NCBI RefSeq assembly: GCF_036241575.1
Contig: NZ_CP108455.1
Span: 1,260,501-1,324,500, forward strand
Source: Streptomyces sp. NBC_01267
GTDB taxonomy: Bacteria; Actinomycetota; Actinomycetes; Streptomycetales; Streptomycetaceae
Direction: 5' to 3'
Length of the DNA stretch: 64,000 nt
Of the stretch, positions 1-64,000 are shown piece by piece (within the stretch, counting starts at the first letter, position 1; each line of letters opens with the position of its first letter). Both the position numbers and the translations under genes were made by a program. Below the pieces are notes generated by a model. The model did not search any database. It had not been told where the DNA came from and was given only the letters and a program-made list of their open reading frames with translations.

Positions 1-408
1 TTCGGGGCCCTGCTGATCTGCGCCGCGGGCTACTCCGAGGGCGGCCGGCTGGCCAGGGAGATGCCGGGCTGGCGGGTGATCGGCTGGGCACTGGTGCTGT
101 GCCTGCCCCTGGCCCTGCCCGTCGCGGCCGTGACGCTGGCCGTCGAGCCGGTCCGTCTCACCGGGCACAGCATCGCCGGACTGCTCTGGCTGGCGGCCGG
201 ATCGCAGTTCCTGGGCCTGATCGTCTGGTACCGGGCGATGGCGGAGATCGGGGTCGCCAAGGCCAGCCAGCTCCAGCTCGCACAGCCGCTGCTGACCCTG
301 GTCTCCTCGGTCCTCCTGCTCGGCGAACAGCTGCCGGTCGCCGCTCCGGTGGCGGCCGTCGCGGTCCTCGTGTGCATCGCGGTCACCCAGCGAGTAAAGA
401 CCGGATAG
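1..408 (+). CDS. EamA/DMT-family transporter, C-terminal part (5' truncated)
   Basis: The reading frame is open from base 1, so the start lies left of the window; 135 codons are visible. The segment has about four hydrophobic helices separated by short loops. The motifs WYRAMAEIGVAKASQL and a final helix with GE-x-L spacing are typical of the second EamA repeat of drug/metabolite exporters. The likely role is efflux of a small metabolite across the cytoplasmic membrane; the substrate cannot be told. A strong hairpin at 447-495 follows the stop, so the gene ends its transcription unit. Confidence 0.8.
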   Translation, partial: FGALLICAAGYSEGGRLAREMPGWRVIGWALVLCLPLALPVAAVTLAVEPVRLTGHSIAGLLWLAAGSQFLGLIVWYRAMAEIGVAKASQLQLAQPLLTLVSSVLLLGEQLPVAAPVAAVAVLVCIAVTQRVKTG

Positions 409-446
409 ACCCTGATGTTGCGATTTGTCCAGTGAGCGACTGTTAA

Positions 447-495
447 CCCGGCCCCCAGACCACCCACCGGTCAGAGGTAACGTCTGGGGGCCGGG
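447..495 (+). terminator. Hairpin terminator after the EamA transporter
   Basis: Perfect 14-bp inverted repeat (447-460 with 482-495) around a 21-nt loop, located 38 nt after the transporter stop and before the next gene. No T-run follows, as is usual for Streptomyces terminators. Confidence 0.6.
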
Positions 496-550
496 CGGGC
501 GCCGGGAGCATACGGGGAACTCGCCCGCGACGATCTGCGAAAGGCTGGAT

Positions 551-1411
551 GTGACCGACATCGAACGCGTCGGAGTGGTGGGCTGCGGCCAGATGGGCGC
601 GGGTATTGCAGAGGTCTGCGCCCGTAGCGGCCTGGAGGTGAAGGTCGCCGAGACCACCGGTGAGGCTCTGGAGATAGGCCGCACCCGGCTCCACAACTCC
701 CTCTCGAAGGCCGCGGAGCGCGGCAAGATCACCGAGGAGGAGCGCGACGCGACGCTCGGCCGGCTGAGCTTCACCACCGACCTCGGGGAGTTCGCCGACC
801 GCGATCTCGTCATCGAGGCCGTCGTGGAGAACGAGCAGGTCAAGACCGAGATCTTCCAGGTCCTCGACCAGGTCGTGACCAGCCAGGACGCCATCCTGGC
901 CTCCAACACCTCCTCCATCCCGCTGGTGAAGCTGGCCGTCGCGACGTCCAGGCCGGACCAGGTCATGGGCATCCACTTCTTCAACCCGGCCCCCGTGCAG
1001 CAGCTCGTCGAGCTGATCCCGGCGCTGACCACCTCCGACGAGACCGTCCGGCGCTCCGAGGCGCTGGTGCAGGACGTGCTCGGCAAGCACGCGATCCGCG
1101 CCCAGGACCGCTCCGGTTTCGTGGTCAACGCGCTCCTCATCCCGTATCTGCTCTCCGCGATCCGGATGTTCGAGTCGGGCATCGCGAGCCGCGAGGACAT
1201 CGACAACGGCATGGAGATGGGCTGCGCCCATCCGATGGGTCCGCTGAAGCTCTCCGACCTGATCGGCCTGGACACGGTCGCTTCGGTCGCGGACTCGATG
1301 TACGCCGAGTACAAGGAGCCGCTGTACGCCGCTCCCCCGCTGCTCCAGCGGATGGTGGACGCCGGACGGCTCGGCCGTAAGACGGGGTCGGGCTTCTACC
1401 CGTACTCCTGA
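551..1411 (+). CDS. 3-hydroxybutyryl-CoA / 3-hydroxyacyl-CoA dehydrogenase
   Basis: This 286-residue protein oxidises (S)-3-hydroxyacyl-CoA to 3-ketoacyl-CoA with NAD(P), a step of beta-oxidation or of butyryl-CoA/polyhydroxybutyrate metabolism. The N-terminus has the Rossmann motif VGCGQMGAGIA. The catalytic region contains SNTSS and HFFNP, and the C-terminal helical domain has the DRSGFVVNALL and HPMGPLKLSDLIGLD signatures of the family. The GTG at 551 was chosen because it has an AAAGG site about 7 nt upstream and places the Rossmann fold at the N-terminus; the longer frame from 425 adds about 40 unrelated residues. Length matches the single-function FadB2/Hbd type. Confidence 0.9.
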   Translation: MTDIERVGVVGCGQMGAGIAEVCARSGLEVKVAETTGEALEIGRTRLHNSLSKAAERGKITEEERDATLGRLSFTTDLGEFADRDLVIEAVVENEQVKTEIFQVLDQVVTSQDAILASNTSSIPLVKLAVATSRPDQVMGIHFFNPAPVQQLVELIPALTTSDETVRRSEALVQDVLGKHAIRAQDRSGFVVNALLIPYLLSAIRMFESGIASREDIDNGMEMGCAHPMGPLKLSDLIGLDTVASVADSMYAEYKEPLYAAPPLLQRMVDAGRLGRKTGSGFYPYS

Positions 1412-1421
1412 CCCGGACGAG

Positions 1422-1457
1422 TGAGGGGCGTGTCCGGTGGTCCGGACACGCCCCTCA
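1422..1457. terminator. Bidirectional terminator between convergent genes
   Basis: Perfect 16-bp stem (1422-1437 with 1442-1457) and a 4-nt loop, lying between the dehydrogenase stop (+) and the pheT stop (-). Confidence 0.8.
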
Positions 1458-1508
1458 GCAGATCGCTCTGCGCCACCTCCGCCGACCGGCACGGTGGCCC
1501 GGCAGGAC

Positions 1509-4046
1509 CTACGCCCCGCGCAGCACCGCCCCGGTCCGCTCCGTGGCGAGTGCGACAGCCGCGTCCCGCGCGGTCGTCGCCTCGTCCACGGTGAGCGTGC
1601 GGTCCGCCGCGCGGAAGCGCAGCGCGTACGCCAGGGACTTCTTGCCCGCACCGATCTGGTCACCGGTGAAGACGTCGAACAGCCGCAGCGACTCGAGGAG
1701 TTCACCCGCGCCCTCGCGCAGCGCCGCCTCGACGTCGGCGGCAGGCACACCCGCCGGGACGATCAGCGCGACGTCCTGGGTCGCCACCGGGAAGACGGAG
1801 ATCCGGGGCGCGACGAGCACGGTGGTCGCCCGCTCCAGCACATCCAGCTCGATCTCCATCGCGCAGGTGCGCTCCGGGAGATGGAACGCCTTGATGACGC
1901 GCGGGTGCAGTTCGCCCGCGTGACCGGCGAGTACGTCCTCGCCGTCCACGGTGACGTACAGCGCGGCGCAACGGCCGGGGTGCCACGGCTCGTTGCGGTC
2001 ACCGCGGACGGTCAGCTCGACACCGGCCTCGCGGGCGACGGTACGGGCCGCCTCGACGGCGTCCGCCCAGTCGGCCGGGCGGCCCTTGCCCCACCAGCCG
2101 GACTGCTCGCGCGCACCGGTCAGAACGGCGGCGATGCGGCGCGGCTGGTGCGGCAGTGCGGCGTCGAGCCCGGCGATCTCCTCGTCCGTGGGCCTGCGGT
2201 CGACGGGCAGCCGCGCGGGCACGCCCTGGCCGTCGTTCTCTGCGGGCCGGGGGACGAAGACCAGGCCGGTCTCGAAGAGCGCGAGGTCGTGCGAGCCGCG
2301 TCCGGTGTTGCGCCGCAGCGCGCCGAGCAGACCCGGCAGCAGCGTGGTGCGCAGCGCGGGCTCCTCGTCGGAGAGCGGGTTGACCAGCTTGACCGTGTCA
2401 CGGCGGGGGTCGTCGGCGGCCAGGCCGAGCTGGTCGAACGCCGCGTCGCCGAGGAACGGGTAGCTCAGTGCCTCGACGAAGCCGACACCGGCCAGCGCGC
2501 GGCCGACCCTGCGGTGCAGCCGCTGCCGCGCGGTCAGCCCGCGGCCCGCCGGGGGCCTGGGCAGCGTCGAGGGGAGGTTCTCGTACCCCTCCAGGCGGAT
2601 GACCTCTTCGGCCAGGTCGTTGGGGTAGGCGAGGTCGGGGCGCCAGGACGGCACGGTGACGACCAGTTCGTCCTGCCCGTAGACGTCACAGCCGACCTGC
2701 TGGAGGCGGCGTACGACGGTCTCGCGGCCGTAGGCGACGCCGGCCACCCGGTCGGGGTGGTCGGCGGGCATCGAGATGGTGCGCGGCGCGGACGGCGCGA
2801 TGATCTCGGTGACGCCGGGCTCCGCGGTGCCGCCCGCGAGCAGCACGAGGAGGTCGACGGTCCGCTGGGCGGCTGCCGAGGCGGCCTCCGGGTCGACGCC
2901 CCGCTCGAAGCGCTTGGACGCCTCGGAGGCCAGCTTCTGACGGCGGGCGGTGCGCGAGATGGAGAGCGCGTCGAAGTGCGCGGCCTCGATGACGACCTCG
3001 GTGGTGCCCCGGACCTGTCCGGTGGCGGGGTCGGGCTGCGCGTCGGCGATCTCGGTGTTGGCGCCGCCCATCACCCCGGCCAGGCCGATGGGGCCGCGGT
3101 TGTCGGTGATGACGAGGTCGCCCGCGTCGAGGACGCGTGCGACGCCGTCGAGCGTGGTGAACTTCTCGCCGGGCTCCGCCCTGCGCACCCCGATCGGCCC
3201 GTCGATCCGGGTCCGGTCGTAGGCGTGCAGCGGCTGGCCGAGCTCCAGCATCACGTAGTTGGTGATGTCGACGGCGAGCGAGATCGGGCGCATCCCGGCC
3301 TTCTGCAGACGGCGCTGCAGCCAGATCGGGGAACGGGCCTCGGGGTCGAGACCGACGACCGTACGCGCGGTGAAGCGGTCGCAGCCGTCGGGGGCGGCGA
3401 TCCGCACCGGGTATCCGTCCGCGTTCGGCGCGGGCACGTCCAGCAGCGCCGGGTCGCTCAGCGGCAGGCCGTAGGCGGTGGCGGTCTCCCGGGCCACGCC
3501 GCGGATCGACAGGGCGTACCCGCGGTCCGGGGTGACGGCGATGTCCAGGACCTCGTCGACCAGTTCGAGCAGCGCGATGGCGTCGGTGCCGACCTCGTGC
3601 TCGGGCGGCAGCACGATGATGCCGTGCGAGCCGTCGTCGCCCATGCCCAGCTCGTCGCCGGAGCAGATCATGCCGTGCGAGGTCTTGCCGTACGTCTTGC
3701 GCGCGGCGATGGCGAAGTCACCGGGCAGGACCGCGCCCGGCAGGACCACGACGACCTTGTCGCCGACGGCGAAGTTCCGGGCGCCGCAGACGATCTCCTG
3801 CGGCTCGCCGGTGCCGTTGGCCGTGCCGACGTCGACGGTGCAGAACCGGATCGGCTTCTTGAAGCCCTCCAGCTCCTCGATGGTGAGGACCTTGCCGACG
3901 ACCAGCGGGCCCTTGAGGCCGGCGCCGATCTGCTCGACCGTCTCGACCTCCAGACCGACGCCGATGAGCTTGGCCTGTACGTCACGGCCGGTCTCGGTGG
4001 CGGGGAGATCGACGTACTCCCGCAGCCAGGAAAGCGGGACCCGCAT
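1509..4046 (-). CDS. pheT: Phenylalanine--tRNA ligase beta subunit
   Basis: This 845-residue protein is the large subunit of the alpha2-beta2 phenylalanyl-tRNA synthetase. It contributes tRNA anticodon binding and editing of mischarged Tyr-tRNA. It starts [15 protein letters not shown], and an OB-fold tRNA-binding (EMAP-like) domain follows at about 40-155. The B3/B4 editing and B5 regions are central, and an FDX-ACB anticodon domain occupies roughly the last 95 residues. The ATG overlaps the pheS stop by one base (TGATG), so the two subunits are translationally coupled. Its stop faces a strong bidirectional hairpin. Confidence 0.97.
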
Positions 4047-5173
4047 CAGATCTCCATCCCGAACGGCCGGGTGAAACGGATGTCACCCTCGACCATGTCT
4101 CGCATGTCTTCGACGTTGTGGCGGAACATCAGCATCCGTTCGATGCCGAACCCGAAGGCGAATCCGCTGTACTTCCCGGGGTCGACGCCACAGGCGGTCA
4201 GCACCTTGGGGTTGACCATCCCGCAGCCGCCCAGCTCGATCCAGCCCTCGCTGGAGCAGGTACGGCACGGGCGGTCGGGGTTGCCCACCGACGCGCCGCG
4301 GCAGACGTAGCACTGCATGTCCATCTCGGCGGACGGCTCGGTGAACGGGAAGTAGTTCGGGCGCAGCCGGGTGGTCATGTCCTGGCCGAAGAGCGACTGC
4401 ACCATGTGGTCCAGGGTGCCCTTGAGGTCGGCCATGGTCAGGCCCTCGTCCACGGCGAGCAGCTCGATCTGGTGGAAGACCGGGGTGTGCGTGGCGTCCA
4501 GCTCGTCGGTGCGGTAGACCCGCCCCGGGCAGACGACGTAGACGGGCGGCTCACGGTCGAGCAGCGTACGGGCCTGGACGGGCGAGGTGTGGGTGCGCAG
4601 CACGACACCGGACTCGTCGCCCTCGGTGCCCTCCGGGCCCTGGACGAAGAAGGTGTCCTGCATCTGCCGGGCCGGGTGGTCCGGGGTGAAGTTCAGGGCG
4701 TCGAAGTTGAACCACTCCGCCTCGACCTCCGGGCCCTCGGCGACCTCGTACCCCATGGCGACGAAGATGTCCGCGACCCGCTCCATGAACGTGGTCAGCG
4801 GGTGGCGGGCGCCGGCGGGCGTGCGGTCGTGGGGCAGTGTGACGTCCACTGCCTCCTCGACCAGGACGCGCTCGTCGCGCTCGGTCTCCAGCTCGGCCTG
4901 GCGGGCCGCGAGGGCCTTGTTCACCGCGCCGCGCGCCATGCCCACGCGCTTGCCCGCCTCGGCCTTGGCCTGGGGCGGCAGCGCACCGATCTCGCGGTTG
5001 GCGAGCGCCAGCGGCGAGGTGCCGCCGGTGTGCGCCGTCTTCGCGTGTGCGAGCGCGTCGAGGTCGCCCGCGGCGGCGAAGGCGGCGAGCGCCTCGCTCC
5101 GCATGCGCTCGATCTCTTCCGGTTTCAGTGCCTCGACCTCAACTGGGTCGTACGACTTGTTCGGTGCCGACAT
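4046..5173 (-). CDS. pheS: Phenylalanine--tRNA ligase alpha subunit
   Basis: This 375-residue class II synthetase subunit carries the aminoacylation active site. An N-terminal coiled-coil tRNA-binding arm (about 1-100) is followed by the catalytic core, with motif 2 around [21 protein letters not shown] and motif 3 [14 protein letters not shown]. The ATG at 5173 is preceded by GAAGAG and gives the family length. The frame stays open upstream through the kinase region but is not conserved-looking there. No clear T-box or Phe-rich leader peptide is visible in the 167-nt gap to the histidine kinase. Confidence 0.97.
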
Positions 5174-5340
5174 CTCTTCCCGTACTTCCGATTGGCTGGC
5201 TGAGGCGACCACCTCGCCGACAGCGACGTCAAGGACGCAAACGTGCCAAAGGTCGAGTCTAGAGGTCTCAGGGGGGCGAAGAAGCCCGCGGTCCGTTCCG
5301 GCTCTCCCGTCGCCCCGGCGTGATGCCGTGCGACGGGTCC

Positions 5341-6477
5341 CTATTTCAGGTGGGCCGGAGTACCCACGGGCAGGATAAATCGGAATTCGGCGCCGCCGCC
5401 GGGCCCGCGGCCCACGGTGATCGTCCCGCCGTGCGCCTCGATGATGCCCTTGACGATGTACAGGCCGAGCCCGGTCCCACCGCGTTTGCTGCCCCGCCAG
5501 AACCGGGTGAAGACACGGCTCATCGACTCCTCGGGGATACCGGGGCCTTCGTCGGTCACGGTGACACCCGTTCCCTTCTCGTCGTCCTTCGCGGCGGCCG
5601 GCGCCACCTCGATGGTGACGGTTCCCTCGCCGTGGCGCACCGCGTTTTCCAGCAGGTTGCCCAGCACCTGGTCGACCTTGTCCGGGTCCGCCCACAGATC
5701 GGGCAGCGGCTGCTGGATGCGGACCACGAACCGGTCGGGGTCCTGTCCGGACGCGGTGTGTGCCTGGATGTGCCGGTCCACTGCGGCGCCGATGTCCACC
5801 GGCTGGCGGCGCAGCTCCAGGCGGCCCGAGTCGATGCGGGAGATGTCGAGCAGCTCGGCGATCAGCCGGGTCACGCGGTTGGCGTCGGCGTCGACGGTCT
5901 CCAGCATGAGCCGCTTCTGGGCGTCGGTGAAGCGCTCCCATTTGGCGAGCAGGGTCGCGGTGAAGCCTTTGACCGAGGTCAGCGGGGAGCGCAGTTCGTG
6001 CGCGACGGTGGCTATCAGCTCGGCGTGGCTGCGCTCGGTGCGCCGCCGGGCCTCGGTGCCCCGGAGCGAGATCACCAGCCGCCGCACGGGCCCGGTGGGG
6101 TGCTCCCGTATGTAGCGTGCGGAGACCAGCACCTCCCGGCCGCCGGGCAGGAGCAGATTGCGCTCGGGCTGTCCGTGCCGGATGGCGAGTCCGCCGTACG
6201 GATCGGTCAGCGTCCACCAGCGGCGGCCCTTGAGGTCCTCCAGGGGCAGCGCCTGCTCCAGCGGGGAGCCGAGTGCGGCTTCCTTCGGTACGGCGGTGAT
6301 CCGTGCGGCGGCGGTGTTGAAGCAGACGACCCGGCCGTTCTCGTCGGCGACGACGAGGCCGTCGGGCAGGTCGTCCGGGGCCACGCCCTGGTACGCCTGT
6401 ACCTCGCCCGGTCCGCCGTACCCGTCCGGTGGCGATCCGTGTCCGTGCGCCGACGTACTGTCCGCTGAGACGGCCAT
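5341..6477 (-). CDS. Orphan PAS-type sensor histidine kinase
   Basis: This 378-residue, apparently soluble kinase has no convincing membrane segment. A PAS-like domain occupies about 30-135. A HisKA domain has the H-box IATVAHELRSPLTSVKGF with His160 as predicted phospho-acceptor. The HATPase core shows the N-box GNLLENAVRHGEG, the G1 box DEGPGI, the F region and the G2 box GGTGLGLYIV, so all catalytic motifs are intact. No response regulator lies beside it; it sits between an rRNA methylase and pheST, all co-directional. Signal and partner are unknown. Confidence 0.9.
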   Translation of the reverse strand: MAVSADSTSAHGHGSPPDGYGGPGEVQAYQGVAPDDLPDGLVVADENGRVVCFNTAAARITAVPKEAALGSPLEQALPLEDLKGRRWWTLTDPYGGLAIRHGQPERNLLLPGGREVLVSARYIREHPTGPVRRLVISLRGTEARRRTERSHAELIATVAHELRSPLTSVKGFTATLLAKWERFTDAQKRLMLETVDADANRVTRLIAELLDISRIDSGRLELRRQPVDIGAAVDRHIQAHTASGQDPDRFVVRIQQPLPDLWADPDKVDQVLGNLLENAVRHGEGTVTIEVAPAAAKDDEKGTGVTVTDEGPGIPEESMSRVFTRFWRGSKRGGTGLGLYIVKGIIEAHGGTITVGRGPGGGAEFRFILPVGTPAHLK

Positions 6478-6502
6478 CCCCGTATCCCACCTCTCCGAAT
6501 AG
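6474..6502 (+). promoter_or_regulatory. Possible antisense SigK-type promoter
   Basis: CCATCC (6474-6479), a 15-nt spacer and CCGAATAG (6495-6502) on the + strand match the spacing of the three SigK-type promoters near 26 and 33 kb. It would drive RNA antisense to the methylase gene at 6532-7389. With no + strand gene downstream, chance similarity is a real possibility. Confidence 0.25.
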
Positions 6503-6531
6503 CGCAGTGGGCCCCCGAGTTGGCCACCCTA

Positions 6532-7389
6532 CTAGCTGGAGGTGACGGAGCGGCACCCTCCCGCAGCACGCTGCGCACGGGCGGACGCGTAGAGGCACAC
6601 GGCGGCGGCCGTCGCGAGGTTGAGGCTCTCCGCCCTGCCGTGGATGGGGACGCGGACCACGGCGTCGGCGAGCGCCCTGGTCTCCTCGGGCAGCCCCCAC
6701 GCCTCGTTGCCGAACACCCAGGCGCTCGGCCCGCCCATGGTGCCCGCGTCGAGTTCGGCGTCCAGGTCGTCGTCGCCCGCGCCGTCGGCCGCGAGGATCC
6801 GTACGCCCGCGGCCTTCAGCCCGGCGACGGCCTGCTCGACGGGGACGCCCACCGCGACCGGCAGATGGAAGTGCGAACCGACCGACGCCCGGACGGACTT
6901 GGGGTTGTACAGGTCGACGGAGGCGTCGGTGAGGACAACGGCGTCGGCCCCGGCGGCGTCCGCGCAGCGCAGCACCGTCCCGGCGTTCCCCGGGTCGCGG
7001 ACGTTCGCGAGGACCGCCACCAGCCTGGGGCGCGCGGCGAGGATCTCCTCGAACGGCGAGTCCAGGAAGCGGCAGACGCCGACGAGGCCCTGCGGGGTGA
7101 CGGTCTGGGAGAGTTCGGCGAGCACCTCGTCGGCGGCGAGATGGATCCGTGCGCCGCCGGACCGGGCCGCCTCGACGATGGACTCGTACCGTTCGGCGGC
7201 CTCGACGGTGGTGAACAGCTCGGTCAGGGTCGGCTCGCCGCCCACCCGGTGCCGGACCGCCTCACGCACGGCCTGCGGCCCCTCGGCGATGAACCGGCGT
7301 TCCTTGGTACGGAAGTTGCGCCGGGCGAGCCGCTTGGCGGCGGCGACGCGCGGGGAACGCGGGGAGATCAGCTCGGCGGGGGTGCCCAT
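6532..7389 (-). CDS. TrmH/SpoU-family RNA 2'-O-methyltransferase
   Basis: This 285-residue SPOUT methyltransferase transfers a methyl group from SAM to a ribose 2'-OH in rRNA or tRNA. The N-terminal substrate-binding domain (about 1-110) is followed by the knotted catalytic domain with motif 1 ANVRDPGNAGTVLRCADAAG, a middle ASVGSHFHLPV segment, and motifs 2/3 VFGNEAWGLPEE and VPIHGRAESLNLATAAAV. The conserved Asn, Arg, Glu and Ser/Asn residues of the family are present. It follows rplT beyond a terminator and precedes the histidine kinase by 54 nt. The exact modified nucleotide cannot be assigned from sequence. Confidence 0.9.
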   Translation of the reverse strand: MGTPAELISPRSPRVAAAKRLARRNFRTKERRFIAEGPQAVREAVRHRVGGEPTLTELFTTVEAAERYESIVEAARSGGARIHLAADEVLAELSQTVTPQGLVGVCRFLDSPFEEILAARPRLVAVLANVRDPGNAGTVLRCADAAGADAVVLTDASVDLYNPKSVRASVGSHFHLPVAVGVPVEQAVAGLKAAGVRILAADGAGDDDLDAELDAGTMGGPSAWVFGNEAWGLPEETRALADAVVRVPIHGRAESLNLATAAAVCLYASARAQRAAGGCRSVTSS

Positions 7390-7466
7390 GGTCGGCGTTT
7401 CACCTTACGTACGTACGGAACTGCGGAGCGTCCGGACGGCGGTGCGTCCGGAGTGTGGAACACAGC

Positions 7467-7497
7467 GGACCCGCAGGCGGTGTCCGCCTGCGGGTCC
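7467..7497 (-). terminator. Terminator of the infC-rpmI-rplT operon
   Basis: Perfect 14-bp stem (7467-7480 with 7484-7497) and a 3-nt loop, 22 nt after the rplT stop on the minus strand. It separates ribosomal-protein transcription from the methylase and kinase genes. Confidence 0.75.
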
Positions 7498-7519
7498 TCC
7501 GTTGAAGAGCTTGCCTGGA

Positions 7520-7906
7520 TCAGGCAGCGGTCTTCGGCGCGTTGACGTCGCTCGGGAGCGCCTTCTGCGCGACCTCGACCAGCGCGGCGAACGCGTTGGT
7601 GTCGTTGACGGCCAGCTCGGCGAGGATCTTGCGGTCCACCTCGATGTTGGCGGCCTTCAGACCCTGGATGAGGCGGTTGTACGTCATGCCGTTCTGGCGG
7701 GCAGCGGCGTTGATGCGCTGGATCCACAGCTGACGGAAGTCGCCCTTGCGCTTCTTGCGGTCGTTGTAGTTGTAGACCAGGGAGTGGGTGACCTGCTCCT
7801 TGGCCTTGCGGTACAGGCGCGAACGCTGACCGCGGTAGCCCTTGGCCGCTTCGAGAATTGCCCGGCGCTTCTTGTGGGCGTTGACTGCCCGCTTGACGCG
7901 TGCCAC
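7520..7906 (-). CDS. rplT: 50S ribosomal protein L20
   Basis: This 128-residue, highly basic protein starts [15 protein letters not shown] and contains the L20 signature around [18 protein letters not shown] and [14 protein letters not shown]20 binds 23S rRNA early in large-subunit assembly. It is third in the infC-rpmI-rplT order conserved across bacteria, 105 nt after rpmI, and is followed by a strong hairpin. Confidence 0.98.
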
Positions 7907-8011
7907 TAGTTGACTCCTTGTAGCGGGGCCGTGGGTGAACTCACACGGCCCGGAAACGAATTGGTCCCGGTCCCGATATCGCGCCCCCGACGGTCACCGG
8001 GGGCTGCGACA

Positions 8012-8206
8012 TCACTTGCCGAGAAGCTTCTTGATCTTCTTGGCGTCGGCCGGGGCCACCACGACGGTGCCGGTCAGCGAACGCGTCTTCTTGGACGACT
8101 TGTGCTCAAGCAGGTGGCGCTTGCCGGCGCGCTCACGGAGCACCTTGCCGGAGCCGGTGATCTTGAAGCGCTTGCTGGCACCGCTGTGCGTCTTGTTCTT
8201 CGGCAT
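8012..8206 (-). CDS. rpmI: 50S ribosomal protein L35
   Basis: This 64-residue basic protein begins [15 protein letters not shown], the classic L35 N-terminus, and ends with a KKIKKLL-type tail. It is a structural component of the large ribosomal subunit. It lies 122 nt after infC, with a small intercistronic hairpin between them. Confidence 0.98.
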
Positions 8207-8300
8207 CGCGCCGTTCTCTCCTCGTCAGTGACGCTCCCCCGGTGCGGGCACCGGCAGCCAGGAGCGTCAGATCGTTGGTATGTGTTCCGGGCGGAACCCC

Positions 8301-8323
8301 GGGGCCGCCTGGGTGGCGGCCCC
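8301..8323 (-). other. Intercistronic hairpin between infC and rpmI
   Basis: A 9-bp G/C stem (8301-8309 with 8315-8323) with a 5-nt loop lies just after the infC stop. It could be a partial terminator or a processing/stability element setting the IF-3 to L35 ratio. Confidence 0.35.
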
Positions 8324-8328
8324 CCTGG

Positions 8329-8991
8329 TCACGCTTCGGAGGTGGTCTCGGCCGGTGCTTCGGCCTCCGCCTCGGCCGGAGCCTCGGTGGCCTCGTCCGC
8401 GGACCCCTCGGTCGCGTAGCCCTGGCGCTCCGCCTTGCGGGCGGCCTGAGCCTCGCGCGCCTCGGCCATGGCCTCGGTCTTCTTCTTGTGCGGGCCAAGA
8501 ACCATGATCATGTTTCGGCCGTCCTGCTTCGGGTTCGACTCGATGAACCCGAGGTCCTCGACGTCCGAAGCGAGACGCTGGAGCAGCCGGAAGCCCAGTT
8601 CGGGACGGGACTGCTCACGGCCACGGAACATGATCGTGATCTTGACCTTGTCGCCCTGCTTGAGGAAGCGCACGACGTGACCCTTTTTGGTGTCGTAGTC
8701 GTGCGGGTCGATCTTCGGCCGGAGCTTCATCTCCTTGATGACCGTGTGCGCCTGGTTCTTGCGCGCCTCACGGGCCTTCATGGCCGACTCGTACTTGAAC
8801 TTCCCGTAATCCATGAGCTTGCACACGGGCGGACGGGCGGTCGCCGCGACCTCGACCAGGTCGAGGTCGTACTCCTGTGCCAGCTCCAGGGCCTTGGCAA
8901 GCGGCACGATGCCGACCTGCTCGCCACTGGGTCCGACAAGTCGCACCTCGGGAACGCGAATCCGGTCGTTGATGCGGGGCTCGGCGCTGAT
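8329..8991 (-). CDS. infC: Translation initiation factor IF-3, probable ATC start
   Basis: IF-3 binds the 30S subunit, prevents 50S joining and proofreads the start codon. The protein (about 220 residues) opens [20 protein letters not shown]. It has the central [18 protein letters not shown] region and the C-terminal rRNA-binding domain with [13 protein letters not shown], then an Ala/Glu-rich tail. A strong GAGGAGG at 8996-9002 sits 4 nt before ATC 8991-8989, the codon that aligns with the normal IF-3 N-terminus. The nearest conventional start is GTG at 9015, which would place the Shine-Dalgarno site inside the gene. A rare start codon is established for E. coli infC autoregulation; its use here is inferred. 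Confidence 0.9.
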
Positions 8992-9075
8992 GGATCCTCC
9001 TCGGTAGCACCACACGGCTCTCTGGCAGACAGCCGCGTAACGTCTGTATCGACAGACCAACCGCACTGGAACATG

Positions 9076-9095
9076 AAAAACGCCCCGGACGGGAC
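9076..9095 (-). promoter_or_regulatory. Terminator-like hairpin in the infC leader (possible attenuator)
   Basis: On the minus strand a short G/C hairpin (9091-9095 with 9082-9086, 4-nt loop, one G-U pair) is followed by G and five T (9076-9080). A T5 run is rare in this GC-rich genome, and it lies about 85 nt upstream of infC. The stem is only 5 bp, so the call is tentative. Confidence 0.4.
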
Positions 9096-9260
9096 ACAGG
9101 CGGGAGCTCCTCACATACCGGAGCACCGCCGCGTCAACCGCGGGGCGCACATCGGGTGGCTTCCATCGTCCGTACGGAACGATGGGCGCCGCCTGACCGG
9201 TGACCCGCCGTCCCGGAGGACAGTCAGGTGGGAGATCGGAGCCTCCACTTGTGGGCCGAG

Positions 9261-9290
9261 CACATAGGTGTCCGGCCGGTCGTTACACAA
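9261..9290 (-). promoter_or_regulatory. Candidate promoter for infC operon
   Basis: On the minus strand, TTGTGT (9290-9285), an 18-nt spacer and TATGTG (9266-9261) loosely resemble a housekeeping promoter. It would give a leader of roughly 260 nt. Matches to the consensus are weak. Confidence 0.25.
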
Positions 9291-9378
9291 GGTTAGCAGC
9301 TCGCCCGTATCCGGGCCAATCCCGCGCTCCCCCGGCCTCCGCGCGGGGGCCGGGACGCCACCGCATATCGTGTGCGTC

Positions 9379-9744
9379 ATGAGCGACGCGACCCCTACCC
9401 CCGAAGAAGCCCCCGGCTTCGACTCCATGACCCGCGACATCGCGGACGTCCCCGCGGTCGAGGTGATCACGACGGTCGCAGTGCATCTGATGAGCTCGGC
9501 AGCCGTCAACCTCGGCCTCGCCGAGGACGGCGAGAAGCACAAGGACCTGGACGAGGCGCGGAAGCTGATCCAGGCGCTGGCCGGACTGGTGACGGCCAGC
9601 GCCACGGAGATCAGCTCCTTCCACGCGGCTCCGCTGCGCGACGGCCTGAAGTCGCTCCAGTTGGCGTTCCGCGAGGCGTCGGTCGTACCCGACGAGCCCG
9701 GCCAGGGCCCCGGCGAGAAGTACACCGGGCCGGTCTACGGCTGA
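9379..9744 (+). CDS. DUF1844 domain protein
   Basis: This 121-residue protein starts at the ATG at 9379 (MSDATPTPEEAP). The core, with DIADVPAVEVITTVAVHLMSSAAVNLGL and KDLDEARKLIQALAGLV, matches the DUF1844 helical domain commonly found next to infC-rplT in actinobacteria. There is no signal peptide or membrane helix. Function is unknown. It is divergent from infC and converges on the aquaporin gene 20 nt downstream. Confidence 0.85.
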   Translation: MSDATPTPEEAPGFDSMTRDIADVPAVEVITTVAVHLMSSAAVNLGLAEDGEKHKDLDEARKLIQALAGLVTASATEISSFHAAPLRDGLKSLQLAFREASVVPDEPGQGPGEKYTGPVYG

Positions 9745-9764
9745 GGGACCGACCCGGTTCCTTC

Positions 9765-10580
9765 TTACGACTGCGGCCGGGAGCCGCGCCGGGGCCACAG
9801 GGTCCCGCGCGGACCGGCCGGAGCCTCCCCGGCGAGGGCTTCCCCGGCCGGGGCCCCGCCCGCCGGGGACGGGGACTCCTCGTCGTGGCCGGTGAATCCC
9901 GCGGGGTGGGTGAACCGGTGGACGAGCGCCGCGAGCGCCCCGCCGATCAGCGGGGCGACGATGAACAGCCACACCTGGGAGAGCGCGGGACTTCCGGCGA
10001 AGATGGCCGGACCCAGACTCCGCGCCGGGTTCACCGAGGTGCCGGTCAGCGGGATGCCGACCAGGTGGACGGCGCCGAGCGCCAGGCCGATGGGGAGCCC
10101 GTCGAAGCCCGTGACCGCCACCTTGTGCGTGACGGCCAGCACGACGAAGACGAACACGAAGGTGAGCGCCACTTCCACCAGGAAGGCGCCGCCCAGGTTG
10201 AGGTGCACGGCCGAGCGGCTGTCGTAGCCGTTGCTGCCGAACAGCCCGTGGGTCTTGAGCCCCGGCACCTGCTTGGCGAGCAGGAAGAGGAGCGCCGCGC
10301 CGACGATGCCGCCGGCCAGCTGCGCCACCCAGTACTCCACCGCCGTGCGCACCTTCATCCGCCCGGCCACCAGCATGCCCATCGTCACGGCCGGGTTGAT
10401 GTGGCAGCCCGAGATCGCGCCCAGCGAGTAGGACAGCGCCAGCATGGTGAATCCGAAGGTGAGCGCGATACCGAAGGCGCCGATGTACTCGGCGGCGAGA
10501 ACCGCGGCGCCCACGGCGACGAACACCAGCAGCAGAGTTCCCAGGAACTCCGCGCCTATCCTCCGCGTCTCCGTCTCCAT
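9765..10580 (-). CDS. MIP-family aquaporin (AqpZ-like water channel)
   Basis: This 271-residue membrane protein has six predicted helices and two NPA half-helices: HINPAVT (Asn62-Ala64) and SVNPARS (Asn184-Ala186). His172 in helix 5, Thr181 and Arg187 fit the narrow aromatic/arginine filter of water-selective AqpZ rather than the Asp-containing glycerol facilitators. The last 40 residues form a Pro/Gly/Ala-rich cytoplasmic tail with repeated AGEA/AGGAP units. Substrate preference is inferred from these filter residues. Confidence 0.9.
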   Translation of the reverse strand: METETRRIGAEFLGTLLLVFVAVGAAVLAAEYIGAFGIALTFGFTMLALSYSLGAISGCHINPAVTMGMLVAGRMKVRTAVEYWVAQLAGGIVGAALLFLLAKQVPGLKTHGLFGSNGYDSRSAVHLNLGGAFLVEVALTFVFVFVVLAVTHKVAVTGFDGLPIGLALGAVHLVGIPLTGTSVNPARSLGPAIFAGSPALSQVWLFIVAPLIGGALAALVHRFTHPAGFTGHDEESPSPAGGAPAGEALAGEAPAGPRGTLWPRRGSRPQS

Positions 10581-10664
10581 ACCTCACACCTCACGAAGAT
10601 TGTCGGATTTCTCCGCAATTATTCGTCGAGTGAGGCGTCTCTGCCTGTCGGGGCCGTATCTCCG

Positions 10665-10710
10665 CCCGTCAAGGCCGGAGCGGGCGCCACCCGTCAAGGT
10701 CGGAGCGGGC
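10665..10710. repeat. 21-bp direct repeat, two copies
   Basis: Copies at 10665-10685 and 10690-10710 differ at one base and lie just downstream of the SseB-like gene. No function is evident. Confidence 0.6.
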
Positions 10711-10716
10711 CCCGGG

Positions 10717-11442
10717 TCAGCGCGCGAAGAGCGGGGCGTTGGGCGCGGGCGCGTCGGCCGGCAGCAGTGCCAGATCCAGCCCGCGCACCAGCCGTGCCCG
10801 CAGCACCTCGTCGGCCGCCAGCGCCGTCGCGACGGCGCCCGCCGCCGCCTGCTCCGTGCCCGGCGTCAGCACCAGGGCCAGCGTGCCGTCGGCCCGGCCG
10901 GGGCCGAGGTGGGCGCGGAGTACGCCGGGATGTGCGGCGACCACACCCCGTACCGCTTCCACGACGGCCGGGTCGTCGAGCGGGTCCGCGCTGGTGCGGC
11001 CCTCGGCCAGGGCCAGCAGCGCCGGACCCGTCAGCTCGTACGGGACGGGCCCCGCCAGGTCGAGCAGCAGGGTGTCGGCCCGCTCGTGGGCGGCGGCCTG
11101 GAGCGCCTGGTGCAGCGGTACGGCGACCGGCCGGGCCTGCGGGTCCCAGCGGGCCAGCGACTCGGTCGAGGTGAAGGCGGGGAGCGCCCTGCGGTCACCG
11201 GCCTGGAGCGTGGGGACCGCCATGTCGCTGGACTTCTCGCGGCGCAGCCCGTCCTCGCCGGTCTCCGCCTCCCCCAGGATCGCCACGACCGGGACCAGCA
11301 GCCGGGCGCCCTTCAGGGCCTCCAGCACCTGGGGCTCCGCCGCCCTGTCCTGCGACCAGGCGGCGAGCGCCGCGGCCAGCCCGGGGTCGGCGGTGCCGTC
11401 GTCTTCGGAGAATCCGGGGTCCGGAATGTTCTTGAGCGCCAC
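10717..11442 (-). CDS. SseB-family protein
   Basis: This 241-residue soluble protein has an SseB N-terminal-type domain: LKGARLLVPVVAIL, a stretch with MAVPTLQAGDRRALPAFTS, then WDPQARPVAVPLHQALQAA and ADTLLLDLAGPVPYEL. SseB was named for enhanced serine sensitivity in E. coli, and its biochemical role is unclear. The C-terminal half (about 150-241) resembles the second SseB domain. It stands alone between the aquaporin and the mycosin-like protease genes. Confidence 0.8.
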   Translation of the reverse strand: MALKNIPDPGFSEDDGTADPGLAAALAAWSQDRAAEPQVLEALKGARLLVPVVAILGEAETGEDGLRREKSSDMAVPTLQAGDRRALPAFTSTESLARWDPQARPVAVPLHQALQAAAHERADTLLLDLAGPVPYELTGPALLALAEGRTSADPLDDPAVVEAVRGVVAAHPGVLRAHLGPGRADGTLALVLTPGTEQAAAGAVATALAADEVLRARLVRGLDLALLPADAPAPNAPLFAR

Positions 11443-11579
11443 GCCCCGAGCCTAGCCGCCGGGGCCGCGGCTGCTTCACGGGGCTGCGGTTCGTTCAGGG
11501 GGCCGCGGCTGTCTGATCGCCGGGGCAGGCCACCCGGGCCGCCGGTGTCCCGGTGGTCGGGAGTGCGGCACGGCCGCCG

Positions 11580-12794
11580 TCACGGCCGTCGGCGATAACG
11601 GCTGAAGCCCGCGCCGCGCACCCTTCCCGCTCCGCCGGGACCGCCGCGCCACAGCACCACGCCGGCCGCCAGCAGCAGTACGCCCACGCTGCCCGCGAGC
11701 GGCACGAGCCAGCCCGCCGGACCGTCGTCGCCGGACGCGGATTCCGGGCCGGGGCCGAAGTACTTCCTCCCGTAGGCGGCGGAGTCCGTACGGATGCTGT
11801 CGGGCGCCTTCCGCGCCGCAGCCCTGAGCGCTGCCGCCGGGTCGATGATGCCGTAGCCGTGGGCGTCGTCGCGCCCGCCCCGGGGAGCGCTGCGGGCGGT
11901 GTCCGTGAGCAGCTTCTTGATCTGGGCGGGGGTCAGATCCGGGTGCGCGGCGCGTACCAGCGCGACCGCTCCGGAGACGAAAGCCGAGGCGGCGCTGGTG
12001 CCCCAGCCCTCGTAGTACTTGTGGTCGGGGTCGGCGATCACCACGTCGACCCCCGGGGCGCTCACGGTGGCGTACCAGCGGCGGGTGGAGAACGAGGCGT
12101 GCGTGCCGTACCGGTCGACGGCCGCCACCGCGATCACTCCCGGGTAGGCGGCCGGGTAGGAGATGTGGTCGCCCTTCTCCCCGCCGTTGCCCGCCGACGC
12201 GACCACGACCGCGCCCTTGGAGAGGGCGTACTGGATGGCGTCGTCCTGGCCCGCTTCCGGGCGGGCGGACGCGCTGTCGTCGCCGAGCGAGAGGTTGATG
12301 ACGTCGGCGTGGTGGTCGGCCGCCCAGCGGATGCCGTCGGCGAGGGCGCCGCCGCGGGACTCACGGGCCTTCTTGATGGCCGGGTCGCTGCCTTCGAGGA
12401 TGACCCGGACCGGCAGGATGCGTGCCTCGGGGGCGATGCCCAGGACGCCTTCGCTGTCGTCCGGGCCGTGGCCGTGGCCCGCGATGATCCCGGCCATGGC
12501 GGTGCCGTGCCGGGCCCAGGACCGGTCGCCGGGCCCCGCCCCGAAACCGATCAGGTCCTTGGCGGGCAGTACCTGTCCCGCGAGGTCGGGGTTGGTGGCG
12601 TCGACGCCGGTGTCCAGGACGGCGACCGTGATGCCCTTGCCCTTGGTCGTCCGCCAGGCCTGCTGGGTGTGCATGGCGTCCAGTTCCCACTGCTGGGCGC
12701 GGATGGAGTCGGCGCGCGCGGGTGCGGCGGGCAGTACGGCGAAGGCCGCGGCGGCCAGCGCGGCCGTGACTGCGGTGGGTCCTTGGCGTCTCAT
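11580..12794 (-). CDS. Mycosin-type S8 serine protease (membrane anchored)
   Basis: This 404-residue subtilisin-like protease has a signal peptide (about 1-28, ending APARA), catalytic Asp61 (VAVLDTGVD), His96 (RHGTAMAG), oxyanion Asn203 (VASAGNGG) and Ser267 (GTSAASAFVSG). A single C-terminal membrane helix (about 355-379) ends in a short basic tail. This architecture is that of the type VII secretion-associated mycosins. No ESX core genes lie in the window. It follows a proline-rich membrane protein gene (94-nt gap made of degenerate repeats), and the two may act together at the cell surface. Confidence 0.9.
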   Translation of the reverse strand: MRRQGPTAVTAALAAAAFAVLPAAPARADSIRAQQWELDAMHTQQAWRTTKGKGITVAVLDTGVDATNPDLAGQVLPAKDLIGFGAGPGDRSWARHGTAMAGIIAGHGHGPDDSEGVLGIAPEARILPVRVILEGSDPAIKKARESRGGALADGIRWAADHHADVINLSLGDDSASARPEAGQDDAIQYALSKGAVVVASAGNGGEKGDHISYPAAYPGVIAVAAVDRYGTHASFSTRRWYATVSAPGVDVVIADPDHKYYEGWGTSAASAFVSGAVALVRAAHPDLTPAQIKKLLTDTARSAPRGGRDDAHGYGIIDPAAALRAAARKAPDSIRTDSAAYGRKYFGPGPESASGDDGPAGWLVPLAGSVGVLLLAAGVVLWRGGPGGAGRVRGAGFSRYRRRP

Positions 12795-12912
12795 CAGGAT
12801 TCTCCGTGGCGGCGACTCGTCAGGGCTTCTCGGCGGCGGCGCACCGGGGCCTCCCGGTGGCGGCGCGTCACGGTTTCCCGGCGGCGCATCAGGGTTTCCC
12901 GGTGGCGGTGGC
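12794..12912. repeat. Degenerate tandem repeat of about 22-26 bp, five units
   Basis: Units resembling TCAGGGTTTCCCGGTGGCGG recur across the gap between the protease start and the end of the upstream gene. They extend into that gene's stop region. Units vary in length and sequence, so this looks like slippage-driven expansion rather than an array of conserved sites. Confidence 0.6.
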
Positions 12913-14067
12913 GTTCTTCCGCAGCGCGCGCTCGACGCGCTCCTCGATGCCCTTGGCCTCGTAGCCGAGTCCGGCCTGGGCGGCGGCTGTTGTACGGGAT
13001 TCCTGCACGGCCTCGTCGGCGGGCTCCGGGTCGGTGACGGTACGTCCGTCGGCGAAGCCCGAGACCGCGTAGACGACGACCGGCGCGTCGGTGAGGACGC
13101 TCACCGCCCAGCTCGCCCGCTGAGCGTCGCCGAAGTCCGCGGCGACGGTGGACTTCACGGGGTAGGTGCGGGGCATCAGATCGGTGCGCCCGCCGAGCCG
13201 TTCCGTGACGAATCGCTGGTGCAGGGCCGTCATGGCGGCGGGGTCGGCCTCGGTGAAGAGCATGCCGACCGTGGTCACGCTGCTGCTGGTCGCGTCGGTG
13301 TAGGTGGCGCGCAACAGCCGGACGCAGCCGACCGGTTGGAGCGCCCTGAGCAGCAACGGGTCCAGTCCGCCCGCGCAGTCGGCGTCCGGTGCGACGGCCA
13401 GCCGGGTCCAGGTACGGTCGGCGCCGCCGGGGCCCGCGCCGTGTCCCTCGATGGTGCGCGGGAAGAGGGTGTCGACCGGGGTGCTGTGCCACAGGCCGCG
13501 CGACTCGGTGAATCCGGTACGGGAGTCGGCCGCCGCGGTGCTCCCGCTGAGCACGCTCCCGGCGACCGCTCCGCCGATCAGCCCGAGTCCCAGCACCGCG
13601 CAGGCCGCGACGGCCGCGGTCCTGGCCGGGTGCCGCGCCGCCACGGGCCGCAGCCGGGTGGTCGTCTCCGACGGGGTCTCCGCGGCGTCGGGACGGGGCG
13701 GGGCGTACACCGTGGGGCGGCCCGCGCCGGGGCGCGGTGTGAGGTCGACCGCCCCGACCGGCCTGCGGCGGGTGGGCGGCGGGGCGGCGGGCCGCGGTGG
13801 GACGGGCGGGCGGGCCGGAGGCTGTACGGCCGGGGCGGCGGCGACCTGAGCCTCGGCGGCCCCGGGCTCCACGGGGCTCCCGGGTGCGACCGGCGGGTTC
13901 CCGGCGGACGATTCCGCAGCGGGGGGCTCATCGGCCGGAGCATCGACGACGGGGCGCAGCCGGGTGGTCGTCTCGACCGGGGCCTCCGCCGGGCCGGACG
14001 AGGACGGTGGTTCGGGCGGGCGCGGAGGGAAGGACGGGAAGGGCGCACGTCGCGCTTCGGTGCTCAT
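12889..14067 (-). CDS. Proline-rich single-pass membrane protein with two ETTTRLRPV motifs
   Basis: This 392-residue protein starts at the ATG at 14067 (MSTEARRAPFP) behind a G-rich site; upstream codons do not look coding. Residues 1-148 form a Pro/Ala-rich, probably cytoplasmic segment that repeats ETTTRLRPV at 32-40 and 134-142. One membrane helix (about 150-173) follows, then an extracytoplasmic domain of about 215 residues with at least two cysteines (DADCAGG, VGCVRLL). The threonine-rich repeats look like phosphorylation or FHA-docking motifs, which is inference. No family was recognised. It lies just upstream of the mycosin gene. Confidence 0.7.
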   Translation of the reverse strand: MSTEARRAPFPSFPPRPPEPPSSSGPAEAPVETTTRLRPVVDAPADEPPAAESSAGNPPVAPGSPVEPGAAEAQVAAAPAVQPPARPPVPPRPAAPPPTRRRPVGAVDLTPRPGAGRPTVYAPPRPDAAETPSETTTRLRPVAARHPARTAAVAACAVLGLGLIGGAVAGSVLSGSTAAADSRTGFTESRGLWHSTPVDTLFPRTIEGHGAGPGGADRTWTRLAVAPDADCAGGLDPLLLRALQPVGCVRLLRATYTDATSSSVTTVGMLFTEADPAAMTALHQRFVTERLGGRTDLMPRTYPVKSTVAADFGDAQRASWAVSVLTDAPVVVYAVSGFADGRTVTDPEPADEAVQESRTTAAAQAGLGYEAKGIEERVERALRKNATATGKP

Positions 14068-14295
14068 CCGCCCCCCAGTGCGTCTGCCGGTCGTGGTGCG
14101 GGTGCCTCGCGCGCGACACCGCCGACGCGCCTTCCCGGCGGGTCCGTTCGTCACTCTACGGGCTGGCACCGCCCCGGTGGGCACCGGAAGGTACGCACGA
14201 GGCATCTGCCCAAAAGGTCCGGCTGAAGGGGTGTCCCGCAATTTCCGGCGGGACAGCCCTTACCCTCCGGTAATCATGTCTGGCAGGCTTCGGCC

Positions 14296-15498
14296 ATGAC
14301 GCCCCGTGCTGCAGACCGGACCCGGTACGACCGGGCAACCGCACATCTCGACGCCCCGCTGGCGATCGTCGACGTCGAGGCCTTCGACGCGAATGCCGAC
14401 GATCTGGTACGCCGCGCCGCAGGCAAACCGATCCGGGTGGCCAGCAAGTCCGTACGCTGCCGGGCCCTCCTCGACCGGGTGTTGGAGCGGGACGGTTTCG
14501 CCGGGCTGATGTCCTTCACGCTGGCCGAGTCGCTGTGGCTGGCCCGCTCCGGCTTCGACGACGTCCTGCTCGCCTACCCGTCGGCCGACCGTGCCGGATA
14601 CGCCGAGCTCGCGGCCGATCCGAAACTCGCCGCCGCCGTGACGGTGATGGTCGACGACCCGGCGCAGCTGACACTGATCGACGCGGCGCGGGCGGGCGGC
14701 CGTGAGGAGATCCGGGTCTGTCTGGAACTGGACACCTCGCTGCGCATGCTCGGCGGGCGGGTGCGGGTCGGGGCACTCAGGTCCCCGCTGCGCGAACCCG
14801 CCCAACTCGCCGAGCTGGCACGGTCGGTGGCGCGCCGTCCCGGGTTCCGGCTGGTGGGCCTGATGGCGTACGAGGGCCATGTGGCCGGGGTCGGTGACTC
14901 GCTCGCGGGACGGCCGCTGCGCTCCCGGGCGATCCGGCTGATGCAGTCGGCGGCCCGCAGGGAACTGGCGGCCCGGCGTGCGGCCGTGGTGCGCGCGGTG
15001 CGGGCGGTGGCGCCGGACCTGGAGTTCGTCAACGGCGGCGGCACGGGAAGCGTCCAGCACACGGCGGCGGAGGACGCGGTGACCGAGATCGCCGCGGGTT
15101 CCGGGCTGTACGTGCCGCGCCTCTTCGACAACTACACGTCGTTCACCGGCCGTCCGGCGGCGCTCTTCGCACTGCCTGTCGTACGGCGGCCGGGCGTCGG
15201 CGTGGTGACGGTACTCGGCGGCGGCTATCCCGCTTCGGGGGCGGCGGGAGCGGACCGGCTGCCCGTTCCGTATCTCCCCGAGGGGCTGCGTTACGACGCG
15301 CAGGAGGGCCCCGGTGAGGTGCAGACCCCGCTGCTCGGCTCCCCGGCCGACGATCTGCTCATCGGCGACAAGGTGTGGTTCCGGCACGCGAAGGCCGGGG
15401 AGCTGTGCGAGCGCTTCGACGCCCTTCAGCTGGTGGAGGGCGACCGGGTGAGTGCGACGGTGCCGACGTACCGCGGCGAGGGCCACACCTTCCTGTAG
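14296..15498 (+). CDS. PLP-dependent amino acid aldolase/racemase-fold protein
   Basis: This 400-residue protein has an alanine racemase N-terminal-type barrel. The predicted PLP lysine is in RVASKSVR (about residue 51). LELDTSLRMLGGRVRVG and LVGLMAYEGHVAG lie along the barrel, and the phosphate-binding FVNGGGTGSVQ follows. The C-terminal domain (about 300-400) contains HAKAGELCERFD, a pattern of D-threonine aldolase-type enzymes with a metal-binding His and Cys. It is often annotated as amino acid deaminase/aldolase. Likely reaction: retro-aldol cleavage or racemisation of a D-amino acid; the substrate is not known. It is divergent from the membrane protein gene. Confidence 0.8.
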   Translation: MTPRAADRTRYDRATAHLDAPLAIVDVEAFDANADDLVRRAAGKPIRVASKSVRCRALLDRVLERDGFAGLMSFTLAESLWLARSGFDDVLLAYPSADRAGYAELAADPKLAAAVTVMVDDPAQLTLIDAARAGGREEIRVCLELDTSLRMLGGRVRVGALRSPLREPAQLAELARSVARRPGFRLVGLMAYEGHVAGVGDSLAGRPLRSRAIRLMQSAARRELAARRAAVVRAVRAVAPDLEFVNGGGTGSVQHTAAEDAVTEIAAGSGLYVPRLFDNYTSFTGRPAALFALPVVRRPGVGVVTVLGGGYPASGAAGADRLPVPYLPEGLRYDAQEGPGEVQTPLLGSPADDLLIGDKVWFRHAKAGELCERFDALQLVEGDRVSATVPTYRGEGHTFL

Positions 15499-15530
15499 GA
15501 CCTGTCCGGCGGTGCGTCACCTCGCGGCGG

Positions 15531-16469
15531 TCACCGGCCGATGCTGCTGCCGACACCGCCGCTGGTGGCGTCCCCGATGGGACGGATCCCGCGGGTGATC
15601 GTGTCCATGGTGCCGAGCGGCGGTCCGGCCGCCCCGGCGTCGAAGGCGAGGCGGACGACGACCATCGATTCGGTGCCGAGGGGCGAGGGGAAGGCGACCG
15701 TCTCGACGTAACCGCCGGGCCCCGCACTGGTTCTGACCCGCCAGCGCACCAGATAGCCGGTGCGGCCCGCGACGGACAGGGACTTCGACGCGAGCTGCGT
15801 GTGCGAGGTGATGCCGTCGTAGTTCCGGTTTCCGACGAGGTCCCGGTCGTACGAACTGTTGGCGGCGTCCTTGATGTCCGCCTTGGCGACGGCCTCGGCG
15901 GAGGTGAGTTCGGTCTGCGTGGCGGTACGCGAGGTCACCGTGGCGTGATAGCAGAACGAGGCCGAGTCGCCGGGGCAGTCGTAGGAGTGCTCGGTCCGCA
16001 TGGTCGTCACGTCCTCGACCGTGCTCGACGGCTTCTCCCAGCCGTCCGGGACCGGCAGCGTGATGCCGTCGAGTTCGTCGACGAGCAGCGAGGGGTCGGC
16101 AGCCGGCGGCGCGCTGCTCGTCGGGGTGCCCTTGCCGTCGGACCCGTCGGACGCGTCGGACGTGGGGGTACGGGCGGGACCGCTGGTCGCGGTCCTCGGC
16201 CGGTCGTCCCCGCCGCCCCGGCCCACGACCACCGCCCCGGCCACGACCGCGGCGACCAGGACGGCCCCGACGGCGGCCAGTACGGCGGTCCGTGGACCGC
16301 TGCCGCCCCGCGGGGGTACGGGCGGGGCGGGCGCCGGCGGCGGTCCGAACTGCTGCGGCGCCAGGTCCCGCGGGCGGGTGTGCGCGGTCCAGGCCGTGCC
16401 GTCCCACCACCGTTCGGTGGCGGGCAGGCCGGCGTCCGGGTACCAGCCGGGCGGGGTCGAAGAGGTCAT
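15531..16469 (-). CDS. DUF2510 membrane protein
   Basis: This 312-residue protein opens with the DUF2510 motif PPGWYPDAG and RWWDGTAWTAHTRP. A Pro-rich linker, one membrane helix (about 62-86), a Ser/Asp/Gly-rich linker and an extracytoplasmic domain (about 120-312) follow. DUF2510 is a short Trp-rich module at the cytoplasmic end of many actinobacterial membrane proteins, and its role is not defined. The gene starts 16 nt after the stop of the channel-like gene upstream, so the two are probably co-transcribed. Confidence 0.8.
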   Translation of the reverse strand: MTSSTPPGWYPDAGLPATERWWDGTAWTAHTRPRDLAPQQFGPPPAPAPPVPPRGGSGPRTAVLAAVGAVLVAAVVAGAVVVGRGGGDDRPRTATSGPARTPTSDASDGSDGKGTPTSSAPPAADPSLLVDELDGITLPVPDGWEKPSSTVEDVTTMRTEHSYDCPGDSASFCYHATVTSRTATQTELTSAEAVAKADIKDAANSSYDRDLVGNRNYDGITSHTQLASKSLSVAGRTGYLVRWRVRTSAGPGGYVETVAFPSPLGTESMVVVRLAFDAGAAGPPLGTMDTITRGIRPIGDATSGGVGSSIGR

Positions 16470-16485
16470 CCGGTCACTCCTGTGT

Positions 16486-17583
16486 TCAGCGCCCGGAACC
16501 CGGGGCCGGGGCAGCGGTCCTTCGGCGGCGGCCGGTGAACCGGCGCCCCGGGTAGAGGGCCTTCGGCGGCTTCGTCACCTTCTCCACGAACAGCGGCGGC
16601 AGATCCGTGCCGCGCTCGCCGACCAGCGGATCACCCGCCCCCAGCAGGGAGTCGAAGGTCCGCCAACCCTCCCAGGTCTTTATGTCCGCGTGCACGTCCG
16701 GTCTGATGGGGGCGAACCGGCCCAGCTCGAAATCGTCCCCGTCCAGGTCGAACCAGCGCTCCCCGAAGACCTCCGTGCCCAGCCCCGCCGCCTTGGCCGT
16801 GAGCCGCACCAGCATCCGTACCGACTGCGCGCCGTCGAGCCGGTTCCCCTGGATCTCCCTGATGGGCAGGTCGGGCACGGCCGCCTCCACCGGTATCCAC
16901 ACGGTGAGCGGCGACCCCCGGTCCATGATGAACCAGGTGCGTTCCTGGGCCTGCCGGCCGTGCTGGTCCAGCACATGGAGCTGCTGCTTGTAGAAGACCG
17001 GGGTGCCGTCGTGCGGCGAAGGGCGCAGGTACCAGAGGTAGACACGGGCCGAGAGATCGATGATGGCGAGGTTCTCCATCCGGTTGTAGAACCGTACGGC
17101 GAGTATCCGGTGGTCGCTGCCGACATGCTGCTCGGCGAAGTTCTGGGCGTCCGCCTGGTGCGCGTAGCTGACGCTCACCCGGTCCCGCCAGACGAAGGGC
17201 CGTACGGAGAACATCTTGATGAAGACGACGCCGACCAGTGTCGCGGGCACCACGGCGCCGACGACCGAGGCGATGGTGGACAGCACCTCGTGGGCGCTGT
17301 TGCCGTCCTGCGGGTCGATGTTGTCGGTGCCGACGCAGGCCCGCAGCGAGTGCAGCGTCAGGTCCGCCAGCTGGTGCACATCGCCCATCCGCGCCCCCAG
17401 ACCGCGCGGCGAGTCCAGCGTGAGGGTCAGGCCCACCGCGATGGCCGCCGAGAGCAGGACGAGACAGCCGAAAGCGATGACGAAGAGTCCCAGGACCGTG
17501 CGTTCGGCGATCCACCAGCGCAGCGAAGTACGGAACCGGGGATGTCCCCGACCGGTCACCATCGCACGTGTCAGCATCAGCAA
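16486..17583 (-). CDS. Inward-rectifier-channel-like membrane protein with non-canonical filter
   Basis: This 365-residue protein has two membrane helices (about 28-54 and 100-124). They enclose a loop with a pore-helix-like segment ADLTLHSLRACVGTDNIDPQ at 73-92. A long C-terminal domain (about 129-345) reads like the Kir/KirBac cytoplasmic domain, including RILAVRFYNRMENLAIIDLS, a strand-rich core and DRGSPL. At the filter position VGTDN (84-88) replaces the K+ signature VGYGD. A K+-selective function is therefore doubtful; it may be a divergent channel or a receptor that reuses the fold. The TTG at 17583 has GGGGG 8 nt upstream; ATG 17577 is the alternative. Assignment is by eye only. Confidence 0.55.
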   Translation of the reverse strand: MLMLTRAMVTGRGHPRFRTSLRWWIAERTVLGLFVIAFGCLVLLSAAIAVGLTLTLDSPRGLGARMGDVHQLADLTLHSLRACVGTDNIDPQDGNSAHEVLSTIASVVGAVVPATLVGVVFIKMFSVRPFVWRDRVSVSYAHQADAQNFAEQHVGSDHRILAVRFYNRMENLAIIDLSARVYLWYLRPSPHDGTPVFYKQQLHVLDQHGRQAQERTWFIMDRGSPLTVWIPVEAAVPDLPIREIQGNRLDGAQSVRMLVRLTAKAAGLGTEVFGERWFDLDGDDFELGRFAPIRPDVHADIKTWEGWRTFDSLLGAGDPLVGERGTDLPPLFVEKVTKPPKALYPGRRFTGRRRRTAAPAPGSGR

Positions 17584-17738
17584 ACCGCTTTCCCCCTGGG
17601 CCAGTTGACCTGTTGCAGCGGAATCCTAACCAGTGACGGGCGGCCGGGCTCCCACTGTCTCGCCCGGCGTTCACCTGCGCACGGCCCACCTGTGGCAAGC
17701 TCAGCAGGCGGAGGGTGTCGTCGGCGAAGGGAAGCGCT

Positions 17739-18563
17739 GTGCAGGACCGTTCACTCGAAGCACTCGGGCTCGCTGTCGTACCGGCAAAGGAGCCGCTCAG
17801 CTATCCAGGACTGCCCATTCCGGAGCCCTCGCTCCTCGACGGGCGCACCTTGCTCGGGCTCGCCCCGGGCCCAGGCCCGGTGGAGACCTGGAACGTCGCC
17901 GCGCGGAGCGGACCGGTCCCCCTGGACACGTACCTGTCCGGCCAGGGCCTGCCCCTGCTGCGGGAGCGCCACCCCGCCGTCTCGGTCGGCTCCAACGCCT
18001 CTCCCGCGCAGCTCAGCAACAAACTGCTGAGCCGTGGGATCTCGGGGACCGTCCCGATGGTTCCGGTGCGGATCGAAGGCATCGCCATCGGTTGCTGCGC
18101 CCACATCTACCCCGCCGGTTACGTCGCCACCGCGCCGTACATCGACCGGGACTCGGTCCTCTCGCTGGTCGTCACCTGGCTGGACGACGATCAGATGGCT
18201 GCCGTGGACGAGACCGAACTCCCTTACTACCAAAGGGTCTTGCTGCCGTCGGGGGATTTCCCGGCAGAGCTTCCCAACGGTCTGCCGGTGGCTGACGTCC
18301 ACCTCTACGCGAGTGCCATGGGTGTGCTGGCGGGGCCGGACGGCCAGCCCCGCCCGGCGCCACCGGAGCAGGCGGCGCTGCTCGCCGAACTACTGGCGGC
18401 GTCCCCGCGGCTGCACGAACTGCTGGGTCCCGATCCGCAGACCTGGGTGGACCGTGCGTCGAAGGATCCGGAGCTGGCCGACGAGGGAACGCGGCTCTTC
18501 CGTACGGAGGGGTGGGTCGTCATGCTGGACGACTTCCTGCCGTACGCCCAGGCGCACGCCTGA
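17739..18563 (+). CDS. GGCT-fold-like protein of unknown function
   Basis: This 274-residue soluble protein was given the GTG start at 17739, which has AAGGGAAG 5 nt upstream; the earlier GTG at 17715 has its site too close. SVGSNASPAQLSNKL (82-96) and AVDETELPYYQRVLLP (155-170) resemble the substrate-binding YGSN loop and the catalytic-Glu segment of gamma-glutamylcyclotransferase-like proteins. Glu160 is the candidate acid/base. Flanking residues are not of the standard family, so the enzyme identity is uncertain. A 24-bp tandem repeat starts in the last codons. Confidence 0.5.
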   Translation: MQDRSLEALGLAVVPAKEPLSYPGLPIPEPSLLDGRTLLGLAPGPGPVETWNVAARSGPVPLDTYLSGQGLPLLRERHPAVSVGSNASPAQLSNKLLSRGISGTVPMVPVRIEGIAIGCCAHIYPAGYVATAPYIDRDSVLSLVVTWLDDDQMAAVDETELPYYQRVLLPSGDFPAELPNGLPVADVHLYASAMGVLAGPDGQPRPAPPEQAALLAELLAASPRLHELLGPDPQTWVDRASKDPELADEGTRLFRTEGWVVMLDDFLPYAQAHA

Positions 18564-18599
18564 TCCCGAGGCCGGGCGCACGCCTGATCCCGAGGCCGG
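18552..18599. repeat. Perfect 24-bp tandem duplication
   Basis: Copies at 18552-18575 and 18576-18599 are identical. The first copy contains the stop codon of the GGCT-like gene. It abuts the stop of the convergent metal-receptor gene and looks like a recent slippage event. Confidence 0.8.
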
Positions 18600-18605
18600 G
18601 GCCGG

Positions 18606-19307
18606 TCAGCGGAGCGCCGCTCCCAGCACCGCGGGGGCCTCGGCCAACGAGGGCCCGTACCAGGTGAGATGGCGCCCGCTGACGAGCGCCGAGGGGAGAC
18701 CGGGGAAGGCTTCGGGGCCGTCGTCGGCGGTGAAGCGGTAGGGCTCGTCGGGCAGGACGACGAGATCGGCGCCCGAGGCCGTCAGCTCGCCGAGGGCGAT
18801 CCTCGGATACCGCTCGGGGTGCTCCGCGTACACCTGGTGCACCCCGAGCCTGGCCAGCAGATCCCCGGCGAAGGTGTCCCTGCCGAGGACCATCCAGGGC
18901 CTGCGCCAGATCGGCACGATCGCGGTGCGGCGCCGGTACGGGACGACCCCGGCCCAGGAGGCCCGCGCCGCGTCGAGCCAGCCGGGACGGCCGAGACCGC
19001 AGGCCGCGAGCACCCGCTCCAGTTCGCTGAACGCCTGGGGCAGGCCCCGCACTTCGGTGACCAGGACCCGCAGGCCGGACGCCCGCAGCGCGTCGAGGTC
19101 GACGGCCCGGTTCTCCTCCTCGTTGGCGAGCACCAGGTCGGGCCGCAGCCGGACGATCGCCCGCACATCTGGATTCTTGGTGCCCCCGATCCGCGTGACG
19201 TCCAGGTCCGCGGGGTGGCTGCACCAGTCGGTCGCGCCGGCCAGAACCTCGGGAGCACTGACGGCGACGGTCTCGGTCAGGGAGGGGACGAGCGAGACGA
19301 CGCGCAT
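18606..19307 (-). CDS. Helical-backbone metal receptor (BtuF/FepB-like) without signal peptide
   Basis: This 233-residue protein matches periplasmic-binding fold III proteins. It opens MRVVSLVPSLTETV, then has DVRAIVRLRPDLVLANEEEN, a long backbone helix (about 105-125) and a C-terminal lobe with ADLVVLPDEPYRF. Family members usually deliver cobalamin or siderophores to ABC importers from outside the membrane. Here the protein has no signal sequence or lipobox and no ABC genes adjacent. It may act in the cytoplasm or be a sensor-like relative. The start lies 9 nt from the XRE-cupin stop, so they are likely co-transcribed. Confidence 0.75.
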   Translation of the reverse strand: MRVVSLVPSLTETVAVSAPEVLAGATDWCSHPADLDVTRIGGTKNPDVRAIVRLRPDLVLANEEENRAVDLDALRASGLRVLVTEVRGLPQAFSELERVLAACGLGRPGWLDAARASWAGVVPYRRRTAIVPIWRRPWMVLGRDTFAGDLLARLGVHQVYAEHPERYPRIALGELTASGADLVVLPDEPYRFTADDGPEAFPGLPSALVSGRHLTWYGPSLAEAPAVLGAALR

Positions 19308-19316
19308 CGGGACCGC

Positions 19317-19892
19317 TCAGTACCGCTGTTCGGCGGTCGCGTCGACGTGTTCGGCCACGGCGACGACCACGATCCGGGTCTCGGGGGCGGTGGCACGCCA
19401 GCGGTGACGCACGCCGCCCGACAGGAACAGGGTGTCGCCGCGCTCCAGGCGGTAGGCCCGCCCTTCGGCCTCCACGTCGGCCGCGCCCTCGGCGACGTAC
19501 AGCACCTCGTCGTTGCGGTGCTGGAACTCCCGCCCGGTGTCCTGCTCGCCGGTGAACTCCATGGCGTGCAACTGGTGGTGTCCGCGCACCAGCGGCCGGA
19601 TCTGCGGCTCGGGATCCGGCACGGCCCCGGGGGCGGTCACCGCGCGGACGATGTCGACGGTGCGGGCCGCGTCGGAGTCGGCGAGCAGTTCCTTCGCCGT
19701 GGACTCCAGTGCCTCGGCGACCCGCTGGAGCGAGCGCACGCTCGGCCGGGCCCGCTCGTTCTCGATCTGGCTGAGGAAGGGCACGGAGAGTCCGCTGCGC
19801 GCCGAGACCTTGGCGAGGGTGAGCCCCAGAGCACGGCGGCGCCTGCGAACCGCGGCGCCCACCCGGAGTGTTTCCTTCTCGTCCTTGTCCAT
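19317..19892 (-). CDS. XRE-family regulator with cupin domain
   Basis: This 191-residue regulator has an HTH (about 14-66, with GLTLAKVSARSGLSVPFLSQIENERARPSV) and a C-terminal cupin (about 105-185, HRNDEVLYVAEGAADVEAEG and RGDTLFLSGGVRHRW). The ATG at 19892 follows GGGAG and gives a normal N-terminus; upstream codons lack the HTH context. Such proteins often sense small molecules through the cupin and control amino-acid or polyamine genes. It lies downstream of, and co-directional with, the betaine/choline importer but beyond its terminator. That importer as target is only a guess. Confidence 0.88.
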   Translation of the reverse strand: MDKDEKETLRVGAAVRRRRRALGLTLAKVSARSGLSVPFLSQIENERARPSVRSLQRVAEALESTAKELLADSDAARTVDIVRAVTAPGAVPDPEPQIRPLVRGHHQLHAMEFTGEQDTGREFQHRNDEVLYVAEGAADVEAEGRAYRLERGDTLFLSGGVRHRWRATAPETRIVVVAVAEHVDATAEQRY

Positions 19893-20115
19893 CTCCCGGA
19901 TACCCTCCCCTTGCCGTATCGCCAGTGGTGTCTGCTGCAAGCACCTTACGCAGCTTCGGCCCACCGCTGGGCACTCCTGTCACACCTGCGTCGCACAACC
20001 TTTCATCCGCACATCTGCGCGCAGACCCCCCGGCCCGCCGCCACCGGGCCGGATCCGGTGCACCGACCTGCGGGTACGGGCCGCCCGGCCCGGCGCACCG
20101 CGGGCAGACAGCAGC

Positions 20116-20154
20116 GAGGGGGTGGTCGACGCCACCGGCGTTGACCACCCCCTC
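20116..20154 (-). terminator. Terminator of the betaine/choline importer operon
   Basis: An 18-bp stem with one G-U pair (20116-20133 with 20137-20154) and a 3-nt loop, 17 nt after the permease-receptor stop. Confidence 0.8.
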
Positions 20155-20170
20155 ACGGAGCGCTGACGGA

Positions 20171-22790
<2,620 letters not shown>

Positions 22791-22798
<8 letters not shown>

Positions 22799-23867
22799 TT
22801 GCGACCGCCTTGTTCTCGGGAGCTGCGTCGCAAGCCAGGGGGGCCTCGGCGTATTCGCCGAGGAAGCCTATGAGCCGGGACTGGGGGACGACTCCGACGA
22901 CCTTGCCCTGGGCGTTCTTCACGGCCACCGGGTGCGGTACGCGCGCGCTCACGCCGCACAGGTCGGCGAAGGTCGTGTCGGGGGTGACCGTCTCGCAGCC
23001 GCACTCCGCCGCGTCGGGGCGGTGGGTGTCGGTCATCATCGCCGCGGCGGTGAGGACCCGGGTGCGGTCCACGTCCTTGGTGAACGAGGCGACGTAGTCG
23101 TTGGCTGGCGTGATGAGGATGTCCTCGGCGGTGCCGAGCTGGACGATCTCACCGTCCCGCATGACCGCGATGCCGTCGCCGAGACGCATGGCCTCGTTGA
23201 GGTCGTGGGTGATGAAGACGATGGTCTTCTTCAGCCGCTTCTGGAGTTCGAGCAGCTGGTCCTGCATGTCACGGCGGATCAGCGGGTCGAGCGCGCTGAA
23301 GGACTCGTCCATCAGCAGCAGGTCCGCGTCGGTGGCGAGCGCACGGGCCAGACCCACGCGCTGCTGCATACCGCCGGACAGCTCGTCGGGCCAGGAGTTC
23401 TCCCAGCCGGCGAGACCCGTCAGTTCCAGGGCCTCGGCCGCCCGCTTCTCGCGTTCCGCGCGAGGCACTCCCTGTACTTCGAGGCCGTAGCCCGCGTTCT
23501 CCAGCACACTGCGGTGCGGGAAGAGCGCGAAGTGCTGGAAGACCATGCTGATCTTCTTCGAACGCACCGCCCGCAGCTCGCGGTCGCTCAGCGCGGTCAG
23601 GTCCTCACCGTCGAAGAGCACCCGGCCGGAGGTCGGCTCCAGCAGCCCGTTGAGCATGCGCAGCAACGTGGACTTGCCGGATCCGGAGAGCCCCATCACG
23701 ACGAAGATCTGGCCCGGTTCGACGGTGAAGGATGCGTCGATCACCGCAGCAGTCGTCCCTTCACCGCGCAGCTCATCGCGGCCGGTGCCGTTCTCGAGTT
23801 TCCGCACGGCTTCATCGGGTCGTCTGCCGAACACTTTGTACAAGCGGTCGGCTTGCAGCCTGGACAC
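22791..23867 (-). CDS. Betaine/choline ABC transporter ATP-binding protein (OpuAA/ProV type)
   Basis: This 358-residue ATPase energises the fused permease-receptor that overlaps its 3' end. Walker A is GLSGSGKST (59-67), the signature LSGGMQQR (163-170), Walker B LLLMDE (about 183-188) and the H-loop ITHDLNEA. The region after about 275 is a CBS-like regulatory tail, as in osmoregulated OpuA/ProV, though divergent and Cys-containing (AAECGCET). The upstream 213 nt presumably holds the promoter, but I could not fix its elements. Confidence 0.92.
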
Positions 23868-24080
23868 ATATACCTCACGCGTTGGAACGAAAACGACCCG
23901 TCACCCCCGTGTCGACAGGTCGTGGAGCGGCGCGGGATCTGTCCGCTTCACCCTCGCAATACTTGAATCTGCTACTGGTTCCGCTCCGTGGCGGCGCCTG
24001 CCCACCCTTATGCGGTCCAAACAAATCAGTGACTCAGCTCACCACGGGTGACTGTCGGTGGGGTACGGCATCATCGGAGC

Positions 24081-25001
24081 GTGACGCGACGCCTGATGCT
24101 CCTCGATTCCGCTTCCCTCTACTACCGGGCCTACTTCGGGGTCCCCGACTCCGTACGGGCCCCGGACGGCACCCCGGTCAATGCCGTCCGCGGGCTGCTC
24201 GACTTCATCGCCCGGCTGGTGCAGGACCACCGGCCGGACGATCTGGTCGCCTGCATGGACGCCGACTGGCGCCCGCAGTGGCGGGTCGACCTGATCCCTT
24301 CGTACAAGGCGCACCGGGTCGCGCAGCTGACGGCGGAGGGGCCCGACGAGGAGGAGACCCCGGACACCCTGGCCCCGCAGGTCCCGGTGATCGAGCAGGT
24401 GCTGGACGCCCTGGGCATCGCCCGGGTCGGCGTGGAGGGGTACGAGGCGGACGACGTCATCGGCACCCTGGCCGGGCTGGCGACGGGCCCGGTGGACATC
24501 GTCACCGGCGACCGCGACCTCTACCAGCTGGTGGACGACGCACGCGGTGTGCGGGTGCTCTATCCCCTGAAGGGCGTCGGGAACCTCCAGCTCACCGATG
24601 AGGCGCTGCTGCGCGAGAAGTACGGGGTGGACGGCCGGGGGTACGTGGATCTGGCGCTGCTGCGCGGCGATCCGAGCGACGGGCTGCCCGGGGTGCCGGG
24701 AATCGGCGAGAAGACCGCCGCCAAGCTGCTCGACGCGTTCGGTGATCTGGCCGGGATCATGGCCGCCGTCGACGATCCGGCGTCCGGGCTGACGCCCTCG
24801 CAGCGCCGGAAGCTCGACGAGTCCCGCCCCTACGTGGCGGTGGCGCCGACGGTGGTGCGGGTCGCCTCCGACGTACCGCTGCCCCCGTTCGACCCGGAGC
24901 TGCCCGTCGAGCCGCGCGATCCTGCGGCCCTGGACGAACTCGCCGCCCGGTGGGGTCTGGGTGGATCGCTCCAGCGGCTGCTCTCCACTCTGCATCCCTG
25001 A
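24081..25001 (+). CDS. 5'-3' exonuclease (PolA-type FEN domain)
   Basis: This 306-residue stand-alone 5' nuclease is related to the N-terminal domain of DNA polymerase I. Metal-binding residues appear in LMLLDSASLYYRAYFG, CMDADWRPQWR, YEADDVIGTLAG and TGDRDLYQLV. The helix-hairpin-helix is GDPSDGLPGVPGIGEKTAAKLL (about 203-224). It probably removes RNA primers or flaps as a back-up to PolA. The GTG at 24081 was chosen; its GGAG lies unusually close, and ATG 24096 is possible. It precedes the siderophore reductase by 47 nt, a gap that carries an iron-box-like palindrome. Confidence 0.88.
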   Translation: MTRRLMLLDSASLYYRAYFGVPDSVRAPDGTPVNAVRGLLDFIARLVQDHRPDDLVACMDADWRPQWRVDLIPSYKAHRVAQLTAEGPDEEETPDTLAPQVPVIEQVLDALGIARVGVEGYEADDVIGTLAGLATGPVDIVTGDRDLYQLVDDARGVRVLYPLKGVGNLQLTDEALLREKYGVDGRGYVDLALLRGDPSDGLPGVPGIGEKTAAKLLDAFGDLAGIMAAVDDPASGLTPSQRRKLDESRPYVAVAPTVVRVASDVPLPPFDPELPVEPRDPAALDELAARWGLGGSLQRLLSTLHP

Positions 25002-25009
25002 GGTGCTAA

Positions 25010-25025
25010 CTTAGGTGAACCTAAG
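25010..25025 (+). promoter_or_regulatory. Iron-box-like palindrome (DmdR/DtxR-type operator candidate)
   Basis: CTTAGGTGAACCTAAG is a perfect 7-2-7 palindrome made of TTAGGT and ACCTAA half-sites, 23 nt before the siderophore-reductase start. The usual 19-bp iron box has a wider spacing between half-sites, so binding by DmdR/DtxR is plausible but not certain. Confidence 0.55.
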
Positions 25026-25048
25026 AAACCTTGATCAGGGAGCTGTCC

Positions 25049-25891
25049 GTGGCAGAACAACCGGCCCGTAAGACACCGCAGGCCCGCGAGGCACAGGTGG
25101 TGCGCGTCGAGCGGATCACTCCGCACATGGTGCGTCTCGTCCTCGGCGGTGAGGGGCTGGAGACGTTCGACGCAACGGAGTTCACCGACCACTACATCAA
25201 GGTGCTGTTCGCGCCCGAGGGCGTGAGCTATCCGGAGCCGTTCGACATGGCCCGGATCCGTGAGGAGTTCCCGCGCGAGCAGTGGCCGGTCACCCGGACG
25301 TACACGGTGCGGGCCTGGGACCCGGCGCTGCGCGAGCTGACCGTCGACTTCGTGGTCCACGGCGACGCGGGTCTGGCGGGTCCGTGGGCGGCCAGGGCCC
25401 GGACCGGCGAGACGGTGCGCTTCCTGGGCCCCGGTGGCGGGTACGCCCCGGACCCGGCCGCCGACTGGCACCTGCTGGCGGGCGACGAGAGCGCGCTGCC
25501 CGCCATCGCCGCCGCGCTGGAGCGGATGCCCGCGGGCGCGGTGGTGCATGCCTTCGTCGAGGTGTCGGGCGCCGAGGAGGAGCAGAAGTTCCTCACCCCC
25601 GAGGGCGTCGAGGTCACCTGGCTGCACCGCGGTGACCGCCCGGTCGGTGAGGCGCTCGTCGAGGCGGTGCGCGGCCTGGACTTCCCGGCCGGTGACGTCA
25701 GCGCCTTCGTGCACGGTGAGGCGGGCTGTGTGAAGGAGCTCCGGCGCCATCTGCGGATGGACCACGGAGTGCCCCGCGAGCGGCTGTCGATCTCCGGTTA
25801 CTGGCGGCTCGGCCAGGACGACGAGACCTGGCGGGCGGCCAAGCGGGAGTGGAACGCGCAGGTGGAGGCCGAGCAGGAGCAGACTGCCTGA
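25049..25891 (+). CDS. Siderophore-interacting FAD reductase (SIP/ViuB family)
   Basis: This 280-residue protein reduces ferric siderophores in the cytoplasm to release Fe2+. The FAD-binding barrel carries RTYTVRAWDP, and the NAD(P)H-binding half has HLLAGDESALPAIAAALE and FVHGEAGCVKELRRHL. The C-terminal SGYWRLGQDDETWR tail is characteristic of SIP proteins. The GTG at 25049 has AGGGAG about 7 nt upstream; the TTG at 25031 lacks such a site. The upstream palindrome suggests iron repression. A strong terminator follows. Confidence 0.92.
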   Translation: MAEQPARKTPQAREAQVVRVERITPHMVRLVLGGEGLETFDATEFTDHYIKVLFAPEGVSYPEPFDMARIREEFPREQWPVTRTYTVRAWDPALRELTVDFVVHGDAGLAGPWAARARTGETVRFLGPGGGYAPDPAADWHLLAGDESALPAIAAALERMPAGAVVHAFVEVSGAEEEQKFLTPEGVEVTWLHRGDRPVGEALVEAVRGLDFPAGDVSAFVHGEAGCVKELRRHLRMDHGVPRERLSISGYWRLGQDDETWRAAKREWNAQVEAEQEQTA

Positions 25892-25917
25892 CCTCGTCAC
25901 GAGAAGAGAACCCCCGC

Positions 25918-25950
25918 GAACCCCCGGCCGTCAACGACGGCCGGGGGTTC
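25918..25950 (+). terminator. Terminator after the siderophore reductase
   Basis: Perfect 15-bp stem (25918-25932 with 25936-25950) with a 3-nt loop, 26 nt after the stop. Confidence 0.8.
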
Positions 25951-26064
25951 TCCGTTTCGGGGGAATTCCCGGCGCGGACCGTCGGCGGCAGGCCCGAGGA
26001 GGGTAGGTGTCCGCTCGGCCCACGTGGCCGTGGAGAGGCCGTCCGGCCAGAAGTCCGCCCCCCG

Positions 26065-26092
26065 TTGGTCAGTTGTGCGGACAACTGACCAA
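26065..26092. promoter_or_regulatory. 12-bp inverted repeat overlapping the sigK -35 element
   Basis: TTGGTCAGTTGT at 26065-26076 is exactly repeated in inverted form at 26081-26092 (4-nt centre). Its right arm shares CCAA with the -35 element at 26089-26095. A bound repressor would block the promoter. Alternatively it is a hairpin ending read-through from the left. Confidence 0.5.
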
Positions 26093-26118
26093 TCCGTGCC
26101 GTCCACGGCTCCGAATAG
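26089..26118 (+). promoter_or_regulatory. SigK-type promoter of sigK-rskA
   Basis: CCAATCC (26089-26095), 15-nt spacer, CCGAATAG (26111-26118). The -10 is identical to the published mycobacterial SigK -10 as I recall it, and the same element occurs upstream of the fasciclin gene and the lipid operon. It places transcription about 40 nt before the sigK start, so sigK is probably autoregulated. Confidence 0.75.
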
Positions 26119-26166
26119 TGACCGGGAACCCACATGCCCCCTGTCCGCACCATGGAGGAACGTCGC

Positions 26167-26751
26167 GTGAAAGAAGCCGTGCACATCAGCGGAGCCGCCT
26201 CGGCCGGCCCTGATCTGCAGCAGTTGCTCGCCCAGGTCGCGCGTGGGGACCAGGACGCCTTCTCGCGTCTGTACGACGCCGTGTGCGGCCCCGTTCTCGG
26301 GCTGGTGCGCACGGTGCTTCGTGACCCCGCCCAGTCGGAGGAAGTGGCCCAGGAAGTACTCCTGGAGGTGTGGCGCACCGCGGCCCGTTTCCGTACCGAC
26401 CGCGGTTCCGCGATGAACTGGGTGCTGATGCTCGCCCACCGCAGGGCGGTCGACCGGGTGCGCTCCGCCCAGGCCGCGTCGGACCGCGAGCACAAAGCCG
26501 CCCTGCTGGACCGGACACCTGCCTTCGACGAGGTCACCGAGCAGGTGGAGGCCCGGCTGGAACGGGAACAGGTACGGCGCTGCATGGGCTCTCTCACCGA
26601 GGTGCAGCGCGAGTCGGTGACGCTCGCGTACTACCGGGGGCTCGCCTACCGGGAAGTGGCCGAGCTGCTCTCCGTACCACTCGGCACCATCAAGACTCGA
26701 CTGCGCGACGGACTCATCCGGATGCGCGACTGCCTGGGGGTCAGCGCATGA
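26167..26751 (+). CDS. sigK: ECF RNA polymerase sigma factor, SigK type
   Basis: This 194-residue group 4 sigma factor has region 2 (about 18-85, QDAFSRLYDAVCGPVLGLV to FRTDRGSAMNWVLMLAHRRAVDRVR) and region 4 (about 140-190, LTEVQRESVTLAYYRGLAYREVAELL then GTIKTRLRDGLIRMR). The GTG at 26167 sits 8 nt after GGAGG. Its gene overlaps rskA by 4 nt. SigK assignment rests on the paired RskA, on the nearby homologues of M. tuberculosis Rv0449c-Rv0446c and MPT83, and on the matching promoters. It is predicted to drive those units. Confidence 0.9.
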   Translation: MKEAVHISGAASAGPDLQQLLAQVARGDQDAFSRLYDAVCGPVLGLVRTVLRDPAQSEEVAQEVLLEVWRTAARFRTDRGSAMNWVLMLAHRRAVDRVRSAQAASDREHKAALLDRTPAFDEVTEQVEARLEREQVRRCMGSLTEVQRESVTLAYYRGLAYREVAELLSVPLGTIKTRLRDGLIRMRDCLGVSA

Positions 26752-27497
26752 TGACGGCGGATCTGCACACGCTCACCGGCGCGTACGCGCTCCACGCACT
26801 GGAGCCGGACGAGCGCGCCGCGTTCGAGGAACACCTCCGGGCGTGCCCGGCCTGCACCCAGGAGGTGGACGAACTGATCGCCACCGCGGGCAGGTTGGGA
26901 CTCGCCGTCACGGTCACCCCGCCCCCCGCTCTCAAAGTACAGGTCATGCGGCGGATCGCCACCGAGCGGCAGGAGGCGCCACTGTTGCGGCGGCACTCGC
27001 GTGGCGGTGGCGCCCGCGGTGGGCGCGCACTGTCGCGCTTCGCGCTGGCCGCCTGCCTGGCCGCCGCCGTCGGCTTCGGCGGGATCGCGGTGTGGCAGCA
27101 CCAGGAGGCGGGCGACGCGAGGACCAGCGCGGCACGGTCCGAACAGCAGGCCCAGGCGCTGGCCTCGGTGCTCGCCGCCCCGGACGCGAAGGTCACCACG
27201 GGGAAGCTGAAGGGCGGCGCGACCGGCACGGTCGTGGTCTCGCACAGCAGGAACAAGGCGGCGTTCCTGGCATCCGGACTGCCGAAACCGCCGAGCGGCA
27301 AGACGTATCAGCTCTGGTTCGACGACCACGGCACCATGCGCTCCGCCGGTCTGCTGAATTCGGCTTCCGCCGCGGCCGGGACGGTCCTCGACGGCCCGGT
27401 GGACTCCGCGCAGGGCATGGGCCTCACGGTCGAACCGGCGGGCGGTTCGGCGGCCCCGACCACCGCTCCCCTCGCGCTGATGACGTTCTCCGCCTGA
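26748..27497 (+). CDS. rskA: Anti-sigma-K factor RskA
   Basis: This 249-residue single-pass membrane protein has a cytoplasmic anti-sigma domain with the zinc-binding ZAS pattern His29-x3-Cys33-x2-Cys36 (EEHLRACPAC). One membrane helix (about 95-117) precedes an extracytoplasmic RskA domain containing FLASGLPKPPSGKTYQLWFDD. It should sequester SigK until cut by regulated proteolysis. The ATG overlaps the sigK stop (ATGA), giving coupled synthesis. In mycobacteria the site-2 protease Rip1 completes RskA cleavage. The S2P gene at 56 kb here is of another subfamily. Confidence 0.9.
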   Translation: MMTADLHTLTGAYALHALEPDERAAFEEHLRACPACTQEVDELIATAGRLGLAVTVTPPPALKVQVMRRIATERQEAPLLRRHSRGGGARGGRALSRFALAACLAAAVGFGGIAVWQHQEAGDARTSAARSEQQAQALASVLAAPDAKVTTGKLKGGATGTVVVSHSRNKAAFLASGLPKPPSGKTYQLWFDDHGTMRSAGLLNSASAAAGTVLDGPVDSAQGMGLTVEPAGGSAAPTTAPLALMTFSA

Positions 27498-27513
27498 GCC
27501 CGGGAACGTACGG

Positions 27514-27553
27514 CACGGGGGGCCTGCCCGGTCGGCCGGGCAGGCCCCCCGTG
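27514..27553. terminator. Bidirectional terminator between rskA and the lipid operon
   Basis: Perfect 18-bp stem (27514-27531 with 27536-27553) and a 4-nt loop, between the convergent stops of rskA and the DUF1295 gene. Confidence 0.85.
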
Positions 27554-27563
27554 GTCCGTGATC

Positions 27564-28367
27564 TCAGCTCCGCTTCGGCGGGAGTGGGAAGAAGCCGCTG
27601 GTACGCGCCGTGTACGCGGCGAAGCCGGGCCGGTCGGCCATGTGCCGCTCCAGGAGCCGTTTTCCGCTGCCGCCGATCAGCAGGAAACTCATGACCAGCG
27701 GGCTGACCACGGTCACGGCGGCCACCACCGGGTCGTCACAGACGATCAGGAAAAGCCCCCACCAGACACAGAAGTCACCGAAGTAGTTGGGGTGCCTGGT
27801 CCAGGACCAGAGGCCGCGGTCCATGATCCGGCCACGGTTCGCGGGATCGGCCTTGAACCGGGCCAGCTGCCGGTCCCCCACCGCTTCGAAGAGCAGACCG
27901 GTCAGCCAGAGCACGCACCCGGCGTAGCCGGCGGGCCCCAGCTTCCCCGGCAGGTACATCGCGGCCTGCACCGGCAGCGAGACCAGCAGGACCAGCAGGC
28001 CCTGGAGCAGATAGACCATACGCAGCGCGTAGAGGTTCCGGTGGCCCGGCGCCCTGGCGAGCATCGCCTCGTACCGGGCGTCCTCGCCGTGGCCGCGCCC
28101 GCGGAGGGCGATGTGCACGGCGAGCCGCAGCCCCCACACGACGGTCAGCACGGTCACCAGGAGCCGCCGTACGCCGTCGCCCTCCCCCGCCGACACGGCG
28201 TACGCGACGAGCGCCACCGCCGCGAAGGCCGCGCCCCAGGCGATGTCGACGATCCGGTGCAGTCCCCTGGCGACGGCGAGGGCGAAGGTGAGGAGCATGA
28301 CGGTGAGCGCGGTGGCCGCGGCGGCGCCGACGCCCTGGCCGAACGCCCCCCACGGGTAGCCGTTCAC
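27564..28367 (-). CDS. DUF1295 membrane protein (steroid 5-alpha-reductase-like), Rv0446c homologue
   Basis: This 267-residue integral membrane protein has about six helices. The C-terminal RGLWSWTRHPNYFGDFCVWWG motif is typical of DUF1295 and isoprenylcysteine methyltransferase/steroid reductase folds, where it binds a nucleotide cofactor. A reductase step on a modified fatty acyl chain would fit its place in the operon (inference). The GTG at 28367 overlaps the stop of the upstream methyltransferase (GTGA). It is the last gene of the five-gene operon and faces rskA. Confidence 0.85.
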   Translation of the reverse strand: MNGYPWGAFGQGVGAAAATALTVMLLTFALAVARGLHRIVDIAWGAAFAAVALVAYAVSAGEGDGVRRLLVTVLTVVWGLRLAVHIALRGRGHGEDARYEAMLARAPGHRNLYALRMVYLLQGLLVLLVSLPVQAAMYLPGKLGPAGYAGCVLWLTGLLFEAVGDRQLARFKADPANRGRIMDRGLWSWTRHPNYFGDFCVWWGLFLIVCDDPVVAAVTVVSPLVMSFLLIGGSGKRLLERHMADRPGFAAYTARTSGFFPLPPKRS

Positions 28368-29668
28368 CGCCGGGCCCTCTCGTACCACTCCCCCGGGGTG
28401 GCGGGCATCCCGCTGCGGCCGCCGTCCCCGGGCCGTACCGCGAGGAGTTGGTCGACGCCCATTCTGCGTTCCTCGAAGGCCAGTCGGCCGCCCGCCAGGT
28501 ACAGCCGCCAGACCCGGGCGGTCTCCTCACCGACCAGCGCGCGGAATTCCTCCCAGCGCTTCTCCAGGGTGTCCTGCCAGGCGGCGACCGTCCGGACGTA
28601 GTGCTCACGAAGGGACTCCACGTGCCGCACTTCGAGCCCCGCGCCCTCCAGCAGCGAGACCGTCTCTCCGAGCGGGCGCATGTGCATGTCAGGCGCGATG
28701 TACGCCTCGATGAACGCGCCGCCGCCGGGTGCGACAGCGCCCCGGGACATCTGCTGGACCAGTACCCGGCCCTCCGGACGGAGCATCCCGTACAGCGTGG
28801 CGGCGAAGCCGGGGTACTCGGCGTCGCCGACGTGTTCGCCCATCTCGACCGTGGACACCGCGTCGTAGTCGCCTCCGTGGATGTCGCGGTAGTCGCAGTG
28901 GCGTACCTCGACCAGCTCGGTCAGTCCCCGTTCCTCGACCTGGCGCCTGACGTGCTCCGCCTGCTCCCGGGCGAGGGTGACGGCGGTGACCCTCGCCTTG
29001 TACTCCTGCGCGGCGTACAGGGTGAGCGATCCCCAGCCGCAGCCGATGTCCAGCAGCCGTGATCCGGGCTCCAGTTGAAGCTTGCGGCAGATGAGTTCCA
29101 GCTTGTCGCGCTGGGCGTCGGCCGGACCGTATCCGGGGTCGTCGCTCGTCCAGTACCCGCAGGAGTACGCCATCGTCCCGTCGAGCAGCAGCGCGTAGAA
29201 GTCGTTGGAGAGGTCGTAGTGGTGGCTGATGGCCGCCCGGTCCCGGGCCTTGCTGTGCAGGGCACCGCGCAGCCGGGCCTCGGCGGCCGGTGCGGCGGGG
29301 CGCGGGCCGAGCGCCCCGAGGCGGAGCGCGGTGCGTACGGCGCGGGCCCGGTCGCCGACGGTGAGCTGCGGCGGGCGCAGCCCACGGGTGCGTACCGCGC
29401 CCCACACCGTACGCAGCCCGTCGGCGAGATCGCCCTCGATGTCGAGCTCACCGGTGATGTATGCCTGGGCCAGGCCGAGTTCGTCGGGCTGCCAGACGAG
29501 CCGCCGCAGTGCCCGGCGCGAGCGCAGGACGACCAGGGGCGCGCCCGCGGGACCCGCGGTGGTGCCGTCCCAGGCGCGCAGGCGCAGCGGGAGCCGCCCG
29601 CCGAGTAGTTGTTCGGCGAGCGGGAACAGCTGCTGAGCAGCGCCGGTCCGCGTCTGAAGGCGCGTCAT
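28364..29668 (-). CDS. Second cyclopropane-fatty-acid-synthase-type methyltransferase
   Basis: This 434-residue SAM-dependent enzyme acts on unsaturated acyl chains of phospholipids. The N-terminal CFA domain (about 1-140) precedes the HHYDLSNDFYALLLDGTMAYS signature and the SAM site LLDIGCGWGSLT. YDAVSTVEMGEHVGD and QQMSRG lie in the catalytic half. It is the extra methyltransferase compared with the M. tuberculosis sigK operon, which has one. The ATG at 29668 overlaps the ufaA1-like stop by 4 nt. It may add a different branch (methyl, methylene or cyclopropane). Confidence 0.9.
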   Translation of the reverse strand: MTRLQTRTGAAQQLFPLAEQLLGGRLPLRLRAWDGTTAGPAGAPLVVLRSRRALRRLVWQPDELGLAQAYITGELDIEGDLADGLRTVWGAVRTRGLRPPQLTVGDRARAVRTALRLGALGPRPAAPAAEARLRGALHSKARDRAAISHHYDLSNDFYALLLDGTMAYSCGYWTSDDPGYGPADAQRDKLELICRKLQLEPGSRLLDIGCGWGSLTLYAAQEYKARVTAVTLAREQAEHVRRQVEERGLTELVEVRHCDYRDIHGGDYDAVSTVEMGEHVGDAEYPGFAATLYGMLRPEGRVLVQQMSRGAVAPGGGAFIEAYIAPDMHMRPLGETVSLLEGAGLEVRHVESLREHYVRTVAAWQDTLEKRWEEFRALVGEETARVWRLYLAGGRLAFEERRMGVDQLLAVRPGDGGRSGMPATPGEWYERARR

Positions 29669-30972
29669 CGGGAGGTCTCCTTGGTCAGCAGCAGTTGCTG
29701 CACATCGAGATAGCCGGATCGGAAACCCGCTTCGGAGTAGGCGAGATAGAAGGTCCAGAGCCGCCGGAAGGTCTGGTCGAAGCCGAGGGCGCCGACCTCC
29801 GGGGCCTGTTCCTCGAAGCGTTCGCGCCAGAGCCTGAGGGTTTCCGCGTAGTGCGGCCCGAAGCCCTCGCGCCCCCGGACGCGCAGCGCCGTGCGTTCCG
29901 TGGTGATCTGCTCGATCGCCTCGGACGAGGGCAGCAGTCCGCCGGGGAAGACGTACTTCTGGATCCAGGTGAAGGTGTTCTTGCTGGCGAGCATCCGCTC
30001 GTGCGGCATGGTGATCGCCTGGAGGGCGATGCGGCCGTCCGGCGCGAGGAGCCGGTCCAGGATCATGAAGTACTCCGGCCAGAACTCGGCGCCCACGGCT
30101 TCGATCATCTCGACGCTCACGACCGCGTCGTACTCCCCGACGACCCGGCGGTAGTCGAGGAGTTCGACGGTGACCCGGTCCTCGAAACCCGCATCGCGGA
30201 TCCGCTCCACGGCCAGCTGCCGCTGCTCCTGGGAGAGCGTCACGGTGTGCACCCGGGCGCCGCGTCCGGCGGCCCGGACGGCCAGCTCGCCCCATCCGGT
30301 GCCGATCTCCAGGAGCCGGGTGCCGGGGCCGACCCGTGCCTCGTCGAGCAGCCGGTCGATCTTGCGGTGCTGGGCGGCGGCCAGCAGGGACCGGTCGGCG
30401 GGGAAACCGCGGAAGAGCGCGGAGGAGTACGAGAGCGTCTCGTCGAGGAAGAGGGCGAACAGGTCGTTCGAGAGGTCGTAGTGGTGACGGATGTTCTCCC
30501 GTGACCCCTCGGGGGTGTTGCGCTGTGCGGCGGGCTGTTTCCTGGCCCAGAGGGCGCGCAGCTTCTGCAGCGGCGCGGGGATCAGGCTCGCGGCCCGGTC
30601 GGCCAGCACGGTCAGCACACCCACCAGGTCGGTGGCCGACCACTCGCCCGCCATGTAGGACTCGCCGAAGCCGATCAGGCCGCCCGCGCCGATCCGCCGG
30701 AAGAACGCCTTCGGCTCGTGCACGTCGAGTACCGGACCGCCGAGCCCCAATGTTTCGGTGGTCCCGAGACGCACCCGGAGTTCGAGCCCGGACAGTGCCC
30801 GCCGGACGATCCGCTCAGCGAGGGCCGTACGGAGCCACGAGGCGCGGGGCAGCCGCGCCACATCGGGCCAGCGGACGGCGTCGACCGCCGCACGCGGGCA
30901 GGTCGGCGGGGTGGTCGCGGACCCGGGTGATCCGGGTGATCCGGGAGACGCCGGGGAGACGGACACACTCAC
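29665..30972 (-). CDS. ufaA1: UfaA1-type fatty acyl methyltransferase
   Basis: This 435-residue CFA-family enzyme reads very close to mycobacterial UfaA1 (Rv0447c): GLIGFGESYMAGEWS, RHHYDLSNDLFALFLDETLSYSSALF, SAM motif LLEIGTGWGELAVRAA, VVSVEMIEAVG, and the C-terminal YLAYSEAGFRSGYLDVQQLLL. UfaA1 is reported to make 10-methyl (tuberculostearic-type) acids. The GTG at 30972 overlaps the DUF1365 stop (GTGA) and gives a short Ser/Pro/Gly-rich N-terminus; longer frames run through the upstream gene. Confidence 0.9.
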   Translation of the reverse strand: MSVSVSPASPGSPGSPGSATTPPTCPRAAVDAVRWPDVARLPRASWLRTALAERIVRRALSGLELRVRLGTTETLGLGGPVLDVHEPKAFFRRIGAGGLIGFGESYMAGEWSATDLVGVLTVLADRAASLIPAPLQKLRALWARKQPAAQRNTPEGSRENIRHHYDLSNDLFALFLDETLSYSSALFRGFPADRSLLAAAQHRKIDRLLDEARVGPGTRLLEIGTGWGELAVRAAGRGARVHTVTLSQEQRQLAVERIRDAGFEDRVTVELLDYRRVVGEYDAVVSVEMIEAVGAEFWPEYFMILDRLLAPDGRIALQAITMPHERMLASKNTFTWIQKYVFPGGLLPSSEAIEQITTERTALRVRGREGFGPHYAETLRLWRERFEEQAPEVGALGFDQTFRRLWTFYLAYSEAGFRSGYLDVQQLLLTKETSR

Positions 30973-31691
30973 TTCACGCCCTCCTGGGACTGGTGACGGG
31001 GACGGGGCCGGACGGGCAGCCCCCGCAGATAGAGCCATATGCCGTGTACCCGGATCGCGAGGGAGACGGCCATGGTGGACCACGGATGGCGGAGCGCCGC
31101 CAGCAGCAGGACGGCGGTGGTGGCGGGCCTGCGCTCGCCGCGCACGGTCGCCGTGAAGGGGCGGGTGCCGTTCCGTTCCAGCTGGACCGTGAGGTTCAAC
31201 CGGTCGTCGGGCTCGGGCAGTCGCATCCGGTAGTCGCCGTCCACCGGGAAGAACGGCGAGACGTAGAACTCCTTCTCCACCACGTCCCGCCCCGCGGTGT
31301 CGGGACGGAGCAGATAGCAGTGCCGTTCCCCGTAGGTGTTGTGCACCTCGGCGACGACGCAGAGCGGCCGGCCGTCGGCGTCGCGGCACCAGTAGACGGT
31401 GAGCGGGTTGAAGACGTGTCCCAGGACCCGCGCGTGCGCGAGCATCAGCACGCTGCCACCGGTGAGGTCGACTCCCCGGGCGGCCAGGAACCTGTCCAGA
31501 CCCGCCCTGATGGTCCGGTCACCGCCGCCGAAGTGGTCGCGGCCCTCGAACCGGGCGAGCGGACGCAGCGGGTACGGCAGCCGGGGCGGCCGGTCGGGGT
31601 CGATCAGCCACATGTAGGTGTGGTGGTGCAGGGTGTGCCGCACGGGCGCGGTCCGCACGTGGGTGATCGTGGACGGATAGACGGCGTTCAC
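30969..31691 (-). CDS. DUF1365 protein, Rv0448c homologue
   Basis: This 240-residue protein matches the DUF1365 family: VRHTLHHHTYMWLIDPD, the conserved LMLAHARVLGHVFNPLTVYWC, EVHNTYGERHCYLL, and VEKEFYVSPFFPVDGDYRMR. DUF1365 genes are regularly linked to an FAD oxidoreductase and CFA-type methyltransferases, including in proteobacterial singlet-oxygen-response operons, but the reaction is unknown. The GTG at 31691 overlaps the upstream oxidoreductase stop by 4 nt. A hydrophobic stretch near the end (AVSLAIRVHGIWLYLRGLPV) may attach it to membrane. Confidence 0.88.
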   Translation of the reverse strand: MNAVYPSTITHVRTAPVRHTLHHHTYMWLIDPDRPPRLPYPLRPLARFEGRDHFGGGDRTIRAGLDRFLAARGVDLTGGSVLMLAHARVLGHVFNPLTVYWCRDADGRPLCVVAEVHNTYGERHCYLLRPDTAGRDVVEKEFYVSPFFPVDGDYRMRLPEPDDRLNLTVQLERNGTRPFTATVRGERRPATTAVLLLAALRHPWSTMAVSLAIRVHGIWLYLRGLPVRPRPRHQSQEGVK

Positions 31692-32959
31692 CACATCACC
31701 CCCAGCGCTGCCGCCGCCTCGGCGCCCGAGCGGCAGCCGTCCTCGTGGAACCCCGCGCCGTGGTAGGCCCCGGCGTATGCGGTGACCGGGCCGTTCAGCT
31801 CGGGCAACAGGCGCTGCGCGGCCACCGATTGGACGGTCTGGACCGGGTGTTCGTACACCATGCGGTCGAGCACCTGGGCCTCGTCGATCAGGTCGGAGCC
31901 GTTCAGGGTGACCAGATAGGTCTCGGGGGCGTCGAGGCGCTGGAGGCGGTTCATGTCGTAGCTGACCTGCACGCGGTCGGCGCCGCTGGAGCACTGCGGC
32001 ATCAGGTAGTTCCAGGAGGCGCGGGCCCCGGGGCTGCGGGGCAGCACCGAGGTGTCCGTGTGCAGCAGGGTGGGGTTGCGCGAGTAGCGGAAGGCGCCGA
32101 GCAGTTCGGTCTCCCGCGCGGTGGGGTCGGCCAGTATCCGGAGCGCCTGGTCGGGGTGCACGGCTATGACCACCGAGTCGTACCGCGCGGTGCTCCCGCC
32201 GTCCGTGGTGAGTTCGACACCGTCCTCGGTACGGCGCACGCTGCGGACCGGGGTCGAGGTGTGCAGTGCGGTGAGTTCCTTGCCGACCCGCTCGACGTAG
32301 GTACGCGAGCCGCCGGTGACCGTGCGCCAGGTGGGGGATCCGGTCACCGCGAGCATGCCGTGGTGCGCCAGGAAGCGGAAGAGCGGGACCGCGGGGTGGC
32401 CCAGCGCGGTGGTGGGGTCGCAGGACCAGACGGCCGAGACGAGCGGCGTCATGAAGTGCGAGACGAAGTACGGGGAGAAGTCACCGCGGGCGAGGAACTC
32501 GCCCAGTGTCAGCCGCCCGGCGCTGCCGGGCGCGGCGAGCACCTGCCGGGCCCTGCGGTGGAAGCGGGGCACCTCGGCGAGCATCCGCAGATAGCGGGCG
32601 CGGAAGAGGTTGCGCGGCTGGGCGAGGAGGCCCGGCAGGCCGCGCGCACCGGCGTATTCGAGTCCGCACCCCTCGCACCGTACGGACATGCTCATCTCCG
32701 ACTCCTGGGTGGTGACGCCGAGTTCGGCGAAGAGCCGGAGCAGCAGCGGATAGGTGCGCTCGTTGTGGACGATGAACCCGGAGTCGACCTGGTACACCCG
32801 GCCGTCGGCCGACGCCAGGTCGTGGGTGTGGGCGTGACCGCCGAGCCGGTCGTCCGCCTCGTACAGCGAGACCTCGTGTGCGCGCCGCAGGACGTGCGCG
32901 GCGGTCAGCCCCGCGATTCCGCTTCCCACCACTGCCGTCCGACGCCTCTGGTCCGCCAT
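31688..32959 (-). CDS. FAD-dependent amine-oxidase-type oxidoreductase, Rv0449c homologue
   Basis: This 423-residue flavoprotein has the dinucleotide-binding fold AVVGSGIAGLTAAHVL at the N-terminus. LYEADDRLGGHAHTHD, a CxxC pair in VRCEGCGLEYAG and a C-terminal FAD contact AYAGAYHGAGFHEDG also appear. Homologues are annotated as NAD/FAD-binding proteins or desaturase-like, and the likely role is redox chemistry on acyl lipids with the following methyltransferases. The ATG at 32959 has GGAGGGAG 7 nt upstream; the GTG at 32989 has a poorly spaced site. It leads the operon under a SigK-type promoter. Confidence 0.9.
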   Translation of the reverse strand: MADQRRRTAVVGSGIAGLTAAHVLRRAHEVSLYEADDRLGGHAHTHDLASADGRVYQVDSGFIVHNERTYPLLLRLFAELGVTTQESEMSMSVRCEGCGLEYAGARGLPGLLAQPRNLFRARYLRMLAEVPRFHRRARQVLAAPGSAGRLTLGEFLARGDFSPYFVSHFMTPLVSAVWSCDPTTALGHPAVPLFRFLAHHGMLAVTGSPTWRTVTGGSRTYVERVGKELTALHTSTPVRSVRRTEDGVELTTDGGSTARYDSVVIAVHPDQALRILADPTARETELLGAFRYSRNPTLLHTDTSVLPRSPGARASWNYLMPQCSSGADRVQVSYDMNRLQRLDAPETYLVTLNGSDLIDEAQVLDRMVYEHPVQTVQSVAAQRLLPELNGPVTAYAGAYHGAGFHEDGCRSGAEAAAALGVMW

Positions 32960-33002
32960 GCCGCTCCCTCCGGAAGTCATTTCGGGCACCGCCCCTCACC
33001 AG

Positions 33003-33032
33003 GCATTCGGGGCCACTGCCCCTGGGGATTGG
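33003..33032 (-). promoter_or_regulatory. SigK-type promoter of the lipid-modification operon
   Basis: On the minus strand: CCAATCC (33032-33026), 15-nt spacer, CCGAATGC (33010-33003). The -35 and spacer length equal those of the other two sites. The -10 differs only in its last two bases. Predicted 5' leader is about 37 nt. Confidence 0.7.
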
Positions 33033-33066
33033 TCCCTCACTCGATCGGATGAGGGGCCCGTCCGGA

Positions 33067-33096
33067 CCAATCCGCGGGCACACCGGCCCCGAATAG
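33067..33096 (+). promoter_or_regulatory. SigK-type promoter of the fasciclin lipoprotein
   Basis: CCAATCC (33067-33073), 15-nt spacer, CCGAATAG (33089-33096). It is divergent from the lipid-operon promoter, with 34 bp between the two -35 elements. The predicted leader is about 135 nt. Confidence 0.75.
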
Positions 33097-33239
33097 CCGT
33101 CGTGAGTGCACTTCGGAGAGCTGAGGCCGCCCCGGGCGGACAGATCACCGGTCGCGCGACGCCCCGCGTCGCGGCGGCTCACGCCGTGGTGCCCCGACCC
33201 CTTCGGCCGCTGTACGTAAACCCCTTCAAGGAGACCTTC

Positions 33240-33884
33240 ATGAACACCTTCCGCTTCCCCCGTGTCGCCCTCGTCGTCGCGGGTGCGGTCGTGCTGCCGC
33301 TGGCGCTGTCCGCCTGTTCCAGCGACAGCTCGAAGGACAGCTCCAAGGACAAGTCGGACAGCAAGCCCGCCAGTTCGGCTTCGGCGCCCAAGTCCGACGC
33401 CATGGACACCAGCAAGCCCTTCGGGCCGGGCTGTGCCACCGTGCCGAAGAGCGGTGCGGGCAGCTTCAACGGCATGGCCCAGGACCCGGTCGCGACCGCC
33501 GCTTCGCACAACCCGGCGCTGTCCACCCTGGTGACCGCCGTCAAGAAGGCCGGTCTGGTCGACACGCTCAACAACGCCCAGAACATCACCGTGTTCGCGC
33601 CGACCAACGATGCCTTCGACAAGATCCCGAAGGCCCAGCTGGACAAGGTGCTGGCTGACAAGGCGATGCTGACCAAGATCCTCACCTACCACGTGGTGGG
33701 CCGGAAGCTCGCGCCGAAGCAGCTGGAGAACGGCTCGTACCCGACCCTGGAGAAGGGCACGCTCACCACGGCGGGCTCCGGTGTGTCGTACAAGGTCAAC
33801 GACGTGTCGAGCGTCGTCTGCGGCAACGTCCCGACGTCCAACGCCACCGTCTACATCGTCGACACGGTGCTGATGCCGAAGTAA
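33240..33884 (+). CDS. Fasciclin-domain lipoprotein (MPT83/MPT70-like)
   Basis: This 214-residue lipoprotein has a signal peptide ending in the lipobox LSAC (Cys26). A Ser/Lys/Asp-rich linker precedes one fasciclin (FAS1) domain (about 75-214) with GLVDTLNNAQNITVFAPTNDAF and ILTYHVVGRKL. MPT83 and MPT70, the major SigK targets of the M. tuberculosis complex, are proteins of this kind. The ATG at 33240 has AAGGAG about 7 nt upstream. The SigK-type promoter and adjacency to the lipid operon support the same regulation. Function is probably surface adhesion or lipid binding. Confidence 0.9.
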   Translation: MNTFRFPRVALVVAGAVVLPLALSACSSDSSKDSSKDKSDSKPASSASAPKSDAMDTSKPFGPGCATVPKSGAGSFNGMAQDPVATAASHNPALSTLVTAVKKAGLVDTLNNAQNITVFAPTNDAFDKIPKAQLDKVLADKAMLTKILTYHVVGRKLAPKQLENGSYPTLEKGTLTTAGSGVSYKVNDVSSVVCGNVPTSNATVYIVDTVLMPK

Positions 33885-33929
33885 CACCTGATCCGACCTG
33901 ATCCTTCGGGTGCCGTGCACCGAACGCTC

Positions 33930-33959
33930 CGGGCCGCCGCGCTTCCGTGCGGCGGCCCG
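33930..33959 (+). terminator. Terminator after the fasciclin gene
   Basis: An 11-bp G/C stem (33930-33940 with 33949-33959) and an 8-nt loop, 45 nt after the stop. Confidence 0.55.
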
Positions 33960-34047
33960 CGCGCACCCGGTACGGCGATCAGGCGCTACGGCAGAGAACC
34001 GGTCCGGCCGGCGGTCGCCCCCTCGCTCCCTCGTACCCTTGAGCACG

Positions 34048-34992
34048 ATGAGACGCAAGACATCCCGGCCCCCGGCGCCGCTGCCGCAGCGCGAGGGAAT
34101 CGATCCGGTCCGGCTGAGGCTCCCGCTCGACGGCGCGTGGGCGACCGTGCGCGACCACCTGGTGGAGCGGCTGCCGGGCGGGGCCGCGGCGGTCGACGCG
34201 ATGCTGCGCGAGGGTGCGTTCGTCGGCGCCGACGGGCCGGTCGGCGCGGCCACCCCGTACGCACCCGGCACCTCGGTCTGGTTCCACCGGGACTTCCCCG
34301 ACGAGGTGCCCGTCCCGTACCCCATCGACGTCCGCTACCGGGACGACCACATCCTCGTCGCCGACAAGCCGCACTTCCTCGCCACCACCCCCCGGGGCAG
34401 CCATGTCACCCAGACCGCGCTGGCCCGGCTCCGCCACGACCTCGGGCTGCCCGCGCTCAGCCCCGCCCACCGGCTGGACCGGCTGACCGCGGGGCTGGTG
34501 CTGTTCTGTGTACAGCCAGGGGAACGCGGCGCGTACCAGACGCTGTTCCGGGACCGGAAGGTACGCAAGGAGTACGAGGCGGTCGCGCCCTACCGGCCCG
34601 CGCTGGTCCTGCCGCACACCTCGCGCAGCCGGATCGAGAAGGTACCGGGGATCGTCGCCGCCTTCGAGACACCCGGCGAGCCCAACAGCGAGACCCGGGT
34701 GGAACTCCTGGCGCACACCGGGGGACTCGGGCGCTACCGTCTCACCCCGGTCACCGGCCGGACGCACCAGCTGCGGGTCCACATGAACGCGCTGGGTGTT
34801 CCGCTGCTCGGAGACCCGTTCTACCCGGTGGTCACCGATCCCCCGCCGGACGACTTCACCCGCCCCCTCCAACTGCTCTCGCGGGTACTGGAGTTCACCG
34901 ATCCGGTGACCGGGAAGGAGCACCGCTTCGAGAGCGGTCGCACGCTGCTGGCCTGGACGTCGTACGAGGAGTGGGCCGCGGGCCGCCCCTGA
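34048..34992 (+). CDS. RluA-family RNA pseudouridine synthase
   Basis: This 314-residue enzyme isomerises uridine to pseudouridine in rRNA or tRNA. The catalytic motif HRLDRLTAGL gives Asp144 as nucleophile. DDHILVADKPHFLATTP, RKEYEAV and TGRTHQLRVHMNALGVPLLGDPFYP are standard RluA motifs. The ATG at 34048 was preferred over earlier codons of the same frame, which run through the terminator region. The N-terminal 90 residues form a poor S4-like region. The target base is unknown. Confidence 0.9.
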   Translation: MRRKTSRPPAPLPQREGIDPVRLRLPLDGAWATVRDHLVERLPGGAAAVDAMLREGAFVGADGPVGAATPYAPGTSVWFHRDFPDEVPVPYPIDVRYRDDHILVADKPHFLATTPRGSHVTQTALARLRHDLGLPALSPAHRLDRLTAGLVLFCVQPGERGAYQTLFRDRKVRKEYEAVAPYRPALVLPHTSRSRIEKVPGIVAAFETPGEPNSETRVELLAHTGGLGRYRLTPVTGRTHQLRVHMNALGVPLLGDPFYPVVTDPPPDDFTRPLQLLSRVLEFTDPVTGKEHRFESGRTLLAWTSYEEWAAGRP

Positions 34993-34999
34993 CAGGAGA

Positions 35000-35033
35000 G
35001 CGGCCCCCGCCGGGAATTCCCGGCGGGGGCCGC
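35000..35033. terminator. Bidirectional terminator between the pseudouridine synthase and helY
   Basis: A perfect 34-nt palindrome (15-bp stem, AATT centre) 7 nt after the + strand stop and 23 nt from the helY stop. Confidence 0.85.
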
Positions 35034-35056
35034 ACACTCACCGCTCACCCGGGCGG

Positions 35057-37885
35057 TCAGCCCACCGAGCTGTACGCCACCACGCCCCGGCGCACCGCGT
35101 CGACCGCCTTGCGGGCGTTCCGCGAGACCGTGCTGCCCTCGCCCGGCGCCGCTGCCGCGATCTGCCCCAGGACGTCGATGACCTGCTTGCACCAGCGCAC
35201 GAAGTCGCCTGCGGGCATCTCGGCGTCGCGCAGCACCTCGTCGAGTCCCTTGCCGGACGCCCACTGGTAGGCGGCCCAGGCGAAGCCGAGGTCGGGCTCG
35301 CGCTGGCCGACGCCCTCCGTCTGGTTGATCTTGAAGTCCTCCTCCAGGGCATCGAGCCTGCCCCAGATGTGGACCATCTCGCCCAGCGCGGTCTTCGCCG
35401 CCCCCGACGGCACCTTGGGCGCGACCGCGTCGTCGGACTGGCGGGCCTCGAAGACCAACGCCGAGGCGCACGCGGCCAGTTCCGCGGGGCTGAGCCCCTC
35501 CCAGACACCGGCCCGCAGGCACTCCGAGGCCAGCAGGTCCAGCTCTCCGTAGAGCCTGGCGAGCCGCTTGCCGTGCACCGTCGCCTCGTCGCCGCGCAGA
35601 TAGTCCAGCTCGGTCAGCAACGCGTAGATCCGGTCGAAGGTACGGGCGATGGTGTTCGTCCGGCCCTCGATCCGGCGCTCCAGCTGCTGGGTGTCGCGCC
35701 GGAGCCGGTGGTAGCGCTCGGCCCAGCGGGCGTGGTCCTCGCGCTCGTCGCAGCCGTGGCAGGGGTGCGCGCGCAGCTCGGACCGCAGCCGGGCGATCTC
35801 CCGGTCGTCGGCCGCCGCGGCACGCTGCTTGCGGTGCCGCTCGGGCACGATGTGCCCGGCCTTGGTACGCAGCGCCGACGCCAGATCCCGCCGGGACTGG
35901 GGCGACCTGGCGTTGAACGACTTCGGGATGCGCATCCGCTCCAGCGACTCGACCGGAACCGGGAAGTCCATCGGGGCCAGCCGCTTGACCTGCCGCTCGG
36001 CGGTGAGTACCAGCGGCCTCGGCCCGTCGAACGTCTCGAAGCCGCGGTGCCCGTTGGCCCGCCCGGCCGGCAGTCCCGGGTCGAGGACGAGGGCGAGACC
36101 CGCGAACTTGCCGGTCGGCACATGGATCACATCGCCGGGCTTCAGCTTCTCCAGCGAGTCCGCGGCGGCGGCCCGGCGCTGCACGGCGCCCTGCTTGGCC
36201 AGCTCGGTCTCGCGGTCCTTGAGCTCACGGCGCAGCCGCGCGTACTCCTCGAAGTCGCCGAGGTGGCAGGTCATGCCCTCGCGGTAGCCCGCGATGCCCT
36301 CCTCGTTCTTCTGCACCTGCTTGGAGATGCCGACGACCGACTTGTCGGCCTGGAACTGGGCGAAGGAGGTTTCGAGCAGTTCGCGCGAGCGGTGCCGTCC
36401 GAACTGCTGCACCAGGTTCACGGCCATGTTGTAGGAGGGCCGGAAGCTGGAGCGCAGCGGGTACGTACGGGTACCGGCCAGGCCCGCGAGCGCGCCCGGG
36501 TCCATGCCGCGCTGCCACAGCACCAGCGCGTGCCCCTCGACATCGATGCCGCGCCGCCCGGCCCGGCCGGTGAGCTGGGTGTACTCACCGGGGGTGATGT
36601 CGGCGTGCTGCTCGCCGTTCCATTTGACCAGCTTCTCCAGCACCACCGAACGGGCCGGCATGTTGATGCCGAGTGCCAGGGTCTCCGTCGCGAACACGGC
36701 CTTGACCAGGCCGCGTACGAAGAGCTCCTCGACGACCTCCTTGAAGGTCGGCAGCATCCCGGCGTGGTGTGCGGCGATGCCCCGCTCCAGACCCTCCAGC
36801 CACTCGTAGTAGCCGAGGACGTGCAGGTCCTCGCGGGGGATCGAGGCGGTGCGCTCCTCGACGAGCTCGCGCACGGTCGTGCGCGCCTCCTCGCTGTTGA
36901 GCCGCAGTCCCGCGTACAGACACTGCTGTACGGCGGCCTCGCAGCCGGCCCGGCTGAAGATGAAGGTGATCGCGGGCAGCAGCCCCTCGGCGTCCAGCCG
37001 TGCGATGACCTCGGCCCTGCTCGGGGTCCAGATCCGGCTGCGGGAGCGCCGCTCGCGCTCCCGGTCCGCCTCGCGCACCATCTTGCCGCGGCGGCGGTCG
37101 CGCGGGTTGTAGGTGCGCTGGTTCTCCTGCCGGGCCATCCGCAGCAGATCCGGGTTGACCTCGCGCTTGGCGCCGCCCCGGCCGCCGTGGTCGGTCGACT
37201 CCTCGAAGAGGTCGTACATCCGGCGCCCGGCCAGCACGTGCTGCCAGAGCGGCACGGGCCGGTGCTCGGAGACGATCACTTCGGTGTCGCCGCGGACGGT
37301 GTCCAGCCAGTCACCGAACTCCTCGGCGTTGGAGACGGTCGCCGAGAGCGAGACCAGGGTCACGGACTCCGGGAGGTGGATGATCACTTCCTCCCACACC
37401 GCGCCGCGGAAGCGGTCGGAGAGGTAGTGCACCTCGTCCATCACCACATGGCCGAGCCCGAGGAGCGCCTGCGAGCCCGCGTACAGCATGTTCCGCAGGA
37501 CCTCGGTGGTCATGACGACCACCGGGGCGTCCGCGTTCACGCTGTTGTCGCCGGTCAGCAGGCCGACCTTGTCCGCGCCGTAACGCTTGGCCAGATCCGC
37601 GTACTTCTGGTTGGAGAGCGCCTTGATCGGCGTGGTGTAGAAGCACTTGCGGCCCTGCTCCAGGGCCAGGTGCACGGCGAACTCGCCGACGATCGTCTTG
37701 CCGGAGCCGGTGGGCGCCGCGACGAGCACGCCCTTGCCCGCCTCCAGGGCCTGGCACGCCTCGATCTGGAAGGGGTCGAGCTCGAAGTCGTACATGCCAC
37801 GGAAGGGGGCCAGCGAAGTGGCCTCCTCGGCAGCTCGGACGCGGGCGGCTGCGTATCGCTCAGCGGGCGAAAGGTCCTCGGTCAT
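35057..37885 (-). CDS. helY: Ski2-like ATP-dependent RNA helicase HelY
   Basis: This 942-residue superfamily 2 helicase has motif I AAPTGSGKT (about 56-64), motif II MDEVHYL, motif III LSATVSN and motif VI QLTGRAGRRGID. A long C-terminal region has coiled-coil and winged-helix/Ski2-type character and a CHGCDEREDHARW segment that may bind metal. It probably unwinds structured RNA during turnover. It ends the tatA-tatC-lipid kinase run, as helY follows tatC in mycobacteria. Confidence 0.92.
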   Translation of the reverse strand: MTEDLSPAERYAAARVRAAEEATSLAPFRGMYDFELDPFQIEACQALEAGKGVLVAAPTGSGKTIVGEFAVHLALEQGRKCFYTTPIKALSNQKYADLAKRYGADKVGLLTGDNSVNADAPVVVMTTEVLRNMLYAGSQALLGLGHVVMDEVHYLSDRFRGAVWEEVIIHLPESVTLVSLSATVSNAEEFGDWLDTVRGDTEVIVSEHRPVPLWQHVLAGRRMYDLFEESTDHGGRGGAKREVNPDLLRMARQENQRTYNPRDRRRGKMVREADRERERRSRSRIWTPSRAEVIARLDAEGLLPAITFIFSRAGCEAAVQQCLYAGLRLNSEEARTTVRELVEERTASIPREDLHVLGYYEWLEGLERGIAAHHAGMLPTFKEVVEELFVRGLVKAVFATETLALGINMPARSVVLEKLVKWNGEQHADITPGEYTQLTGRAGRRGIDVEGHALVLWQRGMDPGALAGLAGTRTYPLRSSFRPSYNMAVNLVQQFGRHRSRELLETSFAQFQADKSVVGISKQVQKNEEGIAGYREGMTCHLGDFEEYARLRRELKDRETELAKQGAVQRRAAAADSLEKLKPGDVIHVPTGKFAGLALVLDPGLPAGRANGHRGFETFDGPRPLVLTAERQVKRLAPMDFPVPVESLERMRIPKSFNARSPQSRRDLASALRTKAGHIVPERHRKQRAAAADDREIARLRSELRAHPCHGCDEREDHARWAERYHRLRRDTQQLERRIEGRTNTIARTFDRIYALLTELDYLRGDEATVHGKRLARLYGELDLLASECLRAGVWEGLSPAELAACASALVFEARQSDDAVAPKVPSGAAKTALGEMVHIWGRLDALEEDFKINQTEGVGQREPDLGFAWAAYQWASGKGLDEVLRDAEMPAGDFVRWCKQVIDVLGQIAAAAPGEGSTVSRNARKAVDAVRRGVVAYSSVG

Positions 37886-37943
37886 CTTGTGATCGAGCCT
37901 ACCCGCCGCCTCCGACAGTCAGCCCGATCTTTATTTCAGCATT

Positions 37944-38834
37944 TCAACAGCCGATGACCCGGGCCGCTCCCGGCACGCACTCCACGGTCAGCGGCAGCGC
38001 TCCCAGCGGCTCCCCGTCCGCGTACGCCGTGATCCCGGCGGCCTCCAGCCGGACGCTGCGCGCCCGGTACGACGTGACCACGGGGTGGCCGAGGTGGGTG
38101 CCCCGGTAGACCTTCGGGAAGACCTTGACCAGCGTCGTACGGGAGCAGTCGCCGACCACGGTGACGTCGAACAGCCCGTCGTCCAGCTCGGCACCGGCAC
38201 AGATCCGCATCCCGCCGCCGTACGACGAACCGTTGCCGACGGCGACCAGCGTCGCCTCGATCTCCAGGGCCGGTCCGTCGTCGAGGACGAGGCGGTACGG
38301 GACCGGGCGGAAGGCTGCGAGCTCGGCGACCATCGCCAGGTCGTACTTGAAGCGCCCGGCCGGCCAGCGCATCCGGTTGCCGCGGTCGTTGACCCGGGAG
38401 TCGAATCCGGAGGCGAGCACCGTGCCGAACCACCGCTCCCCCACCCGGCCCAGGTCGATGTCCCTGATGTTCCCGGCCTTGAGCGCGGTGGCCACCGAAC
38501 GTCCGGCGGCGGCCGGGTTCCGTACGGGCACCCCCAGCTCGCGGGCGAAGTCGTTGCCGGTACCTACGGCCACCACTCCCAGGGGGGTGCGGGTGCCCGC
38601 GACGGCCTGCAGGGCGAGGTTGATCATGCCGTCCCCGCCGACGGCTATGAGCGCGCCGGTCCCGCCCGCCACCGCCTCGCGCGCCCGGTGCAGCGCGTCG
38701 TCCGCGTCGGCGCCGAGCACGGTGCGTACGGAAAAACCTGCGTCCCGCAACGCGGAAGCGGCCGGCTGCGCGGCGTGCGCGCCCCGGCCGCGTCCTGCGG
38801 TGGGATTGACGAAAAGGGTGATCTCGCTGGTCAC
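37944..38834 (-). CDS. Diacylglycerol kinase-family lipid kinase
   Basis: This 296-residue kinase has the DAGK catalytic domain: LFVNPTAGRGRG, nucleotide-binding GGDGMINLAL and VGTGNDFARELGVP. The C-terminal half forms the YegS/DgkB beta-sandwich. It likely phosphorylates diacylglycerol or a related lipid, recycling head-group turnover products. It starts 18 nt after tatC and ends 58 nt before helY, so it belongs to the same transcription unit. Confidence 0.88.
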   Translation of the reverse strand: MTSEITLFVNPTAGRGRGAHAAQPAASALRDAGFSVRTVLGADADDALHRAREAVAGGTGALIAVGGDGMINLALQAVAGTRTPLGVVAVGTGNDFARELGVPVRNPAAAGRSVATALKAGNIRDIDLGRVGERWFGTVLASGFDSRVNDRGNRMRWPAGRFKYDLAMVAELAAFRPVPYRLVLDDGPALEIEATLVAVGNGSSYGGGMRICAGAELDDGLFDVTVVGDCSRTTLVKVFPKVYRGTHLGHPVVTSYRARSVRLEAAGITAYADGEPLGALPLTVECVPGAARVIGC

Positions 38835-38852
38835 CCGCCGGACCTTACAAGG

Positions 38853-39815
38853 TCAGGTGATGTCGTCGTAACCGTTGAGACCGGACGGCCTGGAAGCATC
38901 CGCTTCGCCTCCGGCCTGCTCGGGCATCCGGGAGGCCGGAACGGTCTCCACCTCGCCCACGTCCTCGGGTGTGAGGTCGAGATCGGAGGCCTCGTCGTCG
39001 TCGGGGCCCTCCGCGGCGCGGAGCTTCTTGCGCCGGTCGTTCATCAGCGAGATGACCGTGGCGACGCCGTACAGCACCCAGATCGGCCCGGCCAGCGCCA
39101 GCATGGTCAGCGGGTCGGTACTGGGAGTCGCGACCGCGGCGAAGACCGTGATGCCCATGATCATGCCGCGCCACCAGCCGGCCATCCGCTTACCCGTGAT
39201 GATGCCGACGAAGTTGAGCATGACGAGCAGCAGCGGCAGCTCGAAGGAGAGCCCGAAGACGACCACCATGCGGGTGATCAGATCGAGCAGATCGTCGAGT
39301 GGCAGCTGGTTGTCGAGCCCGGCGGGCGAGAAGTCGAGGAGGACCTTCGCCATCGTGGGGAGCGTCTTGTACGCGAAGAAGCCACCCGCGAGGAAGAGCG
39401 GGAAGCCCGCAGCCACGAAGCCGATCGTGTACTTGCGCTCGTGCTTGTGCAGACCTGGCGCGACGAAGGCCCACAGCTGGTAGAGCCAGATCGGCGAGGA
39501 GAGCACCACACCGGACATCAAGGAGACCTTGAGCGCCAGGGTGAACGGAGTCAGCAGACCGTTCAGGACGATACGGGCGCAGGTGCCGTCCTTCTTCTGC
39601 GAGAGCTCCGCGAAGGTCGAATGGCAACCGACCGCGTGCAACACCGGGTTGGTGAAGAATTCAATGATGTCCCTGTAGAAGAAGGCAGCGGCGATCGTGA
39701 CGACGACGATCCCCAGCAGCCCCTTCGCCAGCCTGTTACGCAGCTCACGCAGGTGCTCCACAAGGGGCATACGCCCCTCGGAGTCCTTGGCCTCTTTGCG
39801 GGCAGACACGAGCAA
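38853..39815 (-). CDS. tatC: Sec-independent protein translocase TatC
   Basis: This 320-residue protein is the twin-arginine signal receptor of the Tat pathway. It has six membrane helices and the N-terminal MPLVEHLRELRNRL motif with the conserved Glu/Leu-Arg pattern. FYRDIIEFFTNP, the family FVAPGLHKHERK loop and a charged Asp/Glu-rich C-terminal tail follow. The TTG at 39815 has GAGG 7 nt upstream; the GTG at 39809 is possible. It follows tatA by 62 nt. tatB is not in the window, as usual for actinobacteria. Confidence 0.95.
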   Translation of the reverse strand: MLVSARKEAKDSEGRMPLVEHLRELRNRLAKGLLGIVVVTIAAAFFYRDIIEFFTNPVLHAVGCHSTFAELSQKKDGTCARIVLNGLLTPFTLALKVSLMSGVVLSSPIWLYQLWAFVAPGLHKHERKYTIGFVAAGFPLFLAGGFFAYKTLPTMAKVLLDFSPAGLDNQLPLDDLLDLITRMVVVFGLSFELPLLLVMLNFVGIITGKRMAGWWRGMIMGITVFAAVATPSTDPLTMLALAGPIWVLYGVATVISLMNDRRKKLRAAEGPDDDEASDLDLTPEDVGEVETVPASRMPEQAGGEADASRPSGLNGYDDIT

Positions 39816-39877
39816 CCCACGTCCTCATCTTGTGCGGCGGGCAGCCGCTGACCGCGGCGCCCGCTCCGGCCCGGTTG

Positions 39878-40165
39878 TCAGCGCTTGGTCGAGTCCGAAG
39901 GCTCGGTCACGGGGCGAGCGCTGGTGACGTCTCCCGGGGAAGCCTGGATCGTACGCGGGACGTCGGTCTGCGCGTTGGTGTCCTGGGGCGGGTCGGCGGG
40001 GGCACTCTGGTGGCCGTCCGACTTCATCGCCTTGGCCTCGCTCTTGAGGATGCGGGCGGACTTGCCCAGCGAACGGGCCATGTCCGGAAGCTTCTTCGCA
40101 CCGAACAGCAGGACGATGACGACGAGGATCAGGATGATCTCGGGGGCGCCGAGCCTTCCGAACAT
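39878..40165 (-). CDS. tatA: Sec-independent protein translocase TatA
   Basis: This 95-residue protein forms the export pore with TatC. It starts [20 protein letters not shown] and continues [16 protein letters not shown], the TatA membrane helix, hinge and amphipathic helix. A polar Pro/Asp/Thr-rich tail (about 50-95) ends the protein. The ATG at 40165 with GAAGGT upstream is correct; the in-frame extension to 40393 has no such site. Confidence 0.95.
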
Positions 40166-40373
40166 AAGCTGTACCTTCTCACCGAGGCGGCTGGGGTGGG
40201 CTGCCGACCGATCGGACAGGTGTCCGGCCGTCGTACTGGCAGCGATCGTAACCCGCGGGAGTAAACGCAGGGCAATGCCTGTGCAGACTCGCGATTGCGG
40301 CCCGCGCCTCGCTCCCGGGGCCGCGACCAGCAGCGTACCGCTCGAAACGGCCCTGTAGCAGACCGCAGCCGTT

Positions 40374-40571
40374 CTATCCCAAACTTTCGCCACTCCGGGC
40401 CAGGCCCGTGGCGGCGCGCTCCAGCCCTTCGGCCGCGGTATTGATCTGCTCCGTGGCGCGGGCCACTTGGCTGCCGAGGCGCCGGGCCTCGACGAAGACC
40501 CGCACGGCGAGCACGCCGAGCACGGCGATCCCGAGGAACCCGAGAGCGATGGCGGTCATCGGCCAGAACAT
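40374..40571 (-). CDS. Small single-pass membrane protein
   Basis: This 65-residue protein has one N-terminal helix ([22 protein letters not shown]) followed by an amphipathic or coiled-coil segment with heptad-like Ala/Leu spacing. It resembles DUF948-type phage-shock-like small proteins, but too short to assign. It lies 9 nt after the zinc-ribbon gene in the paf-tat operon. Confidence 0.65.
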
Positions 40572-40580
40572 GTACCCACC

Positions 40581-40835
40581 CTAGACAGTCGAGTGGAGGC
40601 GCAGCGTCCGCACGCCCCCGCCGGTGAGGAGTTCAACGATCCGCTCACCGGCCGGCTTACGCACCGACGACCCGCACTCGGGGCAGGTGAAGGAGTAGAA
40701 GGTCGTACGGCGGCTGGCGCCGATCGCCAGCCTGAAGGCGCTCGCGGCCAGCTCGAAACGGCCCCGGCAGTCCGGGCAGGCCGCCTTGAAGACGACCGGC
40801 CCTACCTGGGCCGAGAAACCGGGCATTACAGACAT
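40581..40835 (-). CDS. Small zinc-ribbon (FmdB-like) protein
   Basis: This 84-residue protein has two CxxC knuckles, Cys20/Cys23 (AACPDCRG) and Cys51/Cys54 (TCPECGSS), spaced as in a zinc ribbon. The ATG at 40835 has GGAG 8 nt upstream. It lies 15 nt after pafC and 9 nt before the small membrane protein, so it is in the same operon. Function is unknown; a nucleic-acid-binding or regulatory role is typical of such ribbons. Confidence 0.75.
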   Translation of the reverse strand: MSVMPGFSAQVGPVVFKAACPDCRGRFELAASAFRLAIGASRRTTFYSFTCPECGSSVRKPAGERIVELLTGGGVRTLRLHSTV

Positions 40836-40850
40836 ATTCCGCAACTCCCT

Positions 40851-41807
40851 TTATTCCTGCCCGTCATAGGCGGCGAGCGCCTCGCGGGCCGCGAGCTGCG
40901 CACTGGCCGCCAGGCCCTGCGGCGAGACGATGCGCCCCTCCCGGCCCAGCCGCAGGGCGAGCCGGCGCAGCGACGCGGGGTCGGGGGTACGCAGCGTGAT
41001 CCGCAGGCCGCCGTCGGCCAGCTCCTCCGCGCTGTCGTGCGGGTAGTACTCGGCGACCCAGCGCCCGCCGGGACCCACCTCCACGACGACCTCGGGGTCC
41101 TCGGCGGCGGGCTGGACGAGCCCTTCGGACAGATCACGCAGTTCCAGCTCGGGCGGCGCGGAAGCCTCGTCGAGCAGCCTGATCTCCGCCACCCGGTCCA
41201 GCCGGAAGGTGCGCCTGGCCTCGGAGAGATAGCACCAGGCCTCCATGTACGTATGGCCGACGGCGAAGAGCCTGATCGGGTCGACCTCTCGCTCGGTGAG
41301 CTCGTCACGGGCGGGCGAGTAGTACCGCAGCCAGAGCCTGCGCCGCTCCGAGATGGCCCGGTCGACGTCGGCGAAGACACCGCCCTCGGACTCGAAGGTC
41401 ACCGACAGCCGGGAGCTGGCGCCCGCCACCTCGCCCGCCGCGGCCTCCAGCTTGGCCGTGGCCCGCAGCAGGGCCTGCCGGTCGCCCTCACGCAGCCCGG
41501 GAAGGGTCGCCACGGCGCGCGCGGCCACCAGCAGGGCCGTGGCCTCGTCGGCGGCCAGCCGCAGCGGCTCGGCGACGTCGTCGGCGTTGTGCCACCAGAT
41601 GGACTCGCCGTCGGTGTCGATGTCGAGGAGGTCCCCGCCCCGGAAGCTCGTACCGCACATGGGAAGCACGTCGAGGTCGGAGATCAGTTCGTCCTCGGTG
41701 ATACCGAAGGCGCGCGCGACGTCCGCGACGCGCGCGCCGGGGCGCTCGCGCAGATAGGTCACCAACGACAGCATCCGGCGGGTCTGGTCGATCGCGTTCG
41801 TAGCCAC
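40851..41807 (-). CDS. pafC: WYL-domain transcription factor PafC
   Basis: This 318-residue protein has an N-terminal winged HTH (about 1-60, TRRMLSLVTYLRERPGARVADVARAFG), a central WYL domain (about 140-220, RRRLWLRYYSPARDELTEREVDP and HTYMEAWCYLSEARRTFRLDRV) and a C-terminal WCX extension. With PafB it forms the mycobacterial activator of the LexA/RecA-independent DNA-damage response. The GTG at 41807 follows the pafB stop by 7 nt. Confidence 0.9.
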   Translation of the reverse strand: MATNAIDQTRRMLSLVTYLRERPGARVADVARAFGITEDELISDLDVLPMCGTSFRGGDLLDIDTDGESIWWHNADDVAEPLRLAADEATALLVAARAVATLPGLREGDRQALLRATAKLEAAAGEVAGASSRLSVTFESEGGVFADVDRAISERRRLWLRYYSPARDELTEREVDPIRLFAVGHTYMEAWCYLSEARRTFRLDRVAEIRLLDEASAPPELELRDLSEGLVQPAAEDPEVVVEVGPGGRWVAEYYPHDSAEELADGGLRITLRTPDPASLRRLALRLGREGRIVSPQGLAASAQLAAREALAAYDGQE

Positions 41808-41814
41808 GTGCTCC

Positions 41815-42771
41815 TCAGTCCTTGGCCACGGCACGCAGCCGGTCGACCACATCGGCCCGCAGATCCGCGGGCTCCAGCACGATCACATCGGGACCGAACT
41901 CGACGAGCCAGGCGTCCAGCCCGTGGCCGTACGGAATCTCCAACTCGTCCCACCCGCCGCCGAGTTCCCGGCTGGACGTGGCGCGTGAGCGCAGCGGGTA
42001 CCCGGCTCCCGCGCGCAGCCGGATCAGCGCGGTGCGGGTCGCGGTCTCCCCCGCCCAGGTCTCCACGGTCTCGCGCACGGTCACCACGTCCGGCACCTCG
42101 GCGGTGAAGGCCCCCGCCCTGGACCGGACCCGGCCCGCGATCCGGGAGAGCCGGAACACCCGCTCCGCGCCCCGGTCCCGGTCCCAGCCCGCCAGATACC
42201 AGTGACCGCGCCAGCACTCCAGGGTCCAGGGCTCGACCTGACGGGGCTCCGGGCGGGCGGCGTTGGCCTTGCGGTAGTCGAAGGCGACCGGGCGGCGGTC
42301 CCGGCAGGCCAGCATCAGCGGCTCGAAAGCGGCCTCGTGCACCGGAATCCGCGGCTCCAGCGCGCCGTGCTGCACGGCGTACGGGTCCTCGGCCTCGGGC
42401 ATCCCGGCCGCACGGAGCTTCTGCAGCGCGCCGCTGGCCGCGCCGGCCAGCCGGGCCTGCTGCCACACCTTCGCGGCCAGGCCGAGAGCCGCCGCTTCCT
42501 CGGCGTCGAGGGCGACCGGAGGGAGCCTGTTGCTGTCGCGGCGGGCCAGATAGCCCGCATCACCGTCCAGGCTCTCGACCGTCTCGATGACCAGCCCGAG
42601 TTCGCGCAGATCGTCCTTGTCGCGCTCGAACATCCGGTTGAAGGAGTCGTCGGACCCCGCTTCGAGGTAGGCCTCGATGGAGCCCCTCAGCTCGCGCTTG
42701 CTGAGCGGGCGCCGGGTTCCGAGCAGGCACAGCGCCAGGTTCATCAGCCGCTCGGCCTTGGCAATCGCCAT
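41815..42771 (-). CDS. pafB: WYL-domain transcription factor PafB
   Basis: This 318-residue paralogue of PafC has an N-terminal winged HTH (about 1-65, ERLMNLALCLLGTRRPLSKRELRGSIEAY). The WYL domain (about 135-215) contains RDRRPVAFDYRKANAARPEPRQVEP and WRGHWYLAGWDRDRGAERVFRLSRI, and a WCX region follows. PafBC senses damage, probably through WYL-bound nucleic acid. The ATG at 42771 has GAGGG upstream. It begins the pafB-pafC-zinc ribbon-membrane protein-tatAC order. Confidence 0.9.
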   Translation of the reverse strand: MAIAKAERLMNLALCLLGTRRPLSKRELRGSIEAYLEAGSDDSFNRMFERDKDDLRELGLVIETVESLDGDAGYLARRDSNRLPPVALDAEEAAALGLAAKVWQQARLAGAASGALQKLRAAGMPEAEDPYAVQHGALEPRIPVHEAAFEPLMLACRDRRPVAFDYRKANAARPEPRQVEPWTLECWRGHWYLAGWDRDRGAERVFRLSRIAGRVRSRAGAFTAEVPDVVTVRETVETWAGETATRTALIRLRAGAGYPLRSRATSSRELGGGWDELEIPYGHGLDAWLVEFGPDVIVLEPADLRADVVDRLRAVAKD

Positions 42772-42879
42772 CGACGCCCTCTCTGAGGTCCGGGCGTGTC
42801 TTCTCGGGCGGTTCACCCGGAAGAATGCAGCACGCTTCGACCGTCGACCGTACCGCTCCGTGGTGTCGTGGCAAAAGCC

Positions 42880-42909
42880 GAGGGCCCGTGCCGACCGGCA
42901 CGGGCCCTC
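42880..42909 (-). terminator. Terminator after the cytoplasmic FKBP gene
   Basis: 13-bp stem (42880-42892 with 42897-42909) and a 4-nt loop, 19 nt after the FKBP stop, with TTTT shortly beyond it on the minus strand. It separates the FKBP genes from pafBC. Confidence 0.75.
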
Positions 42910-42927
42910 AGAAACGATCAGTTCCGC

Positions 42928-43299
42928 TCAGACAGCGATCAGGTCGCAGACGAAGATCAGCGTCTCGCCCGGCTTGATCCGGGCACCGGCGCCGCTGTCG
43001 CCGTACGCGAGGTGCGCGGGGATGGTCAGCTGGCGACGGCCGCCGACCTTCATGCCCTGCACGCCCTGGTCCCAGCCGGAGATGACCTGGCCGACGCCCA
43101 GCTGGAACTGGAGCGGGGTGCCGCGGTTCCAGCTCGCGTCGAACTCCTCACCGGAGGAGAAGGCCACGCCCACGTAGTGAACGCTGACCTTGTCACCGGC
43201 CTTGGCGACGGCGCCGTCGCCCTCCCAGATGTCCTTGATCTCCAGGTCGGCCGGCGGTTCGCCGCCCGGGAAGTCGATCTCGGGCTTCTCGATGCTCAC
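42928..43299 (-). CDS. Cytoplasmic FKBP-type peptidyl-prolyl isomerase
   Basis: This 123-residue single-domain FKBP has VSVHYVGVAFSSGEEFDASW, the active-site GWDQGVQGMKVGGRRQLTIP, HLAYGDSGAG and the final LIFVCDLIAV strand. There is no signal peptide. It catalyses cis-trans isomerisation of X-Pro bonds in the cytoplasm. It lies 42 nt downstream of the lipoprotein FKBP. Confidence 0.93.
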   Translation of the reverse strand: MSIEKPEIDFPGGEPPADLEIKDIWEGDGAVAKAGDKVSVHYVGVAFSSGEEFDASWNRGTPLQFQLGVGQVISGWDQGVQGMKVGGRRQLTIPAHLAYGDSGAGARIKPGETLIFVCDLIAV

Positions 43300-43341
43300 G
43301 TAATTGCTCCTACTTCTTGGTACTGGGCAACCGGGACAGTC

Positions 43342-44376
43342 TTACATTGCCGCCAGAATGTCGACGACGAAGACCAGCGTCGACTTGGCAGGCAGGTCCG
43401 CGCTCTGCGCCTTGTCGCCGTACGCCAGGTCCGGCGGAATGACCAGCAGGACCCGGCTGCCGACCTTCTTGCCCACGAGGCCCTGGTCCCAGCCCTTGAT
43501 GACCGCACCCTTGCCGATCACCGTCTGGAACGGCTGGCCGGACTTCCAGGAGGAGTCGAACAGCGTGGCGGAGGACTTGCCCTCGTTGGCCTTCCACGCG
43601 GCGCCGCTGTACTGCATGTACACGGTCTGGCCGCTCTTGACCGTGGCGCCCTTGCCCTCGATCAGCACCTTGTCGACCAGCTTCTTCGGCGGGTCGTTCT
43701 TCGGCACCGCAATGGTGGCGGGCGCTTCCTGGTCGGCCTTGATCTGCGGGAGGTCCGACGGAACGGCGGACTGGGTGCCCTCTGCCTTCTTCGGGATCAC
43801 CTTGTCGATGTCGAGCGCGAAGACCAGGGTGTCGGTGCCCGTGACACCGAGCTGCTGCTGGCCCGCACTGCCGAAGGCGGCGCTCGGCGGAGCGACGACC
43901 AGCACGCGGCTGCCGATCTTCTGACCGGTGACGGCGTCGGCGAAAGCCGGGATGATGGTCTTGGAACCGGCGGTGATGAGCTGCGGCGCTCCGCCCTTGT
44001 CGAACGAGCTGCCGAGGTCCTTCCCGCTCTTCCAGATCTTGCCGGTGAAGTTCGCCAGCACCAGGTCGTCCTTCTTGACCACGGCGCCGCTGCCCTGCTT
44101 GACGACGTGCACGACGAACTTGCCGCTCGGATCCTTCTTGGGGATGGTGATGGTCGCCTTCTTGCCCGCGTCACCACTGACCGTGGGAAGCGGGGACGCC
44201 GAATCGACAGGCTTGGGCACGGCCGTCGAAGAGGGCTGGGCGGTGGACGAAGCCGAGTCGTCCTTCTTCTTGGAGTCCTCACCTCCGCAGGCGGTCAGCA
44301 CCAGGGCCGGCACGATGAGCAAGGCTGCAAGACGGCGTCGCACAGTGGTCCTCGGGGTAGCTGGGATGGTCATCAT
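43342..44376 (-). CDS. Two-domain FKBP-type isomerase lipoprotein
   Basis: This 344-residue exported protein has a signal peptide with lipobox LTAC (Cys30), a Ser/Lys/Asp-rich linker and two FKBP domains (about 85-200 and 225-344). The second keeps GWDQGLVGKKVGSRVLLVIPPDLAYGD. The first lacks much of the active site (IPAFADAVTGQKIGSRVLVV) and is probably a chaperone or binding module. It likely assists folding of secreted proteins. The ATG pair at 44376/44373 was taken as start; longer codons lie in the terminator. Confidence 0.88.
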   Translation of the reverse strand: MMTIPATPRTTVRRRLAALLIVPALVLTACGGEDSKKKDDSASSTAQPSSTAVPKPVDSASPLPTVSGDAGKKATITIPKKDPSGKFVVHVVKQGSGAVVKKDDLVLANFTGKIWKSGKDLGSSFDKGGAPQLITAGSKTIIPAFADAVTGQKIGSRVLVVAPPSAAFGSAGQQQLGVTGTDTLVFALDIDKVIPKKAEGTQSAVPSDLPQIKADQEAPATIAVPKNDPPKKLVDKVLIEGKGATVKSGQTVYMQYSGAAWKANEGKSSATLFDSSWKSGQPFQTVIGKGAVIKGWDQGLVGKKVGSRVLLVIPPDLAYGDKAQSADLPAKSTLVFVVDILAAM

Positions 44377-44422
44377 CGGCCGCCACTCTACGACCCTGCG
44401 CCTCCGGTCCGGGCTCGCGGCA

Positions 44423-44466
44423 TGCGTGAGGGCCCCGCACAGCGATCTGTGCGGGGCCCTCACGCA
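44423..44466 (-). terminator. Strong terminator after pafA
   Basis: Perfect 20-bp stem (44423-44442 with 44447-44466) and a 4-nt loop, 16 nt after the pafA stop. Confidence 0.88.
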
Positions 44467-44481
44467 GCCGAAGGGCGACGG

Positions 44482-45843
44482 TCACATTCCGGCGATGAGC
44501 TTCTCCACCCGGTCGTCGACGGACCGGAAGGGGTCCTTGCACAGCACGGTGCGCTGCGCCTGGTCGTTGAGCTTGAGATGCACCCAGTCGACGGTGAAGT
44601 CCCGGCGCTGCTCCTGGGCCCGGCGGATGAAGTCCCCGCGCAGCCGCGCCCTGGTGGTCTGCGGGGGCACGGACTTGCCCTCGAAGATCTTCAGGTCGTC
44701 GCAGATACGGGCGGCCTGTCCGCGCTTCTCCAGCAGGTAGTAGAGCCCGCGGCGCCGGTGGATGTCGTGGTAGGCGAGGTCTATCTGGGCGACCCGCGGG
44801 TTCGACATGGTCATGTTGTGCTTCGCCCGGTACCGCTCGATGAGTTTGTACTTCATCACCCAGTCGATCTCGGTGCCGATCCGGTCGAGGTCCTCGGCCT
44901 CGACCGCGTCGAGGGTGCGGCCCCAGAGCTCCAGGACCTGCGCCACCTGGCCGGTACGGATCCCGCGGCGGTCCACGAAGTCCACGGCCTTCTCGTAGTA
45001 CTCGCGCTGGACTTCGAGCGCCGAGGCCTCACGGCCACTGGCCAGACGCACCTTGCGCTGGCCGGTGATGTCGTGGCTGACCTCGCGGATGGCCCTGATC
45101 GGGTTCTCCAGGGTCAGATCGCGCATCACCGTGCCCGCTTCGATCATGCGCAGTACGAGGTCGGTGGCGCCGACCTTCAGCAGCATGGTCGTCTCGGACA
45201 TGTTCGAGTCGCCGACGATGACGTGCAGCCTGCGGTAGCGCTCGGCGTCCGCGTGCGGCTCGTCGCGGGTGTTGATGATCGGACGGGAGCGGGTGGTGGC
45301 CGAACTGACACCCTCCCAGATGTGCTCCGCCCGCTGGCTCACGCAGAAGACCGCTCCGCGCGGAGTCTGGAGCACCTTGCCCGCACCGCAGATCAATTGG
45401 CGGGTGACGAGGAAGGGAATGAGAATGTCCGCGAGCCGGGAGAACTCTCCGTGGCGGGCGACGAGGTAGTTCTCGTGGCAGCCGTAGGAGTTTCCTGCCG
45501 AGTCGGTGTTGTTCTTGAAGAGATAGACGTCGCCCGCGATTCCCTCCTCGTGCAGGCGGCGTTCGGCGTCGACGAGCAGGCCTTCGAGAATGCGCTCGCC
45601 TGCCTTGTCGTGGGTGACCAGCTCAGCCACGTTGTCGCACTCGGGAGTTGCGTATTCCGGATGCGATCCCACGTCGAGGTAGAGGCGGGCGCCGTTCCGC
45701 AGAAAGACATTGCTGCTGCGGCCCCATGACACAACACGGCGGAAGAGGTAGCGCGCCACTTCGTCAGGTGACAGTCGGCGCTGTCCCCTGAATGTGCACG
45801 TGACGCCGTACTCGTTCTCCAGCCCGAAAATGCGGCGGTCCAT
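44482..45843 (-). CDS. pafA: Pup--protein ligase PafA
   Basis: This 453-residue glutamine-synthetase-fold enzyme attaches the C-terminal Glu of Pup to substrate lysines with ATP. Hallmarks are [16 protein letters not shown] at the N-terminus, the nucleotide/metal site [39 protein letters not shown] and the [12 protein letters not shown]-terminal region. It lacks the Dop loop, which separates it from the paralogue dop in this window. It begins only 9 nt after the MFS transporter stop, so at least part of its transcription may come from that gene's promoter. Confidence 0.96.
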
Positions 45844-45852
45844 GACTGAACA

Positions 45853-47109
45853 TTACGCCTGATGGCCTGTCCTGAAACCGGGTTCGACGGCCCCGTTTCG
45901 ATCATTTTCGGAAGCAGCCACGGCGGAGCCCGGACCGCCGGGAACTGCGAGGACCCGCTGCGTGAGGAGCAGGACGAGCAGAGCGGCGATCCCTCCGGCG
46001 CCCGCCGCCGCGAACCCTGCGGCCACGCCGCTCTCCACGGCCGGTCCGGCAACGGCCGTTCCCAGCGCGGCGCCGACGCCGAACGTGGTCACCAGCCAGG
46101 AGAACGCCTCGGTCACGGTGCCGCGCGGGGCGTGCCGGTCGACGACGATGAACGCGCAGGCGATGGCGGGCGCCAGGGAGACTCCGGCCACCGTCATCAG
46201 GACGGCCATCGCGGTCACCCCGGGCACCAGCATCAGCGGCAGATACCCGAGCGCCAGGCAGCCCACGATGACCCGCAGCCGTTTCTCCGCCGTACCGGGC
46301 CACTGGCGCGCGCCGTACAGCAGCCCGCCGACGAGTGCGCCGAGACCGATCGCGGCCATCAGCACGCCGTACGTCGCGTCACCGCCGTGCGCGTCGGCGT
46401 AGGCGACCGCGGCCACCGTGATCGAGCCCAGAGCCAGACCGACGAAGAAGAAGGCGCCGAGCAGTGCGAGCAGTCCGCGTGAGCGGAGGGCGCCCAGCCA
46501 GTGGGCCTCGCGGGGCGCGGAGCGCCAGGTACGGGAGGGCTCGGACACGACGACCGAGAGCGCCCCCAGTGCGCCGAGAGCGTTGACCGCGATCAGAGCG
46601 GTCGCCTCGGACCACAGCGACACCGCCAGGGTGATCAGCAGCGGGCCGACGGTGAACATCACCTCCTGGGCCACGGCGTCCATCGCGTAGGCGGCGTGCA
46701 CCCGGTCCTCGCCCTTCAGGACGCTGGGCCACAGGGCGCGCAGGCCGCCCTCCAGGGGTGGCGTGAACAGGCCCGCGATCAGCATCGCGACGACGGCCGG
46801 CGGGAGGGGATCGGTGCCGACGAGGGCGAAGAGCACCATCCCGAGCGCGGAGACGACCGCGGACGGGAGCAGCACGCGCGGCTGCCCGTACAGGTCGACG
46901 GCCCGGCCCAGCAGCGGCTGGCCGACCGCGGTGGCCAGCCCGTAGACGGCGGAGAGCGCGCCGGCGAGCGAGTAGCTGCCGCCTTCCGCGCGGACGAAGA
47001 GCACCACGGCGATGGCGGCTGTCGCGTTCGGCAGCCGCCCGACGAGCGTTCCGGTGAGCAGGCGCGTCACGTGTCTGGTGCCGAAGAGTTCCGCGTAGCC
47101 CGCGGCCAT
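45853..47109 (-). CDS. MFS transporter
   Basis: This 418-residue membrane protein has about 12 helices and an MFS-type first half with TGTLVGRLPNATAAIAVVLFV and GRAVDLYGQPR between helices 2 and 3. The substrate is unknown; the layout fits a small drug or sugar exporter. The ATG at 47109 has AAGGGG upstream. It is divergent from a LacI-type regulator, with a palindromic operator between them, and runs into pafA with a 9-nt gap. Confidence 0.85.
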   Translation of the reverse strand: MAAGYAELFGTRHVTRLLTGTLVGRLPNATAAIAVVLFVRAEGGSYSLAGALSAVYGLATAVGQPLLGRAVDLYGQPRVLLPSAVVSALGMVLFALVGTDPLPPAVVAMLIAGLFTPPLEGGLRALWPSVLKGEDRVHAAYAMDAVAQEVMFTVGPLLITLAVSLWSEATALIAVNALGALGALSVVVSEPSRTWRSAPREAHWLGALRSRGLLALLGAFFFVGLALGSITVAAVAYADAHGGDATYGVLMAAIGLGALVGGLLYGARQWPGTAEKRLRVIVGCLALGYLPLMLVPGVTAMAVLMTVAGVSLAPAIACAFIVVDRHAPRGTVTEAFSWLVTTFGVGAALGTAVAGPAVESGVAAGFAAAGAGGIAALLVLLLTQRVLAVPGGPGSAVAASENDRNGAVEPGFRTGHQA

Positions 47110-47166
47110 GATCCGCCCCTTGTCTTCCGGCCGGCATCCGGTGGTCCCCGGTACCGCTGGAGTGTT

Positions 47167-47190
47167 ACGTATAACGTCCGGGTTATACGT
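47167..47190. promoter_or_regulatory. Palindromic operator between LacI regulator and MFS genes
   Basis: ACGTATAAC and GTTATACGT form a perfect 9-bp inverted repeat with a 6-nt G/C centre. AT-rich arms like these are rare here and include TATAC-type -10 sequences on both strands. This is the expected place for LacI-type repression of both divergent genes. Confidence 0.75.
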
Positions 47191-47195
47191 ACCAT

Positions 47196-48317
47196 GTGCG
47201 CAGACCGCGGGTCCAGACGGCCGCAGCAGGAACCGGCCGCACCCCGGCCCGAGTGGAGGTCCCAGTGGAGGTCCCGGCGGAAGTCCCGGCGGACGCCCGA
47301 GCGACGGGCGGGGAACCGGTGGTTCCGGCCCGCCCGACCAGTCGTGACGTGGCTCGCGCGGCCGGTGTCTCGCAGGCCACGGTCTCGCTGGTGCTCGGCG
47401 GCAAATGGCGTGGCCGGGTCTCCGAACGCACTGCGGGCGTGGTGCGCGAAGCGGCCGGACAGCTGGGGTACCGCCCCAATCTCGCAGCCCGCAATCTCCG
47501 GCTGGGCAGTACCCGCACCGCACTGCTGGTCGTCCCCGCGCTGACCACCGAATTCTTCGCCCGCGTCTACACGGGCGCGCAGGCCACCGCCGCCGAACAC
47601 GGTTTCGGTGTGGTGCTGTACCCGTCACCCGACGGAGTGGGGCCGGCAAGGGATCCCTTCGCCTCGGCGCGGACCGCGCTGGACGGGGTCATCGCCTCCT
47701 CCATGGCCGTCGGCGCACTGGCCGCCATCCAGGGATCCGATCTGCCCCTGGTGATGCTGGACAGCGATCCGGCCCAGGAGGGCGCATCCGCGCATGTGAA
47801 CCTGGCCATCGGCGACGGCATGCGACAGGTGACGGACCATCTGCTCGCCCTCGGCCACCGCAGGTTCGTCCACCTCGCACCGGCGATCGACTCCTGGACC
47901 TTCGACGTGCGTGCGGACGCGCTGCGGACCGCCCTGCGCGGTACCGAGGTCCGCGGCGTCACCGCCCCGTTGAACGTGGATGCCGCACGGCAGGCCACCG
48001 AAGCGGCACTCACCTGCGCCGGCCCCCGGCCGACCGCCGTGATCTGCGACGACGACATCCTGGCCGCGGGTGCCTGCAAGGCGGCCCGGCGACTGGGGCT
48101 GCGGATTCCCGAGGATCTGTCCGTGACCGGCTTCGACGACCTGGCGCTGGCGACCGCCGTCGAGCCGGAACTCACCACTGTGGCGCTCCCCGCCGAACAG
48201 ATCGGCCGGCGCGGCATGACGGCGCTCCTCGCCGTGCTGGACGGCCGCCGGTACGAGAGCGACGACCTGCCGGTGAAGCTGCTCGTCCGCGGATCGACCG
48301 CGCGGGCGGCGGAATGA
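47196..48317 (+). CDS. LacI-family transcriptional regulator
   Basis: This protein has up to 373 residues, with a LacI HTH at about 48-70 (TSRDVARAAGVSQATVSLVL) and a hinge helix. The sugar-binding-type core contains TRTALLVVPALTTEFFARV, AVICDDDILAAGACKAARRLGLRIPEDLSVTGFDD and the final dimer region. The first GTG at 47196 leaves 47 residues before the HTH. The GTG at 47265 has GGAGG 5 nt upstream and gives a more usual N-terminus, so the start is open. It likely represses itself and the MFS transporter through the palindrome. Confidence 0.88.
   Translation: MRRPRVQTAAAGTGRTPARVEVPVEVPAEVPADARATGGEPVVPARPTSRDVARAAGVSQATVSLVLGGKWRGRVSERTAGVVREAAGQLGYRPNLAARNLRLGSTRTALLVVPALTTEFFARVYTGAQATAAEHGFGVVLYPSPDGVGPARDPFASARTALDGVIASSMAVGALAAIQGSDLPLVMLDSDPAQEGASAHVNLAIGDGMRQVTDHLLALGHRRFVHLAPAIDSWTFDVRADALRTALRGTEVRGVTAPLNVDAARQATEAALTCAGPRPTAVICDDDILAAGACKAARRLGLRIPEDLSVTGFDDLALATAVEPELTTVALPAEQIGRRGMTALLAVLDGRRYESDDLPVKLLVRGSTARAAE
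47253..47300. repeat. 12-bp tandem repeat inside the LacI gene 5' end
   Basis: Four degenerate units of GTGGAGGTCCCR encode Val-Glu-Val-Pro-type repeats before the HTH. Each of the first two contains a GTG and a GGAGG, so the repeat creates more than one possible start with a Shine-Dalgarno site. Confidence 0.55.
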
Positions 48318-48367
48318 GGACGGCGTCCCGCCAGGTACCGGAGTCCGCGGCCACCGGCCCGTAACGG

Positions 48368-48405
48368 CGAGTGCCCCGGACCGCCACTGCGGTCCGGGGC
48401 ACTCG
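48368..48405. terminator. Bidirectional terminator between the LacI gene and prcA
   Basis: Perfect 17-bp stem (48368-48384 with 48389-48405) and a 4-nt loop, between convergent stops. Confidence 0.85.
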
Positions 48406-48431
48406 TCCGGGCACGGACGGAGTCTGCTGGG

Positions 48432-49184
48432 CTACTCGTCCTCGTCCTCGTCGGACGGCGCGTCCGTCTTCGCCGTCGCAGCGTCGTCCGCGGCGAGCAG
48501 CCTGGAGAGCTGACGGCCGACGACGCGCTTGAACTTCCGCTTCTGCGGCCGTGTGCGGTCCAGGACGGCCACTTCGAGACGCTCGGCGGGAATCTCCCGC
48601 TCGCTTCCGTTGGTGTCCCTGGAAAGGGCCTGGACCGCCAGTTTCAGCGCCTCGGCGAGGGTCATCCCCTCGCGGTGCCGCTGATCGAGGAAGGTACTGA
48701 TCGTCTCGGCATTACCGCCGACCGCGACCGAACCGTGCTCGTCCACGATCGATCCGTCGTGCGGCAGCCGGTAGATCTGGTCCCCGTCCGGCTCGGCACC
48801 GACCTCGGCGACGACCAGCTCCACCTCGTACGGCTTCTCGGCCGCGCTGGAGAAGATCGTGCCCAGCGTCTGCGCGTAGACGTTCGCCAGGCCACGGGCC
48901 GTCACATCGTCGCGGTCGTAGGTGTATCCACGCAGATCCGCGTAGCGCACCCCGCCGATCCGCAGGTTCTCGTACTCGTTGTACTTACCGGCGGCGGCGA
49001 AGCCGATCCGGTCGTAGATCTCGCTGAACTTGTGCAGCGCACGGGACGGGTTCTCGCCGACGAACACGATGCCGTCGGCGTACTGCAGCACAACCAGGCT
49101 GCGACCACGGGCGATGCCCTTCCGGGCGTATTCCGCCCGGTCGGCCATGGCCTGCTGGGGTGAGACATAGAACGGCGTCGACAC
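48432..49184 (-). CDS. prcA: Proteasome subunit alpha
   Basis: This 250-residue protein forms the outer rings and gate of the 20S proteasome. It has the actinobacterial N-terminus [27 protein letters not shown], the proteasome-fold [22 protein letters not shown] and an acidic C-terminal tail (SDEDEDE). The GTG at 49184 lies 46 nt after the prcB stop, consistent with co-expression. Confidence 0.96.
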
Positions 49185-49230
49185 CGGCTATCCGTCCCTT
49201 TCTGTCAGTGACGAGTGCATCGGAAGGGCC

Positions 49231-50076
49231 TCAGAGCAGCTCGGCGCGCGGACCGTCGGGCTGTTCGAGACGCCGCTCCAGGATCGCGCGGGCGAGCTCG
49301 GACCCCTCCGCCTCGGTCAGCCTGCGACAGCCCTCGTCGGTGATGACCGTGACGATCGGGTAGATACGGCGGGCCACGTCGGGCCCCCCGGTCGCCGAGT
49401 CGTCGTCGGCCGCGTCGTACAGGGCCTGTACGACCAGGGTGGTGGCCTGCTGCTCCGTCAGGTCGTCGCGGTAGAGCTTCTTCATCGAGCCGCGCGCGAA
49501 GATCGAACCGGAGCCGGTGGAGGCGTAGCCGTGCTCCTCCGAGCGCCCGCCCGTGACGTCGTACGAGAAGATCCGGCCCTTCTCGCGGTCGACGTCGTAA
49601 CCGGCGAACAGCGGGACCACGGCGAGGCCCTGCATGGCCATGGAGAGATTGCCGCGGATCATCGTGGAGAGCCGGTTCGCCTTGCCCTCCAGCGAGAGGG
49701 TGGTGCCCTCGACCTTCTCGAAGTGTTCCAGTTCCAGCTGGAAGAGCTTGACCATCTCGACGGCGAGACCGGCCGTGCCCGCGATCCCGACCGCCGAGTA
49801 CTCATCGGCCGGGAAGACCTTTTCGATGTCGCGCTGCGCGATCATGTTCCCCATGGTCGCGCGCCGGTCACCGGCGAGGACGACCCCGCCGGGAAAGGTC
49901 GCAGCGACGATGGTCGTCCCGTGCGGCGCCTCGATCGGCCCCTGGGTGGGCGGCAGCGGACGCCTGCCCGGCAGGATCTCCGGCGAGTGGTCGGACAGGA
50001 AGTCCATGAACGAAGAGGATCCCGGCGTCAGGAAGGCGGCCGGCAGACGCCCGGTGCTACGAGGGTTGGCTTCCAC
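49231..50076 (-). CDS. prcB: Proteasome subunit beta (proprotein)
   Basis: This 281-residue precursor forms the proteolytic inner rings. The propeptide of 53 residues ends at HG, and autocleavage exposes Thr54 in [21 protein letters not shown] as catalytic nucleophile. A conserved Asp and Lys follow, with the [17 protein letters not shown] signature. The GTG at 50076 has AAGGA upstream. The gap to pup (146 nt) contains a strong hairpin. Confidence 0.96.
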
Positions 50077-50173
50077 ACGTTTCCTTCCGGATAGGCGGCG
50101 GCCCCCCTTCTGGGGCCGGGCCGATCTTGCGACTGTGCACGGACCTTACCCGTGCCCGCACGGGTCATCCGCC

Positions 50174-50205
50174 CCGGTGCGGTCGGCTTCCGCCGACCGC
50201 ACCGG
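50174..50205 (-). terminator. Hairpin between pup and prcB
   Basis: Perfect 14-bp stem (50174-50187 with 50192-50205), 4-nt loop, 17 nt after the pup stop. It sits inside the dop-pup-prcBA array and would reduce read-through into prcBA. Confidence 0.65.
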
Positions 50206-50222
50206 CTCACGGACAACAGCCG

Positions 50223-50441
50223 TTACTCGCCGCCCTTTTGAACGAACGAGCGCACGAAGTCCTCGGCGTTGGCCTCCAGGACGTCGTCGATCTCGTCCAG
50301 AACGTCGTCCACGTCGTCGGACAGCTTCTCCTGGCGCTCCTTGAGGTCCTCCGAGCCCTGCGCCTCGGGCGCCTGCTCCTCGGTCTCCTCGGTCGAGCGC
50401 GTCGCCTTCTGCTGTCCGCCGCCGGTGTCCTTGGTCGCCAT
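50223..50441 (-). CDS. pup: Prokaryotic ubiquitin-like protein Pup (ends Gly-Gly-Glu)
   Basis: This 72-residue, largely disordered modifier tags proteins for the proteasome. It begins MATKDTGGGQQKATRSTEE. Its coiled-coil-forming segment SEDLKERQEKLSDDVDDVL binds the ARC N-terminal coiled coils, and it ends FVRSFVQKGGE. The last codon is GAG, then TAA, so the C-terminus is already Glu and needs no deamidation before ligation by PafA. It lies between dop and prcB. Confidence 0.96.
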   Translation of the reverse strand: MATKDTGGGQQKATRSTEETEEQAPEAQGSEDLKERQEKLSDDVDDVLDEIDDVLEANAEDFVRSFVQKGGE

Positions 50442-50575
50442 CTACCTCACCCCGCTCGGTTCGATGTACTGGTTCAGGCCCTCTTGATCAGACCCTACAA
50501 GCGGGGTCCGACATCGGCCCCGTACTTTCCACAACGTCCGGGGCCTACCCCGATGATTCCCCAGTGCGGGCCCTT

Positions 50576-52087
50576 TCAGCCTCCGGAGAGCACCCGGACC
50601 AGGTCTTCTGCCGTACGACAGCGGTCCAGCAGCTCCTTGACGTGGTTACGGGTCCCCCGCAGGGGTTCCAGGGTGGGCACCCGTTGCAGAGAGTCATGAC
50701 CCGGCAGATCGAAGATGACCGAGTCCCAGGAGGCGGCGGCCACGTCGTCGGCGTACTGCTCCAGACAGCGACCGCGGAAATACGCTCTGGTGTCCTCGGG
50801 CGGGCTCGTCCGGGCCCGTGCGACGGCCGGCTCGTCCAGGAGCCGTTTCATCTTCCCGCGGGCCACCAGACGGTTGTACAGCCCCTTCTCGGGCCGTACG
50901 TCCGCGTACTGGAGGTCCACCAGGTGGAGCCTGGCCGCGTCCCAGTCGACACCGTCCCGGCGGCGGTAGCCCTCCAGGATCTCCCGCTTGGTGATCCAGT
51001 CGAGCTCCCCGGAGAGGCTCATGGGGTTGTTCTCCAGCCGGTTCAGCACGTCCTCCCACCGGCCGAGGACGTCCTTGGTCTGCTCGTCGGCGTCCACGCC
51101 GTAGCGCTCCTCGACGTACTTCCGCGCCAGCTCGAAATACTCCATCTGGAGCTGTACCGCGGTGAGGGTGCGCCCGCTGCGCAGCGTGATGAGCTGCCGC
51201 AGGGTCGGATCGTGCGAGACCTGGTGCAGGGTGCGCACCGGCTGGTCGACCGCGAGGTCGACATTGATGAAGCCGTCCTCGATCATCGCGAGCACCAGGG
51301 ACGTCGTCCCCAGTTTGAGATACGTCGAGATCTCCGCGAGGTTGGCGTCACCGATGATCACATGGAGCCTGCGGTACTTCTCGGCGTCCGAGTGCGGCTC
51401 GTCACGGGTGTTGATGATGGGCCGCTTGAGCGTGGTCTCCAGGCCGACCTCGACCTCGAAGTAGTCCGCGCGCTGGCTGATCTGGAAGCCGTGCTCACGG
51501 CCGTCCTGGCCGATTCCGACCCGTCCCGCGCCGGTCACCACCTGACGGGAGACGAAGAACGGTGTCAGATGGCGCACGATGTCCGAGAAGGGGGTCTCCC
51601 TCTTCATCAGGTAGTTCTCGTGCGTGCCGTACGAGGCGCCCTTGTTGTCGGTGTTGTTCTTGTACAGATGGATCGGCTGCGCACCGGGTACCTCGCCCGC
51701 GCGTTCCGCGGCCTCCGCCATGACGCGCTCGCCGGCCTTGTCCCAGAGCACGGCGTCGAGCGGGTTGGTGATCTCGGGCGAGCTGTACTCGGGGTGCGCG
51801 TGGTCGACGTAGAGCCGGGCGCCGTTGGTGAGGATGACATTGGCCAGGCCGATGTCCTCGTCCGTCAGCTGGCTGCTGTCCGCGGTCTCCCGGGCGAGGT
51901 CGAACCCTCGCGCGTCCCGCAGCGGATTCTCCTCCTCGAAGTCCCAGCGGGCGCGGCGCGCCCGGTGCATCGCCGCCGCGTAGGCGTTGACGATCTGGGA
52001 CGAGGTGAGCATGGCATTGGCGTTCGGGTGACCCGGGACGGAGATGCCGTACTCCGTCTCGATGCCCATTACTCGCCGTACGGTCAT
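50576..52087 (-). CDS. dop: Depupylase/Pup deamidase Dop
   Basis: This 503-residue paralogue of PafA hydrolyses the Pup-lysine isopeptide bond. [21 protein letters not shown] starts the protein. The Dop-specific insert (about 40-75, [18 protein letters not shown]) is present, as are [17 protein letters not shown] and [21 protein letters not shown]. With Pup ending in Glu, its main role here should be depupylation rather than deamidation. It is followed by pup after 134 nt. Confidence 0.95.
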
Positions 52088-52277
52088 GCGGCCCTCCTTG
52101 CCCGGCAGCGCCCCTTGCGGGGACGTCGCTCAAGTACCGCTGGTTCTCCGGTGCGTGCGCGGTCACCCCTCCCCGCGCTGCGCGACCCGGTGGTACCGAA
52201 GACCTTAGAACGCCGTTGCGCCGGTGGGGAGATCATTACAGGCATTGCTGTTCCTGCGGCCGAAGGCCGGAAAACAC

Positions 52278-52315
52278 GGCGGCTGCGGGACCCGTCGAGG
52301 AGCCCCGCAGCCGCC
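52278..52315 (-). terminator. Terminator after arc
   Basis: 12-bp stem (52278-52289 with 52304-52315), 14-nt loop, followed by TTTT on the minus strand at 52274-52271, just after the arc stop. Confidence 0.7.
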
Positions 52316-52322
52316 CTGCCAT

Positions 52323-54089
52323 TTACAGGTACTGACCGGTGTTGGCCACCGTGTCGATGGAACGCCCGGTGTCCGCGCCCTGCTTTCCGGTGACGAGGGT
52401 GCGGATGAAGACGATCCGCTCGCCCTTCTTGCCGGAGATTCGGGCCCAGTCGTCCGGGTTGGTGGTGTTCGGCAGGTCCTCGTTCTCCTTGAACTCGTCC
52501 ACACACGCCTGGAGGAGATGGGAGACCCGGAGACCCTTCTGTCCCTGGTCCAGGAAGGCCTTGATGGCCATCTTCTTGGCCCGGTCGACGATGTTCTGGA
52601 TCATCGCGCCGGAGTTGAAGTCCTTGAAGTACAGAACTTCCTTGTCGCCGTTGGCGTACGTGACCTCGAGGAACCGGTTCTCCTCGGACTCCGTGTACAT
52701 CCGCTCCACGACGGACTGGATCATGCCGCTCACCGTGTCTTCCGGGTTCTCCCGGTGCTCGGCCAGATCGTCCGTGTGCAGCGGCAGCGAGGACCGCAGG
52801 TACTTGGCGAAGATGTCCTTCGCGGCCTCCGCGTCCGGACGCTCGATCTTGATCTTGACGTCGAGCCGGCCCGGCCGCAGGATCGCGGGGTCGATCATGT
52901 CCTCACGGTTGGAGGCACCGATGACGATGACGTTCTCCAGGCCCTCCACCCCGTCGATCTCGGCGAGGAGCTGCGGGACGATGGTGTTCTCCACGTCCGA
53001 GCTGACGCCTGACCCACGGGTGCGGAAGAGGGATTCCATCTCGTCGAAGAAGACGATGACGGGGGTACCCTCACTCGCCTTCTCCCGGGCGCGCTGGAAG
53101 ACCAGGCGGATGTGCCGCTCGGTCTCACCGACGTACTTGTTGAGGAGCTCGGGGCCCTTGATGTTGAGGAAGTAGCTCTTCCCCGCGGGCTGGCCGGTGA
53201 CCTCGGCCACCTTCTTGGCAAGGGAGTTGGCGACGGCCTTGGCAATGAGTGTCTTGCCGCAGCCGGGCGGGCCGTAGAGCAGGATGCCCTTCGGCGGCCG
53301 CAGCTCGTGTTCCTTGAACAGATCGGGGTGGAGGTAGGGCAGCTCGACCGCGTCGCGGATCAGCTCGATCTGGTCGCCCAGACCGCCGATCTTGTCGTAG
53401 TCGATGTCCGGGACCTCTTCGAGGACGAGCTCCTCGACCTCGCTCTTCGGCACCACTTCATAGACGTAACCGGACCTGGAGTCGAGCAGCAGGGCGTCGC
53501 CGGGGCGGATGGTGATGTCCAGCAGAGGCTCGGCGAGCCGCACCACCCGTTCCTCGTCGGTGTGCCCGACCACCAGGGCGCGCTCGCCGTCCTCAAGTAC
53601 TTCCTTGAGGGTGACGATGTCCCCGGCGCGCTCGAATTCCATGGCCTCGACCACGTTGAGCGCTTCGTTGAGCATGACTTCCTGGCCGCGCCTGAGCTCT
53701 TCGAGCTCGACGCTGGGACTGACATTCACCCGGAGCTTGCGGCCCCCGGTGAAGATGTCGCACGTCCCGTCCTCGTTGGACTGCAGAAAGACACCGAAGC
53801 CGGCCGGCGGCTGTGCGAGCCGGTCGACCTCCTCCTTGAGAGCCACGATCTGGTCGCGGGCCTCGCGGAGCGTATTGGCGAGCCGCTCGTTCTGCGCGGA
53901 CACGCCTGCCAGGTTGGTCTGCAGCTCGACGATCCGCTCTTCGAGATTCCTCGTGTGACGCGGAGAGTCGGCGAGCTTGCGGCGCAGGACGGCGATTTCC
54001 TGCTCGAGATAGGCAACCTGGCCGGCGGGGTCCTCAGACCCTCGCGCGGGCCGGATGCCGCGGTTGATGTCATCGTCGTGGGCTGCCAC
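52323..54089 (-). CDS. arc: Proteasome-associated AAA+ ATPase ARC (Mpa)
   Basis: This 588-residue hexameric unfoldase binds pupylated proteins and feeds them to the proteasome. An N-terminal coiled coil (about 20-80, [15 protein letters not shown] and onward) is followed by tandem OB folds (about 90-235). The AAA+ core has GPPGCGKTL (Walker A) and [12 protein letters not shown] (Walker B). The C-terminal GQYL is the proteasome-docking tail. The GTG at 54089 has AGGAGGTGAGG just upstream; the TTG at 54107 would lie within that site. Confidence 0.96.
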
Positions 54090-54330
54090 GGTCCTCACCT
54101 CCTCCAAGGGGAGCTGGACGCTTCCTGACCCTACCTGGGCGGCTGGTGATTGAAACCCCTAGATCACAAAGACCGTCGGGGTGTGTCTGATCTTCACCCT
54201 TGCGTACTCCCTCACGCCTTGGGAATACCCACCCATCAACATCGGAAAGCGGCCGGTTGTATCGTCGAAGTGTTCAACACCCGTCAGGGCTGGCTTCAAT
54301 TGGTTCAACCGCGCAGGAACGGCAGGAGAA
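54090..54330. other. Divergent intergenic region between arc and ferredoxin genes
   Basis: 241 nt, less GC-rich than its surroundings, with short runs such as GTGTTCAACACC. Promoters for both genes must lie here, but no element pair was convincing. Confidence 0.5.
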
Positions 54331-54642
54331 ATGACCGTGCAGGACGAGGCTCCCACCGGTGACGCCGCAGAGGCGCTAGAGGTCTGGATCGACCAGGACC
54401 TCTGTACCGGCGACGGTATCTGCGCCCAGTACGCGCCCGAGGTCTTCGAGCTCGACATCGACGGACTGGCGTACGTGAAGAGCGCCGACGACGAGCTGCT
54501 GCAGGAGACCGGAGCCACAACGCCCGTGCCGCTGCCGCTCCTCCAGGACGTCGTGGACTCCGCCAAGGAGTGTCCGGGCGACTGCATTCATGTGCGCCGC
54601 GTTTCGGACAGCGTCGAGGTCTACGGCCCCGCTGCCGGGTGA
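54331..54642 (+). CDS. Ferredoxin, [3Fe-4S]/[4Fe-4S] type
   Basis: This 103-residue acidic electron carrier has cluster cysteines Cys25, Cys31 and Cys81 (DLCTGDGIC, ECPGDC). Asp28 stands in place of the second cysteine of a four-Cys motif, typical of 3Fe-4S or Asp-ligated ferredoxins; Cys85 is an additional cysteine. The ATG at 54331 has AGGAG upstream. No P450 gene is adjacent; its electron acceptor is unknown. It is divergent from arc. Confidence 0.9.
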   Translation: MTVQDEAPTGDAAEALEVWIDQDLCTGDGICAQYAPEVFELDIDGLAYVKSADDELLQETGATTPVPLPLLQDVVDSAKECPGDCIHVRRVSDSVEVYGPAAG

Positions 54643-54646
54643 CGCG

Positions 54647-55228
54647 TCATACGCTCCGCGCCTGGGACGGCGCCGAGCGTACGAACTTCCCGCCCTGCCA
54701 GCGCCACTTGGCCTGCTGCCGCACATCGGGCTTCCAGCGCGGCACGTCGGGCGAGGAGTAGCCGAGAAGCGTCGCGGTCACCGCGCCTCCCTCCACGGCG
54801 AGAGCACCGACCTGTTGCTGCTCGGACGGGGCGACCAGCGTCGCGACGACCCGTGGCGGGCCGTTCCCGGCCTTCGACCGGGTGAGGACGTAGATCCCGC
54901 TCGGCGGCGTCCCCGATCCCGCGTCGCAGCGCACGGCGGCCACCGTTTCGGGGTTCCCGTCGCGGTCGAGGTCGCCCACCGCCTTCTTCGTGACGACCGT
55001 TCCCACACTTCCGCAGTCCAGCGGGAAGGTGGCGGCTGCCGCGTCGGGCGCCGCCGCGGTGGCCGGTTTCGGATCGGGCTGGGAGGCGGTGGCCGGGCCG
55101 GGCGTGAGCACGCCCGCCACGGCGACGACGGCGGCCATCGCGGTGGCCGTGGCCAGCCAGTGGACCGGACTGGTCCGGGTGTGCGCGAGGTCCGGGAGCG
55201 CAAGGTCCGGGAGCGCGGAGGGCTGCAC
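54647..55228 (-). CDS. Secreted or membrane-anchored protein with VCBS-like motif
   Basis: This 193-residue protein starts at the GTG at 55228 with GGAG upstream; the frame continues to 55324 without a good site. A hydrophobic segment (about 23-43, WLATATAMAAVVAVAGVL) precedes a secreted domain with VGDLDRDGNPETVAAVRCD, a calcium-loop-like VCBS/FG-GAP motif, and two cysteines. A 15-bp tandem repeat encodes LPDLALPDLA near the start. Function is unknown. Only 4 nt separate its stop from the convergent ferredoxin stop. Confidence 0.7.
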   Translation of the reverse strand: MQPSALPDLALPDLAHTRTSPVHWLATATAMAAVVAVAGVLTPGPATASQPDPKPATAAAPDAAAATFPLDCGSVGTVVTKKAVGDLDRDGNPETVAAVRCDAGSGTPPSGIYVLTRSKAGNGPPRVVATLVAPSEQQQVGALAVEGGAVTATLLGYSSPDVPRWKPDVRQQAKWRWQGGKFVRSAPSQARSV

Positions 55229-55330
55229 GCGGGAGGTCTCCTGTGGGGCAGTACCGGAGGGGGTGGCCAGAATGGTGCCACACGTCACAGGAGTTCGGAA
55301 CGGCGGGGTCCGTACGGCCAACATAAAGAA

Positions 55331-55375
55331 GCCGCCGCCGAGTTCCCCTTCGTGCGGAGGGAACTCGGCGGCGGC
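55331..55375 (-). terminator. Terminator after trmI
   Basis: Perfect 17-bp stem (55331-55347 with 55359-55375), 11-nt loop, followed by a T-rich stretch on the minus strand, 18 nt after the trmI stop. Confidence 0.8.
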
Positions 55376-55393
55376 GTCCGTGCGTTGTACCGG

Positions 55394-56341
55394 TCAGGCT
55401 TCGGTCACGGGGTCGGCTTCTCCCCCGGATTCCGCACCGGACTTCGCCCGGGAGGCGGTCGCTCCTGGTCCGGAGTAGTCATCGCCGTACGAACCCTTGG
55501 ACGGGCGGCGGCGGCGCAGCGGGGCCTCCACACCGTCGGCGAGGCGCCGGGCGGTGACCAGGAAGCCGGTGTGGCCGATCATCCGGTGGTCGGGACGGAC
55601 GGCCAGGCCTTCGACGTGCCAGTTGCGGACCATCGATTCCCAGGGCTGCGGCTCGGCGAAGCAGCCGATCTCCCTGATGGACTCGACGGTGCGCGAGAGC
55701 TGGGTGGTGGTGGCGACGTAGCAGCAGAGGATGCCGCCGGGGACGAGTGCCTTGGAGACGACCTCCAGGCATTCCCAGGGAGCCAGCATGTCCAGCACCA
55801 CACGGTCGACGTCCGTGTCGGACAGATTGTCCTGGAGGTCGCCGACGGTCAGCTGCCAGGCCGGGTGCGGGCCACCGAAGTAGCGCTCCACGTTCTGGGT
55901 GGCGATCTCGGCGAAGTCCTCACGGCGCTCGTACGAGTGCAGCATGCCCTGCTCGCCGATGGCGCGGAGCAGGAAGCTGCTGAGTGCGCCGGAGCCCACT
56001 CCCGCCTCGACGACCCGTGCGCCGGGGAAGATGTCGCCGAAGGCCAGGATCTGGCCCGCGTCCTTGGGATAGACCACGGCAGCGCCGCGGGGCATGGACA
56101 GGACGAAGTCGGGGAGCAGGGGGCGCAGCGCGAGATAGGCGACGTTCCCCGTGGTACGGACAACACTGCCCTCGGGGGCACCGATCAGCTCGTCGTGCGG
56201 GAAAGAACCCTTGTGGGTGTGGAAATTCTTTCCTGCTTCGAGCGTGAAGGTGTAGTGGCGTCCCTTGGGGTCGGTGAGCTGGACCTGGTCCCCGACTTTG
56301 AAGGGCCCACGTCGGCGGGCGGCACCGGTCGGTTCGGACAT
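55394..56341 (-). CDS. trmI: tRNA (adenine-58-N1)-methyltransferase TrmI
   Basis: This 315-residue SAM-dependent methylase acts on A58 of the tRNA T-loop. It opens with an FKVGDQVQLTDPKGRHYTFTLE beta-domain, then has KGSFPHDELIG, YPKDAGQILAFGDIFPGARVVEAGVGSGAL (SAM motif) and the VLDMLAPWECLE catalytic segment. The C-terminal tail is Ser/Gly-rich. Its neighbour is a RecB-type nuclease gene, as beside Rv2118c in mycobacteria as I recall. It begins 18 nt after the S2P gene stop. Confidence 0.93.
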   Translation of the reverse strand: MSEPTGAARRRGPFKVGDQVQLTDPKGRHYTFTLEAGKNFHTHKGSFPHDELIGAPEGSVVRTTGNVAYLALRPLLPDFVLSMPRGAAVVYPKDAGQILAFGDIFPGARVVEAGVGSGALSSFLLRAIGEQGMLHSYERREDFAEIATQNVERYFGGPHPAWQLTVGDLQDNLSDTDVDRVVLDMLAPWECLEVVSKALVPGGILCCYVATTTQLSRTVESIREIGCFAEPQPWESMVRNWHVEGLAVRPDHRMIGHTGFLVTARRLADGVEAPLRRRRPSKGSYGDDYSGPGATASRAKSGAESGGEADPVTEA

Positions 56342-56359
56342 ACGAGCAGCCTACCGGCC

Positions 56360-57598
56360 TCAGGAACCCGGTCGCGCCATCGCCTGGACGAAGGCACGTT
56401 CGACATCGGCGGTGGAGAGGACTCCGTAGATCGCGCCGCTCTCCTCGACCACCAGGTACTCGGTGGCCGGGCTGGCCCGCAGCCTGTCGAGGAGCGCCTC
56501 GCCGGCCAGTTCGGCCGGGACCTTCATGCCCTCGGTGAGGTCCTGGGCGAGCCCGCTCACGGCGACCCAGGGGCGCCGGTGCTCGGGGACGCCGACGATG
56601 GCCGCTTCCCTGACCAGGGCTGTCGGATCGCCGTGGCTGTCCACCACGACCAGTGCGCGCGCTCCGGCCTCGTTGGCCCGGCGCAGCGCCTCGGAGAGCG
56701 GTGTGCCGGTCTCGACGGGGACGGCGCGCCTGGTGAGCGTGCGGGCGCGGAGCTCGGGGAGGTGTTCGCGCAGTCGGGCCATCCGCAGGCTGTTGCCCGC
56801 ACCGGTCCAGATGATGGCCGCGAGGATCGCGGCGAGCAGCGCGTCCATCACGGTCTCCATACCGCCCACGTCGGCGTCGGAGCCGGTGTGGGTGAGCAGC
56901 GGGAGGCCGATGAGTACGGAGACGGCGAGCGCCCGGCCGAACCAGGCGGCGGCGACGGTGCCGCTCATCGGGTTGCCGGTGATCTTCCAGACGACCGCGC
57001 GCAGCATCCGGCCACCGTCCAGCGGCAGGCCGGGCAGCAGGTTGAAGATCGCCACGATGAGGTTGGAGATCATCAGTCCCGCGAGCAGCACACCCGGCAC
57101 CGTGCCGGGTTCCACGGCCTTCATGCCGAGGTAGAAGACGCCGGAGAGCACGAGGGAGAGCAGCGGTCCGACGAACGCGAGGACGAACTCCCGTCCCGGG
57201 GTGTCCGACTCCTTCTCGATCTCCGAGACGCCGCCGAAGAACTGCAGCTGGATGCGGCGCACCGGGAGCTTGAAGCGCAGGGCCGCCACGGTGTGTGCCA
57301 GTTCATGGACGAGTACGGAGGCGTAGAAGGCGACCGCGAAGAAGAGCGAGACCAGGTACCGGAGGTTGCCCAGTTCGGGCAGGACGCGGTCGAGCTGGCC
57401 GCCGAAGACCCAGGTGATGAGCGCGGCCACCAGGAACCAGCTGGGTGCGACGTACACCGGGACCCCGAAGGGGCGGCCCATCAGGATCCCGCCGCCCGGT
57501 GCGTCCCGGCGCTGCGGCTTGCCGCCCTCGGGCGCGGAACCGGGGCCGGGCCCGTCCGCGCCGGACTGCGGGCGCCCGCTGTCGCCGCTCTCGTCCAC
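56360..57598 (-). CDS. Site-2 zinc metalloprotease with CBS domains (SpoIVFB/Rip3-like)
   Basis: This 412-residue intramembrane protease has zinc ligands in HELAH (SVLVHELAHTVAAL) and the LDG motif NLLPGLPLDGGRMLRA. It has about six helices and a C-terminal pair of CBS-type repeats (about 290-412, including ARALVVVDSHGDPTALV and TEYLVVEESGAIYGVL). No PDZ domain is seen, so it is the SpoIVFB/Rip3 type rather than Rip1/RseP. The GTG at 57598 has AAGGG 5 nt upstream. Its substrate is unknown. Confidence 0.92.
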   Translation of the reverse strand: MDESGDSGRPQSGADGPGPGSAPEGGKPQRRDAPGGGILMGRPFGVPVYVAPSWFLVAALITWVFGGQLDRVLPELGNLRYLVSLFFAVAFYASVLVHELAHTVAALRFKLPVRRIQLQFFGGVSEIEKESDTPGREFVLAFVGPLLSLVLSGVFYLGMKAVEPGTVPGVLLAGLMISNLIVAIFNLLPGLPLDGGRMLRAVVWKITGNPMSGTVAAAWFGRALAVSVLIGLPLLTHTGSDADVGGMETVMDALLAAILAAIIWTGAGNSLRMARLREHLPELRARTLTRRAVPVETGTPLSEALRRANEAGARALVVVDSHGDPTALVREAAIVGVPEHRRPWVAVSGLAQDLTEGMKVPAELAGEALLDRLRASPATEYLVVEESGAIYGVLSTADVERAFVQAMARPGS

Positions 57599-57737
57599 GA
57601 TGTCCCTTCGTATCCTTCGTGTCCCTCGGACCATTCTCCATCGCTGCTTACCGCGATGTCCTGATCATGCAGTGCGAGGGGGCCTACCGTCGATGGTATG
57701 CGGCTCTGTGTCAGTGGCGGGTCGTAGGGTCTGGAGC

Positions 57738-58571
57738 ATGACTACCGCCCAGCAGCCCACGTCTCTCTCGCCGTCGCGGGCGAGCGACTTCATGCAGTGC
57801 CCTCTGCTGTACAGGTTCCGGGTGATCGACAAGCTGCCGGAGAAGCCCAGCCCGGCGGCGACGCGCGGCACCCTGGTGCACGCGGTGCTTGAGCGGATGT
57901 TCGACGACCCGGCTGCGGACCGGACGGTTCCGCGTGCCAGAGCGATGGTTCCCGGCCAGTGGGACCGGCTTCTCGCCGCCAAGCCGGAGCTGGCCGAGCT
58001 GTTCGCGCAGGACGCCGGGGGCGAGCAGCTGGCCCAGTGGCTCTCGGAGGCCGAGTCGCTGGTCGAGCGGTGGTTCACGCTGGAGGACCCGACCCGTCTC
58101 GAACCGGCCGAGCGCGAGCTGTTCGTCGAGACGGAGCTGGAGTCGGGGCTGCGGCTGCGCGGCATCATCGACCGGGTGGATGTGGCACCGACCGGCGAGG
58201 TGCGGATCGTCGACTACAAGACGGGGAAGGCGCCGCGTCCGCAGTACGCGGAGGGCGCGCTGTTCCAGATGAAGTTCTACGCGCTGGTCGTCTGGCGGCT
58301 GAAGGGGATCGTGCCGCGCCGGCTCCAGCTGGTGTACCTGGGGAACGGCGAGGTGGTGACGTACGACCCGGTCGAGGCCGATCTGGAGCGGGTCGAGCGC
58401 AAGCTGCTCGCACTGTGGGACGCGATCAAGAAGGCCACCGAGACGGGCGACTGGCAGCCGCGGCCGACCAAGCTGTGCGGCTGGTGCGACCACCAGGCGG
58501 TCTGTCCCGAATTCGGCGGTACGCCTCCGGTGTACCCCCTGACGGTCGTCCGGGCGGCCGAGCCCGCCTGA
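57738..58571 (+). CDS. RecB-family PD-(D/E)XK nuclease with Fe-S cysteines
   Basis: This 277-residue stand-alone nuclease has SPSRASDFMQCPLLYRFR, the RGTLVHAVLERMF helix and the active site GIIDRVDVAPTGEVRIVDYKTGK (Asp, then D-x-K). A C-terminal Cys cluster Cys247-x2-Cys250-x5-Cys256 with Cys21 matches the four-cysteine Fe-S staple of AddB and Cas4. It probably acts in DNA end processing or repair. There are no cas genes nearby. The ATG at 57738 was chosen; it is divergent from the S2P gene. Confidence 0.9.
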   Translation: MTTAQQPTSLSPSRASDFMQCPLLYRFRVIDKLPEKPSPAATRGTLVHAVLERMFDDPAADRTVPRARAMVPGQWDRLLAAKPELAELFAQDAGGEQLAQWLSEAESLVERWFTLEDPTRLEPAERELFVETELESGLRLRGIIDRVDVAPTGEVRIVDYKTGKAPRPQYAEGALFQMKFYALVVWRLKGIVPRRLQLVYLGNGEVVTYDPVEADLERVERKLLALWDAIKKATETGDWQPRPTKLCGWCDHQAVCPEFGGTPPVYPLTVVRAAEPA

Positions 58572-58666
58572 GCCGGGCCGTTCCCCGGCCGTCCGGCGAT
58601 ACGCCCCGCAGGAGTCCGGGCGGGCCGCTCAGGGCAGAATGGGGCTGGTCTATCGAAGGAGATCCC

Positions 58667-59341
58667 GTGGCGATCCGCGTCCTACTGGTCGACGACCAGC
58701 CGCTGCTGCGCACCGGCTTCCGGATGATCCTGGAGGCAGAGCAGGACCTCGCGGTGGTCGGCGAGGCCGGGGACGGTCTGCAGGCCCTCGACCAGGTCCG
58801 GGCGCTTCAGCCCGATGTCGTACTGATGGACATCCGGATGCCCCGGATGGACGGGGTCGAGGCGACCCGTCAGATCACCGGCCCCGGCCGGGACGGCCCC
58901 GCGAAGGTTCTCGTACTGACCACCTTCGACCTCGACGAGTACGTCGTGGAGGCGCTGCGCGCCGGTGCGAGCGGCTTCCTCCTGAAGGACGCCCCCGCCA
59001 ACGAACTCGTCCAGGCGATCCGGGTGGTCGCCGGGGGCGAGGCGATGCTGGCGCCGAGCATCACCCGCCGGCTGCTCGACAAGTACGCGGACCACCTGCC
59101 GTCCGGCGAGGATCCCGTGCCCAACACCCTGCACACGCTGACCGAGCGTGAGGTCGAGGTGCTGAAGCTGGTCGCGCGCGGCCTGTCGAACGCGGAGATC
59201 GCCGCCGACCTGTTCGTCAGCGAGACCACGGTGAAGACCCATGTGGGGCATGTGCTGACGAAGCTGGGGCTGCGCGACCGGGTCCAGGCCGCGGTGTACG
59301 CGTACGAGAGCGGGCTGGTGCGCCCCGGCGCCCAGCAGTGA
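58667..59341 (+). CDS. NarL/FixJ-family response regulator (orphan)
   Basis: This 224-residue regulator has a receiver domain with acidic pocket VDDQ, phospho-acceptor Asp55 (LMDIRMPRMDG) and Lys in FLLKDAP. The LuxR-type HTH at about 155-215 reads LTEREVEVLKLVARGLSNAEIAADLFVSETTVKTHV. The GTG at 58667 has AAGGAG 6 nt upstream. NarL types usually pair with HisKA_3 kinases, and none is in the window. It is convergent with the solute-binding lipoprotein. Confidence 0.93.
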   Translation: MAIRVLLVDDQPLLRTGFRMILEAEQDLAVVGEAGDGLQALDQVRALQPDVVLMDIRMPRMDGVEATRQITGPGRDGPAKVLVLTTFDLDEYVVEALRAGASGFLLKDAPANELVQAIRVVAGGEAMLAPSITRRLLDKYADHLPSGEDPVPNTLHTLTEREVEVLKLVARGLSNAEIAADLFVSETTVKTHVGHVLTKLGLRDRVQAAVYAYESGLVRPGAQQ

Positions 59342-59394
59342 CACCCGGCGGCGCCCAGGCGTGAGGTCCGGTCCGTGAGTTCCGGCCTGTGAGG

Positions 59395-59424
59395 GGCCCC
59401 GGACACCCGTCGGCGTCCGGGGCC
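59395..59424. terminator. Bidirectional terminator between the response regulator and lipoprotein genes
   Basis: 10-bp stem (59395-59404 with 59415-59424) and a 10-nt loop, 7 nt beyond the lipoprotein stop and 53 nt beyond the regulator stop. Confidence 0.6.
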
Positions 59425-59431
59425 GGACAGG

Positions 59432-61033
59432 TCAGCTGATGCCCCGGCCGAGTTCCCAGATCTGCAGGGCGGACGAGTTGCTGAGCGCCCACTCCACCCC
59501 GGTCAGGTCGTCGCGGGCGGCGACGTACTGCTTGCCCTGCCAGAGCGGCAGCACAGGGACGTCGTCCGCGACGATGTCCTGGATCTTCTGGAGGGGGATC
59601 ACGGCCGTGGTGCGGTCGGAGGCCCGCCGGGAATCCAGGATGTACTTGTCGCGGATGGTGCTGTTCGCGTAGGGCAGGTTGAGGAAGTTGCCCTTGCTGA
59701 GGAACGGCGAGATGAAGTTGTCCGCGTCGGGGAAGTCCGGGAACCAGCCCATGCCGTAGACCGCGTAGTCACCGTGGAGTTCCGCGGGACGGAACTGATC
59801 CCACTGGGTGCCCTGGATCGTGATGTCGAAGAGCCCGGACGCGTTCAGCTGCTTCTTGAGCAGCGCGAACTCCTTCGCCGTATTCGGGCCGTAGTGGTCG
59901 TTCGTGTAATGCAGCGTCAGCCGCACCTTGTCGGTGATCCCGGCGTTGCGCAGGATCCGGGTGGCTTCGGCCCTGCTCGGATCGCCGTACTTGTTGAAGA
60001 ACGAATTCGTGTGCCCGCCGACGCTGGTGGGGATCAGCGAGTAGAGCGGCTCGGCCGTCGCGCCGTACACCTGGCTGGCGATCTGGCCGCGGTCGACGAG
60101 TGCGGCCATCGCCTGGCGGACCGCCTTGTTCTTCACCGACGGGTCATTGGTGTTGAAGCCGAGGTAGCGGATCTCCAGACCCTGGCTCTCGACGAAGTTG
60201 ATGTCCGGCGACGATCCGGCGGAGAACTCCTTGATCTGCTCAGGGGAGATGGCGCGGGTCATCATGTCGACCTTCCCCGACTTCAGCGCCGCGCCCATGG
60301 CCGCGGCGCCGGTGAAGGACCGGATCTCGACCTTGTCGTTCTGCAGCTTCAACGCCCCCTTGTACCGGGGGTTCTTGGTGAAGACCGCTTTCTCCAGGCG
60401 GTTGTTCCTGACCTCCGCCTTGAAGGTGTACGGGCCGGAGCCGTCGATCTCGAAGCCGTTGCGCAGCTTGTTCGGCGCGTAGGCGGCCTTCTCCACGATG
60501 CCCGCGGCCGGGGTCGCCAGCTTGTACGGGAAAGTGGCGTCCGGGGTCTTCAGGTGGAAGACCAGTTCCCGATCGCTCACCGGCTCGATGGTGTCGATGT
60601 TGTCGAAGAGACCGGCCGGCCCGTTCGGGTCGTGGATGTGGGTGACGCGGTCCAGGGAGTACTTCACGTCGGCGGCCGTGAGGCGGTGGCCGTTCGAGAA
60701 CTCCAGGCCGCTGCGCAGCTTGCAGCGGTAGCTCTCGTTCTCGCTGTCCGTGAACCGGCAGCCGGAGGCGGCGTCCGGGATGGGCAGGCCGCCGCCGCGC
60801 GGCATCTGCATCAGTGACTGGAGAGTGGGGCGCAGGATGTTCCAGGCGCCCGTGTCATAGGTGTAAGCGGGGTCGAGCGGCGCCGGAGCCTTCTTGGTGG
60901 CCACGAAGGAGTCCGTGATGCCCACGACGATGGGCTTGCCGCCTCCGCCACCGCTGTCCGTGCTGCCGCACGCGGCGAGTACCGGAGTGAGCAGGCCCGC
61001 TATGGCCGGCAGCACCAGAGTCTTGCGGTTCAT
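59432..61033 (-). CDS. ABC transporter solute-binding lipoprotein, peptide/nickel (family 5) type
   Basis: This 533-residue lipoprotein has lipobox LAAC (Cys22) and the SBP_bac_5 fold. The N-terminal lobe has LRSGLEFSNGHRLTAADVKYSLDRV, the middle has GSGPYTFKAEV and IRYLGFNTNDPSVKNKAVRQAMAALVDR, and the C-terminal lobe contains YGMGWFPDFPDADNF. It should bind oligopeptides or related solutes. No permease or ATPase genes are adjacent, so it is an orphan receptor. The ATG at 61033 was preferred over 61051, which lacks a site. Confidence 0.9.
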   Translation of the reverse strand: MNRKTLVLPAIAGLLTPVLAACGSTDSGGGGGKPIVVGITDSFVATKKAPAPLDPAYTYDTGAWNILRPTLQSLMQMPRGGGLPIPDAASGCRFTDSENESYRCKLRSGLEFSNGHRLTAADVKYSLDRVTHIHDPNGPAGLFDNIDTIEPVSDRELVFHLKTPDATFPYKLATPAAGIVEKAAYAPNKLRNGFEIDGSGPYTFKAEVRNNRLEKAVFTKNPRYKGALKLQNDKVEIRSFTGAAAMGAALKSGKVDMMTRAISPEQIKEFSAGSSPDINFVESQGLEIRYLGFNTNDPSVKNKAVRQAMAALVDRGQIASQVYGATAEPLYSLIPTSVGGHTNSFFNKYGDPSRAEATRILRNAGITDKVRLTLHYTNDHYGPNTAKEFALLKKQLNASGLFDITIQGTQWDQFRPAELHGDYAVYGMGWFPDFPDADNFISPFLSKGNFLNLPYANSTIRDKYILDSRRASDRTTAVIPLQKIQDIVADDVPVLPLWQGKQYVAARDDLTGVEWALSNSSALQIWELGRGIS

Positions 61034-61517
61034 TCTGGACGTTCTCCTCATCCGGCACTGGGATACAGCGATGTACAGACACTCCGCCGCTGCCGCCCGT
61101 TCGGGGCGGGGCGATCGGGCCGGGTACAGAGCGATCGGTCCAGTGTTCCCGTCAGCTTTGCGGGCGCAGGGGGCACGGAAGTGTACGGCGAAGTTCTCGC
61201 CACGAGATTAGTGGGGAACGTCAGGAAACCTGGAACGGGGGCGACTTGAGCCGTATCCACATCATCTTCACGAATAGCGGAGCGTCCATATTCGACCACC
61301 GAAATGATTCACGCACCGCTTCACCAATCGGGACACATGGGCATGTGCAGAGCGGAGCTCCGGCGCGACAGCACGCGCATGAGCCCGTGTCGACGCCTCA
61401 CCAGGTGACGAACGTCACTCCCGCCCGGTCTTTCGCAAAGCGCCAACTGCTCTCGCGTGCACATGAAAAACACAAGGTCGACGGGCACCGATTCACGTCA
61501 AAGCGAAAGAAACCCGG
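61034..61517. other. 484-nt intergenic region of lower GC
   Basis: Upstream region of the solute-binding lipoprotein and downstream of the HAD gene. It is visibly less GC-rich than the neighbouring coding DNA and has several short A/T runs. No convincing ORF, RNA hairpin or promoter pair was found. Confidence 0.5.
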
Positions 61518-62231
61518 TCAGTATCCGTCCCGGTGCATTCCGTTGACCAGGGCCTTGAGGAATTCCAGATCGACTTCTTCCAGCGATCCCACGACCATCC
61601 GGCCGTCCGCGGCGGCGATCGGTGCGACCGAGGGCACCGCCACCACCCGGCAGCCCGCGGCTTCGGCCGCCGCCACCCCGGTCGCGGTGTCCTCGATGAC
61701 GGCGCAGCGCGCGGGATCGGCCCCGAGAGCGGCTGCGGCGGCGAGATAGGGCTCCGGGTGCGGCTTCGTACGCGTGACCTCGTCACCCGCGATCGTCAGC
61801 GAGAAGTTGTCCGGGCCGAGCGACATCAGGATCCGGTCGATGATGCGCCGGTGCGAGGCGGAGACCAGGGCGGTGGGCACGCGGTGGGCGGCCAGCTCGG
61901 TGACCAGTCGCATGGCTCCCGGCATCAGCTGGACCCCGCGCGAGATACGCGCCTCGAAGCCGTCGTTGAGCAGCACGGTGAGCTCGGGAAGGGTGATGTC
62001 CGCGCCGGTGGCCTCGATGAGGTATCCCGCGCTGCGGGTCATCGGCCCGCCCACCACGACATGCTGCCAGCCCTCGTCGAGCTGGTGCCCGAGACCGGCG
62101 AAGACCTCGACCTCGGCCTCCCACCAGAACCTCTCGGTGTCCACCAGGGTGCCGTCCATGTCGAGGAAGACGGCCTGCAGGACGGAGTCCTCGGCCATAC
62201 GGGTACTGAGCGCAGGGACCGTACTGGTCAT
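61518..62231 (-). CDS. HAD-superfamily hydrolase (phosphatase/phosphoglucomutase-like)
   Basis: This 237-residue HAD enzyme has motif I FLDMDGTLVDTE (Asp24/Asp26), a helical cap at about 35-95, motif II VSASH, motif III TKPHPEPYLAAAAALG and motif IV VIEDTATGVAAAEAAG. It is likely a small-molecule phosphatase such as phosphoglycolate or sugar-phosphate phosphatase; the substrate is not known. The ATG at 62231 has AGGAGG about 9 nt upstream. It follows metH after a terminator. Confidence 0.9.
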   Translation of the reverse strand: MTSTVPALSTRMAEDSVLQAVFLDMDGTLVDTERFWWEAEVEVFAGLGHQLDEGWQHVVVGGPMTRSAGYLIEATGADITLPELTVLLNDGFEARISRGVQLMPGAMRLVTELAAHRVPTALVSASHRRIIDRILMSLGPDNFSLTIAGDEVTRTKPHPEPYLAAAAALGADPARCAVIEDTATGVAAAEAAGCRVVAVPSVAPIAAADGRMVVGSLEEVDLEFLKALVNGMHRDGY

Positions 62232-62258
62232 CCGGGCACACCTCCTGGAGGGACATGA

Positions 62259-62298
62259 GGGCCGGTCCCCCTCCCCCTGCCGGGGAGAGGACCGGCCC
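62259..62298 (-). terminator. Terminator after metH
   Basis: 10-bp outer stem (62259-62268 with 62289-62298) extended by an inner 6-bp stem (62271-62276 with 62282-62287), between metH and the HAD gene. Confidence 0.65.
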
Positions 62299-62412
62299 GC
62301 ACTGGACCGACCAGTGTACGTCCGGAAGGCCGGGCGCGCCCCGCCATCGGTCCCGACACCGGCGCCCGGCCGCACCGCGCGGTACGGGTCCGGCACCATC
62401 CGGGCGGGAGCC

Positions 62413-64000
62413 CTACCGGGCGTTGAAGTACTTCGCCTCGGGGTGGTGGATCACGATCGCGTCGGTGGACTGTTCGGGGTGCAGCTGGAACTCCTCGGAG
62501 AGGTGCACGCCGATCCGCTCGGGCTGGAGCAGTTCGGCGATCTTCGCCCGGTCCTCCAGATCGGGGCAGGCGCCGTAGCCGAGCGAGAAGCGCGCACCGC
62601 GGTACTTCAGCGCGAACATGTCCTGGACGTCCGAGGGGTCCTCACCGGCGTAGCCGAGTTCGGAGCGCACCCGGGCGTGCCAGTACTCGGCGAGCGCCTC
62701 CGCCAACTGCACGGAGAGACCGTGCAGTTCGAGGTAGTCGCGGTAGGCGTTGGCCTCGAACAGCTCGGCCGTGGCCTCGCCGATCCTCGAACCGACGGTG
62801 ACCACCTGAAGGCCGATCACATCCCTCTCGCCGGACTCCTCGGGGCGGAAGAAGTCCGCTAGGCAGAGCCGACGGCCGCGGCGCTGGCGCGGGAAGGTGA
62901 AGCGGGTGCGCTCGCTGCCGTCCTCGTTGAGGAGGATCAGGTCCTCGCCCTTGGACACACAGGGGAAGTAGCCGTAGACGACGGCGGCCTCCAGCATGTT
63001 CTTGGTGTGCAGCTGGTCCAGCCAGCCGCGCAGGTGCGGGCGGCCCTCGCTCTCCACCAGCTCCTCGTAGGTGGGGCCTTCGCCCTTGCGGGCCTCCTTG
63101 AGCCCCCACTGCCCCTTGAAGAGCGCGCCCTCGTCCAGCCAGGAGGCGTACTCCTTGAGCTGGATCCCCTTGACGACGCGGGTACCCCAGAACGGCGGTT
63201 CCGGGACCGGGTTGTCGGTGGAGACGTCCGAGCGGACGGGGCCTTCGGGCTCCTGGACCTCCAGTACGGCGGCGGTGTCGCGCTTGGGCACCCGGCGCTG
63301 CTTGAGCTCGGGCAGTACGGCGCCGGGGACACCCCGCTTGACGCCGATCAGGGCGTCCATCAGGCGCAGGCCCTCGAAGGCGTCGCGGGCGTAACGGACT
63401 TCGCCCTCGTAGATCTCGTGCAGGTCCTGCTCGACGTACGCCCTGGTCAGTGCGGCGCCGCCGAGGATGACGGGGAAGTCGGCCGCCATCTTGCGCTGGT
63501 TGAGCTCCTGCAGGTTCTCCTTCATGATCACCGTGGACTTGACGAGGAGGCCGGACATGCCGATGACGTCGGCCTTGTGCTCCTCGGCGGCTTCCAGGAT
63601 CGCGGAGACGGGCTGCTTGATGCCGAGGTTGACGACGTTGTAGCCGTTGTTGGTCAGGATGATGTCGACGAGGTTCTTGCCGATGTCGTGGACGTCGCCG
63701 CGGACGGTGGCCAGCACGATGGTGCCCTTGCCGTCGTCGTCCGTCTTCTCCATGTGCGGCTCCAGATGGGCCACCGCGGTCTTCATGACCTCGGCGGACT
63801 GGAGCACGAACGGCAGCTGCATCTGGCCGGAGCCGAAGAGCTCGCCGACGACCTTCATGCCCTCCAGGAGGGTGTCGTTGACGATGTCCAGGGCCGGACG
63901 GTCCTGGAGCGCTTCGTCGAGGTCGGCCTCCAGGCCGTTCTTCTCGCCGTCGATGATGCGGCGCTGGAGGCGCTCGTCCAGCGGGAGCGCCATGAGTTCC
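62413..64000 (-). CDS. metH: Cobalamin-dependent methionine synthase MetH, C-terminal part (truncated by window)
   Basis: The frame is open to the right edge, so only the last 528 codons are seen. The B12 cap helices (to about residue 85 of this part) are followed by the cobalamin-binding domain, with VRGDVHDIGKN as the cobalt-ligating His motif. The AdoMet-binding reactivation domain begins near PFWGTRVVKG and includes FPRQRRGRRLCLADFF and RFSLGYGACPDLEDR. The enzyme transfers the methyl group of methyltetrahydrofolate to homocysteine. The upstream folate and homocysteine domains lie outside the window. Confidence 0.95.
   Translation of the reverse strand, partial: ELMALPLDERLQRRIIDGEKNGLEADLDEALQDRPALDIVNDTLLEGMKVVGELFGSGQMQLPFVLQSAEVMKTAVAHLEPHMEKTDDDGKGTIVLATVRGDVHDIGKNLVDIILTNNGYNVVNLGIKQPVSAILEAAEEHKADVIGMSGLLVKSTVIMKENLQELNQRKMAADFPVILGGAALTRAYVEQDLHEIYEGEVRYARDAFEGLRLMDALIGVKRGVPGAVLPELKQRRVPKRDTAAVLEVQEPEGPVRSDVSTDNPVPEPPFWGTRVVKGIQLKEYASWLDEGALFKGQWGLKEARKGEGPTYEELVESEGRPHLRGWLDQLHTKNMLEAAVVYGYFPCVSKGEDLILLNEDGSERTRFTFPRQRRGRRLCLADFFRPEESGERDVIGLQVVTVGSRIGEATAELFEANAYRDYLELHGLSVQLAEALAEYWHARVRSELGYAGEDPSDVQDMFALKYRGARFSLGYGACPDLEDRAKIAELLQPERIGVHLSEEFQLHPEQSTDAIVIHHPEAKYFNAR

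Follow-up and report, generated by a model that had tools for sequence, protein, structure and literature searches.

SigK-type promoters mark a Streptomyces regulon akin to the mycobacterial SigK system

The SigK-type promoter sites of Streptomyces sp. NBC_01267 mark a real and ancient regulon that is akin to the SigK system of mycobacteria and has a probable role in the remodelling of membrane lipids during oxidative stress. The window, i.e. the whole stretch of 64,000 nucleotides analysed here, holds three exact copies of CCAATCC-N15-CCGAAT, at 26089 (+), 33032 (-) and 33067 (+), and a spacer of exactly 15 nt can be read in the letters of each of them, as claimed by an earlier note made from the sequence. 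Very probably, one SigK-class ECF factor reads these sites as promoters and would drive sigK-rskA, a lipid operon and a fasciclin lipoprotein gene (Table 1). The conservation footprint, the occurrence of a single SigK-class factor and the rarity of the motif in the genome support the proposal of the earlier note that they serve a small regulon for lipids and the surface. With both redox cysteines kept in SigK and an MPT70-like lipoprotein, the locus represents the known SigK/RskA regulon in its Streptomyces form. RskA, the membrane anti-sigma factor, would hold SigK, and a redox or photo-oxidative signal, which we infer, would switch the system on. Freed SigK would then transcribe sigK-rskA itself as well as, from the divergent promoter pair, the membrane-lipid operon (FAD, DUF1365, one or two CFA-type methyltransferases and DUF1295) together with the surface fasciclin lipoprotein. 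A second regulator acting at a palindrome would adjust the effector genes and leave sigK alone.

Table 1. Features of the SigK locus (window coordinates)
Feature	Position	Strand	Support or remark
SigK-type promoter of sigK-rskA, CCAATCC-N15-CCGAATAG	26089..26118	+	exact match; predicted autoregulation
sigK, ECF sigma factor	26152..26751	+	NF007228 SigK 292.6 bits, cut-off 226; best PDB match 4nqw SigK, E 4.1e-46
rskA, membrane anti-sigma factor adjoining sigK	26748..27497	+	RskA_C PF10099, RskA_N PF22618, zf-HC2 PF13490
DUF1295 membrane protein, final operon gene	27564..28388	-	PF06966, 238 bits
CFA2, second CMAS-family methyltransferase	28364..29668	-	PF02353
CFA1, first CMAS-family methyltransferase, ufaM-like by position and similarity	29665..30972	-	PF02353
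DUF1365 protein, ufaO-like	30972..31691	-	PF07103, 228 bits
FAD-dependent amine-oxidase-family protein, ufaD-like, operon gene 1	31688..32959	-	PF01593
SigK-type promoter of the FAD/DUF1365/CFA/DUF1295 operon	33003..33032	-	exact match
Palindrome TCACTCGATCGGATGA, 16 bp, candidate regulator-binding site	33037..33052	.	4 bp to FAD-side -35, 14 bp to fasciclin-side -35
SigK-type promoter of the fasciclin gene	33067..33096	+	exact match
GTG in the fasciclin reading frame, 5 nt past the -10 octamer	33102..33104	+	read in sequence
Fasciclin-domain lipoprotein, MPT70/MPT83-like	33240..33884	+	PF02469; best PDB match 1nyo MPT70, E 3.7e-35, residues 61-213

The sigma factor belongs to the SigK family by its score and its cysteines. 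Among the 24 proteins of this genome that match the family at E <= 0.001, it is the only one above the cut-off of 226 bits, the next best reaching 93.5 bits. Its Cys144 and Cys194 align with the redox cysteines 133 and 183 of Mycobacterium tuberculosis SigK, and both are kept in all 80 SigK proteins compared. The start of sigK may be the GTG at 26167, preceded by GGAGGA, instead of the ATG at 26152. According to the available text of PMC7509140, 94% of ECF18 factors conserve the two cysteines, against 56% of ECF19 factors, and M. tuberculosis SigK falls in ECF18, while the anti-sigma class AS19-1 is tied to ECF19 (PMC7406223); the present SigK is therefore given as of ECF18/ECF19 type. RskA is assigned by its domains and its position beside sigK, and its N-terminus HTLTGAYALHAL is similar to the AS19-1 motif HTLAGAYALDAL.

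A scan of the 8,069,363 bases of the genome retrieved four exact and four one-mismatch occurrences of CCAATCC-N15-CCGAAT and none of the backward control, so that the motif is rare in this genome. Three of the four exact sites lie within one 7-kb cluster. Beyond the three sites of the earlier note, C1:629242 and C1:7583066 are further candidates. The former, the fourth exact site, lies upstream of an ORF without known identity and is a weak candidate: among 40 other genomes searched, a single one has a homologue of this ORF, in two copies of which one carries the site. Several near-matches were not taken as promoters: C1:4343202 is inside a long ORF, no ORF passed the filter at C1:7491275, and the sole further match of the window at up to two mismatches, at about 6473-6474 (+) (C1:1266974), points away from the neighbouring minus-strand genes. 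The near-matches at C1:3429783, C1:4311405 and C1:4366570 were likewise set aside. A 12-bp inverted repeat over the sigK -35 element (26065-26092) was rejected as an operator; it occurs in the near-identical strain L009 and is not kept in the other upstream regions compared.

Comparison across the genus indicates that the motif lies far above chance, as 150 Streptomyces genomes yielded 159 exact sites, spread over 94 genomes, versus a single backward-control match. With up to two mismatches allowed, a site is found upstream of sigK in 79 of 80 loci (spacer 15 in 78 of these), before the FAD operon in 48/49 and before the divergent gene in 43/49; Markov shuffles reached this level in 9/400, 4/245 and 10/245 cases, respectively. 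SigK-type promoters are thus conserved across species before both sigK and the target genes, which is the mark of a SigK regulon. The core conserved in the 80-locus comparison is CCAATCC-N15-NCGAAT. The octamer CCGAATAG put forward for the -10 element was consequently over-specified: its CGAAT core is kept, but the first C and the two bases after CCGAAT (the terminal AG) vary between species. Furthermore, the -35 element does differ from the mycobacterial CCATCC, as had been noticed, but once aligned on the N15 spacer (C)CAATCC is only one base off. Loci of the same class that are probably from relatives of the mycobacteria carry CCATCC-N15-CCGAAT, and in one of this class, L130, CCATCC-N15-CCGAATAG accompanies this same set of genes. 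Many of 40 loci with SigK-like sigma factors from across the phylum showed no such site upstream of sigK.

On the divergent side, the product of the single-copy fasciclin gene combines a fasciclin domain and MPT70-type flanks with an LSAC lipobox, the features expected of the MPT70/MPT83 fasciclin proteins. In most relatives, the divergent promoter serves a leaderless molybdo-oxidoreductase gene followed by the fasciclin gene. The former is absent from the locus here, and the GTG at 33102 looks like a relic of its leaderless start. The molybdo-oxidoreductase gene is present in 38 loci, and in all 33 of them in which the motif was found its start codon lies 5 nt (6 nt in one locus) past the -10 octamer; in further genomes, the distance is 5-6 nt at 13 of 13 such sites versus 6 of 73 other sites. 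This fixed spacing gives independent support to the use of the motif as a promoter. A related gene 6.3 Mb away follows the one-mismatch site C1:7583066, with CCAATCC-N15-CCGAAG and a GTG 6 nt later, and the remote gene of the relative G317 shows both this promoter and the GTG at 6 nt; from this arrangement, the remote molybdo-oxidoreductase gene most likely belongs to the regulon. A FastTree phylogeny, whose support values were not weighed, groups it with other remote copies, in a clade that branches from among those of the sigK loci, a topology that fits relocation and old duplication alike, so relocation is not retained as its settled origin. The gene occurs in some form in the 21 genomes compared, of which G357 has weak matches only (best E 4e-11).

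That the three matches arose by chance or local duplication is extremely improbable: the two divergent sites do lie within inverted repeats 31 nt long that match imperfectly (81% complementary), but the shuffles, the whole-genome controls and the cross-species conservation argue against such an origin, which is ruled out as far as sequence allows. More conceivable, though still unlikely, is that another sigma factor, or more than one, recognises these ECF-type promoters in vivo. Of 82 distinct sites in other Streptomyces, 18 stand before DUF4331 genes and 14 before anti-sigma genes, with six more matched by rskA, and some genomes, G182 for instance, have several SigK-class factors. The motif alone therefore does not name one regulon; on this distribution it is a group-level motif that would serve paralogous systems elsewhere and is not exclusive to SigK throughout the genus. 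These paralogue systems share the promoter core and the N15 spacer and differ in their targets. The present genome, however, is without a second SigK-class factor despite its 24 family matches, the sites adjoin the one gene above the cut-off, and no site was found in the upstream DNA examined of its DUF4331 gene, which was accordingly dropped as a regulon member. SigK is thus retained as the factor predicted to read the three promoters.

By gene families and order, the lipid operon is a candidate counterpart of ufaD-ufaO-ufaM of Rhodobacter sphaeroides, and identities were measured against relatives in Azospirillum B510, where an ECF-ChrR pair has FAD, DUF1365 and CFA genes next to it in identical order. 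The FAD protein is 44.8% and the DUF1365 protein 33% identical to the respective relative there, and CFA1 and CFA2 are 43.7% and 34.1% identical to the CFA protein encoded beside ChrR. A relative of CFA2 that is more than 50% identical occurs in 33 of 50 loci with the FAD gene. The predicted product is most likely methyl-branched or furan fatty acids. Mycobacterial UfaA1 makes 10-methyl or cyclopropane fatty acids, and there is a substantial, if lesser, chance that the operon does so too instead of making furans, with the FAD and DUF1365 proteins performing another step. Both methyltransferases match cyclopropane-synthase models, although below the equivalog cut-offs, and the low identity of the DUF1365 protein to its ChrR-linked relative points the same way. 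The shared gene order speaks for the furan pathway, as does the finding, in the available part of PMC7380195, that UfaM, UfaD and UfaO (the latter a DUF1365 protein) suffice for furan fatty acid formation in R. sphaeroides. In the portions of text covered, a full-text search retrieved no literature joining furan fatty acids and SigK in Actinobacteria.

Between the divergent promoters lies the palindrome TCACTCGATCGGATGA, of which the genome has one perfect copy. It apparently represents a second, previously undescribed control site, and its distribution suggests that a second regulator binds there and adjusts the effector genes, not sigK. Of 19 effector sites, 11 have the palindrome, as opposed to none of 63 other distinct sites, and exact composite matches in 101 genomes number eight (control 0), each beside a molybdo-oxidoreductase, FAD or fasciclin gene. 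Its distance to the outward -35 element is 4 bp in 26 of 43 loci and 14-15 bp in 14, two positions one helical turn apart that hold while the spacers vary. These regularities favour an activator site, but the chances are close to even that the palindrome instead serves a repressor, bends the DNA, acts like an UP element or reflects shared ancestry without function: the consensus and the test set were drawn from the same loci, these come from related species, many loci with 55-57 bp gaps have a degraded copy, and L130 lacks it (six mismatches).

The mycobacterial SigK/RskA regulon comprises sigK-rskA, mpt70 and mpt83. The present locus resembles it in the SigK and RskA families, both cysteines, the MPT70-like fasciclin protein and, judged by the loci of the same class, a near-identical N15 promoter. 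It differs in its -35 element (CAATCC versus CCATCC) and in the molybdo-oxidoreductase and extra palindrome associated with it in Streptomyces. Moreover, sigK is here promoted separately and the lipid operon diverges from the fasciclin gene, whereas L130 has one sigK-containing run. Conservation of SigK sites in Actinobacteria, and thus this type of regulon, has already been reported (PMC7509140, citing Veyrier 2008, in the text available). According to the accessible portions of PMC7380195 and PMC7074977, ufaD-ufaO-ufaM, for furan fatty acids, belong to the singlet-oxygen regulon of RpoE/ChrR in R. sphaeroides, where an FAD protein, a DUF1365 protein and a CFA-type methyltransferase likewise stand under an ECF factor and its anti-sigma factor; the sigma/anti-sigma pair and the promoter sequence are different, and identities to the Azospirillum B510 relatives are 33-45%. 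The RpoE/ChrR pair of Rhodobacter capsulatus, also SigK-like, is described in the available text of PMC7074977 as nearer SigK/RskA and as induced in photo-oxidative stress, and the R. capsulatus entry in its table for RSP_1091 and RSP_1090 reads 'No homolog'.

It is tempting, though doubtful, to view SigK/RskA of Streptomyces as playing in Actinobacteria the part of RpoE/ChrR: triggered by redox change or light, it would lead to furan-type membrane lipids and equip the surface with a molybdo-oxidoreductase as well as an MPT70-like lipoprotein, and a second regulator bound to the helically phased palindrome would gate the effectors and not sigK. If so, the SigK regulon of mycobacteria would be left over from one shared programme of membrane protection. 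The leaderless start codon allows the transcription start to be predicted to the exact base, and from the palindrome one may expect a second regulator, which could be fished for. What triggers the SigK regulon and what it is for are described as unknown in the available text of PMC7509140; a compact SigK regulon accompanied by furan-pathway-like genes in an ordinary Streptomyces, which is harmless and tractable, makes both testable there.

The three SigK-type promoters (CCAATCC-N15-CCGAAT) that the earlier note had placed ahead of sigK, the FAD operon and the divergent fasciclin lipoprotein gene were recovered by direct reading as exact matches at the positions claimed, and are very probably promoters of a single SigK/RskA regulon. 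The genome-wide scan proposed there with the 13-base pattern and N15 returned 4 matches (backward control, 0), 3 of which fall in the sigK cluster, and at least one exact site was found in 94 of 150 Streptomyces genomes (159 sites versus 1 control match). The fourth exact site lies 83 nt upstream of a 231-aa ORF (L001); a search of 40 other genomes found a homologue of this ORF in 1 (G317), where one copy also carries the site. Profile searches identified SigK (NF007228, over cut-off), RskA, the fasciclin protein, an FAD amine-oxidase-family protein, DUF1365, two CMAS-family methyltransferases and DUF1295; the closest solved structures are 4nqw (SigK) for SigK and MPT70 (1nyo, E 3.7e-35) for the lipoprotein. 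At E <= 0.001, 24 of the genome's sigma factors match the SigK family, 1 of them over cut-off; the genome has 1 fasciclin gene. Three sigK starts are candidates. A perfect 12-bp inverted repeat overlaps the sigK -35; its conservation was not found in other species, and it is therefore perhaps a strain-specific operator or hairpin.

Coordinates of SigK-type sites and associated features (C1, contig NZ_CP108455.1)
Feature	Sequence	Position	Strand or remark
sigK site	window	26089	+
FAD operon site	window	33032	-
Fasciclin site	window	33067	+
sigK start candidates	window (26152-26172)	ATG 26134, ATG 26152, GTG 26167	GGAGGA ahead of GTG
12-bp inverted repeat	window	26065-26092	
Palindrome	window	33037-33052	
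Fourth exact site	C1	629242-629269	
Remote molybdo-oxidoreductase gene	C1	7581468-7583057	
Palindrome, one mismatch	C1	1944369	
Palindrome, one mismatch	C1	3228339	
Palindrome, one mismatch	C1	7851855	

One scan yielded 80 sigK loci (78 Streptomyces, one Actinacidiphila, one Streptomycetaceae bacterium), including L009, nearly identical to the window. Allowing up to 2 mismatches, the site precedes sigK in 79 of 80 loci (shuffles, 9/400), with a spacer of 15 in 78. The FAD gene occurs in 50 loci, 49 of which entered the footprint (L072 lacks upstream DNA); the site precedes it in 48 (shuffles, 4/245) and stands on the divergent side in 43 (shuffles, 10/245), these loci being related to one another, so that the conserved sites are not independent events. 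As for the -10 originally claimed, NCGAAT is conserved across loci, and the tail following it is variable.

Beyond this locus, 80 regions around listed, not randomly drawn, sites gave 88 oriented sites, 82 distinct once overlaps were removed. The first downstream gene encodes a molybdo-oxidoreductase at 13, SigK at 9, an RskA-like protein at 6, a fasciclin protein at 4, the FAD protein at 2 and the L001 ORF at 1; the other 47 sites precede DUF4331 (18), zinc-finger anti-sigma (14), secreted proteins with a possible wall anchor (4), hydrolase-like proteins (3), single genes (6) or no good ORF (2), one example each of the first four classes having been searched against Pfam. The motif is therefore a general mark of SigK-like systems. 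The same promoter core stands ahead of DUF4331 secreted-protein and zinc-finger anti-sigma genes in L172, L170 and more Streptomyces regions, and these sites apparently represent further SigK-like regulons.

In many relatives, a molybdo-oxidoreductase gene separates the fasciclin gene from the divergent promoter. It lies inside the stretch in 38 of 80 loci, 33 with the motif located upstream, and in all 33 its start codon falls 5 nt (once 6) past the -10 octamer; a like distance is seen at 13/13 distinct molybdo-oxidoreductase sites of further genomes versus 6/73 other sites. As this is the expected position of the transcription start, the transcript is probably leaderless. In the window, a GTG 5 nt after the fasciclin promoter is in frame with the fasciclin gene, whose ATG has its own AAGGAG, and looks like a relic of a lost molybdo-oxidoreductase gene. 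A related gene with PF00174 remains elsewhere in the genome, preceded by CCAATCC-N15-CCGAAG and a GTG after 6 nt, an arrangement shared by G317; it falls in a group of remote copies that branches from within the sigK-locus copies (tree read without support values). The G317 gene (L224) is divergent from an rskA-like gene, with a SigK-type site at both.

Between the divergent -35s, separated by 33-34, 44-46 or 55-57 in 38 of the 43 loci with both sites, lies the palindrome TCAYYCGATCGRRTGA. The better half-site is within 1 mismatch of the consensus in 29/43 loci versus 9/860 shuffles, the consensus being built from these loci, so that only position and specificity are semi-independent. Half-site end and outward -35 are 4 bp apart in 26 loci, 14-15 bp in 14 and otherwise in 3. 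Furthermore, half-sites within 1 mismatch accompany 11/19 effector sites versus 0/63 other distinct sites, and half-site + 4 bp + CCAATCC occurs once each in 8/101 genomes (control, 0), always adjoining a molybdo-oxidoreductase, FAD or fasciclin gene. The genome contains a single perfect copy of the palindrome and, elsewhere, 3 one-mismatch copies (control, 0), beside which no clear regulator gene was recognised by eye.

Of 296 genomes sampled from the phylum, 42 gave a SigK-family match over cut-off. Among 40 stretches compared around such genes, many have no site ahead of sigK, and mycobacteria-like loci carry CCATCC-N15-CCGAATAN; excerpts of PMC7509140, citing Veyrier 2008, describe SigK sites as conserved in Actinobacteria. 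In L130, one of these stretches, FAD, DUF1365, CFA, DUF1295, sigK and rskA all share one orientation, and two divergent sites are present; the palindrome was not found there. Cys144 and Cys194, both required for full SigK activation according to the same excerpts, are kept in 80/80 SigK proteins of the locus set and in 18/40 phylum SigK-like proteins (always both or neither), including 8/8 from loci with an FAD or DUF1365 gene.

In R. sphaeroides, UfaM, UfaD and the DUF1365 protein UfaO produce a furan fatty acid (excerpts of PMC7380195), and there is about an even chance that the FAD operon yields a furan-type fatty acid. Window proteins share 33-45% identity with FAD-DUF1365-CFA relatives, which in Azospirillum B510 adjoin ECF and ChrR-family genes (the latter TIGR02451, 192 bits, cut-off 124.5). 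On a Salinivibrio plasmid (L261), they follow genes for a MerR-type regulator, a photolyase, an NTF2-like protein and an SDR protein, and so have a regulator of another kind as neighbour. According to excerpts, light induces mpt83/mpt70 homologues in M. kansasii (PMC9861118), RskA becomes less abundant under UV in a soil actinobacterium (PMC8965627), and photo-oxidative stress induces a pair in R. capsulatus that is likened to SigK/RskA, that species being listed in the same excerpt without homologues of RSP_1091 and RSP_1090 (PMC7074977). The light, UV and photo-oxidative data may be taken as circumstantial evidence on the SigK signal. Tentatively, and with rather low confidence, Streptomyces SigK/RskA would be a counterpart of RpoE/ChrR, a redox or light switch governing furan-type lipids and surface effectors together with a second, palindrome-bound regulator.
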